This document shows, one piece after another, positions 1-64,000 of a stretch of 64,000 nt of DNA. Made by a program: the position numbers and the translations under genes. This DNA comes from Bacillus sp. EAC (GTDB lineage: Bacteria > Bacillota > Bacilli > Bacillales > Bacillaceae_G), in NCBI RefSeq assembly GCF_002156875.1, contig NZ_NCSY01000001.1:124001-188000 (forward strand), in the 5' to 3' direction. The first letter of the stretch is position 1. Each line of letters opens with the position of its first letter. The notes below the pieces were generated by a model. That model did no database searches. It saw nothing but the letters and a program-made list of their open reading frames with translations, and had not been told where the DNA came from.

Positions 1-2
1 AT

Positions 3-224
3 ATAGTAGCCGATAATCCAAATAGTGCTTCAATGATCAGTGGAGTAGATTACAAATATAAAAATCGTACTGTCTATCTAAAGTTTAGAAGTGCACCTGT
101 AAATCAATTTGGAAACTCTATAAATGAGAAAAACATTTTGATAACAGATTATTTCCCTAATGTAAAAAAGATAGTTTTACTTGGTAAGACAAATCAGAAG
201 AAAACGGTTTGGGCCATCGAATAA
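3..224 (+). CDS. C-terminal part of an unrecognised protein (5' end outside window)
   Basis: The frame is open to the left edge of the window, so this is the tail of a longer gene. The visible 73 residues contain several short beta-strand-like segments (TVYLKF, KKIVLLGK) and end WAIE before TAA at 222-224. I do not recognise a family. After the stop the same frame goes on immediately from a GTG for 27 codons (225-308) and ends YYVVLFDVEK, so the true gene may be interrupted by a nonsense codon. A terminator follows at 333-362. Confidence 0.5.
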   Translation: MVADNPNSASMISGVDYKYKNRTVYLKFRSAPVNQFGNSINEKNILITDYFPNVKKIVLLGKTNQKKTVWAIE

Positions 225-332
225 GTGATTGTTTACGTTTTTGGTATAGGAAGTGAAGCACAAAACAATGAAAAGTACTATGTAGTTCTTTTTGATGTAG
301 AAAAATAGAATTAAAATAAATGCAATTAAAAT

Positions 333-362
333 AACGCAGAGACTAAAAATTCCTGCGTTTTT
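333..362 (+). terminator. Rho-independent terminator
   Basis: Inverted repeat AACGCAG (333-339) / CTGCGTT (353-359) followed by a short T-run. It lies behind the partial gene at the window start. Confidence 0.7.
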
Positions 363-456
363 AGATTTTATCGTTTAAATACTTGCTCTATTAATTGATT
401 ATTACGTTATTCGACTTACCAACCAAAATACTTAGAAAAGATCAATACTATATTCG

Positions 457-1275
457 TTAAGGTTCGAATCCTTTTTGACTAATATAAATCTGATTATCTG
501 AAAAATATTGTTTAAATCGCTCGTAAACTATTTTATAAGCGGTAGTACTATACCCTTCTTCTAAACCTAATTCATCATATTTTGTTGCGATGCCAAGTCG
601 TGTTGTCCTTTTCCCACCACTCCCATCACCCATAAAATAATCATCAATACAAATTCTATTTACAACAGTAGATAATTTTATTGGGAAATCTTTACTACTA
701 GGTAAAAGTGGAGCAATAGTCGCCTGGGTAGGTATTCCTGCCTCCGCTAAAACTTCTAATGTTTTTAATCTTGCTTGAATGGGAGGAGCCTCTGGCGTGA
801 AATATTTTCTAATATTTTCTTCATCTGTTTCAATCGTCATACTTACCCGAACTTTATCATTAAATTGAGATAGTAAGTCGATATCTCTTTTAACAAGTGG
901 GCTACGTGTTTGTACAAATAAAAAGTCGGGTGGAACTTCCAACATTGATTCTAATAAACTTCTAGTTACTCTTTCTTTTGATTCAATTGGTTGATATGGA
1001 TCAGTACTTGAGGACATGAAGATCGTTACTTTCCCCTTCTTTTTTGCTTTTTGAAGTTCATTTCGCAAAAGTTCCGCTGCGTTCTTTTTAATATCAACCC
1101 ATTCACCCCAATCACCACTTCTAAAAAGTGAAACTGGCATTTGACGAACATAACAATATGAGCATGCAAATGAGCATCCTGTGTATGGATTTAAAGAATG
1201 CGTGTAGCCAGATAGAAAACCCGTTGCTTTATTAAGTATTGTTTTTGGATTCTTATAATATATTTCACTCTTCAT
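457..1275 (-). CDS. Radical SAM protein, SplB-like (COG1533)
   Basis: Predicted iron-sulfur radical SAM enzyme of the spore-photoproduct-lyase-like family (Rv2578c/SplB-like, about 270 aa). The cluster motif CxxxCxxC is seen as C34-SFA-C38-SY-C41, followed by Tyr. Typical downstream blocks are SSSTDPYQPIE and VQTRSPLVKRDID. The start is the ATG at 1275 because GGAGG lies just upstream (1283-1287 on the other strand); an ATG at 1308 would read through that site. Members differ in substrate and this one lacks the longer N-terminus of true SplB, so a DNA photoproduct substrate is not established. The O6-alkylguanine transferase gene lies upstream on the same strand, which may or may not be a functional link. 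Confidence 0.8.
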   Translation of the reverse strand: MKSEIYYKNPKTILNKATGFLSGYTHSLNPYTGCSFACSYCYVRQMPVSLFRSGDWGEWVDIKKNAAELLRNELQKAKKKGKVTIFMSSSTDPYQPIESKERVTRSLLESMLEVPPDFLFVQTRSPLVKRDIDLLSQFNDKVRVSMTIETDEENIRKYFTPEAPPIQARLKTLEVLAEAGIPTQATIAPLLPSSKDFPIKLSTVVNRICIDDYFMGDGSGGKRTTRLGIATKYDELGLEEGYSTTAYKIVYERFKQYFSDNQIYISQKGFEP

Positions 1276-1332
1276 TAAATGTCCTCCAAAAATTGTTATA
1301 CTTATCAAAAAGTAGAAGTAGATTAGAATTTT

Positions 1333-1851
1333 TTATATTATTGACTCCATTTTCAAGAGATTAACTTTCATTTCTAAGCCACCACGATAACCAGTTAAAG
1401 AACCATTTTTACCGATAACTCGGTGACATGGAATTGCAATTAAAATTGGATTTGCACCTATAGCTGTTCCAACCGCTCGAACAGATTTTGGTCTATTTAT
1501 AAAATGTGCAATATCTGAATATGACTTTGTTTCACCATATGGAATGTTGCATAATGCATTCCATACATCTAGTTGAAAAGATGTGCCTTTAAAGACTAGT
1601 GGTTGTGTAAAATTTTTTCTCTGGCCATTTAAGAACTCGATTAACTCTTTTTTGTATGTTTGTAATTTATTAGGGTCTTCAATAAGTTCATTACCTGGAA
1701 AATGTTTGTTTACCCATTTTACTAATTCAGCAAATGACTCATTTTGCGATCCTACAAAACATAGTCCTTTGTTTGTAGCAGCTATATAAATATTCCATTC
1801 ATTATGATTTATAAGTGTCCAATTTACTACTTCATTATTGTTAAGAACCAT
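1333..1851 (-). CDS. ogt: Methylated-DNA--protein-cysteine S-methyltransferase
   Basis: Suicide repair enzyme that moves the alkyl group from O6-alkylguanine (and O4-alkylthymine) to its own cysteine. The active site PCHRVIG is present with the acceptor at about Cys142. The helix-turn-helix/arginine-finger region reads RPKSVRAVGTAIGANP, and the usual GYRGGLEMK lies near the C-terminus. The length of 172 aa fits Ogt/AdaB. The start is the ATG at 1851, which has AGAGGTG about 8 bases upstream; the reading frame extends further up, but those codons look like an AT-rich leader. It sits 57 bases upstream of the radical SAM gene. Confidence 0.9.
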   Translation of the reverse strand: MVLNNNEVVNWTLINHNEWNIYIAATNKGLCFVGSQNESFAELVKWVNKHFPGNELIEDPNKLQTYKKELIEFLNGQRKNFTQPLVFKGTSFQLDVWNALCNIPYGETKSYSDIAHFINRPKSVRAVGTAIGANPILIAIPCHRVIGKNGSLTGYRGGLEMKVNLLKMESII

Positions 1852-1961
1852 ATTGTTCACCTCTTGTAAAATTTTAACTATATAAATTATTATAACCTTG
1901 ATCGCAACAAATGACTTGTTGATAAAATGAAAGAGCAAGATTTTGATATTTAAATATAGAA

Positions 1962-1999
1962 AAAATAAAACCCACTAGATTTTAATCTAATGGGTTTTA
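1962..1999 (-). terminator. Rho-independent terminator of the DUF1836 gene
   Basis: AAAACCCA ... TGGGTTTT stem directly downstream of the minus-strand gene ending at 2003, with an A-run on the plus strand (T-run in the transcript). Confidence 0.75.
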
Positions 2000-2002
2000 C
2001 GA

Positions 2003-2572
2003 TTAACCTTTTGCAATTAATTCAGCTACTAAATTTTCAGCAGCATTTTTATATAAATTACTAATATTAACAAATGATGAAATTAGTAATAATTGCTCCA
2101 AATATTCCAAATCATCATGTTCAATTTGTTCTAATTGTGAGTTTACATCTTCTACTCTAGATCGAACATCCTTCTTAAATTCTTCTTTAGTTGAATTGTT
2201 CAATGCTAAGAAACTGTTATAAATTTCATCTAATTCAAAATCTTCATCATCATGTATTTTAAGATTTAATTTATTTAAAGTGTCTTTAATGTCATTTATC
2301 GAAAGTGCACCTTTTAAATGGTAAATGAGACTAATTAAAATAATATGTTTCTTTGAATACTTTTTATTTTTAATAGGGAAAAGCAGCTTAGCCTTTGCAT
2401 AATTATTTATCATTGTTTTTGTTAGGATTTTCTCATTCGAATTCCGTTTAGCAAATTTATTATCAAATAATTGAATAACTTGATCCATATACAGATCGAT
2501 TTCAGGTATATCCTCTAATGTTATTTTATTCTCTAAGTCTAGCTTCTCAAGTAAGTCTTTTATATTTATCAT
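2003..2572 (-). CDS. DUF1836 domain protein
   Basis: About 189 aa, rich in Lys, Asn and Asp. The middle carries the DUF1836 signature ILTKTMINNYAK-KLLFPI-KYSKKHI, which resembles a MerR/winged-helix DNA-binding region; these proteins are thought to be regulators, but none is characterised that I can name. The ATG at 2572 is chosen because GAGG lies 8 bases upstream; a TTG four codons earlier overlaps that site. The gene has its own terminator and diverges from the hemolysin III gene. Confidence 0.75.
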   Translation of the reverse strand: MINIKDLLEKLDLENKITLEDIPEIDLYMDQVIQLFDNKFAKRNSNEKILTKTMINNYAKAKLLFPIKNKKYSKKHIILISLIYHLKGALSINDIKDTLNKLNLKIHDDEDFELDEIYNSFLALNNSTKEEFKKDVRSRVEDVNSQLEQIEHDDLEYLEQLLLISSFVNISNLYKNAAENLVAELIAKG

Positions 2573-2713
2573 TTCTAACCTCAATTAACTTAATATTGTG
2601 TTTTATTATAACATTTTTAAAATGCTTATTCAAACGCTTGACTATATAATGTTGTTAATGATAACTTTATATGTAGTTATCAAAACTACATAACATAGTC
2701 GGAGGAGATTTTA

Positions 2714-3361
2714 ATGGAAAATTATATGCGTGAACCAATTAATACGTTAACACATCTTGTCGGTGCAGTTTTATCCCTTATTGGCTTAATTGCAATGGTC
2801 ATTAAAACGGTCTATTTAGATTCTTCTATTCTGGATATAACGTCGGTAATTGTATTTGGAATTAGTATGATACTTCTCTATTTGGCTTCTACGACTTATC
2901 ATATGGTGTTAGCAAAAGATAAAGTAATTTCATTTTTGAGACGATTAGATCATTCAATGATATTTGTCTTAATTGCAGGTACATATACTCCTTTTTGTTT
3001 AATTAGCCTAAATGGAAAAACAGGTTGGATTATTTTTTCAATTGTCACATTTATTGCGCTATGTGGCATCATGTTTAAAATGATTTGGTTTAATTGTCCG
3101 CGATGGCTTTCAACATCTCTTTATATCGCTTTAGGGTGGGTTATTGTCATTGCATCTGCACCTCTTTCAAAGGAAATTGGTTTAACAGGTTTATCTACTT
3201 TAATTGTTGGTGGGTTATTTTACACAATTGGTGGCGTAATCTATGGTTTAAAGCCTAAATTTCTTTCATTTAAAAATTGGGGCTTTCATGAGATCTTCCA
3301 TGTATTTATTATGTTGGGAACCCTTTCGCATTTCCTATGCGTTTATCTTTTTGTCCTTTAG
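2714..3361 (+). CDS. Hemolysin III family membrane protein (TrhA/YqfA-like, PAQR)
   Basis: Integral membrane protein of 215 aa with seven hydrophobic segments. It shows the family landmarks: REPINTLTHLVG at the N-terminus, the buried STTYH and LDHSMIFVLIAGTYTPF in the middle, and HEIFHVFIMLGTLSHF at the end, whose conserved His and Asp form the predicted metal site shared with the PAQR superfamily. GGAGGAG lies 8 bases before the ATG. Relatives influence membrane homeostasis; haemolytic activity should not be assumed. It is a single gene with a terminator at 3413-3462. Confidence 0.85.
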   Translation: MENYMREPINTLTHLVGAVLSLIGLIAMVIKTVYLDSSILDITSVIVFGISMILLYLASTTYHMVLAKDKVISFLRRLDHSMIFVLIAGTYTPFCLISLNGKTGWIIFSIVTFIALCGIMFKMIWFNCPRWLSTSLYIALGWVIVIASAPLSKEIGLTGLSTLIVGGLFYTIGGVIYGLKPKFLSFKNWGFHEIFHVFIMLGTLSHFLCVYLFVL

Positions 3362-3412
3362 AAATATTTAAATAAAAGACTATGTTAAAAATATAAAGCC
3401 AAATAAAAATAT

Positions 3413-3462
3413 GCCTCATCGTGTTTGAGTTATTTTGTACTCAAACATGACGAGGCTTTTTT
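3413..3462. terminator. Strong bidirectional terminator
   Basis: Long stem GCCTCATCGTGTTTGAG / CTCAAACATGACGAGGC with one mismatch, followed by T6. It separates the convergent hemolysin III gene and the germination operon and can serve both. Confidence 0.85.
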
Positions 3463-3466
3463 GTTT

Positions 3467-4594
3467 TTATTCAATTATCCCCGTTCCAACTACTTCTACT
3501 TTTACAACTGGATTGATTTTTATCTTTGGATAAGTTTTCATCCAATCTAATTGTTTCCATACCTTTGGATGAAATGCTATTAAGTCTCTTCCAATTCCTA
3601 AATAATCACAATTTGCTTCTTGTAAAGTTTGAATAATTTTTCGTGCTTTTGCTGTTAATTGTTTTGAGATTTCTTCATTCAATCTATTTATTACTTTCTT
3701 TTTAGAAAGTTCATCTTTTGGATACTCTAATGTTTCTACTTTTAAATATAATTTAATATCGAGTGATATATCATTATTTTTGGAAATTTTAAGTTCTTTT
3801 TTAATCTTATTTTTTTTAACATCAATTGAAACAAATTTATTTCTCATATCTTTTTCTTTTGGATTAACATTTAATGTGAATTTTGCGAATTTTTCCATCT
3901 GATCCTTTAATAACAAAAGTAATGTAGGATCTTCTTCTGTAATGTTATAACCTGTATATTTACGACCATTAAATAATGCTACACCTGTTACATCTATCAT
4001 ATTATCTTTTGTTTTTTCAACTAAAGGAAGAGCAATATCTTCACCTGGGTCGAATATGGTTGGACATATAGATTGAACATTTTCATTCGGCACGATTGTA
4101 TACGTTTCTGCTGTTGTAATAATTTTTAAAACTTCCTCGCTGATCAGTGTTTCTTCAATCATTTTAAGTTTTAAAATTTCATCGGATCTCCCTTTACTTA
4201 CAACAACCTTTGCTCCTAATGAACTACGTGGATCTCGGTAAATAATATCTAAAACTGGATAGATATCTTCTTTCGCCATCTCATTACTAAAAAGTAAAAG
4301 CCTTGTCTTACTCACCGCATAGTCACCAGAGATTTTTCGTGAAATTTTCGATCTGGAGTCTGACAACGTAGGTGCAACTGCCTGAACAATGACATTTGTT
4401 GATTCAGGTTGTCTCGTTCCTTTACTCGATTGTGAATTTGTTCGAATGACTGCGGTTAATAACATATTTCCATCTTTCTCTAAATCTCCACCAAAACCAT
4501 AGACAACCTTTGCTTCTTTTAATAATCTTTGGTCCCAGCAACTCGATAGAAATAATAAACAGCTAAATGTTAGAAAACAAATTTTATATTTCAT
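3467..4594 (-). CDS. Spore germination lipoprotein, GerC (Ger(x)C) family
   Basis: Lipoprotein subunit of a GerA-type germinant receptor in the inner spore membrane. A lipoprotein signal peptide is visible: basic start, hydrophobic core and lipobox L16-S-S-C19, followed by the family motif CWDQRLL. The rest (375 aa) has the three-domain GerC features, including RKISGDYAVSKTRLLLFSNEMA and YLGIGRDLIAFHPKVW near the C-terminus. It is the last gene of a gerA-gerB-gerC operon and overlaps the permease gene by 11 bases, implying translational coupling. Which germinant the receptor recognises cannot be read from the sequence. Confidence 0.9.
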   Translation of the reverse strand: MKYKICFLTFSCLLFLSSCWDQRLLKEAKVVYGFGGDLEKDGNMLLTAVIRTNSQSSKGTRQPESTNVIVQAVAPTLSDSRSKISRKISGDYAVSKTRLLLFSNEMAKEDIYPVLDIIYRDPRSSLGAKVVVSKGRSDEILKLKMIEETLISEEVLKIITTAETYTIVPNENVQSICPTIFDPGEDIALPLVEKTKDNMIDVTGVALFNGRKYTGYNITEEDPTLLLLLKDQMEKFAKFTLNVNPKEKDMRNKFVSIDVKKNKIKKELKISKNNDISLDIKLYLKVETLEYPKDELSKKKVINRLNEEISKQLTAKARKIIQTLQEANCDYLGIGRDLIAFHPKVWKQLDWMKTYPKIKINPVVKVEVVGTGIIE

Positions 4595-5687
4595 GTAATT
4601 TACCAGGATCTTTCTTTTTTCGGATTACTGAGACGATCAATAATATGAAAGGGATCAAAGCGATATAAATATAGCTCGAATACGAAACAAACTTGTTAAA
4701 TTTTTGAAGAACATTTTCCTCTTGCGGTATGAAAATTGAAATGATCACAATCAATACACCTAATACAAATGTCGCTTTTTTATGATTTTTTAATTTTAAT
4801 AATTTACTAACTCCGACACTTGAGACATGTAAATAGGTGACAAATGAAGTGATAATCGGTACGACCCAAATAGATAAAAAAATTAAATCAAGCCTTTCAA
4901 CTACTTCATAAGATAAAGCTTTTAGCATATAAAGAATGGGTTCAGTAACGATTTCGATTTCTTTCGGACTAAAAACAACATAACTAGTAATTAAGAAAAA
5001 TGTATATAAAATTGAAACAAAACCAATTGCAATTGATGAACTTTTCAAAATTTCTTTGTTAGTTGCTTTAACGAAAGGAAAAATGATTAATATCGCTTCA
5101 AAACCTAACATAGACATGAGTGAATCATGAGATCCTAACAAAATATTCTTTACTCCAGATTGTCCAATTGGAAATAAATATTTAACATTCGTATCAGTAT
5201 AAGAAAATAACTCTAAAATAACTAAAAATACGATTAAAATAGACACAAAAGTAAAAAACCTTGATATTACTTTTAAATTTTCTCTTCCAAGATAAACACC
5301 TGTACCAACAATACAAAGAATAATGACGTAAGGTGGTGTAAGAGTTAAAATCCATTTTTTTAAAATTGCTACAGTAACCGAAACAACAAATATTGATATA
5401 AGAAAAAAATTGAGAATATAGAAAAACGATATGATATTTCCTATAAATTTGCCTACGATTTTGTTTACGTATTCATAAATCGTATCATTTGGGAATCGTT
5501 TACCAAGTGCCCACATAATGAACAATAAAATAAAAACCCCTACTCCGGCTATTAAACCTGAAATCCATCCATCACTTTTAGCATGAAGATGGACCATGTA
5601 AGGTAAAGAAAGTAATCCTACTCCAATTTGAGCTTGCAAAATAAAGAACATTAATTGTGATTTTGATATTAATTTTTCATTATTCAT
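4584..5687 (-). CDS. Spore germination permease, GerB family
   Basis: Inner-spore-membrane subunit of the amino acid/polyamine/organocation permease fold that forms the germinant-binding part of GerA-type receptors. It is 367 aa with about ten hydrophobic segments. The N-terminus SKSQLMFFILQAQIGVGLLSLPY is the characteristic GerAB first helix, with the unwound GVG stretch. The C-terminal tail is basic. It overlaps the upstream gerA-like gene by 8 bases and the downstream gerC-like gene by 11. Confidence 0.9.
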   Translation of the reverse strand: MNNEKLISKSQLMFFILQAQIGVGLLSLPYMVHLHAKSDGWISGLIAGVGVFILLFIMWALGKRFPNDTIYEYVNKIVGKFIGNIISFFYILNFFLISIFVVSVTVAILKKWILTLTPPYVIILCIVGTGVYLGRENLKVISRFFTFVSILIVFLVILELFSYTDTNVKYLFPIGQSGVKNILLGSHDSLMSMLGFEAILIIFPFVKATNKEILKSSSIAIGFVSILYTFFLITSYVVFSPKEIEIVTEPILYMLKALSYEVVERLDLIFLSIWVVPIITSFVTYLHVSSVGVSKLLKLKNHKKATFVLGVLIVIISIFIPQEENVLQKFNKFVSYSSYIYIALIPFILLIVSVIRKKKDPGKLHEI

Positions 5688-7173
5688 TATTTTTCCAGCC
5701 TCTTGAATTTTTTGTTTTTCTAAATTTCTTTGGTAGTGGAGATTTAGGTCTTTCGTTCATTTTCCACATTGGCAATCTATAAATCGTATCTTTCATATCC
5801 TTAGATCGAAATGGTGCAAACGGAGCAAAATATGGTGAACCAAATGATTCTAACTTACAGAGATGAATTAAAATAATCACAAGTCCAAAAACAATACCTA
5901 TTAGTCCTATAAATGATGCAGCGAACATTAATGGAAATCCTAATATTCTTACTGATGTACCCATTTCACTATCAGGCACAACAAATGATGAAATTGCAGT
6001 TAAAGCTACGACAACTAGCATCGTATTAGAGACTAAATTAGCTTCTACCACTGCAGTACCAATTACAAGTCCACCTACTACACCAAGTGTTTGGGAAATA
6101 GGGCTTGGTAATCGGATTGCTGATTCTCTAAGTAATTCAAGAATAATTTGCATACTTAATGCTTCGATTAAAGGAGGAAATGGCACATATTCTAATGAAC
6201 TTTTTACATTAAAAACTAAATCAATTGGAATAATTTCAAAATGAAATGAGACTAAGGCAATATATAATGCAGGAAGTGATATTGAAATGATGAAACTTAA
6301 AAGCCTCATTAAGCGAAAAAATGAAGCGATAATCCATCTGCTATTATAATCATCTGGCGTTTGATAAAATGAAAAAAAAGTAATCGGCATAACTAAAACA
6401 GATGGAGTACCATCAGTTACCACAGCTACCCTTCCATCCATTAAATTAGCAGCAACACGATCCGGTCTTTCAGTTGAAAGCATTTGGGGAAATGGTGAAA
6501 AGGAATTATCTTCTATAAATTCCTCTATATTAACGACATAATCAACGTCTATATAAGAGAGTCTCCGTTTAACTTCTTTTACTAGTTCTTCATTTGCAAT
6601 CGAAACAACATATACTAAAGCAATTGTAGTATCTGATTCTCGCCCAAGAGTTAGGTAGTTAACAACAAGATTCGGATTATTTATTCTCCTTCTAACTAGA
6701 TTAATATTTATTTCCAAGCTCTCTACAAAGCCATCATGAGAACCCCTTACTACTTGTTCGTTATGTGGTTCATCAACCGCCCTATTTTCAAAGGAAGAAG
6801 TATTTAAAAAAACTGCAGTTGTTTCATTTTCAGTAAAGATAATTGTTTTTCCCTTCACTAATGCTAAAATACTTTCATCTAGTGAGGTTGATAACTTAAT
6901 ATCTTTATTAGAAAGGATATTGATAATTCCTTCATTCGGACTATTAATGATTTGTTGGAGTTGTGTTTCAATAACATCACTTTTTACAATCGTATCAATA
7001 TATAAAACAGCTACTTTTTGATTATTTTTTTCTATATTCCTTATGGTTAAGTCACTTGTATTAAATAATGCGTTCTTTACAAAATCAATATTAGTTGATA
7101 AATTATCCGATACGACTTTTACTATTTCTTTATTACTTGAACGGTAATTAGAATTGTTTTTTTTCGAACGCAT
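5680..7173 (-). CDS. Spore germination protein, GerA family
   Basis: GerAA-type subunit of a germinant receptor, 497 aa. It has a large cytosolic N-terminal domain (residues 1 to about 245, with the family blocks VLYIDTIVKSDVI, SHDGFVESLEININLVRRRI and VNYLTLGRESDT), then a membrane domain of about five helices (RLMRLLSFIISISLPALYIAL; PSPISQTLGVVGGLVIGTAVVEA) and a basic tail ending RKTKNSRGW. The start is ATG with GAGGTGA somewhat far upstream. It is the first gene of the operon; a perfect dyad lies about 50 bases before the start. Expression in the forespore under sigma-G is expected for the family, but I cannot point to a convincing sigma-G promoter. Confidence 0.9.
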   Translation of the reverse strand: MRSKKNNSNYRSSNKEIVKVVSDNLSTNIDFVKNALFNTSDLTIRNIEKNNQKVAVLYIDTIVKSDVIETQLQQIINSPNEGIINILSNKDIKLSTSLDESILALVKGKTIIFTENETTAVFLNTSSFENRAVDEPHNEQVVRGSHDGFVESLEININLVRRRINNPNLVVNYLTLGRESDTTIALVYVVSIANEELVKEVKRRLSYIDVDYVVNIEEFIEDNSFSPFPQMLSTERPDRVAANLMDGRVAVVTDGTPSVLVMPITFFSFYQTPDDYNSRWIIASFFRLMRLLSFIISISLPALYIALVSFHFEIIPIDLVFNVKSSLEYVPFPPLIEALSMQIILELLRESAIRLPSPISQTLGVVGGLVIGTAVVEANLVSNTMLVVVALTAISSFVVPDSEMGTSVRILGFPLMFAASFIGLIGIVFGLVIILIHLCKLESFGSPYFAPFAPFRSKDMKDTIYRLPMWKMNERPKSPLPKKFRKTKNSRGWKNNE

Positions 7174-7221
7174 AGATGAAATGTCACCTCAAAAATCCTC
7201 AAATAAAGTAATTTTATTTTG

Positions 7222-7244
7222 TGTATAATCAATTGGATTATACA
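7222..7244. promoter_or_regulatory. Perfect inverted repeat upstream of the gerA-type operon
   Basis: TGTATAATC (7222-7230), AATTG spacer, GATTATACA (7236-7244): nine base pairs of perfect dyad symmetry about 50 bases before the gerA-like start. No T-run follows on either side, so it is not a terminator. It looks like a repressor operator or a palindrome containing a TATAAT-like -10 box on both strands. Confidence 0.45.
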
Positions 7245-7361
7245 TTTATAAAACGTATAATCGAATAACCTTTTATACTTCGTTTTAAGAATTTAATTTG
7301 ACTAGTTGAAATTGAACTTTAATATTGACTTTTAAAATATTTAATCTAAATTGGCTTTACA

Positions 7362-7400
7362 AAAAAACACGATAATTCCATTAGGATTTATCGTGTTTTA
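7362..7400 (-). terminator. Terminator of the fructose operon
   Basis: AACACGATAA (7366-7375) / TTATCGTGTT (7388-7397) with a T-run in the minus-strand transcript, just behind the fruA stop codon. Confidence 0.8.
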
Positions 7401-7412
7401 TACTAGATAAAT

Positions 7413-9266
7413 TTATAGTTCTTTCACTCTTCTTTTCCATAGTCCTAGTATGATAGCTGTAACAATTGAACCGATAATTATCGATAATATATACATAAAT
7501 GGTTTATTAACTAATGGAATAACAAATATTCCACCGTGAGGAGCAGGTAAAGTAATACCAAATCCCATGGATAAACCACCTGCAATTGCTGAACCAATAA
7601 CCGAACTTACTATAACTCTTACTGGATCTGCAGCTGCAAAAGGTATTGCACCTTCAGTTATAAAAGAAATTCCCATAATATAATTTGTAATTCCTGACTT
7701 ACGCTCTAATTCTGTAAATTTAGATTTAAAAAATGTCGTAGCTAATGCGATCCCAATAGGTGGTACCATACCACCTGCCATAACAGCCGCGTGAGGTCCG
7801 AAATTATTAGCAGCAATTGCAGCAAGTCCAAAAGTAAAGGCTGCTTTATTGATTGGACCACCCATATCTACTGCCATCATACCACCTAAAATTAAACCTA
7901 GTAAAATGGCATTTCCACCACTTAAGCTGCTAAGCCAATTAGTTAGTCCTGTATTCAAAAACGTTACAGGAGGATTAACAACAAGTTCCATTAAAACACC
8001 AGTAATCAATAAACCAAAAACAGGATATAACAGAACAGGTTTCATTCCTTCGAGTGCATTTGGTAAGTTTGAAAATAGTTTTTTCAAACCCAATACTACA
8101 TACCCAGCTAAGAAACCTGCTACGAGACCTCCTAAAAAACCTGCTCCAGCATCAGCTGCTAAAAATCCACCGACAACACCTGGAGCAAAGCCAGGTCGGT
8201 CAGCAATTGAACTCGCTATAAATCCAGCTAAAATCGGTACTAAAAAACTAAAAGCACCAGTGCCTCCAACCTTCATTAATAATTCTGCTAATGGACCTTT
8301 AGTATGAATCCCACCAAATGCAAATGCTAGAGCAATTAAAATCCCTCCACTTACAACAAATGGTAACATGTTACTTACACCATTCATTAAGTGTTTGTAA
8401 ATACTTGGTCCATTAGATGTTGATTTAGATGTATCTGAACTAGTATGTTTAGAATGGAAAATTGGGGCATTTTGATTAACTGCTTTCTCAATGAGTTCCT
8501 TTGGTTTGCGTATCCCATCAGCAACTGGAACTTGGATAACGTGTTTACCATCAAAACGATTTACATCAACTTTTTTATCAGCGGCAACAATAATTGCTGT
8601 TGCTTTTTTTATTTCATCTATTGATAACTCATTTTTTATGCCTGTTGAACCATTTGTTTCAACTTTTATATCGACATTTAATTCCTTGGCCTTGGCTTTT
8701 AATGCATCAGCGGCCATGTAAGTATGTGCAATACCTGTAGGACAAGCAGTAACAGCAAGAATCAATGGACGAGTTGAGTTATTAGAAATTAATACCTCTT
8801 CTTCATGAATCGATTCTTCCTTGTTATTAATTAATTGAATAATCTCAGAAGCTGTATTAGCACTTAAAAGTAATCTACGAAACTCTTCATCCATTAATAA
8901 TGTAGATAATCGTGATAATGTTTCTAAATGTGCATTATTTGCGCCTTCACTTGCAGCGATCATAAAAAATAACTTTGCGGGTTGAGCGTCCAATGACTCA
9001 TAATCAATTCCTGATTTTGATCGACCAAATACAATTGATGGTGTTTTAACTGCAGCTGTCTTCGCGTGAGGAATGGCAATCCCTTCACCTATCCCAGTTG
9101 TGCTTTGTTTTTCACGAGCTATAATTGCATCTTTAAACATTTCTTTATCATTTAATCTACCCGTATTAAATAATACATCTGTCAGTTCATTAATAACCGA
9201 TAATTTTGTGGTTGATTTTAATTCTATGAGTACCGTATCAATTTTTAGTAAGTCTGTTATCCTCAA
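7413..9266 (-). CDS. fruA: PTS fructose transporter, EIIABC
   Basis: Fused phosphotransferase permease that takes up fructose and phosphorylates it at C1. Domain order: EIIA (residues 1 to about 145, phospho-His in GIAIPHAK), EIIB-Fru (about 160-270, phospho-Cys in VTACPTGIAHTYMAADAL) and EIIC membrane domain (about 290-617, with DMGGPINKAAFTFG). Third gene of fruR-fruK-fruA. The start is uncertain: TTG at 9266 begins with the family-like RITDLL and has GGTGAGG just upstream; GTG at 9275 is an alternative, and the frame extends to a TTG at 9290 inside fruK. The fructose 1-phosphate product feeds FruK. Confidence 0.92.
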   Translation of the reverse strand: MRITDLLKIDTVLIELKSTTKLSVINELTDVLFNTGRLNDKEMFKDAIIAREKQSTTGIGEGIAIPHAKTAAVKTPSIVFGRSKSGIDYESLDAQPAKLFFMIAASEGANNAHLETLSRLSTLLMDEEFRRLLLSANTASEIIQLINNKEESIHEEEVLISNNSTRPLILAVTACPTGIAHTYMAADALKAKAKELNVDIKVETNGSTGIKNELSIDEIKKATAIIVAADKKVDVNRFDGKHVIQVPVADGIRKPKELIEKAVNQNAPIFHSKHTSSDTSKSTSNGPSIYKHLMNGVSNMLPFVVSGGILIALAFAFGGIHTKGPLAELLMKVGGTGAFSFLVPILAGFIASSIADRPGFAPGVVGGFLAADAGAGFLGGLVAGFLAGYVVLGLKKLFSNLPNALEGMKPVLLYPVFGLLITGVLMELVVNPPVTFLNTGLTNWLSSLSGGNAILLGLILGGMMAVDMGGPINKAAFTFGLAAIAANNFGPHAAVMAGGMVPPIGIALATTFFKSKFTELERKSGITNYIMGISFITEGAIPFAAADPVRVIVSSVIGSAIAGGLSMGFGITLPAPHGGIFVIPLVNKPFMYILSIIIGSIVTAIILGLWKRRVKEL

Positions 9267-9276
9267 TTTCCTCACC

Positions 9277-10188
9277 CTATCTCTTTTCAAGTTTTACTTC
9301 TAAAAGTAATTCTTCAATTTTTTCTCTATTAGTTAAGTCAGCTGAAAAGGCTGTTGCACTTCCAGTTGCTACACCAGTTTTAAATGAATCTTCATAAGAA
9401 TTTGTTTTTATAAACGTTCCTAAAAATCCAGCAACAAGTGAGTCACCTGCTCCAACTGAATTAATTACTTTGCCTTTAGGTACATTTGCTACATAAACAT
9501 CATTTTCAGTTAATAGGATTGCACCATCGCCTGCTAAAGAAATTCCAACGTTTTTTGCACCCATTTCAATTAATTTTTTTCCATATGGAATAGCTTGCTC
9601 GATTGATGTAATTGATATATCAAACAATTCTCCTAATTCATGATGATTAGGTTTAATGAAAAATGGTTTATGTCTAACAACATCTAATAATGCCTTTCCA
9701 CTTGCATCCACTACAATATTTATACCTTTTTCATTAGCCCATTTTGTAAGTCTTTCGTATAGATTCTGAGGTAGAGAACTTGGAATATTTCCTGCCAAAA
9801 CCAAATAATCATCTTTTTTAATTTGTTTGAGCTTATTTAAGAATTGATCTAATTTTTCATCTGAAATAGTTGGTCCTTGCCCATTTATTTCTGTCTCACT
9901 TTGAGATTTCAATTTAATATTTATACGAGTATCTTCATCAACTTTTACAAAATCAGTAAGGACTTTTTCTTTCACCAATTCATTGACAATGTATTCTCCA
10001 GTAAACCCACCGACAAAACCTAAAGCAATACTTTCGACACCTAATCGCTTTAAAACTCTTGAGACATTGATGCCTTTACCACCTGGGAATTTATTGTCAT
10101 TCTTCATTCTATTTATCTCACCAATTTGAAAGTGATTTACTTCCACGATGTAATCGATTGAAGGGTTTAGAGTTACAGTATAAATCAT
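9277..10188 (-). CDS. fruK: 1-phosphofructokinase
   Basis: PfkB/ribokinase-family kinase converting fructose 1-phosphate to fructose 1,6-bisphosphate with ATP. It has 303 aa. The N-terminus MIYTVTLNPSIDYIVEV and the block FPGGKGINVSRVLKRLG are characteristic, and the catalytic signature NSVGAGDSLVAGFLG, with the base Asp, is near residue 248. Its ATG overlaps the fruR stop codon (TAATG arrangement), with AAAGG upstream, so translation is probably coupled. The C-terminal end abuts the fruA start. Confidence 0.93.
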   Translation of the reverse strand: MIYTVTLNPSIDYIVEVNHFQIGEINRMKNDNKFPGGKGINVSRVLKRLGVESIALGFVGGFTGEYIVNELVKEKVLTDFVKVDEDTRINIKLKSQSETEINGQGPTISDEKLDQFLNKLKQIKKDDYLVLAGNIPSSLPQNLYERLTKWANEKGINIVVDASGKALLDVVRHKPFFIKPNHHELGELFDISITSIEQAIPYGKKLIEMGAKNVGISLAGDGAILLTENDVYVANVPKGKVINSVGAGDSLVAGFLGTFIKTNSYEDSFKTGVATGSATAFSADLTNREKIEELLLEVKLEKR

Positions 10189-10940
10189 TATTTCACTACC
10201 TTTAACAAAGTTGTTTTTTCTTCGAATTGTTTCGCAATATCGTCATCAAGTTCATCAGTTATGATCATGGCATCTTCAATATTACCAAATTTTGCAAATG
10301 AGGTTTCTGTAAACTTAGTATGATCCGCAAGAATATAAACTTTTTCAGAATTTGCTAATGCTGTTTTCTTAATAAAAGCTTCCTCAGGATCAGGCGTAGT
10401 GTAGCCAAATTTTGAATGAATCCCATTAGCACCTAAAAAACATTTATCAAATCGAAAGTTTTGAAGGTTTTCTGATGCCATATTTCCTATTAAGGCTTTT
10501 GTATGCCCTTTCATTTTTCCACCTATAAGATAAGCCGACACTTCATTTTCAAATAAAGCTTCAACATGCATTAAACCATTTGTCACGACTGTAATATTTA
10601 TCCCTTTTAATAAAGGAATCATCTCATAAGTAGTACTTCCTGCATCCAGATAAATACAATCTCCATCATTAATTTGAGAAATTGCTAATGATGCAATGAA
10701 TTTCTTGTTTTGAACGTTCTTGGATGTTTTTTCAATCATACTTAGTTCTGTTGCTTTACCATTAACTAAGGCAGCTCCACCATGAACTCTTTTTAATAGA
10801 TTAAGTGATTCGAGTTCAATTAGATCCCTGCGAATTGTTGATTCAGAAGTATCTGTAACTTCAACAATTTCTCTAAGTTTAACGACGCCTTGTCGCTTTA
10901 CCATTTCAATAATTATTTGCTGTCTTTCAGGTGTTAACAT
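10188..10940 (-). CDS. fruR: DeoR-family transcriptional regulator of the fructose operon
   Basis: 250-aa repressor with an N-terminal DeoR helix-turn-helix (MLTPERQQIIIEMVKRQGVV, then SESTIRRDLIELESLNLLKRVHGGA) and a C-terminal sugar-phosphate sensor domain (DAGSTTYEMIPLL; VTNG; GANGI). By analogy with other FruR proteins of low-GC bacteria it is expected to respond to fructose 1-phosphate; that is inference here. The ATG at 10940 is chosen because AAAGGATG precedes it and it gives the canonical N-terminus. First gene of the operon, likely autoregulated through the repeats at 11001-11026. Confidence 0.9.
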   Translation of the reverse strand: MLTPERQQIIIEMVKRQGVVKLREIVEVTDTSESTIRRDLIELESLNLLKRVHGGAALVNGKATELSMIEKTSKNVQNKKFIASLAISQINDGDCIYLDAGSTTYEMIPLLKGINITVVTNGLMHVEALFENEVSAYLIGGKMKGHTKALIGNMASENLQNFRFDKCFLGANGIHSKFGYTTPDPEEAFIKKTALANSEKVYILADHTKFTETSFAKFGNIEDAMIITDELDDDIAKQFEEKTTLLKVVK

Positions 10941-11291
10941 ATAAATCATCCTTTCGGTACACTTAGTATAATTTAGCGAATAACAAAAATCAATCATTTT
11001 CATTCAAAAACATTCATAACCGTTCATTTTTTTAAAAATTGAATTATCACTATTTTTCAAATAAAATGGATACTGAAGCGGTTTGCACTTTTATGTTATT
11101 TAATCTTCACTAATTTTTGCCTTATCAGCATATTTATGTATGGATTTTCGAAAATTATTGTCTACCGGCTATTAGTATCGTTAAGCTATTTTGAAAAGAG
11201 TCTAAATTTTTAGTAATTCATAGCTCTGTAATCTATTACCTCAATTAAATTAACAGTTTACTATTCTATCAAATGAAATGAGGGTATTTTC
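10941..11291. other. Intergenic region between divergent fruR and DinB-like genes
   Basis: About 350 bases with no open frame. It holds the phased hexamers listed separately. A sequence at about 11074-11087 (TGAAGCGGTTTGCA) faintly resembles a catabolite-repression (cre) site but misses the central CG. I see nothing else. Confidence 0.4.
11001..11026 (-). promoter_or_regulatory. Probable FruR operator: three hexamers phased at 10 bp
   Basis: On the plus strand CATTCA (11001-11006), CATTCA (11011-11016) and CGTTCA (11021-11026); on the transcribed strand TGAACG, TGAATG and TGAATG, exactly one helical turn apart, about 60-85 bases before the fruR start. Repeats in helical phase are a common way for DeoR-type tetramers to bind. 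The assignment to FruR rests on position only. Confidence 0.55.
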
Positions 11292-11777
11292 TTGAAAGAA
11301 AACATTGAAATTCGTAAGAAGTTATTAGAGAGCGTTGAAATGTTAAGTGATGAACAATTAAATCAAAAAGTTAGTGATGACAGTTGGTCAATCATGCAAG
11401 TTTTGGATCATTTATACCTGATGGAATCTAAATTGGTTAAGCTTATGACTCGTACGGTAAAAGAAGCACCCACTGAATTAACGTCAGAAAAACCGATTCA
11501 TTTAATTATCGATCGTTCACGTAAATTCGATGCACCTGCACATTTTATTCCTTCAAATGAGTTTACATCACTTGATGAAATGAAACAAAAACTTATTCAT
11601 TCTAGAAATACTTTAATCGAATTTGTTGAACAAACAAAGGATCTTAATTTAGATGATAAAGGCATGCCCCATCCCGTCTTTGGTCAAATCAATATAAAAC
11701 AATGGGTTCCATTTATTGGTCTTCATGAAAAGCGTCATCTCGAACAAATTAATGAAATAAAAAAAACATTAAAATAA
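11292..11777 (+). CDS. DinB superfamily protein (YfiT-like)
   Basis: 161-aa protein of the DinB four-helix-bundle fold. The three His expected to hold a metal are visible: one in MQVLDHLYLME (about residue 40) and two in GLHEKRHLEQI near the C-terminus. Family members include bacillithiol-dependent transferases and uncharacterised proteins, so the reaction is unknown. The start is TTG at 11292, placed by GAGGG about 9 bases upstream; no ATG fits. Monocistronic with a terminator about 100 bases downstream. Confidence 0.75.
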   Translation: MKENIEIRKKLLESVEMLSDEQLNQKVSDDSWSIMQVLDHLYLMESKLVKLMTRTVKEAPTELTSEKPIHLIIDRSRKFDAPAHFIPSNEFTSLDEMKQKLIHSRNTLIEFVEQTKDLNLDDKGMPHPVFGQINIKQWVPFIGLHEKRHLEQINEIKKTLK

Positions 11778-11875
11778 AAGGTAATTAAAAGGGCTCATAC
11801 AGTCCGTTCTAATCTCACTCATTTATTCAACTGAACATAATAGTTATTATAGTGTGATACGTTTTTATATCAAAA

Positions 11876-11914
11876 AAGGCAACTAATTAACAGTTTAATT
11901 AGTTGCCTTTTTTA
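11876..11914 (+). terminator. Rho-independent terminator
   Basis: GGCAACTAATTA / TAATTAGTTGCC with T6 after it, about 100 bases behind the DinB-like gene. An A-run before the stem makes it usable from both sides. Confidence 0.8.
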
Positions 11915-12088
11915 TATTTTTTTAATTGTCTCTAGTTGAAAAGAACTCTTTAAAGTCAATGAAAACATCTTTTTGTTCTTATAATTAAATTCTTGTTTAC
12001 ATGCATGAGAACACGATCCTTTTCTGAAGAACTGCCAAGACTCTCTCTTTTTTTCTTAGTGTGTATGACTCTTACTAAATCATTTAAA

Positions 12089-12874
12089 TTATTGTATTGA
12101 GTTTATTTCATCTTTATATAGACTTAATATTTGATCCTTATGATAGTCTAACTGATTGGTTACTTGAGAAATTGAATAACCTATAAATAATGGTGATACA
12201 ACAAAACGAGGGATCACTTTGCAAATTATTTTTCCCGACCATTTATAGAAAAACAAATTATAACTATTTAAACCTTTGTAAAAGTTATTCAATAGATAAT
12301 GAGTCACAATTTGTAAATATGTAGCCATGACAGAAATATAATCTTCGTGATCAATTAGAATATTGAATTCCCTAAAACCCATTAATGGATGTGTAGAAAT
12401 GTTTAATTCTGCTCCCTTAAAAGAAGTTATTCGTATTCCCTCAAAGTAAACATTACTTATTTTCTTTTTATAATCAACGTTTTTTAATCCTACTATTTGC
12501 ATATGGGGATGGTTAAGTGTACCTCCAGATAATGGTCCATGATTTTTATAAAGAATAACAGATTCAAACTCATTCGATTCTTCCATTTCCTTCCATTTAT
12601 CGAGTGTAAATTGAAGAAGTTTATTCATATGAGTTTGAGAATAAGTTGAAATTTCACCATCACAATCGTCACTTTCAATTATAACGGTTTGTAAAGTGTC
12701 TTCCAAAGTAGGATATTTATTCTTTAAATAGATAATTGCACCTTTTTGATCAAGTATATCAGTTAAGCTTTCACGATCGCAGAAAGGACATTTTACTTCT
12801 TTATTATTAATATTTTGTGGTTTTTGAATACCAACGTCCATTTTAAATTGGAGTAATTCATTTTCAATACCCAT
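12089..12874 (-). CDS. HIT-superfamily protein, GalT-like (DUF4931 type)
   Basis: 261-aa protein related to galactose-1-phosphate uridylyltransferase and HIT nucleotide transferases/hydrolases. The catalytic histidine triad HPHMQIV is seen (GGTLNHPHMQIVG, about residue 120). A CPFCDRE motif at about residues 28-34 resembles the zinc-binding Cys pair of GalT. It is shorter than GalT, and no galactose genes adjoin it, although galE lies 6 kb away. The substrate is unknown. ATG with AAGGGGAAA upstream. Confidence 0.7.
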   Translation of the reverse strand: MGIENELLQFKMDVGIQKPQNINNKEVKCPFCDRESLTDILDQKGAIIYLKNKYPTLEDTLQTVIIESDDCDGEISTYSQTHMNKLLQFTLDKWKEMEESNEFESVILYKNHGPLSGGTLNHPHMQIVGLKNVDYKKKISNVYFEGIRITSFKGAELNISTHPLMGFREFNILIDHEDYISVMATYLQIVTHYLLNNFYKGLNSYNLFFYKWSGKIICKVIPRFVVSPLFIGYSISQVTNQLDYHKDQILSLYKDEINSIQ

Positions 12875-13145
12875 GTCAATTTCCCCTTATTTTGAACTTA
12901 TATTGTTGTATTCTCAATTGTGATGTTATTTCACAAATTGAAAAAAACTTGTTTGACTACGATGATAAATCAAAAACTTTTACAATTTAATAATATAAAA
13001 CAGAATCGATTTTTAGCAACTATTAATGCTTTCTTTCTAACGTTCTATATTATGAAAAATCACAATGATGATTGTAATGTAGTATCGAAAAAATAAGTTA
13101 ATTTAATTTCCGCATTATTTCATAAGAAAAATCAAATACTAACAT

Positions 13146-13167
13146 CAGATATTCTTTTGAATATCTG
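13146..13167. promoter_or_regulatory. Perfect inverted repeat in the promoter region of a small gene
   Basis: CAGATATTC (13146-13154), TTTT, GAATATCTG (13159-13167), 35 bases before the start of the 50-codon gene at 13202. No T-run follows, so an operator or a 5'-UTR hairpin is more likely than a terminator. The rest of the gene-free stretch 12875-13201 shows nothing I recognise. Confidence 0.4.
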
Positions 13168-13201
13168 AAATATCCTATACTATCTAAGAGGTGAATCAAA
13201 T

Positions 13202-13354
13202 ATGAACTCTAAAAATCATTTAGATCCACATTCTCAGAAATTTGTTACTAATTGGACAAGGGCTAAGCGTTCAAGTTCTCAAGTGAATGGTAATACAATG
13301 ATGTCTCAACCAAATCTCATATTGAAGACTAACACAAAAGCCCATAGTCTGTAA
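13202..13354 (+). CDS. Small YpzG-like protein
   Basis: 50-codon gene with a clear GAGGTG site 8 bases before the ATG and a terminator behind it (13383-13410). The product is polar, with the segments LDPHSQKFV, RAKRSSSQVNG and LILKTNTKAHSL. It resembles, from memory, the YpzG family of about 50-aa proteins found in spore-formers. No function is known to me. Nothing in it suggests a signal peptide or membrane segment. Confidence 0.6.
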   Translation: MNSKNHLDPHSQKFVTNWTRAKRSSSQVNGNTMMSQPNLILKTNTKAHSL

Positions 13355-13382
13355 TGTTAGGATATTTTTAAAAAATGAAGAG

Positions 13383-13410
13383 AGAAGACTTAGAGTCTTC
13401 TTTCTTCTTT
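13383..13410 (+). terminator. Rho-independent terminator
   Basis: AGAAGACT (13383-13390), TAG, AGTCTTCT (13394-13401), then a T-rich tail, behind the small gene at 13202. Confidence 0.65.
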
Positions 13411-13449
13411 TATTTAACGACTATATTTTATTACAGTTAATATAAAAAT

Positions 13450-13480
13450 AAAAAACCATGAATAAAACATTCATGGTTTA
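13450..13480 (-). terminator. Rho-independent terminator
   Basis: AAACCATGA / TCATGGTTT stem with A5 upstream (T-run in the minus transcript), just behind the small gene at 13489-13620. Confidence 0.7.
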
Positions 13481-13488
13481 CAGGAAGA

Positions 13489-13620
13489 TTATTTATTTGT
13501 TCCATGTTGCTTAGTAGGCAACTTTTCATTCGGTGTACCATTACCTTGATGCTCTCTATTCTTTTGATCTTTTCTCTGTTTTTCATGTAAATTTTCAACA
13601 AATTCATGTGTGTTTTCCAA
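13489..13620 (-). CDS. Small protein, DUF4023-like
   Basis: 43-aa product of a TTG-started frame with GGAGG 7 bases upstream. It is very hydrophilic (ENTHEFVENLHEKQRKDQ, then NREHQGNGTPNEKLPTKQHG). The pattern resembles the DUF4023 family of tiny Bacillus proteins. It has its own terminator. Function unknown. Confidence 0.6.
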   Translation of the reverse strand: MENTHEFVENLHEKQRKDQKNREHQGNGTPNEKLPTKQHGTNK

Positions 13621-13689
13621 TTTTAGTCCTCCTTCAAATACAATCTAAGGATTACTTTTTCCAAACTATTTGTAAAAAATTCATCTAAA

Positions 13690-14013
13690 TCATGTAATAA
13701 GTTTTATTAAATTAAGTACTGATAAGATAATGATTATGCTTTGGGCAATCCCAAAAAGGAACCCTGTTATAATTCGTAAGAAATTATTGCTTTTTCGCCA
13801 TTTCCATTTTTGTGTAAATCCATCAATTAATAGCGGTAATGCTAACAATGGAATTTGCCACCACGAAAGAATAAACGAATACTTAAATAATAATGGCAGA
13901 AAGAGATATCCTATTAGTATCGCCATACATCTTGCACAAAGTGGAAATACAAATGAACCTACTTTAATTGATCGATCTAATTTCCTATGACATGGAATCC
14001 ATTGAAATAACAT
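13690..14013 (-). CDS. DUF2085 membrane protein
   Basis: 107 aa with the DUF2085 marks: IPCHRKLDRS near the N-terminus and FPLCARCMAILIGY, followed by two to three hydrophobic helices. The conserved CHR and CARC suggest a redox or metal site, but the family is uncharacterised. GAGGTG precedes the ATG. It starts 14 bases after the stop of the Cys-rich gene upstream, so the two are probably cotranscribed. Confidence 0.75.
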   Translation of the reverse strand: MLFQWIPCHRKLDRSIKVGSFVFPLCARCMAILIGYLFLPLLFKYSFILSWWQIPLLALPLLIDGFTQKWKWRKSNNFLRIITGFLFGIAQSIIIILSVLNLIKLIT

Positions 14014-14027
14014 TTAATTCACCTCTT

Positions 14028-14309
14028 TTAACTTGGACAATCGGGAGAGCAATCACAATCCGGAGTGCAATCAAATGGATGATGGTGACAATCTGGCAAG
14101 TCACAATCTGGTATATATGAGCCGTTACAATCATTACAATCAAATATCTTTTTTCTATTTCTTTTTTTTTCATAATAGTAAATAGTCATACCTAATAAGA
14201 AAATGCTTAAAAGTATAAATATGATTCCGATTAAAATATGGCCTTTAGTAGTCAAAATTATCCCAGATGTTAAAAGTATTAAAATTAAGGTTAATAAGAA
14301 AAAAAACAA
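14028..14309 (-). CDS. Small membrane protein with Cys/Asp-rich tail
   Basis: 93 aa: two adjacent hydrophobic helices (residues 1 to about 48), a basic stretch YYEKKRNRKK, then a tail with nine Cys in about 38 residues arranged as DC/DCN/PDCD repeats plus a His cluster (DCHHHPFDC). The tail looks like a metal-binding or disulfide-rich segment. The start is TTG with AGGGGG just upstream. No family recognised. Likely in operon with the DUF2085 gene. Confidence 0.6.
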   Translation of the reverse strand: MFFFLLTLILILLTSGIILTTKGHILIGIIFILLSIFLLGMTIYYYEKKRNRKKIFDCNDCNGSYIPDCDLPDCHHHPFDCTPDCDCSPDCPS

Positions 14310-14359
14310 ATTTCCCCCTACTCTCTATCATTACTACAAGTTCGCATATAGTAAATTAA

Positions 14360-14639
14360 GGCTATTTTCGTAAATTTTGATCAAATAAGCATGGGGAATT
14401 GTAGATTTCCACTCCAAGATGCTCGCTTTTTATTGAGGAGTGTAATGAGATTCCTTGGTCCAAAAGATGTGAGTCATTCATACCTTAAGACAGGAAGTCA
14501 TGGTATTAGCATGTCTACCTTTTTGACTACTACGGAGTCTCATCTATTCCGATATCCGTACAGGAGTCTCGCTTATCCGTTCATCATTTACAGTTTGTAC
14601 TAAGAACCCTTTTAAAAACAACAATCTTTTAGAAAAGCC
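14360..14639 (-). repeat. MITE-like dispersed element, full copy A
   Basis: 280 bp bounded by GGCT...AGCC. The ends (GGCTATTTTCGTAAA; the other end reads GGCTTTTCTAAAAG on the opposite strand) match the terminal repeats of copies at 28.2 and 46.2 kb. Flanks TAAATTAA and TTAATTAA differ at one of eight bases, consistent with an old target duplication. The interior carries the long version with the GTCAAAAAGGTAG segment. Frames inside it are not genes. Confidence 0.75.
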
Positions 14640-14645
14640 TTAATT

Positions 14646-14671
14646 AAAAAGACTAACTATTCAAGTTAGCC
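14646..14671 (-). terminator. Rho-independent terminator
   Basis: GACTAAC (14651-14657) / GTTAGCC (14665-14671) with one G-U pair and A5 on the plus strand, downstream of the minus gene ending at 14703. Confidence 0.6.
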
Positions 14672-14702
14672 TTCATAACTTTCAATGTTTATAGAGAAAG
14701 AA

Positions 14703-14999
14703 TCATCTTGAACGCTGAATAGCTGCCCCAATTAAAATAAAGATAGCAGAAAGAATGTGTAAAAACATCCCTACTATTGGAATCCATGCTAAACATGAAG
14801 TGATAATTCCAAAAATATTCCCATTAGCAGAAACACCTGCTTTTTTAGCCATAACTAATGTAATAATGTGAAGGATTAATGCAATAAATAATGGGACATA
14901 CCCAAATCCTATTACAATTGATCCACCTAAAATTGGAATACCTAAAAATGCTTCATACCCTCCAGAAATCCATTTTAATGTTCTTACGTTTGATTTCAT
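14703..14999 (-). CDS. Small integral membrane protein
   Basis: 98 aa with three hydrophobic segments (about residues 12-35, 36-50 and 62-93) and a short charged tail QRSR. Glycine-rich first segment GGYEAFLGIPILGGSIVIGFG. GGAG precedes the ATG. I do not recognise a characterised family. It stands alone with a terminator. Confidence 0.6.
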   Translation of the reverse strand: MKSNVRTLKWISGGYEAFLGIPILGGSIVIGFGYVPLFIALILHIITLVMAKKAGVSANGNIFGIITSCLAWIPIVGMFLHILSAIFILIGAAIQRSR

Positions 15000-15156
15000 A
15001 ATATCTCCTTTTTTATCTTTAATATTGATTCACATTTGAATTGTATCTTTAATAGTTAGTGTTAAAATTATTTTCTTCTTTTAAGTAATACAAATGAACT
15101 TTGAAAAAACAACATGATACATAATCCTCCGTATTACACTTTCTATGTATCTGCAA

Positions 15157-15182
15157 TAAAAAGAGACAGAAAAACCTGCCTC
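15157..15182 (-). terminator. Terminator of spo0M
   Basis: GAGACAG (15163-15169) / CTGCCTC (15176-15182) with one G-U pair and A5 on the plus side, just behind the spo0M stop. Confidence 0.65.
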
Positions 15183-15195
15183 ATTGTAAGAATAA

Positions 15196-15951
15196 TTAAT
15201 TATATTGCTGTAAAAACTGTCTTAATGTTTTAGCAATTGAGTGAGTATCTTTAAGTTGTTCATTACTAAAAGAAAGTGCAGTTTTCTTTTCATCTAATCC
15301 AAGGGATTCTTGTAAAAATCCTGTTAAGCCACGATGTAAACCTGCTTTATCAACCGCTACTCTCATAAATAGGCCATCTTTATTCGGCTCAATCATACAT
15401 TCTATTTCATCAAATCGCCATTCTCTTTTCGAATTTGGGACAAACTCCCATTCTTGATAGAAACGTCCATTTTGCGCTTCAACTTCAACCTGACGTAAAC
15501 GGAATCCAAGTAGGTTAAACGCTTCTACAAAATTTGATAATTCTTCATGTGCATGTATTTTCAAATAGTCGACATCAGTCGGGTCAACACTTAAATCCAT
15601 ATCTAAATCTGTTTCAATCCAAACCTTTCCATGTCCAATTGTAATCGGTGCATAATATGGCAAAATAAAAGAAAACGGAATTGATTGATGTTCATTCGCT
15701 TGGACAGTCATTTTTCCAGTAACACGTTCCTCATGTAATTGAATTTTGACAGAGACTTCCCCATCTCCACTTTTCTTTTTTGCATAAGCCTTTAACTTTA
15801 GAGCGATATAATTAATATCTTGCGCAACTGACCCGCCTTCAATTTCAATGACACCTTCTATTTTATTACCTGGATATAAATCTCTTGTATGTATAATTGT
15901 ATTTACTGTTGCTGCACCAATACCTAATCTTGCTAATACCTTTTTAAACAT
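15196..15951 (-). CDS. spo0M: Sporulation control protein Spo0M
   Basis: 251-aa arrestin-like protein. The N-terminus MFKKVLARLGIGAATVNTII and the arrestin-fold block YPGNKIEGVIEIEGG are typical of Spo0M, as are QEWEFVP and FMRVAVDKAG in the second half. In Bacillus subtilis Spo0M influences the timing of sporulation and cytoskeletal processes; the mechanism is open. The ATG at 15951 is chosen because GGAGGGATACC precedes it; the frame is open 21 codons further up without a ribosome site. Monocistronic. Confidence 0.9.
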   Translation of the reverse strand: MFKKVLARLGIGAATVNTIIHTRDLYPGNKIEGVIEIEGGSVAQDINYIALKLKAYAKKKSGDGEVSVKIQLHEERVTGKMTVQANEHQSIPFSFILPYYAPITIGHGKVWIETDLDMDLSVDPTDVDYLKIHAHEELSNFVEAFNLLGFRLRQVEVEAQNGRFYQEWEFVPNSKREWRFDEIECMIEPNKDGLFMRVAVDKAGLHRGLTGFLQESLGLDEKKTALSFSNEQLKDTHSIAKTLRQFLQQYN

Positions 15952-16165
15952 GGTATCCCTCCATTTGTGAATAGATTCAGTAATAGTATATAGTAGATTA
16001 GTAGTTTTTAACATTCTTTAATTTTAAAATTTCGAATTTTCTACCCCACCTTCCTCCTTTTGAAAAGCTAATTATATTAAATATCAAAAATAAATATTTG
16101 TTAGACAAGTTCTCTAATTTAACAGCATATTTTAATATAAATAAGTAATTTAGGGGGCGTATTCC

Positions 16166-16618
16166 ATGCATTTTGTTTTCATTAAAAAAAAATGGATATT
16201 ATTTAGTTTCGTTTTAGTCATTATTGGTTTTGGAGCTTGGTATTATTTATTTCCTAAGGCTATTCTAACAGCGGGTAATCCAAAGATTAAGCCAACTGAA
16301 ACGCTGGAAATACATATGGTTACGGGAGAATTTTCATCTAAATTAGCAGATGGAACTGAGATTGAAGCTTATCGATGGGATCCAGGAACTATAAATATCG
16401 AACAGGATCAAAAGGTTATCTTAAAGTTACATGGTATTAATGGAATGGAGCATCATTTTCATATTAAAGGTACGAATATTTCTGGTATTGTAAAAAAAGG
16501 TGAAACGACCGAAGTACCATTACAATTTAAAAAAGAAGGTATCTATCAGTTAATCTGTGATACTCACTCCACGAATGATGATGAAGCACCGATGATTGCG
16601 TATATTGTTGTAGATTAA
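16166..16618 (+). CDS. Membrane-anchored cupredoxin-domain protein
   Basis: 150 aa: N-terminal anchor (residues 9-29) followed by an extracellular cupredoxin domain. Probable copper ligands are in MEHHFHI (His96/97/99), C131-D-T-H134 and Met143, the His-Cys-His-Met pattern of a type 1 or blue-copper-like site; only one Cys argues against a CuA centre. GGGGG precedes the ATG. It converges with a YtkA-like lipoprotein gene and is near a Met-rich membrane protein, so copper handling is a reasonable guess for the group. Confidence 0.75.
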   Translation: MHFVFIKKKWILFSFVLVIIGFGAWYYLFPKAILTAGNPKIKPTETLEIHMVTGEFSSKLADGTEIEAYRWDPGTINIEQDQKVILKLHGINGMEHHFHIKGTNISGIVKKGETTEVPLQFKKEGIYQLICDTHSTNDDEAPMIAYIVVD

Positions 16619-16665
16619 CATTTGTCCGGATTATAATGTGTAGACAAAATCCAAAAAAAATAAGA

Positions 16666-16778
16666 TTCAGACTGATTGAAAACGCTTGATTTTCGAGGAG
16701 CAAAGCCTGATGAGGAGCAAAGTTTTCTAAGTCGGTAATAAGCACTGTAAGAAAGCGAGCGTTTGACCACAGTCTGAA
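16666..16778. repeat. Small palindromic element with 9-bp terminal inverted repeats
   Basis: 113 bp bounded by TTCAGACTG (16666-16674) and CAGTCTGAA (16770-16778), a perfect match. It holds a direct repeat GAGGAGCAAAG (twice, around 16696 and 16711). No frame of interest. It looks like a miniature element dropped between two convergent genes and is unrelated in sequence to the 280-bp family. Confidence 0.5.
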
Positions 16779-16808
16779 AGATAGTAAAATTATTTACTAT
16801 CTTTTTTT
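16779..16808 (+). terminator. Rho-independent terminator
   Basis: AGATAGTAAA (16779-16788) / TTTACTATCT (16793-16802) followed by T-run; serves the cupredoxin gene. Confidence 0.8.
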
Positions 16809-16816
16809 GTGGTGTA

Positions 16817-17212
16817 TTAATTGTTCGAATTTCCTCTTAAATTTACTTTTCTTTCATTTTTATCATTCTTTAATACAACTTGTTTACTCCATGTACCGTC
16901 CATGGGAAGTTCCAATTGGACTTCATAAAGCCCACTTTCTTTTCTCTTCATTACGCCTTCAGAATGGTGATTCATACTTTTCATTTGTAAGTTTAATTTT
17001 ACTGAATCAACATCAACTTTTTCTCCATTCCTGTTAACTAACTTCACTTGGTATGTATGTTTATCTTTATTTTTAGTTGATTTAAGATCCGTTAATGAAA
17101 CATTTATTTTGTCCAAAAAAGGGCTCGATTTAACTTCCTCTTTCTTACTACATCCCGTAATAATTAATACAAAACAAGTAATCATCAAACTAAAAACTTG
17201 AAGGTTTTTCAT
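16817..17212 (-). CDS. YtkA/FixH-like lipoprotein
   Basis: 131 aa. Lipoprotein signal with lipobox I18-T-G-C21 then SKKEE. The rest is one beta-sandwich domain like YtkA/FixH, with the landmark KLNLQMKSMNHHSEGVMKRKESGLYEVQLELPMDGTW. The Met/His cluster (MKSMNHH) could bind copper. AAAGGGG precedes the ATG. It converges with the cupredoxin gene. Confidence 0.75.
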   Translation of the reverse strand: MKNLQVFSLMITCFVLIITGCSKKEEVKSSPFLDKINVSLTDLKSTKNKDKHTYQVKLVNRNGEKVDVDSVKLNLQMKSMNHHSEGVMKRKESGLYEVQLELPMDGTWSKQVVLKNDKNERKVNLRGNSNN

Positions 17213-17431
17213 ATACTATTCCCCTTTCTAGTTCGAGCAATATTAAATTTGATATTCAAATTAATACTTCTCTACAATGATAAAATATAATTGTGATAAA
17301 AATGTGAAGCATAAAAATTAAAAAAATGAAATTAACAAGTATGTATATTATTAAGATTGATCCTCATATAATGAACGGCGAATATAAATCCTTTACATCT
17401 GAGAAATACTTCTAAGAAAGGAGTCAAATAA

Positions 17432-17902
17432 ATGTTAGAATGGTCTACCATTGCTTTAACATTTCTATTATCATCATATGTTATTATTATTTCTAATAGA
17501 AAAAAAGAATATCTATCATGTACAGTTGGTAAGATGGCAAGTATGACAAATTCCATGATGGCAAGTGTAACAATGGGAACTATATTTGGTATTCTGTTTC
17601 GAGATGTTGACTTAGCAATTCCAACGATTATATCTATCTTGATTGGAATATTAATCGGATATTTAACAGGCAAACCAATATCACTTATGGCAGCTTTAGA
17701 AGGAATAACTGCGGGTGTAATGGGTGGTATGATGGGTGCTATGTTAGGCATTATGCTTCAAGAAACATATATGGATATGATGATTTATTTCTTAGATGTC
17801 GTTTATGTTTTTGTCATTATTATGTTACTTCGGGTAATTGAAAAAGAATCAACTAAAATTAAAAATGAAAATACACTTATAAAACAGTCAAATTACTTAT
17901 AA
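17432..17902 (+). CDS. Met- and Gly-rich membrane protein
   Basis: 156 aa with about five hydrophobic segments and an unusual Met content: KMASMTNSMMASVTMGTIFG and TAGVMGGMMGAMLGIMLQ. The Gly-Met zippers suggest tight helix packing or soft-metal contacts. AAAGGAG precedes the ATG and a strong terminator follows. No named family recognised. Adjacent to the cupredoxin and YtkA-like genes, which is the only hint of a copper role. Confidence 0.6.
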   Translation: MLEWSTIALTFLLSSYVIIISNRKKEYLSCTVGKMASMTNSMMASVTMGTIFGILFRDVDLAIPTIISILIGILIGYLTGKPISLMAALEGITAGVMGGMMGAMLGIMLQETYMDMMIYFLDVVYVFVIIMLLRVIEKESTKIKNENTLIKQSNYL

Positions 17903-17943
17903 ACAAATAAGACTACCCATTTAGTAGGTAGTCTTATTTGTTT
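17901..17943. terminator. Strong bidirectional terminator
   Basis: AAACAAATAAGACTACC / GGTAGTCTTATTTGTTT: a 17-bp perfect stem between convergent genes. Confidence 0.85.
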
Positions 17944-17962
17944 ATATGCAATTTTTGAAGTC

Positions 17963-18589
17963 TCAAACAAGCTCTAAGTGACTCGTGTCACAGAGTAATT
18001 TAAACTCTAATTTATTTTGATCTTTATCCATTTCTATATGAGTCAAACTTGTGCCGTGTACAAATGGTATATCCCACAATTTCTCAATCGATGATTTTTT
18101 TAAGTAAGATACAATCGTAGCCAACACAACCGCATGTGTCACGACTAAAATATTTCCATTATTATTTGTATTAATAATATCGTTTAAAGCATCCTGCACA
18201 CGATTCTTTAAATCTTCTAAACCCTCACCACTATGTGGTATATGATTATATAAATGAGGCGAGTCCCATAGCGAAGAAAATTCTTTTTCAAATCGCTCAT
18301 TTATTTCTAATTTTGTCCTCCCTTCCCACTCTCCAAAATTTATTTCTTTTAACCTGTTTTCTTCAATTATGTGTATGTTCTTTTCTCCACGTAAAATCAT
18401 TGCTGTTTTAATTGCCCTATGGCTAGAACTTGTATAAATAATTTTAAAATCTATAGTTGATAATTTTTTACTAAGTAATTCAGCGTCCCTAATACCTTTG
18501 GATGTAAGATTAGAATCTTTCCATCCCTGTAATCGATTCTCGATGTTCCATTCAGTTTCCCCATGTCTTGTTAAATAAATATGTAACAA
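17963..18589 (-). CDS. Histidine phosphatase family protein (phosphoglycerate mutase-like)
   Basis: About 208 aa. The phospho-histidine motif TRHGETEWN opens the protein, and the second catalytic parts are LKEINFGEWEGR and VVTHAVVLATI. Likely a broad-specificity phosphatase rather than a glycolytic mutase. The TTG at 18589 is preferred because GGAGG lies 8 bases upstream and yields the standard short N-terminus; codons further up (to 18607) overlap that ribosome site. Last gene of galE-Nudix-phosphatase. Confidence 0.82.
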   Translation of the reverse strand: MLHIYLTRHGETEWNIENRLQGWKDSNLTSKGIRDAELLSKKLSTIDFKIIYTSSSHRAIKTAMILRGEKNIHIIEENRLKEINFGEWEGRTKLEINERFEKEFSSLWDSPHLYNHIPHSGEGLEDLKNRVQDALNDIINTNNNGNILVVTHAVVLATIVSYLKKSSIEKLWDIPFVHGTSLTHIEMDKDQNKLEFKLLCDTSHLELV

Positions 18590-18619
18590 ATACGATTCCT
18601 CCATCAAATAAAAGCTAGT

Positions 18620-19168
18620 CTAAAAATTACTTTTTAAATATTCCTTTGCTAAAATAATTGCATGAACTGTAAATAATTGAGTAATTGTACAATTATGTAT
18701 CATTTTCTGTACATCTTCAAAGTTAAAAAGCCTCACTTGAATATCTTCTGTACTGTCTAATTCTTGATTGTCTGATTGAACGGCATCAATTATTAAATAA
18801 GTACTTATCTTATTATCTTGAATAGATGGATTTACAAAAAATTCACCCAACAATATAGGATTCTTATTCGAAATATAACCTGTTTCTTCACGTACTTCTC
18901 TCATAATCCCAACTTCTTTTGTCTCATACTCTTCAATTTTCCCTGCAGGAATCTCTAAAAAGAAATCACCTGCGGCATGACGATATTGTTCCACAAGTAC
19001 TATTTGGTTTTTATCAGTAATGACAACTGCATTTACCCAATCAGAAAACTCATTTACGTAATAATCGTCAATAACTAAATTAGAAGGAAGCTGGACAGTA
19101 TCTTTCCTTAAATTTCCAAACTTAGTTTTATAAAGATAGGTTGAGGACAACGTTTTCCATTTTTTCAT
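18620..19168 (-). CDS. Nudix hydrolase, ADP-ribose pyrophosphatase-like
   Basis: 182 aa. Complete Nudix box GKIEEYETKEVGIMREVREETGY (about residues 79-101) preceded by VEQYRHA..FLEIPAG, the pattern of ADP-ribose/nucleotide-sugar pyrophosphatases. Lies 33 bases behind galE and about 30 before the phosphatase gene, which suggests a role with sugar nucleotides, though this is inference. AAGGAG precedes the ATG. Confidence 0.85.
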   Translation of the reverse strand: MKKWKTLSSTYLYKTKFGNLRKDTVQLPSNLVIDDYYVNEFSDWVNAVVITDKNQIVLVEQYRHAAGDFFLEIPAGKIEEYETKEVGIMREVREETGYISNKNPILLGEFFVNPSIQDNKISTYLIIDAVQSDNQELDSTEDIQVRLFNFEDVQKMIHNCTITQLFTVHAIILAKEYLKSNF

Positions 19169-19201
19169 TCATGACTCCTTAAATGATCAGAAAGAATTAA
19201 T

Positions 19202-20200
19202 CTATTTTATTTTATTTAGAAGTTCATTCCATTTCATAGCGTCTCTAATGCCATCTTCAATTGATAAAGATGCACTCCATTTAATTAATTTATTAATTTT
19301 ATCAACGTTGGCATATGATCCAGCAACATCACCTAATCTTGGTTGTACTTCTATTTTAGTTAATATTTTTCCATATACTTTTTCGAACATTGAAACAAAC
19401 TCTCTAACAGTAACTCCTTCACCTTTTCCTACATTTAATACGAGATATGGATTTTGAGGTGATTCAGAAAGTTCAAATGCATTTTCAAAATTTTCAACTG
19501 CTTTTACATGTGCTAAAGCTAGATCCCAAACGTGAATGTAGTCTCTAATGCCAGTACCATCTTTTGTTGACCAATTTGTACCTGTAATGTGAAAACATTG
19601 ACTCTCTTCAGATACAGCTTTAAGCAAGCATCCTAATAAATGAGATGGAAATTCAATACTTGAACCTGTTCTCATTTTAGGATCCGCCCCAATTGGATTA
19701 AAATAACGTAAAGCAATGCCTCTCATTTCATAAGCATGACAAAAATCTTGAAGAATCATCTCGGTCATAAATTTCGTACGAGCATAAGGACTTCTTGGGT
19801 TCAATACTGACTCTTCTGTAACAATTAACTCTATTGGATCATCATATATTGAAGCTGAAGAACTATATACAATCTTCTTTAACCCTAGTTTGTTTAAATG
19901 TGAAAAAAGACTAATCGATTTTGATAGATTTTCAGAATAATATGCACCTGGATTTTTAACCGAATCTGGAACAACAGTTAATGCAGCAAGATGAATCGTA
20001 AAATCGATGTCCGGATGCTCAGTACAAATTCTCTCTAATAGTGCGAAATCAGCTATATCACCTTTGTAAAAATATTTATCATATGTAAAATCAATTCTGT
20101 CATTTTGATCTAATATAATTGGTATATGTCCATTATCGATTAATGCACAACATACCGTACTTCCTATGTAACCAGTACCACCTGTAACTAAAATTTTCAT
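19202..20200 (-). CDS. galE: UDP-glucose 4-epimerase
   Basis: 332-aa extended short-chain dehydrogenase. NAD-binding GGTGYIGS at residues 7-14, AALTVVPDSVKNP, catalytic YARTK (about 141-145) after YSSSASIY, and RYFNPIGADP are all GalE hallmarks. Interconverts UDP-glucose and UDP-galactose. First of a three-gene minus-strand cluster. Relatives can act on other UDP-sugars or be dTDP/CDP-sugar epimerases, so the exact substrate is less certain than the family. The 279 bases upstream show nothing notable. Confidence 0.85.
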   Translation of the reverse strand: MKILVTGGTGYIGSTVCCALIDNGHIPIILDQNDRIDFTYDKYFYKGDIADFALLERICTEHPDIDFTIHLAALTVVPDSVKNPGAYYSENLSKSISLFSHLNKLGLKKIVYSSSASIYDDPIELIVTEESVLNPRSPYARTKFMTEMILQDFCHAYEMRGIALRYFNPIGADPKMRTGSSIEFPSHLLGCLLKAVSEESQCFHITGTNWSTKDGTGIRDYIHVWDLALAHVKAVENFENAFELSESPQNPYLVLNVGKGEGVTVREFVSMFEKVYGKILTKIEVQPRLGDVAGSYANVDKINKLIKWSASLSIEDGIRDAMKWNELLNKIK

Positions 20201-20478
20201 TCTACTTTTCTCCTAAATCTTATTCTTTCTCCACTACGATTCTAGATTTCATCTCATATGTATTGACAGAGTAGGCATCTAAAGGAATATAATTCGGTTT
20301 TTATAGTATGTATTACACGAATTTTAAAGTGTTTTCATGTAATTAGTTCAACTATATTTTTTAAGTCTACAAATTTCTCTTCACTAGTTTCCTGCTTTAT
20401 ATTCTGCTTTAATAAACTCTGATGCAACCCAAAATATAACTCTAGTGGAATCTATCTAATCATAGTTGAAGTTATAAA

Positions 20479-20949
20479 TTAAACCATTCTTTTTACCGGA
20501 TACATATAAACTTCTTCATCTCCATAAACATCACCGGTCGGTTGGAAACCAAGTTTCTGATAAATATTAGAAGCATATTTGTTTTCTTTGTTTACAGTTA
20601 AACGGATTTCTTCGCATTGTGAAAATTGACTAGTAATCCAATTTATCATTTCTTTTAAAGCAGATTTCCCATAACCATTGCCTTGGTATTTTTGATCTAT
20701 GATGAATCCGTTTATCCAATAACTATACGTTGTATTCTCTTCATACGCATGCATCATAAAGCCTACCATTTTTTGATCATCATAGATTGCAAACGGTAGA
20801 TACTCCACATTTTCTCCATCTGGTTTTATATATACCTTCGCAAGTGAAACAGACACGGAAGGTACAAAGTTTTTTTGTGATTCATTAACTTGAAGATCCA
20901 TAGCCTCTTCCCAATTTTCTCGTGTAACAGGTTTTAATATTATAGTCAC
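20479..20949 (-). CDS. GNAT acetyltransferase, BltD/spermidine acetyltransferase-like
   Basis: 156 aa. The acetyl-CoA loop is QKYQGNGYGKSALKEMI. The start TRENWEEAMDLQVNESQKNFVPSVSVSLAKVYI and FAIYDDQKMVGFMMH resemble the BltD/PaiA-like polyamine acetyltransferases of bacilli. GTG start with GAGG upstream. The neighbouring MFS transporter gene upstream on the same strand recalls the blt/bltD pairing, but the two are separated by a terminator and the substrate is not established. Confidence 0.72.
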   Translation of the reverse strand: MTIILKPVTRENWEEAMDLQVNESQKNFVPSVSVSLAKVYIKPDGENVEYLPFAIYDDQKMVGFMMHAYEENTTYSYWINGFIIDQKYQGNGYGKSALKEMINWITSQFSQCEEIRLTVNKENKYASNIYQKLGFQPTGDVYGDEEVYMYPVKRMV

Positions 20950-21036
20950 TTCAATACCTCATATCATTATATATTTTTATTTTAATCATTAAATTTATAA
21001 TATTCTTATTGTTCGATACAATGCAATAGTAAAGAA

Positions 21037-21064
21037 AAGTCTTACTACTTTTGTAAGACTTTTT
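21037..21064 (-). terminator. Rho-independent terminator overlapping the MFS stop codon
   Basis: AAGTCTTAC (21037-21045) / GTAAGACTT (21053-21061). The TAG stop of the MFS gene lies inside the stem. Confidence 0.65.
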
Positions 21065-22310
21065 CATTTTTAAATCTACGCAAAATGTTTTGGAAAGTTC
21101 TCTTTGAGTTAGAGGAATATAGTATAAAGGCAAATAAAATCAGTGATACAAATAACATTAAAAATGAACTTAAGATGACAATAATTTGTAATGAAAAGTT
21201 TTTAGCCAAATAACCAATTGTAATGGTAAACAAAATGACAAATATAGCTTGTACAAAGCCGTATAAACTACCTATCCTCCCCATTAAATTTACAGGCACT
21301 TTGTTTTGATAAAACGTATCATAACCAATATTTGAAATTGCCAATGCAAATGATAAGATGAAAAATCCAATTGCAGCCATGAAAAAATTGTTTGAGAAAG
21401 CATAAATAATATAGCCAAGTGAAAGGAATATAGAACCAATCCATATCAATTTTTTTGACTTTATTTTGTTTAAGAAAATTGAATTAACTAATGATCCTAC
21501 TATAAAACCAACACCAGCTAAACTAACCAATACCCCGTATTTGCTATTTGTTAGTAAAAGGACTTCCTTTGAAAAGGATGCTTCAAGTGAATCAATGGAT
21601 GCCGTTAGAATTAAAATAAAAGTATATAAAAATATGATTTTGACAAGCATTCTGTTGTTACTGCTAAAATGTAAAACTACCTTTAGATCCTTCTTCAGCA
21701 TCTTTAAAGTGATAGGTGTTTTTGAACTAGATTCATCTATATTATTTTCAATATTTGGTAATAAAACGGTAATTATACCAGAAACTAATAATGATATTGC
21801 ATTAATTGAAATTGCTAATTTTGGTGTACCAATCATAAATAGAACGCCAGCTATAGTTGGACCAAGCACAAATGCTCCAGAGCTTACTAAACTTCGCATA
21901 GCATTAAATTTTTGTCTTCTTTCATTCGGTAAAAGCTTGGTTATATACACCATTGAAGTTGGGTAAAAAATGGAACTACACATATTAATCACTAATACGA
22001 AAGCATAGATTATCCAAAGTGTAGAGATAAATGGTAATACGAAAATGACTATTGCTCTTAAAAAATCAAGTTGAATCATTAAATTACGTTTATTTGTACG
22101 ATCAATTAGACTCCCTGACCAAAAATTAGTAAGAAGCGTTGCAGCTGGCTTTAAAATATACAAGAATGAAACAGCAAGTGGAGATGAAGTCATGTCTAAA
22201 ATAATTAAATTTAGTGCAATCAGATAAATCCAACTTCCAATATTCGAGATTCCAATACTAGTTAAAAGTAAAAAAGAATTTTTCCAACCATTAATATGGT
22301 TATTATTCAT
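21045..22310 (-). CDS. MFS transporter controlled by a T-box
   Basis: 421-aa major facilitator protein with twelve hydrophobic segments, of the MFS_3/macrolide-efflux-like group (GSWIYLIALNLIILDMTSSPLAVSFLYILKP; WSGSLIDRTNKRNLM in the loop between helices 2 and 3). The start is ATG at 22310, with GGGAGG 8 bases upstream. A T-box leader ends about 55 bases before the gene, so expression should rise when a particular tRNA is uncharged. That points to amino acid or peptide-derivative transport rather than drug efflux, but direction and substrate are unknown. Confidence 0.85.
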   Translation of the reverse strand: MNNNHINGWKNSFLLLTSIGISNIGSWIYLIALNLIILDMTSSPLAVSFLYILKPAATLLTNFWSGSLIDRTNKRNLMIQLDFLRAIVIFVLPFISTLWIIYAFVLVINMCSSIFYPTSMVYITKLLPNERRQKFNAMRSLVSSGAFVLGPTIAGVLFMIGTPKLAISINAISLLVSGIITVLLPNIENNIDESSSKTPITLKMLKKDLKVVLHFSSNNRMLVKIIFLYTFILILTASIDSLEASFSKEVLLLTNSKYGVLVSLAGVGFIVGSLVNSIFLNKIKSKKLIWIGSIFLSLGYIIYAFSNNFFMAAIGFFILSFALAISNIGYDTFYQNKVPVNLMGRIGSLYGFVQAIFVILFTITIGYLAKNFSLQIIVILSSFLMLFVSLILFAFILYSSNSKRTFQNILRRFKNEKVLQK

Positions 22311-22364
22311 AGTGATTCCTCCCAGCAATTCAGTTAAAATAGGAAACCGTATCCTATTAAAAAT

Positions 22365-22650
22365 AAAAAAATCCCACCCCCAAGACTTTTAAAGTCTTGG
22401 GGACGAGATTTATATGCCGTGGTACCACCCCAGTTTATTAATATGTCACCATATTAACCTTTTCAAGTACAAAAATTCTATACTCTAGCTCTATAACAGG
22501 AGCACCTGTCACACCATCCCAATTCCTTTTGTTCCGATGTGATGCTCAGAGGCTTGCTTCGATAAATAAATTCTTGCCCCTTTTTCAGCGTACGGAGCTC
22601 TCTGCTAAGAATCTTAAAAATCTACTCTTCTCATCATTGCATTTAATTTT
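22365..22650 (-). promoter_or_regulatory. T-box leader (tRNA-sensing riboswitch) of the MFS gene
   Basis: Read on the minus strand: a stem I region with GAAGAGTAGA, AGCAGAGAGCTCC and the 3' flank GAAGCAAGCC; the antiterminator core GGTGGTACCACGG (plus 22417-22429); then a terminator with stem CCCCAAGACTTT/AAAGTCTTGGGG and T7 (22365-22408). Aligning the specifier flank with that of the lysS T-box in this window (GAA-AAA-AG versus GAA-GCA-AG) puts the specifier at 22555-22557, codon GCA (alanine). Shifting the register by one would read AGC (serine), so the amino acid is tentative. Confidence 0.88.
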
Positions 22651-22823
22651 CATAATATTAACATTTATTCCCATTTAAGTAAAATATTTTTTTAAAAATA
22701 TCTAAATATTATATTTTTATTTTCATAATTTACTATTCCTCTCAATCGAATGACTAAAAATCAGTATATTTTAAAGATTTTTGGAAAAAACAACCATATT
22801 AAGCTTATTCTAAGGAGAACATC

Positions 22824-23654
22824 ATGAAAAAATCATTAGTGGCAGCGTCAATTGTAAGTGCATTTACTATTGGTTCAGTAACGGGAATTCACATTACTCG
22901 GGCAGATATGGAGAGAAGTTCACAAGAACAAAATGTGATGGCGACGAACTGGTTCCAGACTTCGGCAGAAAATAAAGCATTGCAAATCCAAATCTATAAT
23001 CAAGCTACAAAAGAATTGCATGGAACGATTAATAAGAAAAATGCGAAAGACAAGAAATTAAATGCAAAGGCAAAACCTGCAGCAGTCGTACTTGATATTG
23101 ATGAGACCGTATTAGACAATTCACCTGATACTGCTTGGGCAATAAAAAACAACGCTAAACACCCCCAAGGTTGGGATGAATGGATTAAAATGGCAAAAGC
23201 TGACTTAATTCCAGGGGCTAAGGAATTCTTAGTTGCAGCTAGTAAAATGAATGTTGAGCTTTATTACCTCACTAATCGAGATGAAAAATACAGATTAGAA
23301 ACGTTAAAAAATTTAAAGCTTCATGGTCTACCAGATGCAGATAATAAACATTTAATCTTGAAAACGAATACTGCTCAAAAAGGACCAAGACAAGCTCAAA
23401 TTGCAAAAACAAATGAAATTGTAATGTTGATTGGTGATAATTCAAACGACCTATCAGACATTTTTTATAAATCAGATGTAAAAACTCGATATAATAATGT
23501 AGATAAAATTGCTAAAGAACTAGGCGTAAAGTATATCCAACTTCCAAATCCAATGTATGGTGACTGGGAAAGCGCAATTTATGACTATGATATGAAAAAA
23601 ACAGATCAAGAAAAAGCAATCGACCGATATAATGCACTAAAAACGATGAAGTAA
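22824..23654 (+). CDS. HAD acid phosphatase, lipoprotein e(P4)/class C 5'-nucleotidase family
   Basis: 276-aa exported phosphatase. Signal-peptide-like N-terminus (residues 1-27) but no lipobox Cys, unlike true e(P4). The DDDD-type motif VLDIDETVLDNS (about residues 89-100), YYLTNRDEK and LIGDNSNDLSD are characteristic. It probably hydrolyses nucleoside monophosphates or other phosphomonoesters outside the membrane. AAGGAG before the ATG; a terminator follows at once. Confidence 0.85.
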   Translation: MKKSLVAASIVSAFTIGSVTGIHITRADMERSSQEQNVMATNWFQTSAENKALQIQIYNQATKELHGTINKKNAKDKKLNAKAKPAAVVLDIDETVLDNSPDTAWAIKNNAKHPQGWDEWIKMAKADLIPGAKEFLVAASKMNVELYYLTNRDEKYRLETLKNLKLHGLPDADNKHLILKTNTAQKGPRQAQIAKTNEIVMLIGDNSNDLSDIFYKSDVKTRYNNVDKIAKELGVKYIQLPNPMYGDWESAIYDYDMKKTDQEKAIDRYNALKTMK

Positions 23655-23656
23655 AT

Positions 23657-23698
23657 TAAAACGTTAGTTGAGAAAATAAACTCAGCTAACGTTTTTTT
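23657..23698 (+). terminator. Rho-independent terminator
   Basis: AAAACGTTAG-TTGAG / CTCAG-CTAACGTTTT stem with T7, behind the acid phosphatase gene. Confidence 0.8.
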
Positions 23699-23811
23699 AT
23701 CCAAACATTTTTTTGACAGAGTAACTAGGTCTTATCTCATTTAATTGAAAATAAAATATAAGTGATTACTACAATATCTATCTAAGATGATGAAGACTGG
23801 GGGCGATGGAA

Positions 23812-24615
23812 GTGTCATTTGTTGAGCTTAATTCTGAAACAGAACTCTTTTATGAAGATAGTGGCAAGGGTCAAACGATCATTTTTGTACACGGAGTAAT
23901 GATGAGTAGTAAATTTTTTTATAAACAAGTCCCTTATTTTCAAGAAAATTATCGAGTAATTACCCTTGATCTCCGAGCTCATGGGAAGTCAACGAAAGTA
24001 CAAAATGGTCATACTGTTGCTCAATATGCTAGGGATTTAAAATTATTTATCGAAAAGCTTAATTTAAATGATGTCATATTAGTTGGTTGGTCAATGGGAG
24101 CTTTTGTGTTATGGGATTATGTTAATCAATTTGGCACAGAAAATATAAAGGCTTTAACTATTGTTGATCAATCTGCTTCTGATTATATTTGGCCAGAATG
24201 GGAATTTGGAGCTTTTGACTTCAACATTTTGAAAAATGTCATGCAATCAATTCAAGAAGATCAAAATGGTTTTAACAGTGAATTTATATATGGTATGTAC
24301 AAAGAAAATCCTCCACCAGAAGATCATCAATGGATATTAGAAGAAATGAATAAATTACCTGCAGCAATCGCAAGTACAATTGTCTTTAATCAAACAGCTG
24401 TTGATTATCGAGAAACAATGTCAAACGTAAATATCCCTACATTAATTTGCTTTGGAAGTTCAGGATTCTTCCCATTAGCAGCTGGTGAATATATTCAAAA
24501 TAAAATAAAAGGTTCAAAATTTGTCCCATTTTATGAAAGTAGTCATCTATTATTCTTAGAGGAAACTGAGAAATTTAATAAGGAACTAGATTTATTCTTT
24601 AAGAGTATAAAGTAA
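23812..24615 (+). CDS. Alpha/beta hydrolase
   Basis: About 267 aa. Oxyanion-hole FVHGVMMSS, DLRAHGKS, nucleophile elbow GWSMGAF (Ser about residue 95) and a C-terminal SSHLLFLEE with the catalytic His. Similar to non-haem peroxidase/esterase-like hydrolases, substrate unknown. The start is uncertain: GTG at 23812 has GGGGG at a good distance, while an ATG at 23806 lies almost on that site. Followed by a terminator. Confidence 0.8.
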   Translation: MSFVELNSETELFYEDSGKGQTIIFVHGVMMSSKFFYKQVPYFQENYRVITLDLRAHGKSTKVQNGHTVAQYARDLKLFIEKLNLNDVILVGWSMGAFVLWDYVNQFGTENIKALTIVDQSASDYIWPEWEFGAFDFNILKNVMQSIQEDQNGFNSEFIYGMYKENPPPEDHQWILEEMNKLPAAIASTIVFNQTAVDYRETMSNVNIPTLICFGSSGFFPLAAGEYIQNKIKGSKFVPFYESSHLLFLEETEKFNKELDLFFKSIK

Positions 24616-24630
24616 GCATATTTAAAAGCG

Positions 24631-24661
24631 AAAAAACTGTTCAAGCTTGAACAGTTTTTTT
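24631..24661. terminator. Bidirectional terminator
   Basis: AAACTGTTCA / TGAACAGTTT with T7 on one side and A6 on the other, between the convergent hydrolase and desR genes. Confidence 0.8.
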
Positions 24662-24700
24662 GTTAATCTATTTTAAATTTAAGCTATTAGTGAATTTATA

Positions 24701-25300
24701 TTATTTAAACCAGCCTTTTTCTTTCGACTGCTTTATCGCTTCAATTCTGTTTTTTACTTCGAGTTTATCTAGAATCATTGAAATATAATTTCTAACGGTA
24801 CCTGTTTTAAGACTTAATTGATCAGCTATTTCTTGTGTATTCATTCCGTCTGCAACTAATTCCAAAACTTCCTTTTCACGTTCTGTTAAAGGATTTCCTT
24901 CACTATAGACATCATCCATTAGCTCAGGTGCATAAATACGTTTCCCTCCGATAATGCTTCGGATTGAACTCGCAAGTTCGTCGCTAGGACTATCTTTTAA
25001 TAAATACCCCTTCACACCTGCTTTAAGTGCCCTTTGAAAATAACCAGAACGAGCAAACGTAGTCAAAATTATAACTTTGCAATCATAAGATTTAAGTTCT
25101 TCTGCAGCATCTAACCCGGTCTTTCCAGGCATTTCAATATCCATTATACAAATGTCTGGTTGTAAACTCTTTACAAGTGATATAGCTTCTTCCCCATCAG
25201 TCGCTTTTCCAACAACTTCCATATCATCTTCTAGATTTAGTAAGGAACCTAAGGCTCCTAACAGCATTCGCTGGTCTTCAGCTATAACTATTCGAATCAT
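24701..25300 (-). CDS. desR: Response regulator DesR
   Basis: 199-aa NarL/LuxR-type regulator: receiver domain with the phospho-acceptor in CIMDIEMPGKTGLD (Asp54 region) and a C-terminal LuxR helix-turn-helix (NPLTEREKEVLELVADGMNTQEIADQL). Immediately downstream of the desK-like kinase with a 4-base overlap, and next to a membrane desaturase gene, which is the arrangement of the Bacillus thermosensing DesK-DesR system. Expected to activate des in the cold via the operator at 27782-27818. Confidence 0.88.
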   Translation of the reverse strand: MIRIVIAEDQRMLLGALGSLLNLEDDMEVVGKATDGEEAISLVKSLQPDICIMDIEMPGKTGLDAAEELKSYDCKVIILTTFARSGYFQRALKAGVKGYLLKDSPSDELASSIRSIIGGKRIYAPELMDDVYSEGNPLTEREKEVLELVADGMNTQEIADQLSLKTGTVRNYISMILDKLEVKNRIEAIKQSKEKGWFK

Positions 25301-26436
25301 TTAAGCTCCTCCTTCTCAATTTGTTTAACATCAATCGGTACCATCATTATTAATGTGGTCCCTTCTCCACTGACAACATCAAGTGTTCCGTTAACAAATT
25401 CTAGTCTCTCCTTCATACCAATCAAGCCATAACCTTTCGAAAAATTCCCTATTGAAGTGCATCCTATTCCATTATCTTTTACGCTAATTACAATTTCGTT
25501 CCTTGTTTGATTTATTAAAATTTGACATTTTGTAGCTCTGCTATGTTTTACAACATTTGTAACAGCCTCTTTTAAACACATACTAACAATATTTTCAGTT
25601 AGTAAAGAAACATTTGAAAGTGTAAGTTCGTCTGGAGTTTCGAATTCGATTTCCGCAGCAAGTAAAAGTTGTTTTATACGTATGATTTCATCCTTTATTC
25701 TGATTCCACGCATTTGAGATACAATCTTTCTCACCTCATTTAACGCGGTTCGAGCAGTTTGTTGAACATCCCTTAACTCATTTTGGGCTTGTTCAGGATC
25801 CTTTGAAATTAACTTTCGAGCCAAGTCACTTTTTAAACCAATTAACGAAAGCTTTTGACCGAGCGTATCATGTAAATCACGTGCAATCCTCTGTCTTTCT
25901 TCAAGTTTAACTAAATCGGAAATTCGTTTGTTTGCATCTACTAGTTTTTCCTCTAGCTGACCTCTCTCATTTCGACTATGTATACTAAAAGGTAACAAAA
26001 TTACACTAATCCATGTAATAACGACAAAAGGCAGTTGCTTAATCATAAAATCTTCTTGAAGTATAATCGTTATGTTTATTGAAACTGTTGTGATGACTAA
26101 ATGTAAAATATAAAGAGTCAAAAATGTAACTCTGTTCTTTTTGTTCCCTATTAGATAGGCGTTAAAAAAAGCAAAGTAAACATAACTAAACAATACTGTC
26201 ATCACGATTGAAATACTTATCAAAATCGGAGACCAAATATAAATTGACCACCCTTTGGAAGTGTATGCAAATCGGTATAAAATAAAGAAAGTGATTGATA
26301 GAAATACACCGACTATATCGTAAATTGTTGATTGAGAAGATAAATAAATAAAATAAAACGGTAAAATGGATAATACTGTCCAGATATACGGTGAAATTCC
26401 CGTACTTTTCAGGAATGACAAATACGTTTTTATCAT
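25297..26436 (-). CDS. desK: Sensor histidine kinase DesK
   Basis: 379 aa: five hydrophobic segments (residues 1 to about 155) form the membrane thermosensor, then a HisKA_3 dimerisation helix with the phospho-His in ARDLHDTLGQKLSLIGLKSDLA (about residue 188), and an HATPase domain (VTNVVKHSRATKC; DNGIGC; GYGLIGMKERLE). Lacks extracellular domains, as in DesK, which senses membrane thickness/fluidity. GAGG precedes the ATG. 238 bases separate it from the upstream des gene; that gap holds only a repeat remnant. Confidence 0.88.
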   Translation of the reverse strand: MIKTYLSFLKSTGISPYIWTVLSILPFYFIYLSSQSTIYDIVGVFLSITFFILYRFAYTSKGWSIYIWSPILISISIVMTVLFSYVYFAFFNAYLIGNKKNRVTFLTLYILHLVITTVSINITIILQEDFMIKQLPFVVITWISVILLPFSIHSRNERGQLEEKLVDANKRISDLVKLEERQRIARDLHDTLGQKLSLIGLKSDLARKLISKDPEQAQNELRDVQQTARTALNEVRKIVSQMRGIRIKDEIIRIKQLLLAAEIEFETPDELTLSNVSLLTENIVSMCLKEAVTNVVKHSRATKCQILINQTRNEIVISVKDNGIGCTSIGNFSKGYGLIGMKERLEFVNGTLDVVSGEGTTLIMMVPIDVKQIEKEELK

Positions 26437-26632
26437 AATTAAACCTCATTTTTTATTTGGAAAATTTAACTATCTTACATACAATTTTAGCATATTTGTT
26501 ATTTGTTAATTTCATAATTTACTCGAATTGGCTATTTTTCTAAAACTAACGTTGAAATTAGTTGATTTTTCTTTCTAGCATAGCAATTAACTGTTCCAAT
26601 CAAATCCACAGATAATAATATGGTTTTAAAAA

Positions 26633-26655
26633 CAACAATTTTTTTAAAAACGGCC
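26633..26655 (-). repeat. Isolated end of the MITE-like family
   Basis: On the minus strand GGCCGTTTTTAAAAAAATTGTTG, matching the 23-bp terminal repeat pattern GGCxxTTTT...TTGTTG of the full copies. No body of the element is recognisable beside it. Confidence 0.4.
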
Positions 26656-26674
26656 CAAATTATAAAGTAAAAGC

Positions 26675-27700
26675 TCAGACAGTGTCTGAACTTTCACGGT
26701 TTACTTTATAAAATGATTTTAAATCTTTAAATCCGATAAACTTTTTGTTTTCTTCATCCCACAATTTGAATCTCAATGAAGTTAAACTTGTTTTAAGTGT
26801 AATTGTAGGAACGTTTTGAAGTGGAAGAGTATTATTATGAACATCCTCTAAGTGATAATTCGGTACTCTTGGACTTAAATGATGAACATGGTGATATCCA
26901 ATATTTCCAGTAACCCACTGTAGAATTTTTGGAAGTTTATAGAATGAACTTCCTTCTACAGCTGCTTTTACATAATCCCAATTTTCATCTTCCTCAAAAT
27001 ACGTATCTTCAAATTGGTGTTGTACATAAAATAACCAAATACCTAATGCTGCTGAAACGAAAAAGATCGGTCCTTCAACAAGTAAAAAGTTTTCCCATCC
27101 TAATTGCCAACAAAATAATGCAGATAATCCAATAATCGCAATATTCGTAATGTAAGTGTTTAGACGTTCTTTCGTCTTAGCATTTTTTGTATTAAATCGA
27201 TTCGTAATTAATACAATATAAATCGGTCCTAGTCCAAACATAATTAATGGATTTCGATATAGTCTATATGAAAACTTAGTCCAAGTAGATGCTGCAATAT
27301 ACTCATCTACAGTTAAAACCCACATATCACCAATACCTCTTTTATCTAAGTTACTACTTGTTGCATGATGAATTGAGTGACTGTGTTTCCATTGACTAAA
27401 TGGAAATAACGTTATGATACCTGTAATTGTTCCTAAAATTTTATTAGCTGTTTTATTTTTGAAAAATGATTGATGACAACAATCATGGAAAATAATGAAG
27501 ATTCGAATCAAAAATAATGCTGCGCCTAAGTCAAATAGTAAAGTTAATAGTATAGATGTTGAAATGCTTTTATAAGCAAGAATCCATAAAACGATAAATG
27601 GAATGAAAGTATTGATCATTTGCCAAATACTTGCTTTTAGATTTGATTTTTCATAAGGGATGATTTGTTTACGTAAGTTCTTTTGGTTTAGTTGTGACAT
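26675..27700 (-). CDS. des: Membrane fatty acid desaturase (acyl-lipid, Des-like)
   Basis: 341 aa with four to five membrane segments and the three histidine boxes of di-iron desaturases: HDCCHQ (about 73-78), HSIHH (about 109-113) and HHVHH (about 274-278). Introduces double bonds into phospholipid acyl chains to restore fluidity after a temperature drop. It lies just upstream of desK-desR and carries a DesR-type operator in its promoter. AAGGAAGG precedes the ATG. Confidence 0.92.
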   Translation of the reverse strand: MSQLNQKNLRKQIIPYEKSNLKASIWQMINTFIPFIVLWILAYKSISTSILLTLLFDLGAALFLIRIFIIFHDCCHQSFFKNKTANKILGTITGIITLFPFSQWKHSHSIHHATSSNLDKRGIGDMWVLTVDEYIAASTWTKFSYRLYRNPLIMFGLGPIYIVLITNRFNTKNAKTKERLNTYITNIAIIGLSALFCWQLGWENFLLVEGPIFFVSAALGIWLFYVQHQFEDTYFEEDENWDYVKAAVEGSSFYKLPKILQWVTGNIGYHHVHHLSPRVPNYHLEDVHNNTLPLQNVPTITLKTSLTSLRFKLWDEENKKFIGFKDLKSFYKVNRESSDTV

Positions 27701-27751
27701 TTAATTATTCCTTCCTTATGTTTTATTACTAAGTAATAATATGTAATCTTA

Positions 27752-27818
27752 ATTATAACTGTTAATTTTTACTGCGGTAGTATCATGCGTCATACGATAA
27801 ATATGACAAATGTCATAT
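27752..27818 (-). promoter_or_regulatory. des promoter with DesR-type operator
   Basis: On the minus strand the -10 TATAAT (plus 27752-27757) has only a poor -35 (CTACCG at 17-bp spacing). Directly upstream lies ATATGACA-AA-TGTCATAT... (plus 27801-27818, perfect 8-bp arms) next to a second half-site pair TCATGCGTCATA (27783-27794). A weak -35 with an adjoining activator site fits a DesR-activated promoter; TCATGAC/ATGTCAT-like elements are known from the Bacillus subtilis des promoter. Confidence 0.7.
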
Positions 27819-27921
27819 TACTTCTAATGATATTTTTTGTTAAATAAATACTCGACATTATAAAAGTTTTTATTTTTTTTTATGAAAATATGCACATTTT
27901 ATTTAAATAATTTCTTCGATA

Positions 27922-28139
27922 TTAAAGATTGCTGATAGCCACTTTCAGGATATTCACTTTCCTTTTGGAGTGCGCTGAGCCTTGTGTAGGTTGCTCATTC
28001 CCCCATCTCGCACAAGAGTCTAACTCCTTTTGCTCCAATCTACTTTTTATTATAATCGATTGTCTTCTTAGATCTACCTGACAATTATAACAATCCTTTA
28101 AAGGAGGCCTTCATATAAATATCAAATAAATACATTAAT
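27922..28139 (-). repeat. MITE-like element, degenerate copy
   Basis: Begins around ATTGCTGATAGCCACTTTCAGGAT and shares with the other copies the GGAGTGCG...CTGAGCC core, TTGCTCCAATC and the tail ATCGATTGTCTTCTTAGA...AAAGGAGGCCTTCATATAAATATC. It sits back to back with the intact copy at 28162. The edges are approximate. Confidence 0.55.
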
Positions 28140-28161
28140 AAAGATTAAAAACTAAATAAAA

Positions 28162-28444
28162 GGCTCTTTTCTAAAAGTTTGTTGCTTTTAGGTTTAATAA
28201 CTTTCTAGAAAGAAGTTGATTGGTACGGATATGCGAGACTCCTGTGGGAGTAGCAGGAAGGCTGAGACCCCACAGTGATCAAAAAGGTAGGCATGCTAAT
28301 ACCAAGACGTCCTGTCGTAACGCATGCATGACCTACATCGTGTGGGCCAAAGAGGCTCAGCTCACGCCCCACGGAAACGTAGCATCCTGGAGTTGAAATC
28401 AACTAACACATTCTCAAATTGCAACAATATCTACGAAAACAGCC
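28162..28444 (+). repeat. MITE-like element, full copy B
   Basis: 283 bp with 23-bp imperfect terminal inverted repeats (GGCTCTTTTCTAAAAGTTTG... and, inverted, GGCTGTTTTCGTAGATATTG...; 17 of 23 match). It is flanked by the 8-bp direct repeat AAATAAAA (28154-28161 and 28445-28452). The G+C-rich interior (GACTCCTGTGGGAG, GAGACCCCAC, CTCACGCCCCAC, GCATCCTGGAG) resembles a repeat type I know from many Bacillus genomes and can fold extensively. Confidence 0.8.
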
Positions 28445-28448
28445 AAAT

Positions 28449-28477
28449 AAAAAAAGCAATACGAAAAGTATTGCTTC
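28449..28477 (-). terminator. Rho-independent terminator
   Basis: AGCAATAC / GTATTGCT with A-run on the plus side, behind the minus gene ending at 28506. Confidence 0.75.
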
Positions 28478-28505
28478 AAATAATGCTAAATTTTTGATAG
28501 TTCTA

Positions 28506-29036
28506 TTAATAACCGTTAGGATTTGTAGCCTTTTTCTTTTTAATTTTTCCGAAAGGCTTAAAATAAGTAATAACAGTCATAAAACACATACATACTAAAT
28601 TAAAGAGCCCGGTAATAATAATTGATAACCACTTAGTATTAAACTGTTGATTATCTAATGCTTTTATTCCTAAATTATGAGCTGTTTCTACAAGAAATAA
28701 AAACCAATCATTAATGAAAAAGATTCCAAGTAAAATGATCAAGATCGTTAATACAAGTTTAATGACCACCCAATAATATTTTACTAAACCCCACTGCGTC
28801 CAAATTGATAATAGAATGCCAGTAATCAGAGTCGCAAGTGCAGGATATTTAAGTAAATTCTCATCGATTACATGCATGCTTGATAATGTATAAATTAACT
28901 GATCTCCATTATGAGCATTTTTTAAATAGAAACCTAAAAGCAATAGACTTAACGTGCCACCAAACCAAGCACATATTGCAATTACATGAATACTTACTAA
29001 AATATTTTTCTTCGTTAAATTGATTTTTTTAGCCAC
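28506..29036 (-). CDS. DUF2269-like integral membrane protein
   Basis: 176 aa with four hydrophobic segments and a basic tail (KPFGKIKKKK). The first helix VSIHVIAICAWFGGTLSLL, with the HV...WFGG pattern, resembles DUF2269/CopD-like membrane proteins, in which such a His may contact haem or metal. GTG start with GGAGG upstream. The promoter region has two 11-bp-spaced repeats like those before the adjacent two-component operon, so it is a candidate target of that system. Confidence 0.6.
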   Translation of the reverse strand: MAKKINLTKKNILVSIHVIAICAWFGGTLSLLLLGFYLKNAHNGDQLIYTLSSMHVIDENLLKYPALATLITGILLSIWTQWGLVKYYWVVIKLVLTILIILLGIFFINDWFLFLVETAHNLGIKALDNQQFNTKWLSIIITGLFNLVCMCFMTVITYFKPFGKIKKKKATNPNGY

Positions 29037-29117
29037 TATATCTTTCCTCCATAATAATTCTCAATTTTTATCTATTTCTAATCATAGAGGCTATATATAA
29101 AACAACTATTATTAAAT

Positions 29118-29139
29118 CCTTAAATTTTTCTTAAATAAT
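29118..29139 (-). promoter_or_regulatory. Candidate response-regulator site, two repeats 11 bp apart
   Basis: Plus-strand CCTTAAAT (29118-29125) and TCTTAAAT (29129-29136), start-to-start 11 bp, 82-103 bases before the start of the membrane-protein gene. Same motif and spacing as at 31160-31181. Confidence 0.45.
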
Positions 29140-29211
29140 CTCTGAGCTCTGAACTTATCCTTTAATAAAACTTTTTATAATACAGCAATCATTTCGATAT
29201 GAGCAAATAAA

Positions 29212-29243
29212 AAAAATCGTTAAACATCGTTTAACGATTTTTT
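29212..29243 (-). terminator. Terminator of the two-component operon
   Basis: AATCGTTAAA / TTTAACGATT stem with A6 on the plus side; the response regulator stop codon touches it. Confidence 0.8.
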
Positions 29244-29929
29244 TATAATTTAAATCGATATCCTGCTCCCCAAACTGTTTCAATATATTTTGGATTTGAT
29301 GGATCCTTCTCGATTTTTTCTCGTATTTTACGAATATGAACTGTTACAGTTGAGTTATCACCAATCGTATCAAATCCCCATATTCGATCGAATAAATGCT
29401 CTTTACTAAAAACTTTATTCGGGTTGGAGGCCAAAAAAGATAGTAAATTAAATTCTTTTGTAGTGAAAATTTTTTCTATCCCTTCTACAAAAACCTGTCT
29501 TGATTCTTTGTTAACAGTTAATCCTCTAACTTGTAATACATCATTACTTTGTTCGTTACTTGTAAATCGTTTGTATCTTGAAAGATGTGCTTTTACTCTA
29601 GCGACTAATTCACTCGGACTAAAAGGTTTTACAATAAAATCATCTGCTCCTAAACCAAATCCTCTTATTTTATCAATGTCTTCCGTTTTTGCTGAAACGA
29701 TTAATACAGGAATATTTTTAGACTCTCTAATTCTTTTACAAATTTCAAACCCGTTTACTTCTGGAAGCATTAAATCCAATAAAATTAAATCATAATTTTC
29801 GTTTAATGATTTATGTAACCCAATTTTACCGTTAGAAATGATTTCAACTGAAAATCCACTAATTTCAAGATAGTCTCTTTGTAGTTCTGCTATGCTAATA
29901 TCATCTTCTATAATTAAAATATTGCTCAT
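29243..29929 (-). CDS. OmpR-family response regulator
   Basis: 228 aa: receiver domain (IIEDD acidic pocket, phospho-Asp in DLILLDLMLPEVNG about residue 52, conserved Lys in DDFIVKPFSP) and winged-helix DNA-binding domain (TTKEFNLLSFLASNPNKVFSKEHLFDRIWG; VTVHIRKIREKIE). Overlaps the kinase gene upstream by 4 bases. OmpR-type proteins bind direct repeats spaced about 10-11 bp, and such repeats are found before this operon and before the next gene. Confidence 0.9.
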   Translation of the reverse strand: MSNILIIEDDISIAELQRDYLEISGFSVEIISNGKIGLHKSLNENYDLILLDLMLPEVNGFEICKRIRESKNIPVLIVSAKTEDIDKIRGFGLGADDFIVKPFSPSELVARVKAHLSRYKRFTSNEQSNDVLQVRGLTVNKESRQVFVEGIEKIFTTKEFNLLSFLASNPNKVFSKEHLFDRIWGFDTIGDNSTVTVHIRKIREKIEKDPSNPKYIETVWGAGYRFKL

Positions 29930-31038
29930 TTAATCTCCTTATTAGCTGGTCCTTTTTTAAGTGTAAATTGAATAATAGTTTGTTCACCTAATTTGCTTTC
30001 AGCCCAAATTTCTCCGCCATGCTCCTCTACGATTAGTTTGGTAATTGCAAGTCCCAACCCTGTACCTCCAGTAGAAGCATTTCTTGAAGGATCTGCTCGA
30101 TAAAACCGATCAAAAATATAAGGAACTGCTTCGTTTATAATTCCTATTCCATTATCTTTAATTTTTACTAAAATAAAATCTTTCTGTTCATTTAAACTTA
30201 CTTCTAATTGTTTATGTTCTTTATCCATATATTTTAAACTATTTTGAACTATATTGGTAAAAGCTCTTTTTAATTGCTCTCGGTCTAACAATACTGTCGT
30301 ATGTTTTGTCTCCATTTTATTTTCATATAAGACTGAAATATTCTCTTTTTCTAAGTCAAATTGAAGTTCTTCGATTATATCTACCAAATAATTATGTAAA
30401 TCCACTTCTTCTAAATCAAAAGGTATCCGATTCAAATCAAGCTTAGAGAATAAAAATAATTCATTTATTAAATGGTCCATGTCAATTGTTTTTGTATAGA
30501 TTGTTTGGAGATAACGGTCTAATTTTTCGGGTGAGTTCGCAACACCGTCCCTTATGCCCTCAACATAACCTTTTATCGATGTTATTGGTGTTTTTAAATC
30601 ATGAGAAATATTTGCAATCAATTCTTTCCGATTATTTTCATATTTTTTCTGAACATCAGATGCGTGCTTTAAATTTTTTCTCATCTCTTCAAAACGGATA
30701 GCTAATTTACCTAATTCATCATTATTCAAAGGTGTAATCTGAAAGTCAAGATTCCCTTCACTAATGTTCAATGCAGCTTCATTTAATTTTTTTACTGGTT
30801 TCAGAATACTTCTGGATACGAAATAGGATAATAATCCATTTGTAATTGCAAAGATTGGAATGATCAGTCCAAAACGTAAAAAATAAAAAACATGTTGCGG
30901 TGGACCAATTGGTCTTTTTTCTATACCATTAAAATAGAAAACACCTAATAGTATTTCTATAATGATAAATGAAACTATTGGAATCAAAATCATTGCGATA
31001 TTCGATATGATTAATCGTTTTCGGATGGACAAGTTCAT
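29926..31038 (-). CDS. Sensor histidine kinase with HAMP domain
   Basis: 370 aa: two membrane helices (about 11-35 and 53-75) with a very short external loop (ca. 18 residues, GIEKRPIGPPQHVF), HAMP domain (SRSILKPVKKLNEAALNISEGNLD), HisKA phospho-His in ANISHDLKTPITSIKGYVEG, and HATPase (IVQNSLKYM; DNGIGI; GTGLGLAI). The tiny sensor loop suggests sensing within the membrane. ATG at 31038 is chosen over a TTG two codons earlier; the ribosome site is weak either way. Stimulus unknown. Confidence 0.88.
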   Translation of the reverse strand: MNLSIRKRLIISNIAMILIPIVSFIIIEILLGVFYFNGIEKRPIGPPQHVFYFLRFGLIIPIFAITNGLLSYFVSRSILKPVKKLNEAALNISEGNLDFQITPLNNDELGKLAIRFEEMRKNLKHASDVQKKYENNRKELIANISHDLKTPITSIKGYVEGIRDGVANSPEKLDRYLQTIYTKTIDMDHLINELFLFSKLDLNRIPFDLEEVDLHNYLVDIIEELQFDLEKENISVLYENKMETKHTTVLLDREQLKRAFTNIVQNSLKYMDKEHKQLEVSLNEQKDFILVKIKDNGIGIINEAVPYIFDRFYRADPSRNASTGGTGLGLAITKLIVEEHGGEIWAESKLGEQTIIQFTLKKGPANKEIK

Positions 31039-31136
31039 TTCCAACTTTCTTAAAGTGTAATTAAGTGTTTTGACAATATAATTATCGTCAATTTTCTATT
31101 ACTCTTTGAATTAAAGCTATTATTAGTTTAATCATT

Positions 31137-31181
31137 TTTCCTTAATTGCATCTTATCCATTTCTTAATTATTTCTTAATTA
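31137..31181 (-). promoter_or_regulatory. Direct repeats upstream of the two-component operon
   Basis: Exact tandem 11-mer TTTCTTAATTA at 31160-31170 and 31171-31181, with a related TTTCCTTAATTG at 31137-31148. Located about 100-145 bases before the kinase start. Typical geometry for OmpR-type autoregulation. Confidence 0.5.
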
Positions 31182-31243
31182 TTTTGCTAAATAACTATAT
31201 CTAAAACTCATTAATATTCTTTAAATGGAAAATTTTTTATGGG

Positions 31244-31279
31244 AAAAAGTGTGACACTCTTAGGTATCACACTTTTTTT
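31244..31279. terminator. Rho-independent terminator, bidirectional
   Basis: AAAAAGTGTGA / TCACACTTTTT stem with T-run. It lies between the two-component operon promoter and the repeat copy behind the fusion gene. Confidence 0.7.
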
Positions 31280-31317
31280 ACTTTTATGATTTGTTAGAAG
31301 AATTGTTAATTATCACT

Positions 31318-31482
31318 TCAAAAGCCTCACTATGAGCCAAAATATTCCCGCAAAATGCTACAGGAGTCCCACACCTTACGTTCCAATCAACTTCCTAATT
31401 TATCGGTCGTCTTCTTTATGCAACCTATCGATAAAAACAATCTATTAAAGGAAGCCTTTATTTAAATACCAACAATATACAT
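31318..31482 (-). repeat. MITE-like element, degenerate copy
   Basis: Shares with other copies GCTACAGGAGTCCCACACC, TTCCAATCAACTTC and the tail ATCGGTCGTCTTCTTTATGCAACC...AAGGAAGCCTTTATTTAAATACCAACA. The G+C-rich middle is missing. Edges approximate. Confidence 0.5.
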
Positions 31483-31497
31483 TAACAATGTTTATTT

Positions 31498-32544
31498 TTA
31501 AGAAAGTTTACCTACAAAATTCATCTTTTCTAATTCAAATGAATCAAAGGCACCATCTAATATTTTCCTGACATCTAGAAGTGTATCTTGTAAGCTAACT
31601 GAGGCACCCTTTATGCCTGTAAAAGTTTCTGCTACATAAAAAGGTTGCGTTAAATATGCTTCGAGTAATTCACCACGTTTAAATGTAGTTTTTTCATTTT
31701 CTGGTAAAGAGTCTAATCCATGAATTGATACGAATGAACGTAATTCTCGATATCTACGAAGTAATTTTTGAGAAGATTTTTGTATTATATTGTGATTTTG
31801 ATCTTGATGAATATCTTCTGATACAGTGGATGTTGAGTAGATTGGATTGATTGCTGGGTACTTATGTCTTGCAGCTAAATCTGCATCGAACTGCCATAGT
31901 GTTTCTAGTGGACCATATGGAATATCCTCATCAACTGCTCCACCTTTTACATCAACTAGGAAAGTAGTTACATTTTCAATTCCTATATCAGATAATTTTT
32001 GATGAAGTTGATTAATATCACCACTTATTACATTCGAACGATCTGCTGCAAATGCCACATCTATATTATTACCAGCTCTAGCTATTATTTCATATACTTC
32101 GTCAATAGATGTACATACATGTTTAACATCATCTATAATATCATCAATCTCGGGGTATCTACCTTCGGGTCTTAATAAAATTGTCAAATATGAATCGTTT
32201 TTTAGTTTATAAAACAGTTCAGCCAGGACAACTAATTGTCCCATACCAGGTCTAGCAATTAGTCCTACAGTACCACCCTTTACTAACGGAGCAAATAAGT
32301 CTAACGTTTTAATACCAGTTTCGATCATTTCGATTTTCTCCCCTCTAATAATAAGTTCGTCTAAAGTACATTCAGCAAGTGTTGCAAGTGCAACTAATGT
32401 TCTCACTTCAGATCTGCCAATCGATATTTTACCAGTACATAGATTTGAAACAGTCGCTGCACGAAGTCCGATAGATTTTGCTGCACTCGTTAAATTCGGT
32501 ACTCTCCGACGTAATAATCCAACGTTTAAGCGTAAATTTTCCAT
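31498..32544 (-). CDS. Helix-turn-helix domain fused to an F1-ATPase beta-like pseudo-ATPase
   Basis: 348 aa in two parts. Residues 1 to about 68 look like a Cro/XRE-type helix-turn-helix (LTSAAKSIGLRAATVSNLCTG). From residue 71 the protein follows ATP synthase subunit beta: IEMIETGIKTLDLFAPLVKGG (standard beta: ETGIKVVDLLAPY), PAINPIYSTS (230-239), LRRYRELRSFVSIHGLDSL (262-280) and YLTQPFYVAETFTG (297-310). The P-loop is degenerate: GGAGVGKT becomes ARPGMGQL (97-104), losing the catalytic Lys and Thr. The beta-barrel domain is replaced by the HTH and the core is shorter (beta is about 470 aa). GAGGAGGGG precedes the ATG; the gene is alone. Probably a nucleotide-sensing or structural regulator; function unknown. 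Confidence 0.82.
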   Translation of the reverse strand: MENLRLNVGLLRRRVPNLTSAAKSIGLRAATVSNLCTGKISIGRSEVRTLVALATLAECTLDELIIRGEKIEMIETGIKTLDLFAPLVKGGTVGLIARPGMGQLVVLAELFYKLKNDSYLTILLRPEGRYPEIDDIIDDVKHVCTSIDEVYEIIARAGNNIDVAFAADRSNVISGDINQLHQKLSDIGIENVTTFLVDVKGGAVDEDIPYGPLETLWQFDADLAARHKYPAINPIYSTSTVSEDIHQDQNHNIIQKSSQKLLRRYRELRSFVSIHGLDSLPENEKTTFKRGELLEAYLTQPFYVAETFTGIKGASVSLQDTLLDVRKILDGAFDSFELEKMNFVGKLS

Positions 32545-32596
32545 ATTTCCCCTCCTCTTTTTTAATTTATTCTAATTCTCAGAAAAAATCAACATT

Positions 32597-32638
32597 TTTT
32601 ACTCTTAAAAGTAAAATTAATTACGTTTTAGTGTAAAA
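32597..32638. promoter_or_regulatory. Inverted repeats before the HTH/F1-beta fusion gene
   Basis: TTTTACT (32597-32603) / AGTAAAA (32610-32616), then TTTTA-GTG-TAAAA (32626-32638). They lie 53-95 bases upstream of the gene start, just upstream of a TTGATT/ATAAAT-like promoter on the minus strand. The arms share TTTTA(C)/(G)TAAAA, so two copies of one operator are possible. Confidence 0.4.
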
Positions 32639-32648
32639 ATACATAAAA

Positions 32649-32680
32649 AATGCGATATTCCAATTGAAATACCGCAATTT
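32649..32680 (-). terminator. Terminator of the HAD gene
   Basis: TGCGATATT / AATACCGCA (one mismatch) with A/T runs on both sides, behind the HAD gene ending at 32688. Confidence 0.65.
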
Positions 32681-32687
32681 TTTTTAT

Positions 32688-33356
32688 TTATTCACTTGCT
32701 ATTTTATCTAGTATTGAAATTATGTCAGAAAGATCATCAATCGAATATGCAGGTTCAAAATCCCCCCATTGAAGATCTTTCTTCCAAATTACAGACATCC
32801 CAACATTTTTAGCTCCAAAATAATCGTTTTTTGGATGATCTCCGATAAATACACATTCTTCTGGTAATACATCGAAATAATCGATTGCTTTTTTGAAAAT
32901 CTCTGGATTCGGTTTACTTACACCTTCCGTTTCTGAGATTAATATACAATCAAAAAATTGATCAATTCCCAGTGCTTTTATATTATCCAGTTGGAATTTT
33001 CCTCTTCCATTTGAAATAATTCCTAAATGGTAAGATTTGTTTTTTAAATCTTTTAACATAGTGATTAAATGATCAAAAGGTACACAATGATGTTTAAATT
33101 GAGATATATAATCATCAAGTAATTCATTCATAGTTACATCCGTTAAATTATACTCATTAATCAATTGAGTGAAGACTTTATCTTTCCAAACATAACCGCG
33201 ACTATCTAACTCTATAAATCTTGAAATATATTTTTCCTTTTTAATATGATTTAGATTCGAATTAAACCGTACATATTGTTGTTCAATAAAGTTTAAAAGT
33301 GATGCATCCCGATTTAATAAAGTGCCATCTAAATCAAATAGTACTACTTTAATCAT
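32688..33356 (-). CDS. HAD-superfamily hydrolase
   Basis: 222-aa phosphatase of the haloacid dehalogenase fold. Motif I VLFDLDGTLLNRD (nucleophile Asp about residue 7), motif II LGIISNGRGKFQ, motif III K in VSKPNPEIF, motif IV CVFIGDHPKNDYFGA. Similar to YjjG/YfnB-type house-cleaning phosphatases; substrate unknown. The ATG at 33356 is preceded by GGAGGGGG. Confidence 0.85.
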   Translation of the reverse strand: MIKVVLFDLDGTLLNRDASLLNFIEQQYVRFNSNLNHIKKEKYISRFIELDSRGYVWKDKVFTQLINEYNLTDVTMNELLDDYISQFKHHCVPFDHLITMLKDLKNKSYHLGIISNGRGKFQLDNIKALGIDQFFDCILISETEGVSKPNPEIFKKAIDYFDVLPEECVFIGDHPKNDYFGAKNVGMSVIWKKDLQWGDFEPAYSIDDLSDIISILDKIASE

Positions 33357-33523
33357 TATTGCCCCCTCCATAAATTTTATTATTATATAGTTTTTTTAAA
33401 ATTACAAATTATGTAAATAAACCATTCTTTTACTATGCAATATTTGGTTATTTGACCATTCGCCCAAACAATGAATAAACAATTGTCATACTTTATAAAG
33501 ATTAAATTAAAGGAGTTGAAATA

Positions 33524-33967
33524 ATGGATATTTATCCTCCATATAGAGTTTTCCCTGGTCAACCCGGTGGATTTCCTGGTCAACCTGGTGGATTTCCCGG
33601 TCAACCTGGTGGATTTCCTGGTCAACCTGGTGGATTTCCTGGTCAACCAGGCGGTTTTCCCGGTCAACCTGGTGGGTTTCCCGGTCAACCTGGTGGATTT
33701 CCTGGACAGTCAGGTGGTCAACCTACATCTCCACCACCTTCGTTCACACCTTCTCAACCATCAGCAACTTTATTTGCAGTAGATCCTGGGGCAATTGCAG
33801 GATGCAGATTTAGAAATACGTTTGTTTGGTTAAATAACGGGGAATCATTCTGGTTTTTCCCTACTTTTATAGGTCGCCATTCAGTTGCAGGTTATAGATG
33901 GTTTGGATTCTTCTGGTCATATTTTGGTATAGATACAAATCGAATACGCTCATTTACATGCTTCTAA
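33524..33967 (+). CDS. Spore-surface-like protein with eight FPGQPGG repeats
   Basis: 147 aa. After MDIYPPYRV come eight tandem heptads FPGQPGG (residues 10-65; the last is FPGQSGG), a Pro/Ser linker, and a C-terminal domain from about residue 92 ([42 protein letters not shown]) rich in aromatics with two Cys. Proteins with this C-terminal domain are common in bacilli, often behind low-complexity repeats, and are mis-named transporter; a coat or surface role fits better but is inference. No signal peptide. AAAGGAG before the ATG. Confidence 0.75.
33551..33718 (+). repeat. Coding tandem repeat, 8 x 21 bp
   Basis: Units of TTYCCYGGTCAACCNGGHGG-like sequence encoding FPGQPGG. Units differ mainly at third codon positions, so the array is maintained as protein but is also prone to unit gain or loss. 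Confidence 0.85.
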
Positions 33968-33973
33968 AAACTA

Positions 33974-34008
33974 TAAAAAGCCTTGTGATTTAATCATAAG
34001 GCTTTAAA
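33974..34008. terminator. Bidirectional terminator
   Basis: AAAGCCTTGTGA / TCATAAGGCTTT stem between the convergent repeat-protein gene and the diguanylate cyclase gene. Confidence 0.7.
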
Positions 34009-34037
34009 CATGACTATATTTAATAAATTGAAATCCA

Positions 34038-35553
34038 TCATTGTTGCTTTTGTAAATATTCATTATCCACTTTATTGAAAACAAAGACTTTATTTCTTCC
34101 TGTAATTTTAGCTGTGTATAATGCCTTATCTGCAGCATCGATTGCTTCTTTTCTTTCCATTGAATCATTTGGAATAAAAGTTGCTACACCAATACTTACT
34201 GTAACATATAGTTCAGTTAATGAATTAATATTTGGAATTTTAAGTTCAAAAATACTCTCACGAATTCTTTCAGCGATTTCGATTACTTTTTTTTCTGAAG
34301 TATCTGATAAGATACCAATAAATTCTTCTCCACCATATCTAGCTGAAAAGTCTGATTCGCGATGTAAATTCATTGAAATTGCATTCGCAACCACTTGTAA
34401 ACAATTATCACCTTCAATATGCCCATAAGTATCATTAAATTTCTTAAATGAATCGATATCAATTAGCATGATCGAAAGTGGTTTTTGAGATAAAATTGCC
34501 TCATCCCATCTTATCGTATAGATTTCCTCAAAGTAGCGTCTGTTTGCGATTCCAGTTAAACCGTCGCTCATCGACAATTTATGTAGCAATTGATTCGCCT
34601 GTTGTAATTTCTGTTCAGCTTTCTTTTGTTCAGAAATATCTCTAAAAACTACCATTGTTGCAGGTTTACCTTCAAAATTTACTTTGGATCCTGAAAAAGC
34701 TAAATCAATCGACCTTCCATCTAAGCGTATATACTTACTTTCTTTCTGGTCACTTTTCTTACTTCCATGTATAAACTGTTCGAACCTATTTAATGAATCT
34801 TCTCGGTAACTTGTATCTATTAGATCAAATACATAAATTCCTATCAAATCTGAAGGATGTTTAGCACCCAGTAAATTCGCAGCTTTATTATTTGCTAACT
34901 GAATAAATCCACCAATTTGAACAAATATTCCATCAGGTGATGTTTCAATAAGTGTACGATATCTTTCTTCACTTTCCTTTAATGCATTTTTGAGTTCATT
35001 ACTCTTCTTTAGAAATAAAATAAAAGCGGCAATCACACTTCCGCCTCCAATAATAAAGCTGTCATAAAGTGGCAAGATAGGAAATATTGTATGTGAATAG
35101 ATTATGTTTTGGTAGATCATTAAACTACAACTTAAAATGATTAGAAATAGAATCATAGAAAACCATTTTAACCAATATTTGTGAATGAATTTCGATATCA
35201 AACCACTTGCAATTACATTAATTGTGATCGAAATACATGCAGTTATTGAACCTTCGTTTATTCCGTTAATAGATAATCGGAAACATATCAACAGAATTCC
35301 AGTCACTAAAGTCGCCCTGATTCCACCAAAATATGCAGCCGATAAAATAGCAAGCTGTCTTAAATCTAAGATATTATTTTTATAAACCTCAAATCCAAAA
35401 TAGATTAATATGATTCCTAATATTCCGTGAATTACTCCAACAATAATTGAATAATTTTTAAAATGCTTTTGAAGTAAAAAAGTTTGAATTCTATTAAATC
35501 CAAAGAGAAAAAAAAATTAATAGTGAAAAATTAAGAAATAAATCTTTAATCAT
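34038..35553 (-). pseudogene. Diguanylate cyclase (5TM-LytS-like, PAS, GGDEF), frameshifted in a T9 run
   Basis: The natural start is ATG at 35553 (MIKDLFLNFSLLIFF) with AAAGGTGAG upstream. After 15 codons a run of nine T (plus 35508-35516) shifts the frame and a stop follows within four codons. With eight T the frame continues into LFGFNRIQTFL, GVIHGILGIILIYFGF, DLRQLAILSAAYFGG and the remaining sequence, a LytS-type five-helix membrane domain. Then follow PAS (about residues 200-310 of the repaired protein) and GGDEF with an intact active site RYGGEEF. A truncated product from GTG at 35306 (422 aa) retains PAS-GGDEF but loses two helices. Could be a disabled gene, a slippage switch or a sequencing error. 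Confidence 0.8.
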
Positions 35554-35592
35554 AAACTCACCTTTAATATCAAGTAATTTTTACTTTCCATT

Positions 35593-36126
35593 TCATAGCG
35601 ATAGTCCCATTATCACGGTATTATTATATTTTCCATTTATAAATACGTCTTCTTTTATAACACCTTCTACTTCAAAACCTAAATTTTTATACAATAGGAT
35701 TGCTTTTTCGTTATCTTCATTACAGGTTAATTGTATTTTTTTTGAAATTTTATTTTGTGTAGCCCATTTAATTAAATATTCCATCAACATTTTACCTAAA
35801 CTCAGACCCCAATAATCTTTTTTCACCACGATTCCTAGTGTTCCAACATGTTTTGTTCGTTCTTTTTGACTAGAATTTATTGATGCGATACTAATAATTT
35901 GGTTATTTTTTAATGCTAATAAAATAATTGAATTCTCTTCATTTGAAGTACTTTCCAAAAAATTTTGATATTCAATTAAGTCTCTTATAAATTCATTTTT
36001 TCCAAAAGAAAGAAAGTTAGTTTCACCACCAACAATATTATAAAAATCAATAATCGACTTTGCGTCATCTTTTTTTGCTTCTCGAATTGTAACACTATCA
36101 CCATTTTTTAAGAACATTTCAAACAT
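35593..36126 (-). CDS. GNAT N-acetyltransferase
   Basis: 177 aa. Acetyl-CoA-binding block VVKKDYWGLSLGKMLMEYLIKWA (about residues 107-129), followed by KIQLTCNEDNEKAILLYKNLGFEVEG. RimI/YkwB-like; the substrate is unknown. ATG at 36126 with AAAGGAG 7 bases upstream. Confidence 0.82.
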   Translation of the reverse strand: MFEMFLKNGDSVTIREAKKDDAKSIIDFYNIVGGETNFLSFGKNEFIRDLIEYQNFLESTSNEENSIILLALKNNQIISIASINSSQKERTKHVGTLGIVVKKDYWGLSLGKMLMEYLIKWATQNKISKKIQLTCNEDNEKAILLYKNLGFEVEGVIKEDVFINGKYNNTVIMGLSL

Positions 36127-36148
36127 CTTCTATCTCCTTTACGCACTA

Positions 36149-36170
36149 AAAAGAGCTGCGGTACAGCCCA
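36149..36170 (-). terminator. Rho-independent terminator
   Basis: GAGCTG / CAGCCC (with a G-U pair) plus A5 on the plus strand, downstream of the EamA gene ending at 36231. Confidence 0.55.
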
Positions 36171-36230
36171 TTATAATTAAATGTATATTTTAGTTTAAAT
36201 AATTCCATTGTACATTTTAACATATTATCC

Positions 36231-37121
36231 TTAAAAATCCATTTCATTCCTTGAAATCTTTTTCTTCTCACTAGAAATCACAACAATAAATGCCCCAACT
36301 AATACAACTGTTCCTCCAAATAATTGCAGTAAGTTCATTCTTTCATTGAATAGAATCGTAGAAAAAAGTATCGTGATAACCGGTTCGATCATACTTAAAA
36401 TAGAACCCTTTGTAGGACCAATTAATTTTATTCCAGCAAAAAAAGACAACATAGAAATGACACTTGATATGATGGAAATACTTAAAATTGCTAGCCATCC
36501 GACTAAACTAAAATGCACATGAAGTGAATTAGTTGATACTCCCACGATCAAAAATGAAATTGCTGCAAATAAGGTAATATATGCACAAGTTACAATTGGC
36601 GGTAACTGTAATGTTACTCGTCCACCTACTATAATATAAATTGAATAAACTACTGCGGCTGCCAACGCAAGTGAAATTCCTATTATATTAGGATTTTCTG
36701 TTGGTGAACCTAGTACAAACATAATGCCTACTAATGAAATAAAGATAGATAGTATAATGGTCTTTGTTAGTTTCTCTTTATTTACAAAAAAAGAAAGAAT
36801 CGAAACGAATACTGGATATAAGTATAACAACAACGCAGCTAATGAAGCAGGTATGTATTTAACTGAACTGAAATAAAAACTTGATTGTAAAGTGTACAGG
36901 ACTCCGCCTAACAATAAAAATAGAGCTAATTGCTTAAAAGTTATTGAAACCAATTTCTTTCTAACTAGTAAATAGCCAAAAAAGATAATTGTCGCAAACG
37001 TAAACCGTAAAAATAATAATGTATTAACACTGATATTTTGGTCATAAGCATAGATTGCAAATATAGGCATTAATCCAAATGCAGTAGCCGATAATAGTAT
37101 TAAAAGATATCCAATATACAT
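36231..37121 (-). CDS. EamA-family (DMT) transporter
   Basis: 296-aa membrane protein with ten predicted helices in two EamA repeats (LSATAFGLMPIFAIYAYDQ...LFLRFTFAT; then ALAAAVVYSIYIIVGGRV...SIIEPVITIL-like block MIEPVITILFSTILFNE). Likely a metabolite exporter; substrate unknown. The ATG at 37121 is chosen for its GGGGG site; the frame extends eight codons upstream to a TTG. Confidence 0.85.
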   Translation of the reverse strand: MYIGYLLILLSATAFGLMPIFAIYAYDQNISVNTLLFLRFTFATIIFFGYLLVRKKLVSITFKQLALFLLLGGVLYTLQSSFYFSSVKYIPASLAALLLYLYPVFVSILSFFVNKEKLTKTIILSIFISLVGIMFVLGSPTENPNIIGISLALAAAVVYSIYIIVGGRVTLQLPPIVTCAYITLFAAISFLIVGVSTNSLHVHFSLVGWLAILSISIISSVISMLSFFAGIKLIGPTKGSILSMIEPVITILFSTILFNERMNLLQLFGGTVVLVGAFIVVISSEKKKISRNEMDF

Positions 37122-37335
37122 TCGAATCCCCCACTTTAATAACACTAATATTTTTTAGAATTTTTAATTTATTTAAGTTTAACACATCCGTCGCAATTAC
37201 TAATACAGCACATTTTCAAAATTTATAAAATATTCTTATATTTAAGTGCTATACCAATAAATTGTAAAAAGGTTAAAAATTAAATATTATTATGACATCA
37301 AAGCAAGTAAAAAATAATAAAAAGGAATGATAAGG

Positions 37336-38304
37336 ATGGAATTATTAGGGCTTCATCATATTTCTTTACTTACCGGAAAAGCAGAAAGGAATTATGAATT
37401 TTTTACAAAGGTTTTAGGGATGAGACTTGTAAAAAAGACTGTCAATCAGGATAATACTTCAAGTTATCATTTGTTTTATGGAGATTCAAAAGGGAGTCCT
37501 GGCACTGAAATAACCTTTTTTGATATTCCTGGTATTGGTCACACATATCCTGGTCATTCAAGTATTTCTTCTACCTCTTTACGAGTTAGCTCAACTGAAT
37601 CTTTGCATTATTGGAAAGAACGCTTTACTAACCTTGGTGTAACCCATGATGAAATTGTTAAAAGAGCTAATCGAGATACCCTATCATTTAATGATTTCGA
37701 AGGCACCCGTTTACATTTAGTGGCAGATAACGGTGAAATTGGTGTAGCACCTGGAATTCCATGGAATCAATCAGACATACCTGTAGAACATGGTATTTTG
37801 GGATTAGGTCCAGTAACACTTACAGTTAAAGAGTCTGCTCCTACAATTAATATATTAACGGAAGTATTAGGTTTCAGACATGTCGGGTCTTATCCATCTC
37901 TCGAAGGAGATTACCCAGATATTGAGGTATATGCTACAGGGCTCGGTGGTTCCGGTGCTGAAGTACATATAGAAACACGGGCGGACTTACCGAGGGAAAG
38001 ACCAGGACGAGGCAGTGTTCATCATGTTGCATTCCGAGTACCTAATGAGGATGAATACGACCGTTGGGCAGACAAAATTTCATCTCATGGAATAATGAAT
38101 TCAGGCAAAATAGAACGTTACTACTTTAAAGCATTTTACTTTAGAGAACCAAATCATATTTTATTCGAGTTATCTACTGATACTCCTGGTTTTGATGTTG
38201 ATGAATCAATCGAAACATTAGGAGAAAAATTGGCTCTCCCACCATTTCTAGAACCAAAGCGTGCAGAAATTGAAGCTAATATCCGTCCTTTGGAAATAAA
38301 TTAA
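37336..38304 (+). CDS. Ring-cleaving dioxygenase, VOC family (MhqO-like)
   Basis: About 322 aa, two VOC/glyoxalase modules. Opening MELLGLHHISLLTG with metal-ligand His, LGMRLVKKTVNQD, then VHHVAFRV and FYFREPNHILFELSTDTPGF in the second module. MhqO-type proteins are linked to catechol and quinone tolerance in bacilli. The second ATG (37336) has GGA at a better distance than the ATG at 37327 and gives the standard N-terminus. No MhqR-like regulator adjoins it. Confidence 0.85.
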   Translation: MELLGLHHISLLTGKAERNYEFFTKVLGMRLVKKTVNQDNTSSYHLFYGDSKGSPGTEITFFDIPGIGHTYPGHSSISSTSLRVSSTESLHYWKERFTNLGVTHDEIVKRANRDTLSFNDFEGTRLHLVADNGEIGVAPGIPWNQSDIPVEHGILGLGPVTLTVKESAPTINILTEVLGFRHVGSYPSLEGDYPDIEVYATGLGGSGAEVHIETRADLPRERPGRGSVHHVAFRVPNEDEYDRWADKISSHGIMNSGKIERYYFKAFYFREPNHILFELSTDTPGFDVDESIETLGEKLALPPFLEPKRAEIEANIRPLEIN

Positions 38305-38313
38305 AATAGTGAA

Positions 38314-38346
38314 AAAAGACATCAGAAAGTGCTAGATGTCTTTTTT
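38314..38346 (+). terminator. Rho-independent terminator
   Basis: AAAAGACATC / GATGTCTTTT with T6, behind the dioxygenase gene. Confidence 0.75.
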
Positions 38347-38383
38347 ATATGTTGATTATTCATAGTAATTTAAGATGTTATCT

Positions 38384-38845
38384 TTATTCCCAGTAATTTT
38401 TCATAAGGGATTTTGACCATTCAGGTTGTTTTATTTCCCCTTTTGGTAAAAATTCTTTCATAACTGGTTTAATATCGATAATTGGCGTTCCATTTATTGC
38501 ATCTAATCCTTTTACAGTTATCGTTCTATCAGTGTGATTTAATAATTCCACAGTAGTTAATCCCAGTTTATTTGGTCTGTTTTTTCCTCTTTGTGCAAAT
38601 ATCCCAACTTTTGGATAGTGTGTATTATTTCGTGGATGGCGTGCATTAAATTGAATTTTATCATCGGTGACTTGATCAAAGTAAAAAATAATTTCTAAAT
38701 GAGAAAAATCCGTAATTCCTTCTAAAGATTGTTCAGACAATTGATCTACTAATTCAATTTCCGAAACAACCCCGCCCCAGTTATCATCTTCTATTTCTTG
38801 TCTAGAATTTTTAACAAATGCTATTGGATTAATTGTATAACTCAA
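38384..38845 (-). CDS. SAM-dependent methyltransferase, TrmO/YaeB-like
   Basis: 153 aa. Family blocks: INPIAFVKNSR, SHLEIIFYFD, NARHPRNNTHYPKVGIFAQRGKNRPNKLGLTTVELL and GLDAINGTPIIDIKP. TrmO methylates N6-threonylcarbamoyladenosine in tRNA; shorter relatives such as this are of uncertain substrate. TTG start with GGGGTGGGG upstream. Confidence 0.75.
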   Translation of the reverse strand: MSYTINPIAFVKNSRQEIEDDNWGGVVSEIELVDQLSEQSLEGITDFSHLEIIFYFDQVTDDKIQFNARHPRNNTHYPKVGIFAQRGKNRPNKLGLTTVELLNHTDRTITVKGLDAINGTPIIDIKPVMKEFLPKGEIKQPEWSKSLMKNYWE

Positions 38846-38931
38846 CTACCCCACCCCTATCAAAATCTGATCTAATGCTTCCATATTAAAATTAAGCATC
38901 TTATTTGTAATTTCCTATTTAAAAAGGAATT

Positions 38932-39633
38932 TTATTTTCTTCCTTTCATTTTTAATGGTGCATTTCTCATCATAGGAAAAGTTAATAATTGTAGAAAAAT
39001 CCCAATGAATCCGATCATCGTATAAGTAACGTTAATGTTATTTTCGACAATCCATGTAAATATCGTCGAATTATATCCACCAATTGATGTTAGTGTTAAC
39101 AAAATACTTACTAAAACAAATACTAAAAGAAAATTTAGTACACCTAATCTTCGAATTAACACTGCGATAAAAGAAGAGATTCCTAGAATTAAAAACCCAA
39201 TCATCAAATCTATCCAATAGTAAGTAAAGAAATGATAATCTGCTGAACTAAACGAACCTGGATGAAAAAAATGAAATCGATTTATTCCTTTTTCTGCTAG
39301 AAAATTCATTAAAAGGTAAAGTAAATTAAGAAACGTAATACTTCCGATCACCATTAAAATAGCCATTAGATTGTACGATTTTAAAAACTGAGATCTTGTA
39401 CTGCCTAATCCTATTGCAACTTGGAAAGGTATGACTAATCCTGCTACTGCAAATGTACAAATCCCTCCATATGTTGGTCCAAATAGTGCAGCATCTGTGT
39501 TCATTGGGATACGAAAAATTAAGCTAATTAAAAGATAGATAACTGCTAAACCGATTGTAATCGTTGAAAATATAGTAAAGTACCATTTTAAGTCATCAAA
39601 TATTAATTGATAAGTCCCATTTTTTGAATTCAT
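38932..39633 (-). CDS. ABC transporter permease
   Basis: 233 aa with six hydrophobic helices, no other domain. Overlaps the ATPase gene by 4 bases, third in a GntR-ATPase-permease operon like the ytr-type operons of bacilli. Function probably export or envelope stress related, by analogy only. GAGGTGGG before the ATG. Confidence 0.78.
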   Translation of the reverse strand: MNSKNGTYQLIFDDLKWYFTIFSTITIGLAVIYLLISLIFRIPMNTDAALFGPTYGGICTFAVAGLVIPFQVAIGLGSTRSQFLKSYNLMAILMVIGSITFLNLLYLLMNFLAEKGINRFHFFHPGSFSSADYHFFTYYWIDLMIGFLILGISSFIAVLIRRLGVLNFLLVFVLVSILLTLTSIGGYNSTIFTWIVENNINVTYTMIGFIGIFLQLLTFPMMRNAPLKMKGRK

Positions 39634-40508
39634 TCTCCCACCTCAAGTTTATTTTGACTTGTTACATTAATTAAATAGTCTTGTAATGTTGCTTTTTCAA
39701 TTAATAGATTGTTATCTTTTGCAATTTTTTTCCATTCATTAGAAATAGTTTCATCAAGCATAACCTTTTGTGTGGATCTAATATTAGTAGATTCAATTAC
39801 TTTTGAGTTTGAAATTATTTCTTTTATAGAACTTGTGTCTCCTGAAAGAATAATACCTTTTTCACGGATTACTTCCATATCTTCATTTAAAAGAACTCTA
39901 CCATTGTGTACAACTAAAAGTGATTCACATAAAGGCTGAATTTCTTCTATATGATGCGTAGAAAGTAAAATTAAACGTGGATTAGTCTCATAGCTTTCTA
40001 ATAAAACATCATAAAATTGTTTTCGTTTTACTGCGTCTAATCCATTAGTTGGTTCATCAAGAATTGTAACACTCGCATTACTCGCTAAACCTAGAACAAT
40101 CTGAGTCGCAGTTTTCATACCTTTTGAAAATTTGGTTACTTTTTTAGATAAAGGTAATTCAAATAATTCAATTAGGTACTCTGCAAATTTTTGATCCCAA
40201 TTTGGGTGAAAGTAGCGTCCAAACTTTAACACATCTTCCATTTTCCAGTTTTGCCCAAATGGATGGTTCTCTTGTATATAACAAATGTTTTCTAAAGCAG
40301 CTAAATTATCATAAGGTTCTTTTCCCAATATTTCAATTTGTCCTTGTGTAGGTTTAAAATGCCCTGCTAGTAAACTCATTAAAGTTGTCTTACCAGCACC
40401 ATTTCTTCCCCATAATCCAATGATTTTCGGCTCGATTTCAATAAAATTAAAATCAATTAAAACTGGCGATTTATTATATCCATAAGATAAATTCTTCACT
40501 TGAATCAT
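39630..40508 (-). CDS. ABC transporter ATP-binding protein (YtrB-like)
   Basis: 292 aa. Walker A GRNGAGKTT (about residues 34-42), Q-loop at YIQENHPFG, signature FSKGMKTATQ (a variant of LSGGQ, as in YtrB-type ATPases), Walker B ASVTILDEPTNGLD and switch His in LLSTHHIEE. The C-terminal 80 residues form an extra domain. Starts directly after the GntR gene stop. Confidence 0.88.
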   Translation of the reverse strand: MIQVKNLSYGYNKSPVLIDFNFIEIEPKIIGLWGRNGAGKTTLMSLLAGHFKPTQGQIEILGKEPYDNLAALENICYIQENHPFGQNWKMEDVLKFGRYFHPNWDQKFAEYLIELFELPLSKKVTKFSKGMKTATQIVLGLASNASVTILDEPTNGLDAVKRKQFYDVLLESYETNPRLILLSTHHIEEIQPLCESLLVVHNGRVLLNEDMEVIREKGIILSGDTSSIKEIISNSKVIESTNIRSTQKVMLDETISNEWKKIAKDNNLLIEKATLQDYLINVTSQNKLEVGE

Positions 40509-40892
40509 TTACTTCTCCCCCTCTTTTGTATCTATTTTCCGCTTTATTAATTCAATTACCATGTCTTCATCAAGCTGAATTCGTTTAGCTTCATTCAATA
40601 AAGGGGATACAAACTCTTCATAAAATTGTTGTTTTCGTTCTGATAACAATTTTTCCATCGCTCCTTTAGCTACAAACATACCTACACCTCTTTGTTTATA
40701 AATGATCTCTTTATCAACTAAAGATTGAAGACCTTTTCTTGCAGTTGCAGGATTTATGTTATAGAAGCGAGATAATTCATTTGTTGAAGGAACTTGTTCC
40801 TCTTCCTTTATTCTTCCATCAATAATTTCATCCATAATCAAGGATGCAATCTGTTGAAATATTGGCTGTGATTCGTCTAATGTAGGTTTCAT
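40509..40892 (-). CDS. GntR-family regulator (YtrA subfamily)
   Basis: 127 aa: winged helix (QPIFQQIASLIMDEIIDGRIKEEEQVPSTNELSRFYNINPATARKGLQSLVDKEIIYKQRGVGMFV) and the short C-terminal dimerisation helices that define YtrA-type GntR proteins. Start ATG 40892 after AGGAAG. First gene of the operon; probably represses it from the dyad at 40923-40944. Confidence 0.88.
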   Translation of the reverse strand: MKPTLDESQPIFQQIASLIMDEIIDGRIKEEEQVPSTNELSRFYNINPATARKGLQSLVDKEIIYKQRGVGMFVAKGAMEKLLSERKQQFYEEFVSPLLNEAKRIQLDEDMVIELIKRKIDTKEGEK

Positions 40893-40922
40893 TATCAGCT
40901 TCCTTTTCTGATTAGTTAATTG

Positions 40923-40944
40923 GTTAGTTACTTGTGTAACCAAC
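40923..40944. promoter_or_regulatory. Operator-like dyad of the GntR/ABC operon
   Basis: GTTAGTTAC (40923-40931), TTGT, GTAACCAAC (40936-40944), one mismatch. It lies about 30-50 bases before the GntR start; GTTA...TAAC dyads are usual YtrA-type sites. Confidence 0.55.
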
Positions 40945-41013
40945 TATACCACTCTTTAAATCATATGTAAAGGCTCTAAATTTAGTACGCCTAATTTATT
41001 TCCTAATTCAGAT

Positions 41014-41051
41014 TAAAAAACCTTTCGCTTTTTATGGCGAAAGGTTTTTTG
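41014..41051. terminator. Strong terminator
   Basis: AAAAAACCTTTCGC / GCGAAAGGTTTTTT. It closes the appendage gene cluster on the minus strand. Confidence 0.85.
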
Positions 41052-41066
41052 TCATAATTTATTATT

Positions 41067-41501
41067 TTAAATAATGTTTTTTTCTTCTAGAATCGTTCCA
41101 ACAACTGTATATTTTCCTTCTATAAAAGTTAATGGATTAGCAATTGTTAAGGTTTTAACTGATTGAATATAATTAGTTGTGTAAGAGCTAGTATTTCCAG
41201 GAACGACAGTTAAAATAAACTTATTTTTACTTGTAATTTCTACTTTTAATGGCTCCGAGCTATTAGTACTATTATAAATAGTAACTGTAGTCAAAGCGAT
41301 TAAGTTTGCAGCTATACTCCATAATTCAATAGGTGTTGTTTGATTTTCTTGAATAAAAATATTTCCACAACAATCAATAGGAATTGGAGGATCAACTTTT
41401 TTAGGAGAAGGCTGTGGGGATGGAGCTGGTATTGAAATTGGTTCATGAACAGGAAAAGCATAGCAAAAATTATTAGACAGAAATGGTTTTTTATGTTTCA
41501 C
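41067..41501 (-). CDS. Divergent endospore-appendage-like protein (DUF3992-type) with Pro-rich N-terminus
   Basis: 144 aa. A 30-residue Pro-rich leader (PISIPAPSPQPSPKKVDPPIP) precedes IDCCGNIFIQENQTTPIELW, which aligns with the start of the two canonical appendage subunits upstream (CC, then the strand ending in W) but lacks the third Cys. The beta-rich remainder has a GNTSSYTT-IQSVKTLTIAN block and ends EGKYTVVG, parallel to EGEFCITV in the subunits. Possibly the Ena1C-like or a capping/anchoring partner; this is inference. GTG start with GGGGGG upstream. Fourth gene of the cluster. Confidence 0.55.
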   Translation of the reverse strand: MKHKKPFLSNNFCYAFPVHEPISIPAPSPQPSPKKVDPPIPIDCCGNIFIQENQTTPIELWSIAANLIALTTVTIYNSTNSSEPLKVEITSKNKFILTVVPGNTSSYTTNYIQSVKTLTIANPLTFIEGKYTVVGTILEEKNII

Positions 41502-41589
41502 AACCTTCCCCCCATTTATATTAAAAACTTGATTTGATACATTTTTATATAATAAACAAAAAAATTTATATAGTATTATATAAATTTAC

Positions 41590-41649
41590 AAAAAAAAAGT
41601 GACTTACTCCTTAACTAAGAAATTAGAAAGTTATCGTTAGAAAGTCACT
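41590..41649 (-). terminator. Probable terminator with a large loop
   Basis: AGTGACTT (41598-41605) / AAGTCACT (41642-41649), loop of 36, followed by U8 in the minus-strand transcript. Behind the collagen-like gene. Confidence 0.45.
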
Positions 41650-41669
41650 ATCTGTCACTATTTAATTTT

Positions 41670-42455
<786 letters not shown>

Positions 42456-42531
42456 ATTAGCTCCTCTTTTCATTAGATAGTCCTACCTATTTAGTAAAGA
42501 AACCGATTTTACTATGATCGTTGAAATGAAC

Positions 42532-42870
42532 TTACATAGAATATCGGACTGTAATGCAAAACTCTCCTTCAACAACACCTGCTAGTCCTATTGTATCAAT
42601 TTGAATTTCATCAAATTGTTTTTCTGAAAAAGCAACACTACTTTGAGGAGGTACCGAAAAAGAATCAACAACTGTGCCGACTCTTAAAAAATTCACAATA
42701 ATATTCCCTGTTACAGCATCGTTTTTCACGTAACCAGAAGCAGATATAATAGGAGCAATATTATTTGTATAAATTGTAATTATACCTGGTGCAGTCACTT
42801 GCCAAGTTGTGCACACTTTATCTTGAAAAATATTTTTAGTAGAACAACAGCCTACTCCATTGTTGCACAT
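42532..42870 (-). CDS. S-type endospore appendage (ENA) subunit, second
   Basis: 112 aa. The N-terminal connector V6-G-C8-C9-(10 residues)-C20 matches the S-ENA signature Z-Xn-CC-Xm-C. The jellyroll-like body holds TIYTNNIAPIISASGYVKND, GNIIVNFLRVG, PPQSSVAFSEKQFDEIQI and the ending GEFCITVRYSM. The Cys are expected to form inter-subunit disulfides that make the fibre extremely stable. GAGGGG before the ATG; 26 bases behind the first subunit gene. Confidence 0.85.
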   Translation of the reverse strand: MCNNGVGCCSTKNIFQDKVCTTWQVTAPGIITIYTNNIAPIISASGYVKNDAVTGNIIVNFLRVGTVVDSFSVPPQSSVAFSEKQFDEIQIDTIGLAGVVEGEFCITVRYSM

Positions 42871-42896
42871 GATTTATCCCCTCTATTTCTTTTTGT

Positions 42897-43274
42897 TTAA
42901 ACAGAATATCGTGCAGTAATACAAAATTCCCCCTGAAATAATTCACCTGTAGCACCGACTGGGATGACTGCGACAATCGTATCAAACCTTTTTATTGTAA
43001 ATGCTAAACTTGAGCCTAAAGGAATCGTCTCAGTATTAATGATTCCTCCAGTCGAATTTAGAAAATTAATTACGATTGGTGCAGTAGTAGAACCGATTTC
43101 ATATTTGATAAAACCTGTCCCTACGATATTTTGATTAAAATTATTTTGATATAAAAGAATATTAACAGGTGCTGCACCGCCTATTCCAGACCAAGGAATA
43201 CAAATTTGGTCTTGTACAAATACTTTTTCTGGGCAACAACTTAATGTAGTTGTGGAACAATTACTTGATGCCAT
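42897..43274 (-). CDS. S-type endospore appendage (ENA) subunit, first
   Basis: 125 aa. Connector L11-S-C13-C14-(10 residues)-C25 fits the S-ENA signature exactly. Body: ILLYQNNFNQNIVGTGFIKYE, PIVINFLNSTGG, PLGSSLAFTIKRFDTIV, ending QGEFCITARYSV. The ATG at 43274 (after GTGAGG) is chosen over upstream in-frame codons because it begins at the connector; exported signal peptides are absent, as expected for proteins made in the mother cell. CATTATATA about 40 bases upstream loosely resembles a sigma-K -10 box. Confidence 0.85.
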   Translation of the reverse strand: MASSNCSTTTLSCCPEKVFVQDQICIPWSGIGGAAPVNILLYQNNFNQNIVGTGFIKYEIGSTTAPIVINFLNSTGGIINTETIPLGSSLAFTIKRFDTIVAVIPVGATGELFQGEFCITARYSV

Positions 43275-43354
43275 TAAAAATACCTCACTTTCAATTAGAA
43301 AGAATGTTCTTGATATATAATGTAGACAAACTGTTATTGATTGTACGTTTGTCA

Positions 43355-43388
43355 CGAAAAAAACCACTTTAATAAAAAAGTGGTTTTA
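43355..43388 (-). terminator. Terminator of dbpA
   Basis: AAAACCACTTT / AAAGTGGTTTT stem with A-run on the plus side, 36 bases behind the helicase gene. Confidence 0.8.
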
Positions 43389-43423
43389 AGTGGAAATAAT
43401 ATATAGAAAGATCTTATTTTAAA

Positions 43424-44869
43424 TTACTTTATAGCTTCATGTACCTTTAATAATTTCCCTTTAATTGTTGTATTCTTCATGGCTCTTAATACAAGTGGAC
43501 CTTTGCCATTTAAAATATCAACATACGATACATTTTCTTGAATCGTAATGATGCCAATATCTTCAGCAGAAACTCCATTTAGTTTCGCTATCGTTCCTAC
43601 AAAATCAACCGCTCTTATCTTCTTCTTCTTTCCGCCATTAAAATACAATTTCATTATGTTTTGATTTAACTGTTCATTTTTGTCCTTTTTAAGTTTAGGA
43701 CGTTCATTTAATTTTGCTTCAAAATCAGCTCTATTAGCATAAACTTCTTCTTTTGTTGGGCAATCCTTTTTAGGTAACTTGAATCCAATATATTGTTCTA
43801 TTTCATTTAAGAATTTCTCCTCGAAAGGTGTAATGAAGGTTATAGCTTTCCCAGTATTTCCTGCTCTACCTGTTCTACCAGTACGATGAACATAGCTTTC
43901 TTTTTCCATTGGAAGATCAAAATTAATAACATGTGTAATATTATCGATATCAATACCTCTTGCAGCTACGTCTGTCGCAACTAAATAGCGGAATTTCCCC
44001 TTTTTAAAATCATTCATCACATCAAAACGATCTTCTTGAATCATGCCTCCATGAATTTTATCACATGGATAATCCCAATCATCTAATTGATTAAGTACAT
44101 TATCAACTCTCTCTTTCGTTCTGCAAAAAATAATACAACTATCTGGATTTTCAGTGATTGTAATATCTTTTAGAAGATCGAGTTTGTCTTCTTCCTTTGC
44201 TTCAAATAATGAATGGTCTATATTCTTTGTAGTTAAACTAGAGGAATGAATCTCGATATTTATAGGATTTTTCATATACTTATGACTTAAACTCTCAATA
44301 GTCTCGGGTAAAGTAGCCGAAAATAACATCGTTACTCTGTCACTAGGAAGTTCATTTATAATCGATTCAACTTGATCAATAAATCCCATATTTAACATTT
44401 CATCTGCTTCGTCAATAACTAAAAATTTAATCTGTTCCAAAGCTAGCGTACCTTTTTCGATATGATCTAATACTCGTCCAGGTGTCCCTACTACGACGTG
44501 GTTTTTTTGTTTTAGTTCTATTTTTTGTCTATCAAATGGATGTTTTCCATAAACTGCGGTTGCTTTAATTCGTTTTAACCTGCCAATATTTGTAAAATCT
44601 TCTTTTACTTGAACTGCAAGTTCTCGAGTAGGAGTTAATATCAATGCTTGAGGTTTATTCTCTTCCCATTCTACTAATTCACAAATTGGTATTGCAAAAG
44701 ATGCCGTTTTACCACTTCCGGTTTGTGACTTTACTACAAGATCTTTTCTTTTCAAAGCAACTGGTATAACTTCACTTTGAACTTCTGTTGGATTCTCATA
44801 ATTTAAACTTGACAGTGCTTTAACAATTTCATTACTTAATAAATAGTCATCGAAACCTAGTTTACTCAT
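43424..44869 (-). CDS. dbpA: DEAD-box RNA helicase DbpA/YxiN
   Basis: 481 aa. Helicase motifs in order: [12 protein letters not shown] (I), PTRELAVQ (Ia), [23 protein letters not shown] (II, DEAD), FSATLP (III), [22 protein letters not shown] and [10 protein letters not shown] (VI). The C-terminal about 75 residues ([25 protein letters not shown]) are the DbpA RNA-binding domain that targets 23S rRNA hairpin 92, indicating a role in large-subunit assembly. GAGG before the ATG. Monocistronic. Confidence 0.92.
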
Positions 44870-45095
44870 TTACTAACCTCTTTTATATTTTTTATCTAAT
44901 TATTTTGATATTAATTTGATTCAATGTATTAGAATTAATACTTTATATTATTATCCTTATAAGTCAATGCTATTTAATTAGTGGATAGTGATTTTCGTCT
45001 TATAAAGAATCGACTCTTTCTTGTAATCTCAAAGTTATTAGCTTCTGTTTTGCTTCATTTAGTATGTCTTAAGCCGGGTAAACAATAGAAAACAA

Positions 45096-45124
45096 TAAAA
45101 TCCTACCTCAAATTAGAAGTAGGA
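45096..45124 (-). terminator. Rho-independent terminator
   Basis: TCCTAC / GTAGGA followed by TTTTATT in the minus-strand transcript, just behind the P-loop protein gene. Confidence 0.6.
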
Positions 45125-45134
45125 AGTACATTTT

Positions 45135-45989
45135 TTAAACATTTTGAACGAAATATTTCTTCAATATATTTTTTAAATTACTTTTATAATTGATTAAATC
45201 ATACGTAGTATTATTAACAATTTCTTTCTTAATACTTAACTCTTTGATAATTTCATCTTCAAAAGCTTTTCTTTCTTGAAGAATTTTAAATGTCCCATTT
45301 AAGCCGGATAAATTATTTGCTTGTCCAAACTCTTGTGTAGAATAATAATCTATGAAACCATCAAGCCATTCTTTTGACCTCTCTTTAATTGCTTTATTAA
45401 AAGAAAGCTCTAAATCATCTTGATTTATATAAATTAATAACGGATCTAATTTTTTAACTGCATTTTCTAATGATTTAATATACTTTAAAACCTGATCCTT
45501 CGAAATATTGTATTTTATCATCCCAACTGTGATTGGATTTTGAATAAAACAGCATTCGAATATAATTACTTTATCGTTGTGTTGAGAATTTGAAGCAAAC
45601 TTTTTCCATTTATTTTCAATATGGAATTGATTTTGATTGAATGGTAAATCGTAAATATCCTTTTTGCTAATGATATTTAATAATTTGTCTGGAAATTTAG
45701 CTCCGAGTTCATTCTTTATTAATTGATAAGGAATGAAATAACCTGCACGATCTTCAGTTACATATTTAAAGAAATCAAAATCTAAAATATGCTCAGATAA
45801 TAATTGATTTAATTCAACTTTTGAGATATACGCTACGCAATCAAAATCAGCAGGATGATTTAAATCACCTTCAAGAAATAATTCATTCTCTAAATTCATC
45901 TCACAAAGTATTTCATTTAATAATGTTGCTGTTGTTGATTTTCCAAAGCCTGGTAGACCTTCTACTAAAATTAATTTGGGTTTCATCAT
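45135..45989 (-). CDS. P-loop NTPase/kinase-like protein of unknown function
   Basis: 284 aa. Walker A VEGLPGFGKSTTA at residues 9-21, then a kinase-like body with KVIIFECCFIQNPITVGMIKY (possible Walker B/lid region) and DPLLIYINQDD. Resembles uncharacterised AAA_33-type kinases of bacilli. No partner gene: it lies between dbpA and a MITE copy. GAGGACACTGTA before the ATG. Substrate unknown. Confidence 0.65.
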   Translation of the reverse strand: MMKPKLILVEGLPGFGKSTTATLLNEILCEMNLENELFLEGDLNHPADFDCVAYISKVELNQLLSEHILDFDFFKYVTEDRAGYFIPYQLIKNELGAKFPDKLLNIISKKDIYDLPFNQNQFHIENKWKKFASNSQHNDKVIIFECCFIQNPITVGMIKYNISKDQVLKYIKSLENAVKKLDPLLIYINQDDLELSFNKAIKERSKEWLDGFIDYYSTQEFGQANNLSGLNGTFKILQERKAFEDEIIKELSIKKEIVNNTTYDLINYKSNLKNILKKYFVQNV

Positions 45990-46078
45990 TACAGTGTCCT
46001 CACTTTAAAATAATTAAATACATTGATTCTATTTATCTAAATTCTCCACTGTAATCACCTCAAATTTATTTTAAAAAT

Positions 46079-46319
46079 GGCTCTGTTAAAAAAGATTGTT
46101 GATTACTACTTCAGGATGCTCGCTTTATAGAGGGGCGTGCTGCTTTAGACTTTTTTAGCGCTATGCGCCTTGCATGAGTCACAACTGACCTGCAAATTCA
46201 CAGGAATCGAGCACCTTACACTTTAATTAACTTCTTATATATATCGATTGTCTTCTTTTCGTCAACCTTATTATAAAAATGCCTTTATTTACATATCAAC
46301 AGGATACAATAACAGAGCC
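46079..46319 (-). repeat. MITE-like element, full short copy C
   Basis: 241 bp. Terminal inverted repeats GGCTCTGTTA (46079-46088) and TAACAGAGCC (46310-46319) are perfect over 10 bp, within 23-bp ends that finish in TTGTTG/CTGTTG. Flanks TTAAAAAT and TTACAGAT agree at six of eight positions. Lacks the GTCAAAAAGGTAG insert of copies A and B. Interior has GATGCTCGCTTTATAGAGGG and ATCGATTGTCTTCTTTTCG. Confidence 0.8.
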
Positions 46320-46410
46320 TTACAGATAAAAAATATTCCTTCATAAACTGAATGTGTATCCTACAATTTAAATTAAATACAATAAATTAAAAATTGTAAA
46401 CCATAAAAAT

Positions 46411-48102
46411 CTAAATATAGTCTTCTATTTTTTTCATTTCCATTTTTAATTCCGAAACAATTAAATCAATACAACCATCATCGAATGGCGAAGTAAGTTT
46501 TGCTTCTTTTAATATTGATAAAAAAGATTTACTACCACCAGTCTTACAAATTTGGAGAAATTTTGAGATAGCCAATTCCATATTAGTGTTTGATTCAGTA
46601 AATATTTGGAATGCACAAATTTGAGCTAGTGCATAATCAATAAAATAAAAAGGTGTTTTATAAATTAACGTTTGCTGTTGCCAGTATCCACCTCTCTCTA
46701 AAAAGTCATTTCCTTCATAAATTCTAAAAGGTAGATATAGCTTTTCAATTCTTCTCCATTCCTTTTTTCGAGCACTTGGACTAATATCAGGATTTTCATA
46801 GATAAAATGCTGAAATTCATCGATTGCTACACAATAAATCATCCAATCAATCGCACCAATCAAATGCGAATATTTATATTTATGAACATCCTCTTTAAAG
46901 ACCAAATCTAATGATTGCCAAATTAATAATTCCATGCTCATTGAATGAATTTCGCAAGCTTCATATGTTGGATAATGGTAGTCAACTAATTCAATCTGTC
47001 TACTTGAGTACAATTGAAAAGCATGACCGGCCTCATGTGAAAATACACGAACGTCATCAGAGGACCCGTTAAAATTCGCGAAAATAAAAGGTGATTTATA
47101 TAGGGGTAAAAATGAACAATATCCCGCTCTTGCCTTGTTCTCACGTGTATCAAGATCTACTAAATTGTTCGAAATCATAAAATTATAAAATTCATCAGTT
47201 TCATTAGAAAGATTTCTAAATATCTGTTGAAATTGTTGTACAATCCATTTTGAATCTCCTTTTGGACTCGGGCTACCATCTTGAAATAAATAGTCCAAAT
47301 CATAATAAGTTAACGTAGTAAGGTTTGTACGAATTCTTTGATTTTCGCGTATTTCATTTAAAAATGGTACGAGTTTTTCTTTTATTTCTTTTCGAAAATT
47401 CAACAAATGAGATGGATTAAAATCTACTCTAAGCATGCGGTCATAACCTAATGCGATATAATTTTTATATCCTAATTTTTTTGCTATTTCAGTACGCTTT
47501 TTAACTAAACCATTAAAAATAGTATCTAGTTCTTCCTCATTATCCATATAAAAATCGTATTTTGCAGTTAATGCTTTTTTCCTTGTCTCTCTATTGCTGT
47601 TATATGCGTAAGCTTGAAGTTGTGCAAGATTTTTATTCTCATTATCAAATTTAATTTTTGCCGAAGCTATGAGTTTTGTATACTTACTTACTAATTTATT
47701 TTCAATAACTAAGTCTTCTAAAACATCTTTTGAAATTACTTTAGATTGAAGCTCAGCCAACGAAAAAAACTGTTTCCCCCATCTAGCTTCGAGTTGTTTA
47801 CGATAAATCGAAGTGTTTAAAATCTCAAAATAATCCCTAAGAATATTTAAGTAAATTGGATACATTTCATCAAAATATTTCTGTTCTTCAAGAAAGAAAG
47901 CATTTTTTGTATCTCGAGTAAATTGGATCGCAGCTAAATGCATCATACTTTCAAAGAATGACCTAATTGAATTGATTTTTTGTATGTAATGATTCAGTTC
48001 TTCTATTTTTTTCGAATGTTTAAATTGATTTAATACATGTTCGATTTCTTGTGTTATTTTTTCTATATCTGGTCTTACATATTGAAATGATTCAAATTTC
48101 AT
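46411..48102 (-). CDS. M3-family oligoendopeptidase (PepF-like)
   Basis: 563-aa zinc metallopeptidase. Active site HEAGHAFQLYSS about residue 350 and the downstream Glu in YEACEIHSMSMELL. Cleaves short peptides in the cytoplasm; no signal peptide. GGAGGTGGG before the ATG. A MITE copy lies behind it; no partner gene. Confidence 0.88.
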   Translation of the reverse strand: MKFESFQYVRPDIEKITQEIEHVLNQFKHSKKIEELNHYIQKINSIRSFFESMMHLAAIQFTRDTKNAFFLEEQKYFDEMYPIYLNILRDYFEILNTSIYRKQLEARWGKQFFSLAELQSKVISKDVLEDLVIENKLVSKYTKLIASAKIKFDNENKNLAQLQAYAYNSNRETRKKALTAKYDFYMDNEEELDTIFNGLVKKRTEIAKKLGYKNYIALGYDRMLRVDFNPSHLLNFRKEIKEKLVPFLNEIRENQRIRTNLTTLTYYDLDYLFQDGSPSPKGDSKWIVQQFQQIFRNLSNETDEFYNFMISNNLVDLDTRENKARAGYCSFLPLYKSPFIFANFNGSSDDVRVFSHEAGHAFQLYSSRQIELVDYHYPTYEACEIHSMSMELLIWQSLDLVFKEDVHKYKYSHLIGAIDWMIYCVAIDEFQHFIYENPDISPSARKKEWRRIEKLYLPFRIYEGNDFLERGGYWQQQTLIYKTPFYFIDYALAQICAFQIFTESNTNMELAISKFLQICKTGGSKSFLSILKEAKLTSPFDDGCIDLIVSELKMEMKKIEDYI

Positions 48103-48446
48103 ATCAACCCACCTCCAAAATCAATCTTTTACCATTCAGTTCGATAGAAAAAATCGATTTCCTTCATTTTAAAATTGATACAAACTTAAATATACTAGTA
48201 ATAGTAATAAATCATTGTGACCTAGTAAGACGGTAATCGCTCTACTTTTTGCTAAAAATAAACACACTAATATTAAATGACTCTTTTAAATAATTATTTC
48301 TGATAAATAAGGTTGATAATAAAATTAACAATCAAGGTTATAGAACTTTCATACTAGATGTTTCATCACGGCACTAATTCTAGTATAATAGATAAGATGT
48401 AAATTTATTGACTCAATATTTTTGTTTTGGAAAGGACTTTATATAG
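48103..48446. other. Intergenic region upstream of prfC
   Basis: 344 bases between divergent genes. A TATAAT at 48384-48389 is a likely -10 box for prfC, with only a weak -35 (TTTCAT). I see no riboswitch or repeat here. Confidence 0.4.
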
Positions 48447-50042
48447 ATGGCAAATAAAGAATTAACTAACCAAGTTGCAAAACGCCGTATATTTGGGATT
48501 ATCTCTCACCCGGATGCTGGTAAAACAACTTTAACTGAAAAATTACTACTTCATGGTGGTGCAATTCGTGAAGCAGGTACCGTAAAAGCTCAAAAAAACT
48601 CAAAGTTTGCTAAATCAGATTGGATGGAAATTGAAAAGCAACGAGGAATTTCTGTTACGTCTTCAGTAATGCAATTTGAGTATGATGAAAAAATGGTTTC
48701 GATTATGGATACACCTGGTCATAATGACTTTGGTGAAGATACATACCGTGTATTAACTTCTGTAGATAGTGCGGTTATGGTTATCGATGCTGCAAAAGGT
48801 ATTGAGGCTCAAACAAAGAAATTATTTCAAGTCTGTCGTATGCGCGGTATTCCAATTTTCACTTTTATGAATAAATTAGACCGCCAAGCGAAAGATCCAT
48901 TAGAACTAATGGAAGAACTTGAAGAAGTATTAGGAATGCCTTCTGTTTCTGTTACATGGCCTATCGGTAGTGGTATGCAGTTTGAAGGTGTATATGATCG
49001 TTTAGAGAATGAAGTTCACCTTTTCCGAAAAGATGAAGTAATTAAACTTGGTAGTGAAGGTGTGCATGGCCCAGAATTAGAAGGACATATTGAAGCATCT
49101 AACTTAGCGAATTTAAGAGATGAGGTTGATCTTTTAGAAGGTGCTGGAAATGAATTTAATCTTGATTTAGTTCAATCAGGTGAACTTACACCTGTATTTT
49201 TTGGGACGGCTTTAGTTGATTTTGGTGTAACTCCATTTTTAAATCATTTCTTAGATATGTCACCTTCACCTGGTCCTAGAAAAACGATCAATGGTGAAGT
49301 AAATCCGACAGATGAAACGTTTAGTGGATTTATCTTCAAAATTCAAGCAAATATGAATCCTGCACATAGAGATCGAATTGCTTTCGTTCGAATTTGTTCA
49401 GGAGTATTTGAACGAGGCATGAATGTGATGCTTTCTCGTACAGGTAAACAAATTAAGTTAAGCCAGTCGACCCAATTAATGGCCAATGATAGAGAAACTA
49501 TTGATAAAGCCTATGCTGGTGATGTAATTGGAATTTACGATTCTGGAACATATCAAATCGGGGATACAATTTCTTCTGGAAAACAAAAAATCTTTTTCGA
49601 GCCATTACCTACCTTCCCACCCGAGTTATTCTTGCGCGTTAGCCCTGTTAACTCATTGAAATCAAAGCATTTCCATAAAGGGGTAGAACAATTAGCTCAA
49701 GAAGGTGCAATTCAAGTTTATAAAAATGAATATAATGAAGTTATACTTGGTGCTGTAGGTCAACTTCAATTTGAAGTATTCGAATATCGTTTGAAAAATG
49801 AGTACGGATCGGACATTCGTAAAGATCATGTTGACTATAATATTGCTAGATGGGTAAAAACTGATGATGTAAAAGGTCTTAAAAAATATCAAGACATGCG
49901 TAATATGCTTGTATTTGACCGTTTCGAACGTCCACTATTCCTATTTGCAAACGAATTTACATTTAATCGTTTCCAAGAACGTCATGAAGAACTCGAACTT
50001 GTTGAGGCCCTTGATGTGAATAATGAAATCGCTCCAGAATAA
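48447..50042 (+). CDS. prfC: Peptide chain release factor 3
   Basis: 531-aa translational GTPase that recycles RF1/RF2 from the ribosome after termination. G1 SHPDAGKTT, G2 region KQRGISVTSSVM, G3 DTPGHNDF, G4 MNKLDRQ. The RF3-specific ARWVKTDDVKGLKKYQ block is near the C-terminus. AAAGGAC precedes the ATG; terminator at once after the stop. Confidence 0.93.
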   Translation: MANKELTNQVAKRRIFGIISHPDAGKTTLTEKLLLHGGAIREAGTVKAQKNSKFAKSDWMEIEKQRGISVTSSVMQFEYDEKMVSIMDTPGHNDFGEDTYRVLTSVDSAVMVIDAAKGIEAQTKKLFQVCRMRGIPIFTFMNKLDRQAKDPLELMEELEEVLGMPSVSVTWPIGSGMQFEGVYDRLENEVHLFRKDEVIKLGSEGVHGPELEGHIEASNLANLRDEVDLLEGAGNEFNLDLVQSGELTPVFFGTALVDFGVTPFLNHFLDMSPSPGPRKTINGEVNPTDETFSGFIFKIQANMNPAHRDRIAFVRICSGVFERGMNVMLSRTGKQIKLSQSTQLMANDRETIDKAYAGDVIGIYDSGTYQIGDTISSGKQKIFFEPLPTFPPELFLRVSPVNSLKSKHFHKGVEQLAQEGAIQVYKNEYNEVILGAVGQLQFEVFEYRLKNEYGSDIRKDHVDYNIARWVKTDDVKGLKKYQDMRNMLVFDRFERPLFLFANEFTFNRFQERHEELELVEALDVNNEIAPE

Positions 50043-50043
50043 A

Positions 50044-50075
50044 AAAGAGTGACTGATTCGTTCAGTCACTTTTTT
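50044..50075. terminator. Bidirectional terminator
   Basis: AAAGAGTGACTGA / TTCAGTCACTTTT between the convergent prfC and EamA genes. Confidence 0.8.
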
Positions 50076-50083
50076 ATTTTTTT

Positions 50084-50995
50084 CTACGCATTTTTCGAAT
50101 TAAATTGTACGTTCGAAACCTTTTTAGGTTCCCTTATTGATAAATAAACGGCTATGGCAATTATTACACTTCCAACATAAAACGTAGAATTTATTTTTTC
50201 GTTCAATAAAAAATAGCCGAAGATTGTTCCAATTAAAGGTTGTAAAAAGAAAAATAGAGAACCAGTTGAGGTATCTATATATTCGAAGCCTTTATTCCAT
50301 AAGTAAAATGCACCCGCTGTTGAAACCGTCCCTAAAAACAATACTCCCATCCAAATCCACAAATTAGCTGGTAATTCTGTAGGCGCATTAATTTGTTCGA
50401 AAATTGTAAAGGGTATTGTGAAAATTACACCGAATACAGTCGCCCATGTCGTTACAGTTAATGATGTATATTTATTCGTTTGAACTTTGCTAAGAATGGT
50501 ATAGAGTGCCCAAGTGATTGCTGCCCCAACAAGAATGATGTTTCCATAGTAGGCACCATAATCAGTTTTTCCATTTGGGATACCAATTACAACAATTACA
50601 CCAATAGTCGCTAAAAATAATGAAATAATTTTACGATTATTTATTTTTTCCCTTAATATTAAAAATGCGAAAAATGATATTAAGGCAGGTGATGCTGAAG
50701 TTATTAACGAACCCATTGCAGCACCTGAAAGTTTTGTTCCTACAAATTGTAGTCCAATTGATCCTGTATAACCTACTAAACCGATAATTGCGATTGGAAG
50801 AATATCTTTTTTATTTATTTTCCATCCACTTTGATAATAACAAATGATACTTAAAGTGATCAAAGCCAAGATAAATCTTAACTCCAATAACAACCACGGC
50901 GAAATCGAATCGAGCACTACTTTACTTACAACGTAAGTCATTCCCCAAATACTTGCTGCTGAAGATAAGTATGCAGCACCTTTAAAAAAATTCAT
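50084..50995 (-). CDS. EamA-family (DMT) transporter
   Basis: 303 aa with ten predicted helices (SSAASIWGMTYVVSKVVLDSISPWLLLELRF; ASPALISFFAFLILREKI; second repeat FFLQPLIGTIFGYFLLNEKI). ATG at 50995 is chosen because GGAG lies 9 bases upstream; an ATG at 51010 would overlap the preceding gene more. Overlaps or abuts the GNAT gene stop, so probably cotranscribed. Substrate unknown. Confidence 0.83.
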   Translation of the reverse strand: MNFFKGAAYLSSAASIWGMTYVVSKVVLDSISPWLLLELRFILALITLSIICYYQSGWKINKKDILPIAIIGLVGYTGSIGLQFVGTKLSGAAMGSLITSASPALISFFAFLILREKINNRKIISLFLATIGVIVVIGIPNGKTDYGAYYGNIILVGAAITWALYTILSKVQTNKYTSLTVTTWATVFGVIFTIPFTIFEQINAPTELPANLWIWMGVLFLGTVSTAGAFYLWNKGFEYIDTSTGSLFFFLQPLIGTIFGYFLLNEKINSTFYVGSVIIAIAVYLSIREPKKVSNVQFNSKNA

Positions 50996-50999
50996 TTTT

Positions 51000-51560
51000 T
51001 TAATCTCCATCTACATTAATCCATTCTTTTTTTAATAGTTCAAAAACAAATTCATTCACATATTCTCCTTTAAAAAATGAATTTCTTATCGTATTCACAT
51101 TCCTAAAACCATTTCTTTCTAATAGTCTAATGGATGAAGTATTTTGTTCTACTGCAATCGCTGTAATTTTATCTTTACTTAACACATTAAATAAATAATC
51201 AATCAAACTTTTAAGCGCTTCAGTGGCATACCCCTTATTTTGAAATCTAGGTTCTAACGTAAAACCAATTTCAACTTTAAGAGGTTCCAAAAGTGTATGA
51301 AGACCAAAATCCCCTATTAAACATTTATGCTCTTTACTTTCAATTGCAATTTGAATCCAAGTGTCAGGTATATTAACTTCACTTAATTTTTGTTTTTCGA
51401 TAAATTGATGTGCCTGCTCGTATGTATAATTTTCCCACCCTTGATAGATAGCGACATTTGGATTTGTTCGGTAACGATAAAAGTTTTCTAAATCACTGTC
51501 TTTAAATCTCCTTAATTTTAAGCGTTCTGTTTCAATCTCTATAAAATTATTTTTGTTCAT
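51000..51560 (-). CDS. GNAT N-acetyltransferase (RimJ/RimL-like)
   Basis: 186 aa. TERLKLRRFKDSDLENFYRYR opens the RimJ/RimL-type fold; IGFTLEPRFQNKGYATEALKSLIDYLF binds acetyl-CoA; AVEQNTSSIRLLERNGF completes it. Substrate unknown. GAGGTGATTAT before the ATG. First of two coupled genes with the EamA transporter. Confidence 0.85.
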   Translation of the reverse strand: MNKNNFIEIETERLKLRRFKDSDLENFYRYRTNPNVAIYQGWENYTYEQAHQFIEKQKLSEVNIPDTWIQIAIESKEHKCLIGDFGLHTLLEPLKVEIGFTLEPRFQNKGYATEALKSLIDYLFNVLSKDKITAIAVEQNTSSIRLLERNGFRNVNTIRNSFFKGEYVNEFVFELLKKEWINVDGD

Positions 51561-51655
51561 ATAATCACCTCATTTAGTACGTCTCGATTGTATTCAGTTT
51601 TAATTATTATACTGTGAATTTTCAAAATATACATAAAAAAATTAAACGAATTTAA

Positions 51656-51686
51656 AAAGCTGATCAATTCGATGATCAGCTTAATT
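51656..51686 (-). terminator. Rho-independent terminator
   Basis: AAGCTGATCA / TGATCAGCTT stem just behind the L,D-transpeptidase gene. Confidence 0.75.
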
Positions 51687-51689
51687 TGG

Positions 51690-52598
51690 TTAATATTGAG
51701 AAATCTTATTTAGTGGTGTTTGGATAATAATTGGATTTTTCGTTGGATCGATCCATTTTAATATTGAAACAACATTAGTTTTTGATGTCGCAGTACATCC
51801 AGCCGTAAATCCAGAAGCACCAGCAATATGAAAGAAAATTGCACTTCCTTTACCTGGCGTTTTCTGTACATTGTAGTTAATTACAAAACCATAACTATAT
51901 TGTGGGATATTCATTTTCTCTGCAGAATTCCATCTCCCATTATTTTGCGAAGCTAATTGCCAAGTGTTATATAGCGAACTCTTAGAATCATCAACCCACA
52001 CACTGTCAGAAGTAATTTTACGATATGTCAATTTTGTTCCTGGGTTTGAATATCTACCAAAGGCAGTATTAATCGTATATTTACCTTCCGGTGTTTCATA
52101 ATCGCCTTCGTGTTTATTACTAATCATCCCATTCTTTCCAATCACACCGGTATAAGAATGAAGTTTTTGCCAGCTATTTTCACTTTTTTCATATGTTTCT
52201 ATTAATACATTTCTTGTACTTTCATTTTCAGCAGTGACAAGAATTAATTGCTTGGATGTACCTAGTGATTTCATTTTATTAACTGTAGAAGCAGGAATTG
52301 GATTCAACGTTTTTTTTATATATTTACTTGATACCCACCCACTTTTACTGCCACTCGAAATTTTATACCATCCTATTTTTGTATTTGTTATGTATACCGT
52401 ATTACCTTTTTTGACGGTACCTACGATCTTATAACTAGTATTTGGTCCACTACGAATATTCAAAACTGACGCGGTTACAATCCCTTTAATAGTTGACGCC
52501 TCAACAATATTAGTGCTAGAAGGTGTAAAATTATTAATTAATATTCCTCCTGTAAGAATTGATAATGCCAAAGTTGTCTTAATAATTTTTAACCTCAT
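51690..52598 (-). CDS. Secreted L,D-transpeptidase (YkuD) with SH3 domain
   Basis: 302 aa: signal peptide (residues 1 to about 35), bacterial SH3 domain (VTASVLNIRSGPNTSYKIVGTVKKG; GWYKISSGSKSGWVSSKYI), linker, then a YkuD catalytic domain (GVIGKNG; TPEGKYTI; FFHIAGASGFTAGCTA with the catalytic Cys). Probably acts on peptidoglycan cross-links, in vegetative cells or spores. GGAG before the ATG. Confidence 0.85.
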   Translation of the reverse strand: MRLKIIKTTLALSILTGGILINNFTPSSTNIVEASTIKGIVTASVLNIRSGPNTSYKIVGTVKKGNTVYITNTKIGWYKISSGSKSGWVSSKYIKKTLNPIPASTVNKMKSLGTSKQLILVTAENESTRNVLIETYEKSENSWQKLHSYTGVIGKNGMISNKHEGDYETPEGKYTINTAFGRYSNPGTKLTYRKITSDSVWVDDSKSSLYNTWQLASQNNGRWNSAEKMNIPQYSYGFVINYNVQKTPGKGSAIFFHIAGASGFTAGCTATSKTNVVSILKWIDPTKNPIIIQTPLNKISQY

Positions 52599-52764
52599 GA
52601 GTTCAGCTCCATTATGTATTGATCTTTGTTGGTTAACTATTATTATACAAACTATTGTTTACATAAAGAGAACATTTAGATTACAAATGTATGATTATTT
52701 TTAATAATTCTTCATCACTGTATTTCATTATCATCGAATTTATTAGAACTTAGTTAAATCAAAA

Positions 52765-52787
52765 GGCTATTTTCATAAACTTTGTTG
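52765..52787 (+). repeat. Isolated end of the MITE-like family
   Basis: GGCTATTTTCATAAACTTTG plus TTG: matches the 23-bp end of copies A and B. No element body follows. Confidence 0.45.
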
Positions 52788-52844
52788 TTATTAAGAAATT
52801 ATTATGTCAATTTCCATTCAAAATGTTCAAACTTTAACACCATA

Positions 52845-52879
52845 AAAAAAACAGAAGCAAATTATGCTTCTGTTTTTTT
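52845..52879 (-). terminator. Terminator of the MFS gene
   Basis: AAACAGAAGCA / TGCTTCTGTTT with A8 on the plus side, directly behind the DHA2 transporter gene. Confidence 0.8.
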
Positions 52880-52883
52880 AAAA

Positions 52884-54368
52884 TTAATGTCCAACCATCA
52901 TAGAAGATTTTGATTCATCTACTGAGTCTTTTGAATCTGATGAATCAGCATCTTTCATTACTGGTTTACGTAGAATAATCGATAATAATGCACCTGCTAA
53001 TGCAATACCTGCAGCTAATAAGAATGTATCACCGTAAGCTGAAATCATAGCATCTAATGGGTTTGTTGTTTTTGCCATGTAGTCTTTCGTGCTAGAAGTT
53101 AAGAAACCAGCCATTCCTGCAACTGCAAATGAAACCATTACTTGCTGAGCAGCTGAAGTTAACGATGTTACACGGCTTACTAAATGTCTAGGTGCAGATT
53201 GTAATACATGAGTATTGATCGCCATCATTGATAATCCCATACCCGCCCCCATTGAAGCAAGAGTAAACATAATAAATGTATTTGATGAATCTAACGAAAT
53301 CGTTGAAAACGTATATAATGATGCTGTTATGATCGTAAGACCAACTAAAGCTAATGGTCTAGCCCCAACTTTATCATATAATTTCCCACCTATTGGCATC
53401 ATTAACGCCGAAGCTAATGCTTGAGGTAACATAATTAATCCTGTTTCGAATGCACCATATTGTTTCACTGTTTGTAAATAAAGTGGAACGATTAAGAACG
53501 ATCCAAATAATGCAATCTGCATGATCCAAGTAATAATGATACTTCTTGTAAAATCAGACGATTTAAAAACTCGCAGTTCAAGTAATGGTTGCTTTTGACG
53601 TAGTTCAACTACAATGAAAAGTAAAAGCGTTACTCCACCAACAATTAATCCAGTCAACGTTTGTTTTGATGTCCAACTAGTCGCACTTTGACTAACACCA
53701 TAAGCTAACATTGAAAAAGCAATAGGAGCTAAAATGATTCCTAAACCGTCTAATGCAGGAACCGATTTTGTTTCAAAATTAGGTAAATATTTAAATCCAA
53801 TAAATAATGCAAGAATTCCTATTGGTAAGTTGATTAAGAAAATCCAATGCCAAGTAGAATATTCAACAAACCATCCTGAAATAACTGGACCTAATGCTGG
53901 TGCTAATAACATTGGAATTCCAAGCATTCCCATTATTGATCCGATTTTTTCTGGAGGAGCTAATCTAAAAATGATTGCCATGCCGATCGGTGCAACCATT
54001 CCACCACCTAAACCTTGAATAACTCGATAAATAATTAGTTGTTCAGGTGTTTGAGCAACTGAACATAATACAGAACCAATTGTAAAAAATAAAATTGTGA
54101 TTAAAAAAATTCGTTTTGCACCGAATCGATCCGACATCCATCCAGCAAGTGGAATAACAGCCGATAGTGCTAAAGTATAACCAGTTATTGTCCACTGCAT
54201 TGTTGTTAAGTCTGACTTGAAATATTCAGTAATACCCGGCATTGCCACGTTTACTACTGTACTATCCAAAATAACCATGATCATACCAACGATTACTGCC
54301 ATCATTGGACCAATTATTGCTTTAATACTAAAAGGCTTCTCATTCGCCTCATTATGATTATTCATCAT
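52884..54368 (-). CDS. DHA2-family MFS drug transporter (EmrB/QacA-like)
   Basis: 494 aa with fourteen predicted helices. Motif LDSTVVNVAMPGI in helix 1, GWMSDRFGAKRIF (motif A) and GGGMVAPIGMAIIFRLAPPEKIG in the first half place it in the 14-helix DHA2 group, which exports drugs by proton antiport. The N-terminus is uncertain: ATG at 54368 follows GAGG; the frame is open 14 codons further. Substrate unknown; no regulator adjoins. Confidence 0.87.
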   Translation of the reverse strand: MMNNHNEANEKPFSIKAIIGPMMAVIVGMIMVILDSTVVNVAMPGITEYFKSDLTTMQWTITGYTLALSAVIPLAGWMSDRFGAKRIFLITILFFTIGSVLCSVAQTPEQLIIYRVIQGLGGGMVAPIGMAIIFRLAPPEKIGSIMGMLGIPMLLAPALGPVISGWFVEYSTWHWIFLINLPIGILALFIGFKYLPNFETKSVPALDGLGIILAPIAFSMLAYGVSQSATSWTSKQTLTGLIVGGVTLLLFIVVELRQKQPLLELRVFKSSDFTRSIIITWIMQIALFGSFLIVPLYLQTVKQYGAFETGLIMLPQALASALMMPIGGKLYDKVGARPLALVGLTIITASLYTFSTISLDSSNTFIMFTLASMGAGMGLSMMAINTHVLQSAPRHLVSRVTSLTSAAQQVMVSFAVAGMAGFLTSSTKDYMAKTTNPLDAMISAYGDTFLLAAGIALAGALLSIILRKPVMKDADSSDSKDSVDESKSSMMVGH

Positions 54369-54594
54369 GCCAACCTCATTTCCCTGTATATTTATAAAAT
54401 TTGAATACACATTTCCAATTTCCGTTCAAGTATACAGATGATGTTAAAAATGCTAAAGCAAAAAATTGAACAGAAAATTAATCATACATAAAAAAGTTCT
54501 AAATGTAAACCAGAAAAAGTGTCCTCAAGCTAAGAACAGTATATTTGATTATCCTATTAACTTCAATAGTTATTTATTCTCTATAAAAAATAAC

Positions 54595-54627
54595 AAAACC
54601 CAATGAAAATGCTTTCATTGGGTTTAA
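54595..54627 (-). terminator. Rho-independent terminator
   Basis: AAACCCAATGAAA / TTTCATTGGGTTT, downstream of the DUF3243 gene. Confidence 0.8.
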
Positions 54628-54662
54628 CATTGATATTTTACAAACAAAATAAATTTAAAAGA

Positions 54663-54911
54663 TTATTTATTTTTTACATACTTCATCATTAAATTTGCAA
54701 TTGTATGTTGTTCTTGCTCATCTGCAACAGACCATAGATCTTTTAGAATTTGTTCTTCTGCGTTTTTAGGGTCTACTTCATTAGCTAAATAATTGCCCAA
54801 ACGATATGCCATTTCCCCCATCGCACCTTCTCCAACGCCTTTTTCATTTGTTGCATCTAAGCGATCTCCTAAAAAATCTTTCCATTGATCCCAATTATCT
54901 AAAATTGACAT
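54663..54911 (-). CDS. DUF3243 protein (YmfJ-like)
   Basis: 82 aa. MSILDNWDQWKDFLGDRL and GVGEGAMGEMAYRLGNYLANEVDPKN are the family hallmarks. Small soluble helical protein of unknown function. ATG at 54911 with GAGGTG 7 bases upstream. Confidence 0.85.
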   Translation of the reverse strand: MSILDNWDQWKDFLGDRLDATNEKGVGEGAMGEMAYRLGNYLANEVDPKNAEEQILKDLWSVADEQEQHTIANLMMKYVKNK

Positions 54912-55023
54912 ACATTTCACCTCGTATTTAAATTTGATAAAGATTACATAAATACTATTTACTTCTTCAGTTAAAATTATGTATGCATTATTCTCCGGGT
55001 AATATTTTCAGAAAATTATGATA

Positions 55024-55061
55024 AAAAACTAATCCCACAATACATACTGGAATTAGTTTTT
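55024..55061 (-). terminator. Terminator of the degV-family gene
   Basis: AAACTAATCCC / GGAATTAGTTT (one mismatch), just behind the gene. Confidence 0.7.
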
Positions 55062-55078
55062 GATTTCAATTCATTATC

Positions 55079-55936
55079 TTATTCAGCATTCATAAAAAAG
55101 ATAGCCAATGTACCTGGTCCTGCATGTGCTCCTATTGCAGATCCAATCGAATTAATCACAAACTTTTCACAACCAAATGCTTCAGCCATTGCATTTTTAA
55201 TTTCTAATGCCTTCTCTAAATCATCTCCATGTGAAATACCAATCAATTGATTACTTAAATTAACACCACGAGATTCCATAATTTCAAGCATTCTTTTTAT
55301 TACTTTTTTTGAACCACGTATTTTTTCTAAAGGTATTAACTTGCCATCTTCAACATGTAAGATCGGTTTAATATTTAATAAATTCCCTACAAAACCTGCA
55401 ACTTTACTAACTCGGCCACCACGAACTAAATATTGTAAATCATCTACGGTGAAAATATGTTCGATATGGTCAATACTATGTTTTATGTTATTGATAACTT
55501 CTTCTTTTGAAGCACCGTCACTTGCTAACATTGCCGCTTTAATAGCAATAAGACCTTGTCCTAGTGAAGCACCTTTTGTATCAAAAATTTCGAGATCAAG
55601 TTCTGGGTATTCTTCTTTCAATTCATTTTGTACCATTACAGTTGATTGATATGTACCCGATAATTCAGATGAAAATGCTATGTATATACACGGAGTTTTT
55701 TCATCAGCGTATTTTCTGAAAGTACTTGAAATGTGATCGTAAGATGGTAGTGATGTTCTAAATACCTTTCCTTTTCGCATTTCAGTAAATAATGTTTTCG
55801 ATACTAATGTTTCTCCATCAAAATATTCAGTTTCGTCTTCTGAATATACTCTTAATGGAATAATATCAATTTCATATTGTTCAATTATTTCTTTTGGTAA
55901 ATCAGCAGCGCTATCTGTTATTATTTTTACATTCAT
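55079..55936 (-). CDS. DegV-family fatty-acid-binding protein
   Basis: 285 aa. ITDSAADLP at the N-terminus, RTSLPSYD, IAFSSELSGTYQS and FTVDDLQYLVRGGRVSK define the family. FakB-type members carry the fatty acid for phosphorylation by FakA; whether this is a FakB is likely but not proven. AGAGG before the ATG. Confidence 0.87.
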   Translation of the reverse strand: MNVKIITDSAADLPKEIIEQYEIDIIPLRVYSEDETEYFDGETLVSKTLFTEMRKGKVFRTSLPSYDHISSTFRKYADEKTPCIYIAFSSELSGTYQSTVMVQNELKEEYPELDLEIFDTKGASLGQGLIAIKAAMLASDGASKEEVINNIKHSIDHIEHIFTVDDLQYLVRGGRVSKVAGFVGNLLNIKPILHVEDGKLIPLEKIRGSKKVIKRMLEIMESRGVNLSNQLIGISHGDDLEKALEIKNAMAEAFGCEKFVINSIGSAIGAHAGPGTLAIFFMNAE

Positions 55937-56115
55937 TTAAGGTTACCTCTGTTCTATTTAATAATTTTTTAGTTATTTTCTCATAAAAAAGCTTTAATGA
56001 AAAAATAAAATGCTTTTCTATTCATGAAAATATATCTTTTTTATTAAATTAGCTATTTATTATTATTATCCTTCATTTTACTGGAATTGTTAAGATTTTA
56101 TTAAATAATAACGAA

Positions 56116-56748
56116 TCAATGTGAATATTGTCCATATTGATACTCGTTTTTATGATTTTCCTCTTCTTCTCGTATTATATGTGAGAGTGCATAGATTATT
56201 GATATGGCTCCAATAACTTGAATCCAACTACCGAACATTAAAAGTTGTTCTCCTAGTATATCTTTATCATTCAAGAGTGCAACATTGCCGATTCCGTCGA
56301 TTAGAGCACCTAATCCAATTAATTCATTTCCATAAACTTCAAATTTTGCGTAATATCCTGTTTCTTCGCTTGCACCTAATGCTTCTAATGAAGCACCAAT
56401 TGTTTGAATAACACTTCCAACTGCATTTAATTTGTGCCCTTCCTCTTCAAGGCCCTGTATTTCTAAATTTGTAGCAAATGTATTAGTCGAATTTCCAGCA
56501 GCTTGGATCCAACTACCAATCATGATTTTTAAAATATTTTCTTTTTTTTCGACAGAATATGATTTTTCTCTTCCGACTGCTTGCAGTGAATTGCCAAAAG
56601 CTTCAATTGCATTTCCTTTTGCAAATAAACGCCTTCCAAAGTCCATACTAACTAAGTGCTTACATGAAACTCCAACAGCTGAGGTGACTGTTCCAAACAA
56701 TAAAAACCATGCACCAGTGAAAATCAAGTCCTCTCCAGCTTTGCTCAT
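56116..56748 (-). CDS. Repetitive membrane-like protein (DUF6944 type)
   Basis: 210 aa built from imperfect repeats of a G-S/N-x-I/L-Q-x-x-G unit: GNSLQAVG, GSWIQAAGN, GSVIQTIGASLEALG, GNELIGLGALIDGIGN, GSWIQVIGA, about every 33 residues. The repeats resemble amphipathic glycine-zipper helices. The tail is acidic then Tyr/His-rich (REEEENHKNEYQYGQYSH). Probably a spore or envelope protein; function unknown. GAGGTG before the ATG. Confidence 0.6.
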   Translation of the reverse strand: MSKAGEDLIFTGAWFLLFGTVTSAVGVSCKHLVSMDFGRRLFAKGNAIEAFGNSLQAVGREKSYSVEKKENILKIMIGSWIQAAGNSTNTFATNLEIQGLEEEGHKLNAVGSVIQTIGASLEALGASEETGYYAKFEVYGNELIGLGALIDGIGNVALLNDKDILGEQLLMFGSWIQVIGAISIIYALSHIIREEEENHKNEYQYGQYSH

Positions 56749-56859
56749 TTAAACACCTCATTTATATTTTCTAATAAACCATACTATTCACCCGTAAAAT
56801 TAATTGACAATTAATATTGTTTTAATTATTATAAGTACAATAAATATTTTGAAATTAAA

Positions 56860-57153
56860 TGCCATGAAGAGAAAAAGTAGTAAAGAGTAATCATTTACAG
56901 AGAACTCCGGTAGCTGAAAAGGAGTAATTATTATCTTTATGAAAAAAGACTTGGAGCTTCGTACGGAACTAAAAGTAATTGATTTTTAGGGATGCTACGA
57001 CGGGTTCTCCCGTTATCGAGATAGGGTATAAGCATATTTGCCGTACCTGATAAGGTTGATATGGCAACATGTCAACAAACTGAGGTGGTACCACGAAGTT
57101 AACAACTCTCGTCCTCAAGATGAATAATCTTGGGGGTGAGAGTTTTTTTTATG
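56860..57153 (+). promoter_or_regulatory. T-box leader of the class I lysyl-tRNA synthetase gene
   Basis: Stem I with GAAGAGAAAAAGTAG, AGAGAACTCCGG and the specifier flank GAA-AAA-AGACTTGGAGC: specifier AAA (lysine) at 56944-56946. Antiterminator core GAGGTGGTACCACG (57082-57095). Terminator CTCTCGTCCTCAAGAT...ATCTTGGGGGTGAGAG with T8 (about 57106-57150). Uncharged tRNA-Lys should allow read-through into the synthetase gene. Confidence 0.93.
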
Positions 57154-57213
57154 GAAAGAATCTTGGAAATATTAGTTGAACTTGAAAAATAAACATATTA
57201 TAGAGGTGAAATT

Positions 57214-58776
57214 ATGCACTGGGCAATTAATATAGCAAAAGAATTGATAAATCAACATCCTGAGAAAGATACATTTGTATGTGCATCGGGTATTAGTCCT
57301 TCTGGTTCTGTACATGTAGGAAATTTTAGAGAAGTAGTTACTACTTACTTTGTCGTAAAAGCCTTAAGAAAATTAGGTAAAAAAGCTAAATTTATCTTCT
57401 CATGGGATGATTACGATCGCTTTAGAAAAGTTCCCAAAAACATAGACCCTTCTTACGAAAAATATTTAGGGATGGCTTACTTCGATATACCTGATCCATT
57501 TGGTTGCCATTCATCATATGCTGAGCATTTCGAAAAAGAATTTGAAAAATCACTAGAAGATTTCGGTATTGAGATAGAGTTCATTTATCAAAATAAGGAA
57601 TACCAATCTGGACGATATAATAAACACATATTACACGCAATCAAAATGAGAAAAGAAATTTATGATATTTTAATGAAATATAAAACGAATAGTTATTCAA
57701 TTGAGGAAAGAAATACGTTCTATCCTATTACTATTTATTGTGAAAACTGCAAAAAGGATAATACACATATCAATCAATTTGATGAACTAAATGGAACATT
57801 AAATTATCGTTGTACTTGTGGATTTTCAAATCGATTGAATGTTTTAGATGCAACAAATATGAAGTTAAACTGGAAAATTGATTGGGCAATGAGATGGCTG
57901 GTTGAAGATGTTATTTTTGAACCAGGTGGAAGAGATCACTCCTCGGCTACGGGTAGTTATACCGTTTCAAAAGAAATAGCAAAACAAATTTTCAATTTCA
58001 ATGCACCCCACTATGCACCATATGAATTCATCGGAATAAAAGGAGAAAATGGGAAAATGTCTAGCTCCTCGGGAAACATCATTACACCGAATGAGTTATT
58101 AAATATATATCTCCCAGAAATAATTTTGTTTATGTTTGCTAAATATCATCCATCTTCATCATTTAATATTGGTTTAGATGAGGATGTCATTAAACAATTT
58201 AGCGAATTTGAACGTTATAGAGCAAATTATGAAAAGCATATGATCGAAAATGAAGATATTAGTTTTGCTATGGAATTGTCGCAAATAAATCATGAAAACT
58301 TTCTTTATCCAAAATTTAACCAAGTTGCAAGTATTCTTCCCCTACTAAACTTTAATGTTCAACTATTAAAAGAAGCTTTTGAAAATATCGGGGAGACATA
58401 TTCAATTCATCAGGTAAATAAAATTAGTCGGCTAGTTGAATATTGGATTAAAAATTGGCAACCTCAAAAAAATATTCGAATTAATCAAACAAGAGCATTT
58501 GAATATTATCATTCGTTAGAAAATGATCAAAAAAATTGGTTGGAGCAATTACGTATTATACTTCAGACTTATCCTACTATTAATGATGAAGAAATTATGA
58601 AACAGATTTATGCTATTTGTCATAATGATAATAAAAAACTGATGAAACAAAATCAAAAATTACTTTTTACAATCGTTTATACACTCGTCTTAAATACGAC
58701 AAGTGGACCTCCGTTGCCCTTATTGATAAAAGCAATTGGATTAGACAAAATTATTTCTTTGATAGATTTTAGATAA
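57214..58776 (+). CDS. lysK: Lysyl-tRNA synthetase, class I
   Basis: 520-aa class I (archaeal-type) LysRS. HIGH-type motif HVGN at 34-37 (PSGSVHVGN), KMSKS-type KMSSSSGN at about 281-288, and a zinc-ribbon-like CENC...CTCG at about 180-205. Most bacteria use the unrelated class II enzyme; some bacilli carry both, the class I copy serving under particular conditions. The T-box makes it an emergency synthetase responding to uncharged tRNA-Lys. GAGGTG before the ATG. Confidence 0.92.
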   Translation: MHWAINIAKELINQHPEKDTFVCASGISPSGSVHVGNFREVVTTYFVVKALRKLGKKAKFIFSWDDYDRFRKVPKNIDPSYEKYLGMAYFDIPDPFGCHSSYAEHFEKEFEKSLEDFGIEIEFIYQNKEYQSGRYNKHILHAIKMRKEIYDILMKYKTNSYSIEERNTFYPITIYCENCKKDNTHINQFDELNGTLNYRCTCGFSNRLNVLDATNMKLNWKIDWAMRWLVEDVIFEPGGRDHSSATGSYTVSKEIAKQIFNFNAPHYAPYEFIGIKGENGKMSSSSGNIITPNELLNIYLPEIILFMFAKYHPSSSFNIGLDEDVIKQFSEFERYRANYEKHMIENEDISFAMELSQINHENFLYPKFNQVASILPLLNFNVQLLKEAFENIGETYSIHQVNKISRLVEYWIKNWQPQKNIRINQTRAFEYYHSLENDQKNWLEQLRIILQTYPTINDEEIMKQIYAICHNDNKKLMKQNQKLLFTIVYTLVLNTTSGPPLPLLIKAIGLDKIISLIDFR

Positions 58777-58790
58777 CATAAAAAAGAAAA

Positions 58791-58818
58791 TCCTATAATG
58801 AAAGGATTTTCTTTTTTG
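58791..58818. terminator. Bidirectional terminator
   Basis: AAGAAAATCCT / AGGATTTTCTT with flanking A and T runs. Confidence 0.8.
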
Positions 58819-58834
58819 GCTCTTATTTGTAATT

Positions 58835-58987
58835 TTATTGGATTCTGTTTTTAAAAGCCTCTTCTGTAACGATATAGTCCTCTTCACGATCTTCGTGTTT
58901 TCGATCTTCAGGTCCTACAAGATATCCTTTTGGATGAGTTGGTTTATGCCCTTTTTTCTTATGGTTAAAACTTTTACCACGTGCCAT
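58835..58987 (-). CDS. Small basic/acidic protein of unknown function
   Basis: 50 aa, TAA at 58835-58837, ATG at 58987 with GGGAGG 8 bases upstream. N-terminal half strongly basic (MARGKSFNHKKKGHKPTHPKG), C-terminal half acidic (EDRKHEDREEDYIVTEEA). No family recognised; the size and composition fit small spore or nucleoid proteins. It converges on the LysRS terminator. Confidence 0.65.
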   Translation of the reverse strand: MARGKSFNHKKKGHKPTHPKGYLVGPEDRKHEDREEDYIVTEEAFKNRIQ

Positions 58988-59169
58988 ACTAAATGCCTCC
59001 CTAAAATAAATATCATTAATAATATGGATTTTAAGAGTTTAACTTATTGATGGGAATTATTGCATGAGTAAAATCTAATTTTGTAGACGATAAATTAATT
59101 ATCACAACTTTTCTATTTTACAAACAATTGTTATGATTAATGTAACTAAACTGAACATAGAGGTAGAAC

Positions 59170-59679
59170 ATGGAGAAAGATATTGCAATTAATATTTCTA
59201 AATTAATTAATAAATGGAGTAATAAAAATAATTCATTTTATTCAATACAAGAAATTCCAACACCATTGAATACTTTAGTTGACTTTCAGCAATGGGCGAA
59301 TGGAAAACCAATTGTTGCTGCGTACCATTTAAGTAAAGTAGAAGAAGAAGATTATTACTTTTTATTTATTGATTGGCATAGGAATCAAAATTATTATTTA
59401 GTTATTTATGTTGGTAATAAAACAACTACTGCTGCAGAAATTAGAGAAGTAAAGGAATTAAACGGTAAACTAAACTTAACTTGGAAGTATAATCCACTTA
59501 AGCGTGATGGACGGAATGCTGAAAGGAAAACTTATTTTAAGCAAGCTTTTGGCTCGTTAATAGTCGAGATACCTTTACCAACAAAAACAGAAGAAATTGA
59601 AGAATTTTTTAATCAACTATACAAATTATGTAGAAACCGTCAAACCGCTGATCGAATAATTGATAAATTTGATCTATGA
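59170..59679 (+). CDS. Hypothetical protein
   Basis: 169 aa, soluble, with alternating beta-strand-like stretches (DYYFLFIDWHRNQNYYLVIYV) and a helical C-terminus (EIEEFFNQLYKLCRNRQTADRIIDKF). No motif I can tie to a family. GAGG before the ATG and a terminator behind it support it as a real gene. Confidence 0.65.
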   Translation: MEKDIAINISKLINKWSNKNNSFYSIQEIPTPLNTLVDFQQWANGKPIVAAYHLSKVEEEDYYFLFIDWHRNQNYYLVIYVGNKTTTAAEIREVKELNGKLNLTWKYNPLKRDGRNAERKTYFKQAFGSLIVEIPLPTKTEEIEEFFNQLYKLCRNRQTADRIIDKFDL

Positions 59680-59698
59680 TTTAAATTGAAATGAACAA

Positions 59699-59729
59699 AA
59701 AAAACAAATGGATCTCCCATTTGTTTTTT
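59699..59729. terminator. Bidirectional terminator
   Basis: AAACAAATGG / CCATTTGTTT with flanking A8 and T-run, between the hypothetical gene and the rhomboid gene. Confidence 0.75.
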
Positions 59730-59733
59730 CAAT

Positions 59734-60351
59734 TTATGCATAATAGGAGTGATGAAATTTCGATTTTTTATTTAATAACAATGGAGTAATAAAAAATCCT
59801 ATTCCCATACCAGCAATATGTCCAATTAAGCTTGAATTTGGGATGATAAAAGAAGAGATTAATCCAATTGCTAAGAATGTTAAAATAAATTTCCGATCAT
59901 CTGTTAAAAGTAAGTTTTTTCTAAATAAAATAATATACAAATATATACCTAAATATGCGTAGCCAACTCCTGAAGATCCTGAGCTAACAATATTAGATGA
60001 ATATGTAAAGTACATTACAATTCCAGTAAATAATGCAGATACTAAATAGGCAACTAATAATCTAAATGAACCTAGCGCCCTTTCTAAAGGTCTACCTAAA
60101 ATGATCATAAAAGTCATATTCATAAAAAAATGTGCATAGCTTCCATGCATAAATGCATATGTAAAAAGTCGCCAATATTCTCCCTGATTTACTAAGTCAT
60201 GTTGATAGCCGCCAAGTTTTAGTATATTTGCAGTAGAATATCCACCTGAAAACGCGGTCAAAATCATAAGTATTGTACAAATACCAACCATAATTGAAAT
60301 GACTGGATATCTTTTAATAAACGTTTTAAAATCTTCTGTTACTAAAAACAT
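59734..60351 (-). CDS. Rhomboid-family intramembrane serine protease
   Basis: 205 aa, six predicted helices. HGSYAHFFMNMTFMIILGRPLE in helix 2, the catalytic Ser in SSGSSGVGYAYLG (about residue 132) and the catalytic His in SLIGHIAGMGIGFF. Short rhomboid without extra domains (YqgP is much longer). Substrate unknown. GGGATG upstream of the ATG. Confidence 0.87.
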   Translation of the reverse strand: MFLVTEDFKTFIKRYPVISIMVGICTILMILTAFSGGYSTANILKLGGYQHDLVNQGEYWRLFTYAFMHGSYAHFFMNMTFMIILGRPLERALGSFRLLVAYLVSALFTGIVMYFTYSSNIVSSGSSGVGYAYLGIYLYIILFRKNLLLTDDRKFILTFLAIGLISSFIIPNSSLIGHIAGMGIGFFITPLLLNKKSKFHHSYYA

Positions 60352-60449
60352 CAGCTTTCATCCCTTCTTCAGAGGAAAAATCGTTCAAAATCCATTTCAT
60401 ATTATATAATTCGACATCTTTTCTAAAATTCCTATCATAAATTATAGCT

Positions 60450-60690
60450 GTTTTAAGTAAACTTTGTTGGTAGTAAACAAGGAGAGTTGTAGATTTCCAC
60501 TTTAGGTTTCTTGCTTTTTAGAGCGGAGAAGGTAATCCACTCCATCGAATACACGACTTGGGGGTCTCACTTGTCCCGCAACTTCTCCCACAGAAGTGTC
60601 GCATATTTGCACCAATCATTATATTACTCAATGGTATAAGCTATCAAAACCTTTTAAAACTAAAACCTTTAGAAAGGAGTATAAAATAAA
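60450..60690 (-). repeat. MITE-like element, degenerate copy D
   Basis: Left end AGCTGTTTTAAGTAAACTTTG...TTG matches the 23-bp ends. Interior GTAGATTTCCACTTTAGG, TTTAGAGCGGAG, GGGGGTCTCAC and TTCTCCCACAGAAG matches the family on the minus strand without the insert. The right end (AGAAAGGAGTATAAAATAAA) is eroded. Confidence 0.6.
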
Positions 60691-60726
60691 TCCCACTTAG
60701 TAATTGATCAATTGTGTTAGTGATAA

Positions 60727-61665
60727 TTAATGCTCCTCGTTAGGTTCCAAAAGAAAATACTTTTTGAATAGTTTCAATGGACTACTGGTTTCTATGTATT
60801 TTGCTGACGTAAAAACAGCTACTAAATTATGCAGAGGTGATACAATGATAGATTGTCCACCGTATCCCATTGCAAAATAAATAGTGGGATCATATAATTT
60901 CTGATTTTGATCTAATAAAATCCACCAATGATATCCGTAAGAACCAATTTGATCATAGGAATGAAATTTTTTACTTGTAGATCTATCAACCCAATCACTT
61001 GATACGATTTGTTTATTTAACCATTTACCATTTTGTAGCATTAATATACCAATTTTTAACATATCTTTCGTTTTCAGGCTTAAACCAAAACCACCTATAT
61101 TTATCCCCTTGGAATCTTCATGCCAAACATATTCTTGAATTCCTAAAGGTTCAAAAAGTACTTCTTCTGCAAAGTCTGATAACTTTTGATTAGTTACTTT
61201 TTGAAGTATTGCACTTAATAGATGGGAAGAACCTGAATCATAAATCATTTTTATTCCAGGTTCTGTTATCATATTCTTTTCTAGAACATAATTAACCCAA
61301 TCATTACTATTAATCATAGGGAATGGTCTTCCACCCCATTCTCCCCATTCAGGCCAGTCGTATCCAGGGGTCATTGTTAATAAATGTTCGATTGTAATAT
61401 CCCTTTTACTCGGATCGATTATTGGAAAATACATCGAAATCGGACTCTTTATACTTTCAATTAACCCTTTATCAAGAGCGATACCGATTAATATCGATAG
61501 GACACTTTTTGTAACTGAGTTTACTTTAAATAATTTCGACTCACTTTTTACATTTTTAAAATATTGATATTCTATCTCACCATTTCGATAAATTACGCTT
61601 GAAGAAATTCGCTCTTTTATCATCTCTTTTTTTAATTCGTCATACAAAACTGAATCTCTAATCAA
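60727..61665 (-). CDS. Beta-lactamase-family serine hydrolase
   Basis: 312 aa. SxxK motif in NSVTKSVLSILIG (about residues 49-52), YDSGSSH as the YxN-like second motif, and GYGGQSI replacing KTG. No signal peptide is visible, so it may act in the cytoplasm. Class C penicillin-binding/esterase group; substrate unknown. TTG start with AAGGAG 6 bases upstream. It follows the Nudix gene by 14 bases, so the two are probably cotranscribed. Confidence 0.8.
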   Translation of the reverse strand: MIRDSVLYDELKKEMIKERISSSVIYRNGEIEYQYFKNVKSESKLFKVNSVTKSVLSILIGIALDKGLIESIKSPISMYFPIIDPSKRDITIEHLLTMTPGYDWPEWGEWGGRPFPMINSNDWVNYVLEKNMITEPGIKMIYDSGSSHLLSAILQKVTNQKLSDFAEEVLFEPLGIQEYVWHEDSKGINIGGFGLSLKTKDMLKIGILMLQNGKWLNKQIVSSDWVDRSTSKKFHSYDQIGSYGYHWWILLDQNQKLYDPTIYFAMGYGGQSIIVSPLHNLVAVFTSAKYIETSSPLKLFKKYFLLEPNEEH

Positions 61666-61679
61666 TTTTTTTCTCCTTA

Positions 61680-62300
61680 TTAATCAAATAATGTTTCTTT
61701 CAGCGGGTCCTTTAAAAATTCAAATAATGTTTTAATTTGTGACTCTGTATTTCTACTAATTGATAAACTTGGTAAATTATTTTCTGAGAAAAAATTTATT
61801 TCCTTCGTCTCTAGCCCGATTTTGGCATGTCCTCCTGTAATACTACATAGAATAAACAATTTATAATAATGATAAGGTTGTGGTGGATGTGGATGTTTAT
61901 TCATATCAAATACAGCAAGTAACTTCTGTGTTCTTACTTGATATCCGGATTCCTCAGCTATTTCTTTCACAATATTCTCAGATGGTGAAAGTCCAGTATC
62001 ACAAAAGCCTCCAGGTAAAGACCACTTGTTATCATTTTTTTCACGTACTAACAAGATTTTCCCATCTTGAAATACTGCGCCTCTTACATCGATTTTAGGA
62101 GTTTGATATCCTTTATCCAGCTTATATAAATTAATTATTTCTTCAAATTCAAGCTCAGTATATTCATTTAATATTTCAGCACTTAATCGTTGTAATTCCT
62201 CATACCTTTCAATATCAAATACGTCTTTAGAAAAAGTTAAACCATTTTGTGAAATAGACTGTATTTTTTTTGCCCATTCTAACCATTTAGTATGACTCAT
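61680..62300 (-). CDS. Nudix hydrolase with N-terminal helical domain
   Basis: 206 aa. The N-terminal 65 residues (WLEWAKKIQSISQNGLTFSKDVFDIERYEELQRLSAEIL) match the Nudix N-terminal domain known from CDP-choline-type hydrolases. Nudix box GGFCDTGLSPSENIVKEIAEESGYQV (about 95-120) follows. Starts with ATG at 62300 after GGCGGG. In operon with the beta-lactamase-like gene. Confidence 0.83.
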   Translation of the reverse strand: MSHTKWLEWAKKIQSISQNGLTFSKDVFDIERYEELQRLSAEILNEYTELEFEEIINLYKLDKGYQTPKIDVRGAVFQDGKILLVREKNDNKWSLPGGFCDTGLSPSENIVKEIAEESGYQVRTQKLLAVFDMNKHPHPPQPYHYYKLFILCSITGGHAKIGLETKEINFFSENNLPSLSISRNTESQIKTLFEFLKDPLKETLFD

Positions 62301-62421
62301 CAAAAACCCGCCTTATTTATATTTCTATATAATATTTATTTTCATAAGATTTGTTTCCATTTTATAGTAAACTTGGACTTTATTAAACCAATCAGTTTAT
62401 TTCAATTAAAAAATTGCCACG

Positions 62422-62481
62422 AAAAATCCCCTTAATTTTAACCAGTAATATCATTCTATTTACTGTCTACTTTAAGGGGAT
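62422..62481 (-). terminator. Terminator with a large loop
   Basis: ATCCCCTTAA (62426-62435) / TTAAGGGGAT (62472-62481), loop of about 36, with U-run in the minus transcript, behind the beta-propeller gene. Confidence 0.6.
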
Positions 62482-62512
62482 ATTCGCAAATATACGTCCT
62501 AACATTTAAAAG

Positions 62513-63757
62513 CTATTTTTGATATAAATTGAATACTTCACTCCATTCCCAATGCTCATAATACCAAGTCCCTAAATCTAGTTTAGGAATCCATTTTACT
62601 TGTCCCGAACCATCCAAATTAGAAACTAAAACACTGGCTTCTTTCCGATTTGTTCGAATCCATAACAAGTTATTACCGTTATTAACACTTTCCGGAAAAA
62701 AATCTCCTTCATTTAGTAATGGAAAAGTTACTTTTTTTTGCATATTGTTTTTGAGATTAATTTGATAAATGCTAGGCATTGGTCTTTTTGAGATATCTAC
62801 TAAATCTTTTTCAATTGAACGCGAAACATAAATTTGATGATTTGATTTCCAATTCAGATCTCGATCAACAAATCCTTTTGGCGTATAAATATAATTTAAT
62901 TTTGTATTCGCTACTTTGTTAATTGCTAGTTTCTTATTAATTGTAGAAACACGATTATCCCCTTTTATAAATGCTAAGTAATTATTAGCTGGTGCCCATT
63001 GGAACCATTCTTCGTAATGAAGCATTTCATCGATCTTATGAAAATTAGTCGCATTACTTGAAATGACACTTAAAACATTACTATCAGCGGACAATGATCC
63101 TGTTGGTTCAATCTCAAAGGCAATCCAATTACGATCATGCGACCATTTAAACTGACTTGTATCATAAAAATAATCTTTTTTAGCAACATGAATCGTATAA
63201 AAATGTTTTTTAACAAAATGATTATTACTTTTAATATTTATTTTAGATAAAACGATATCAGAAAAAACATTTTCACTTATTTTAGAAGCTACTAAAAAGC
63301 CGTTCCCTTCTGGAAGCCAAGAAAATACAAGTATTCCCGTACTTAGCTGAACAGGTTTATTCATAGTTTTTACATTTATCATTTTTAAATCTTTTTCAAT
63401 TTGATATGCTATCGAATTTTGATTCGGGGACCACTGAAAATTGTTACTTACATTGGTCGAAAGTTTAAAGGATCTCTTTGACTTAATATGATAGAGCCAA
63501 AGATCTCCTGTATAAAAAGCTCCGTATTCTTGTTTTTTACCACTAAGATATGCAAGCCATTCCCCGTTATAAGACCATTTAGGATACCTAACATATTTAC
63601 CATCTGTGATTCTGATTTCTTTCTGGTCATTCTTTATCCACAAATCGTCTTTTTTAATAAATGCTGCTTTTAATTCATCTTTTCTCTCTCCAGAAACATC
63701 TGAAAATGGAAGAAGCAAAAATAAAAATATGGAAAGGATCAAACTATACTTTTTCAT
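62513..63757 (-). CDS. Secreted TolB/WD40-like beta-propeller protein
   Basis: 414 aa. Signal peptide (MKKYSLILSIFLFLLLPFSDVSG). Repeated propeller blades with the TolB-type pattern: YVRYPKWSYNGEWLAYLSG, NNFQWSPNQNSIAYQIE, QFKWSHDRNWIAFEIE, WFQWAPANNYLAFIKG, DLNWKSNHQIYVSR. Probably an extracellular binding or scaffold protein; ligand unknown. The ribosome site (GGTGG) is unusually far from the ATG. Confidence 0.75.
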   Translation of the reverse strand: MKKYSLILSIFLFLLLPFSDVSGERKDELKAAFIKKDDLWIKNDQKEIRITDGKYVRYPKWSYNGEWLAYLSGKKQEYGAFYTGDLWLYHIKSKRSFKLSTNVSNNFQWSPNQNSIAYQIEKDLKMINVKTMNKPVQLSTGILVFSWLPEGNGFLVASKISENVFSDIVLSKINIKSNNHFVKKHFYTIHVAKKDYFYDTSQFKWSHDRNWIAFEIEPTGSLSADSNVLSVISSNATNFHKIDEMLHYEEWFQWAPANNYLAFIKGDNRVSTINKKLAINKVANTKLNYIYTPKGFVDRDLNWKSNHQIYVSRSIEKDLVDISKRPMPSIYQINLKNNMQKKVTFPLLNEGDFFPESVNNGNNLLWIRTNRKEASVLVSNLDGSGQVKWIPKLDLGTWYYEHWEWSEVFNLYQK

Positions 63758-63879
63758 CTATAACTGTTTAATACCACCTTTAATTTAAAAGTTTCTTATT
63801 AATTTCCCCGCAATTAAAGTTTATACTATAAAAATGCATCTTTTATTTTGACTCTTTTCTATAAAATTAATGTTTTTAA

Positions 63880-64000
63880 AAGGGAGTTTAAAACAAACAG
63901 TAAGAAACGAAAATGATGAACGGATATGCTAGACTCTAGTGGGAATAGCGGGCAGATGATTCTTTAACAGTAGTCAAAAAGGTAGGCATGCATATACCAC
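63880..64000 (+). repeat. MITE-like element cut by the window end
   Basis: Starts with GGGAGTTTAAAACAAACAG and continues ATGAACGGATATGCTAGACTC, GTGGGAATAGCGGGCAG and GTAGTCAAAAAGGTAGGCATGC, matching the insert-bearing copies A and B; the rest lies beyond the window. Confidence 0.65.

Follow-up and report, generated by a model that had tools for sequence, protein, structure and literature searches.

Gene and domain architecture

The window, a stretch of 64,000 nucleotides from Bacillus sp. EAC, contains a gene on the minus strand (31498..32544, ATG start) that encodes an HTH/F1-beta-like protein of 348 aa. Residues 71 to 348 (31501..32334, minus strand), recognized by Pfam, TIGR01039, phmmer, and hhalign, form an F1-beta-like body in which the nucleotide-binding core is shortened and the C-terminal helical domain is retained. 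Residues 1 to 70 (32335..32544, minus strand) form a Cro/C1-like HTH that replaces the beta-barrel domain.

The original prediction that residues 71 to 348 follow the beta subunit of ATP synthase was borne out by profile comparison. A 38-member family alignment searched with hhalign against seven AtpD sequences of the same genus gave a 99.8% match (E = 1.2e-27, 273 columns, 29% identity), which starts at query residue 69 and is collinear with F1-beta across residues 71 to 348. Solved F1-beta chains were matched with E values of 8e-30 by single sequence (phmmer) and 8e-37 by profile. The atpD model TIGR01039 is the best NCBIfam family (E = 9.3e-36), yet its score of 123.6 bits is far below the cutoff of 462.85; in a Pfam scan, the window copy scored 31.3 bits with both PF00006 (cutoff, 29.5) and PF22919 (cutoff, 24.7). 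Approximately 50 core residues are absent relative to AtpD, including the part that carries the catalytic Glu, and the DELSEED region is eroded (DSLPENE), as had been claimed.

Replacement of the barrel by an HTH is likewise supported by the family: HTH_26 is matched at E ≤ 0.01 by 31 of its 38 members (best E value, 1.3e-5), while the window copy is subthreshold (17.6 versus the Pfam cutoff of 22). The HTH region alone had no useful match among solved structures.

The gene is free-standing and outside the atp operon, in agreement with the original prediction, as it lies on contig C11 and atpD on contig C21. A terminator-like hairpin (32651..32676, minus strand) that belongs to the HAD gene upstream suggests that the regulator gene forms a separate transcription unit. 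Neighborhoods vary across 38 loci, some of which end at contig ends, and no conserved operon partner was found among them; the commonest neighbor family, response regulators, occurs at no more than 12 of 38. An open reading frame with a collagen-like GFPGQPG repeat (33524-33967) adjoins the HAD gene in the window and is retained in five other Gottfriedia-type loci.

Active-site residues

Active-site positions were compared across 90 family rows, with residues numbered as in the organism's own AtpD. The P-loop, GGAGVGKT in AtpD, is ARPGMGQL in the HTH/F1-beta protein (residues 97 to 105, ARPGMGQLV; 32230..32256, minus strand). Lys164 is replaced by Gln in 90/90 rows (Q103 in the window copy) and Thr165 is Thr in only one; no ortholog with an intact P-loop is present among the 90 sequences. 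At the column that corresponds to the catalytic Glu190, 65/90 rows have Gly and 7/90 have Glu; loss of this residue is less sure, because the column sits in a gapped stretch.

Other parts of the nucleotide site are conserved. The Walker B Asp252 is Asp in 88/90 rows, and residues 229 to 308 (31621..31860, minus strand) include the retained adenine-pocket positions Y229, F302, A305, and F308. In the family alignment, the Tyr341 column is always aromatic (64 Tyr and 26 Phe), Phe414 is Phe in 89/90 rows, Ala417 is Ala in 87/90, and the Phe420 column is Phe or Tyr in 84/90 (66 and 18, respectively); these four residues line the adenine pocket in F1. Substitution of the P-loop Lys and loss of the catalytic Glu region indicate that the body would be unable to hydrolyze ATP, and an adenine-like ligand may still bind. 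Retention of the adenine-pocket side chains makes nucleotide-like sensing plausible and suggests that the body is most likely a nonhydrolyzing ligand sensor and oligomerization platform.

Distribution, selection, and origin

Full-length copies are found in 8 of 13 genomes of the genus and 8 of 19 genomes of the family. In an ortholog search, which had been proposed with the original prediction, 88 of 397 genomes of the order had matches at E ≤ 1e-40. Near-full-length copies are present in 86 of them; the matches in G245 and G260 are fragments that contain a stop. The matches represent 31 of 135 sampled genera, or 29 without the two fragment-only genomes. A draw from the class gave matches in 19/398 genomes (including two partial matches and some genomes also drawn for the order), and a draw from the phylum gave 3/398, two of which belong to the order. 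Named carriers (37 loci) include Gottfriedia, Fredinandcohnia, Sporosarcina, Mesobacillus, Neobacillus, Lysinibacillus, Ureibacillus, Bhargavaea, and Oceanobacillus, and one copy, annotated as "hypothetical protein," is located on a Paenibacillus plasmid. No description of such a protein was found in an open-literature search of titles and abstract beginnings, the scope of which included few subscription papers.

The gene is under purifying selection and represents a living gene family. Pairwise dN/dS ratios among five Gottfriedia-type copies are 0.06 to 0.11, and those for the block containing the dead P-loop (residues 71 to 115) are 0 to 0.07 in the 8 pairs, of 10, for which they were computable. 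Broken remnants of the regulator gene are present in G011, G245, G260, and G655 (L223, L221, L222, and L112), in the last case as a second piece. Such remnants would suit a pseudogene derived by decay from ATP synthase beta, its HTH being due to chance, but this explanation is rejected by the occurrence of the same architecture in 86/397 genomes of the order, by dN/dS ratios of about 0.1, and by fixation of the Lys-to-Gln change in 90/90 sequences, and we regard it as extremely improbable.

Many genera cohere in the gene tree, but Mesobacillus and Neobacillus do not, and a single clade (100/100) unites Oceanobacillus, Pseudogracilibacillus, and Bacillus sp. EB01 with Ureibacillus, Lysinibacillus, and Bhargavaea. 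These mixed clades, together with the changing neighborhoods, suggest transfer of the gene between lineages. A phage origin was rejected: no relative was found in viral_contigs, and the 19 phage-record matches are AtpD-like, none spanning 80% of the query. These AtpD-like genes (H21 to H39) are in phage-labeled records, some of which are named as bacterial contigs, and are probably host sequence. A defense system was also considered and dropped, as the best PADLOC match (Cas8b, E = 0.036) was judged to be due to chance.

Operator arrays upstream of the regulator gene

Two palindromic operators precede the gene in the window on the minus strand: TTACTTTTAAGAGTAA (gene strand; 32599..32614, 20.5 bits) and, 22 bp from it, TTACACTAAAACGTAA (gene strand; 32621..32636, 18.5 bits). 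A putative promoter, TTGATT-17-TAAATT (32564..32592, minus strand), lies directly downstream of them; it is weak and comes from a crude promoter pick, and a general promoter scan gave 10 promoter-like sites versus 10.2 in shuffled sequence, i.e., no excess.

The operators belong to a pattern that is general in the family. Upstream regions of 150 bp from 38 loci (the 37 named loci and the window) contain 56 exact TTAC-N8-GTAA palindromes, versus 0.27 expected from shuffles, and the enrichment is confined to a spacer of 8, with 0 or 1 TTAC/GTAA pairs at each spacer of 4 to 7 and 9 to 12. With one mismatch allowed and regions extended to 180 bp, at least one site is found in 37/38 regions and two or more in 36/38, and 52 of 68 spacings between sites are 21 to 23 bp. 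There are two exceptions. The upstream region of L048 ends early at a contig end, and in L069 (Lederbergia) the operator pair is approximately 600 bp upstream, near a TetR gene (L069:4362-4425). L069 and G349 share this layout, with the regulator on one side of the pair, hundreds of bases away, and a TetR-like gene on the other.

A matrix built from the sites of the 38 regions was run on 81 distinct upstream regions, which remained after removal of duplicates from 125 loci. Zero, one, two, three, and four sites were found in 2, 3, 23, 45, and 8 regions, respectively, and 114 of 137 spacings were 21 to 23 bp; shuffled sequences gave 0.012 sites per region. Among the 43 regions not used to build the matrix, some of which are close relatives of training regions, at least one site was found in 42 and at least two in 40. 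In the single held-out region that lacks a site (L099), the regulator copy follows a formamidase and a hydrolase gene, and a site stands at the head of the row. The Paenibacillus plasmid copy carries a pair of sites at a distance of 22 bp. Tandem palindrome arrays, usually of three sites approximately 22 bp apart, are typical of the region upstream of the HTH/F1-beta gene.

The final two sites fall on TTGCnT-17-TACnnT, read as the -35 and -10 boxes, in many genera, and this placement favors autorepression. Of the 81 regions, 42 have an operator overlapped by the promoter pick at -35, 60 at -10, and 35 at both, counts that stand without a shuffled control. In the window copy, both operators are just upstream of the weak putative -35, so that repression is not evident there. 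The regulator would control its own promoter, probably as a repressor.

The arrays could be bound instead by another regulator, the HTH/F1-beta gene being one of its targets. This reading would have to accommodate arrays that stay with the gene in many different neighborhoods and down to 45 to 50% identity. In addition, a strict two-site pattern, searched in 80 genomes (74 carriers and 6 noncarriers), occurred at 12 places, all 12 of which are directly upstream of an HTH/F1-beta gene, and the reversed control gave none. Given these results, control by a different protein appears improbable.

Candidate target genes

A relaxed pattern with fixed spacing and up to two mismatches, searched in 80 carriers, had matches in 56 of them; most lay at the HTH/F1-beta gene, nine were elsewhere, and the reversed control gave three. 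Five of the nine arrays precede M3 oligoendopeptidase genes (G244, G372, G206, G181, and G021). Four of the encoded proteins are full length, score above the TIGR02289 cutoff, and contain HExxH; the fifth is a broken 117-aa open reading frame, and a Pfam scan matched one of the five candidates. The probability of five or more M3 genes among nine random places is 1.3e-13, on the assumption of 4 M3 genes in 4,000 and ignoring relatedness. Two further arrays are at formamidase genes, one unlinked to the regulator (G181) and one at a formamidase-regulator pair (G277), and another is at an alpha/beta hydrolase gene (G208). The ninth (G349, L268:2695-2757) is flanked by the regulator and a TetR gene, either of which it may serve. 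Where the start codon is sure, target sites are at -107 to -34, in the same 22/45-bp register as at the regulator gene itself; distances for the G181 formamidase, the G372 peptidase, and the G001 hydrolase were left out of account. A three-site array also precedes an ABC transporter gene pair in G208 (L185:3016-3104).

Formamidase matches were found in 26 of 80 genomes (40 carriers and 40 noncarriers). Those of at least 67% identity are in G706, G480, G181, and G218, all of them carriers, and operators accompany 4/4, either before the formamidase gene or before a row shared with the regulator. No operators stand in front of the other 22 (47 to 53% identity); at L197, among these distant loci, two weak site matches lie away from the start. 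In Pseudogracilibacillus (L065), the regulator and a formamidase (72%) are in a row behind an array, and the G277 formamidase, which is 54% identical, also has sites.

Single sites are not above the reversed control and were not by themselves counted as targets: 16 nonself sites were found in 40 carriers and 5 in 40 noncarriers, versus 25 and 20 for the reversed pattern, i.e., no enrichment. The 16 comprise 7 inside genes, 4 at promoters named by other evidence, and 5 that are intergenic and nonrecurring. Elsewhere in the 393 kb of named loci, three sites score 15 bits or more. In the window, no such site precedes the M3 oligoendopeptidase gene (46426-48102, TIGR02289), and a site at 9293 (18.9 bits) lies at the junction of two fructose operon genes and was dropped.

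Targets differ between lineages, and in most genomes searched the array at the regulator gene is the only one found. One genome (G051) encodes a second body without an HTH, 40% identical and with an open frame (L217:1425-2328), behind three sites of 18.9, 16.2, and 10.3 bits. Of two other short matches, one (G707) is cut by a contig end and the other (G684) is a truncated copy. The existence of the HTH-less paralog hints at either an independent role for the body or a place for it in a mixed oligomer. The lone arrays and this paralog would both fit a protein whose HTH merely tunes its own amount and whose body works elsewhere, as a beta-like decoy, an assembly factor, or an inhibitor of ATP synthase or another RecA-like ring. 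However, the HTH-less paralog with an array is a single case among 397 genomes, several genera have arrays at promoters of M3, formamidase, and hydrolase genes, and no array place of the strict or relaxed search is at an atp operon, nor was any other link to that operon seen. That the main work of the body lies elsewhere is therefore considered unlikely. The suggestions of the original prediction that the protein mimics beta in a hexamer with AtpA or reads the energy state of the cell gained no direct support; the predicted targets are peptidase, amidase, and hydrolase genes and not atp operons.

Proposed mechanism

There is good computational support for regarding the protein as a DNA-binding regulator with a dead F1-beta as its base: its own and other promoters have palindromic operators, the gene is under purifying selection, and intact P-loops are absent (0/90). 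Homology, the dead P-loop, selection, the operators, and the candidate target promoters are computational results; from them we infer operator binding by the protein, the sign of control, the ligand, and the oligomer. The HTH/F1-beta protein is probably a one-component transcription factor that acts at tandem operators, senses and oligomerizes through its dead ATPase, and controls itself and peptide/amide hydrolases. Its N-terminal XRE-type HTH would bind tandem 16-bp palindromes (TTAC-N8-GTAA) approximately 22 bp apart, and its F1-beta-derived body would serve as the nonhydrolyzing sensor on which the protein assembles. Besides autoregulation, it would control, lineage by lineage, the promoters of M3 oligoendopeptidase, formamidase, and alpha/beta hydrolase genes, probably by repression.

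The geometry of the arrays permits a more specific and more tentative model. Three operators provide six half-sites that follow one another at approximately 10 to 12 bp, close to one turn of DNA, on one face, an arrangement that would fit the six HTHs of an F1-like hexamer. The protein might accordingly form an F1-beta-like ring, either a hexamer or an open lock washer, in which six HTH heads replace the beta-barrel crown and sit as three dimers on three operators. Binding of an adenine-type ligand at the six dead sites would open or close the ring and thereby switch peptide/amide hydrolase genes. We consider this arrangement possible but rather less likely than the general scheme of a one-component regulator.

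Relation to known systems

The body resembles AtpD (TIGR01039) in its collinearity, in its identity of 29%, and in the retained Walker B Asp and adenine-pocket positions. It differs in the absent P-loop Lys, the lost catalytic Glu stretch, the HTH in place of the beta-barrel, a score far below the atpD cutoff, and a location outside the atp operon. Rho also combines a RecA/F1-like core with an N-terminal nucleic acid-binding domain; it is an active RNA-dependent ATPase without the F1 C-terminal domain. The HTH/F1-beta protein shares the order of a RecA/F1-like core behind an N-terminal nucleic acid-binding domain, but its ATPase is dead and its head is an HTH.

MocR/GabR-type regulators consist of a PLP enzyme fold with a winged HTH. 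In one published account (PMC4944035), they are described as an HTH joined to an enzyme-homologous domain that is taken as the sensor. The HTH/F1-beta protein likewise joins an HTH to a domain homologous to an enzyme, but the fold is that of F1-beta and the HTH is Cro/C1-like. With XRE/Cro-C1 regulators (HTH_26), it shares the HTH type (31/38 members) and palindromic operators at its own promoter; unlike them, it has an F1-beta body and phased operator arrays, usually of three sites, and the HTH of the window copy is below the Pfam cutoff. An HTH, an enzyme-derived domain, and predicted sites at trans targets agree with the plan of one-component regulators with an enzyme-derived sensor. Judged by its sequence, the putative one-component regulator composed of an HTH and F1-beta is a new architecture.

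We know of no earlier case in which the catalytic subunit of a rotary ATPase gave rise to a transcription factor. The HTH/F1-beta protein would be the first, kept as a pseudo-ATPase in many Bacillales. With operators and target promoters defined, tests are simple, and three questions become testable: the use of a dead F1 site, the reuse of F1-type rings for reading DNA, and the control of peptide/amide hydrolases in the genera that carry the gene.
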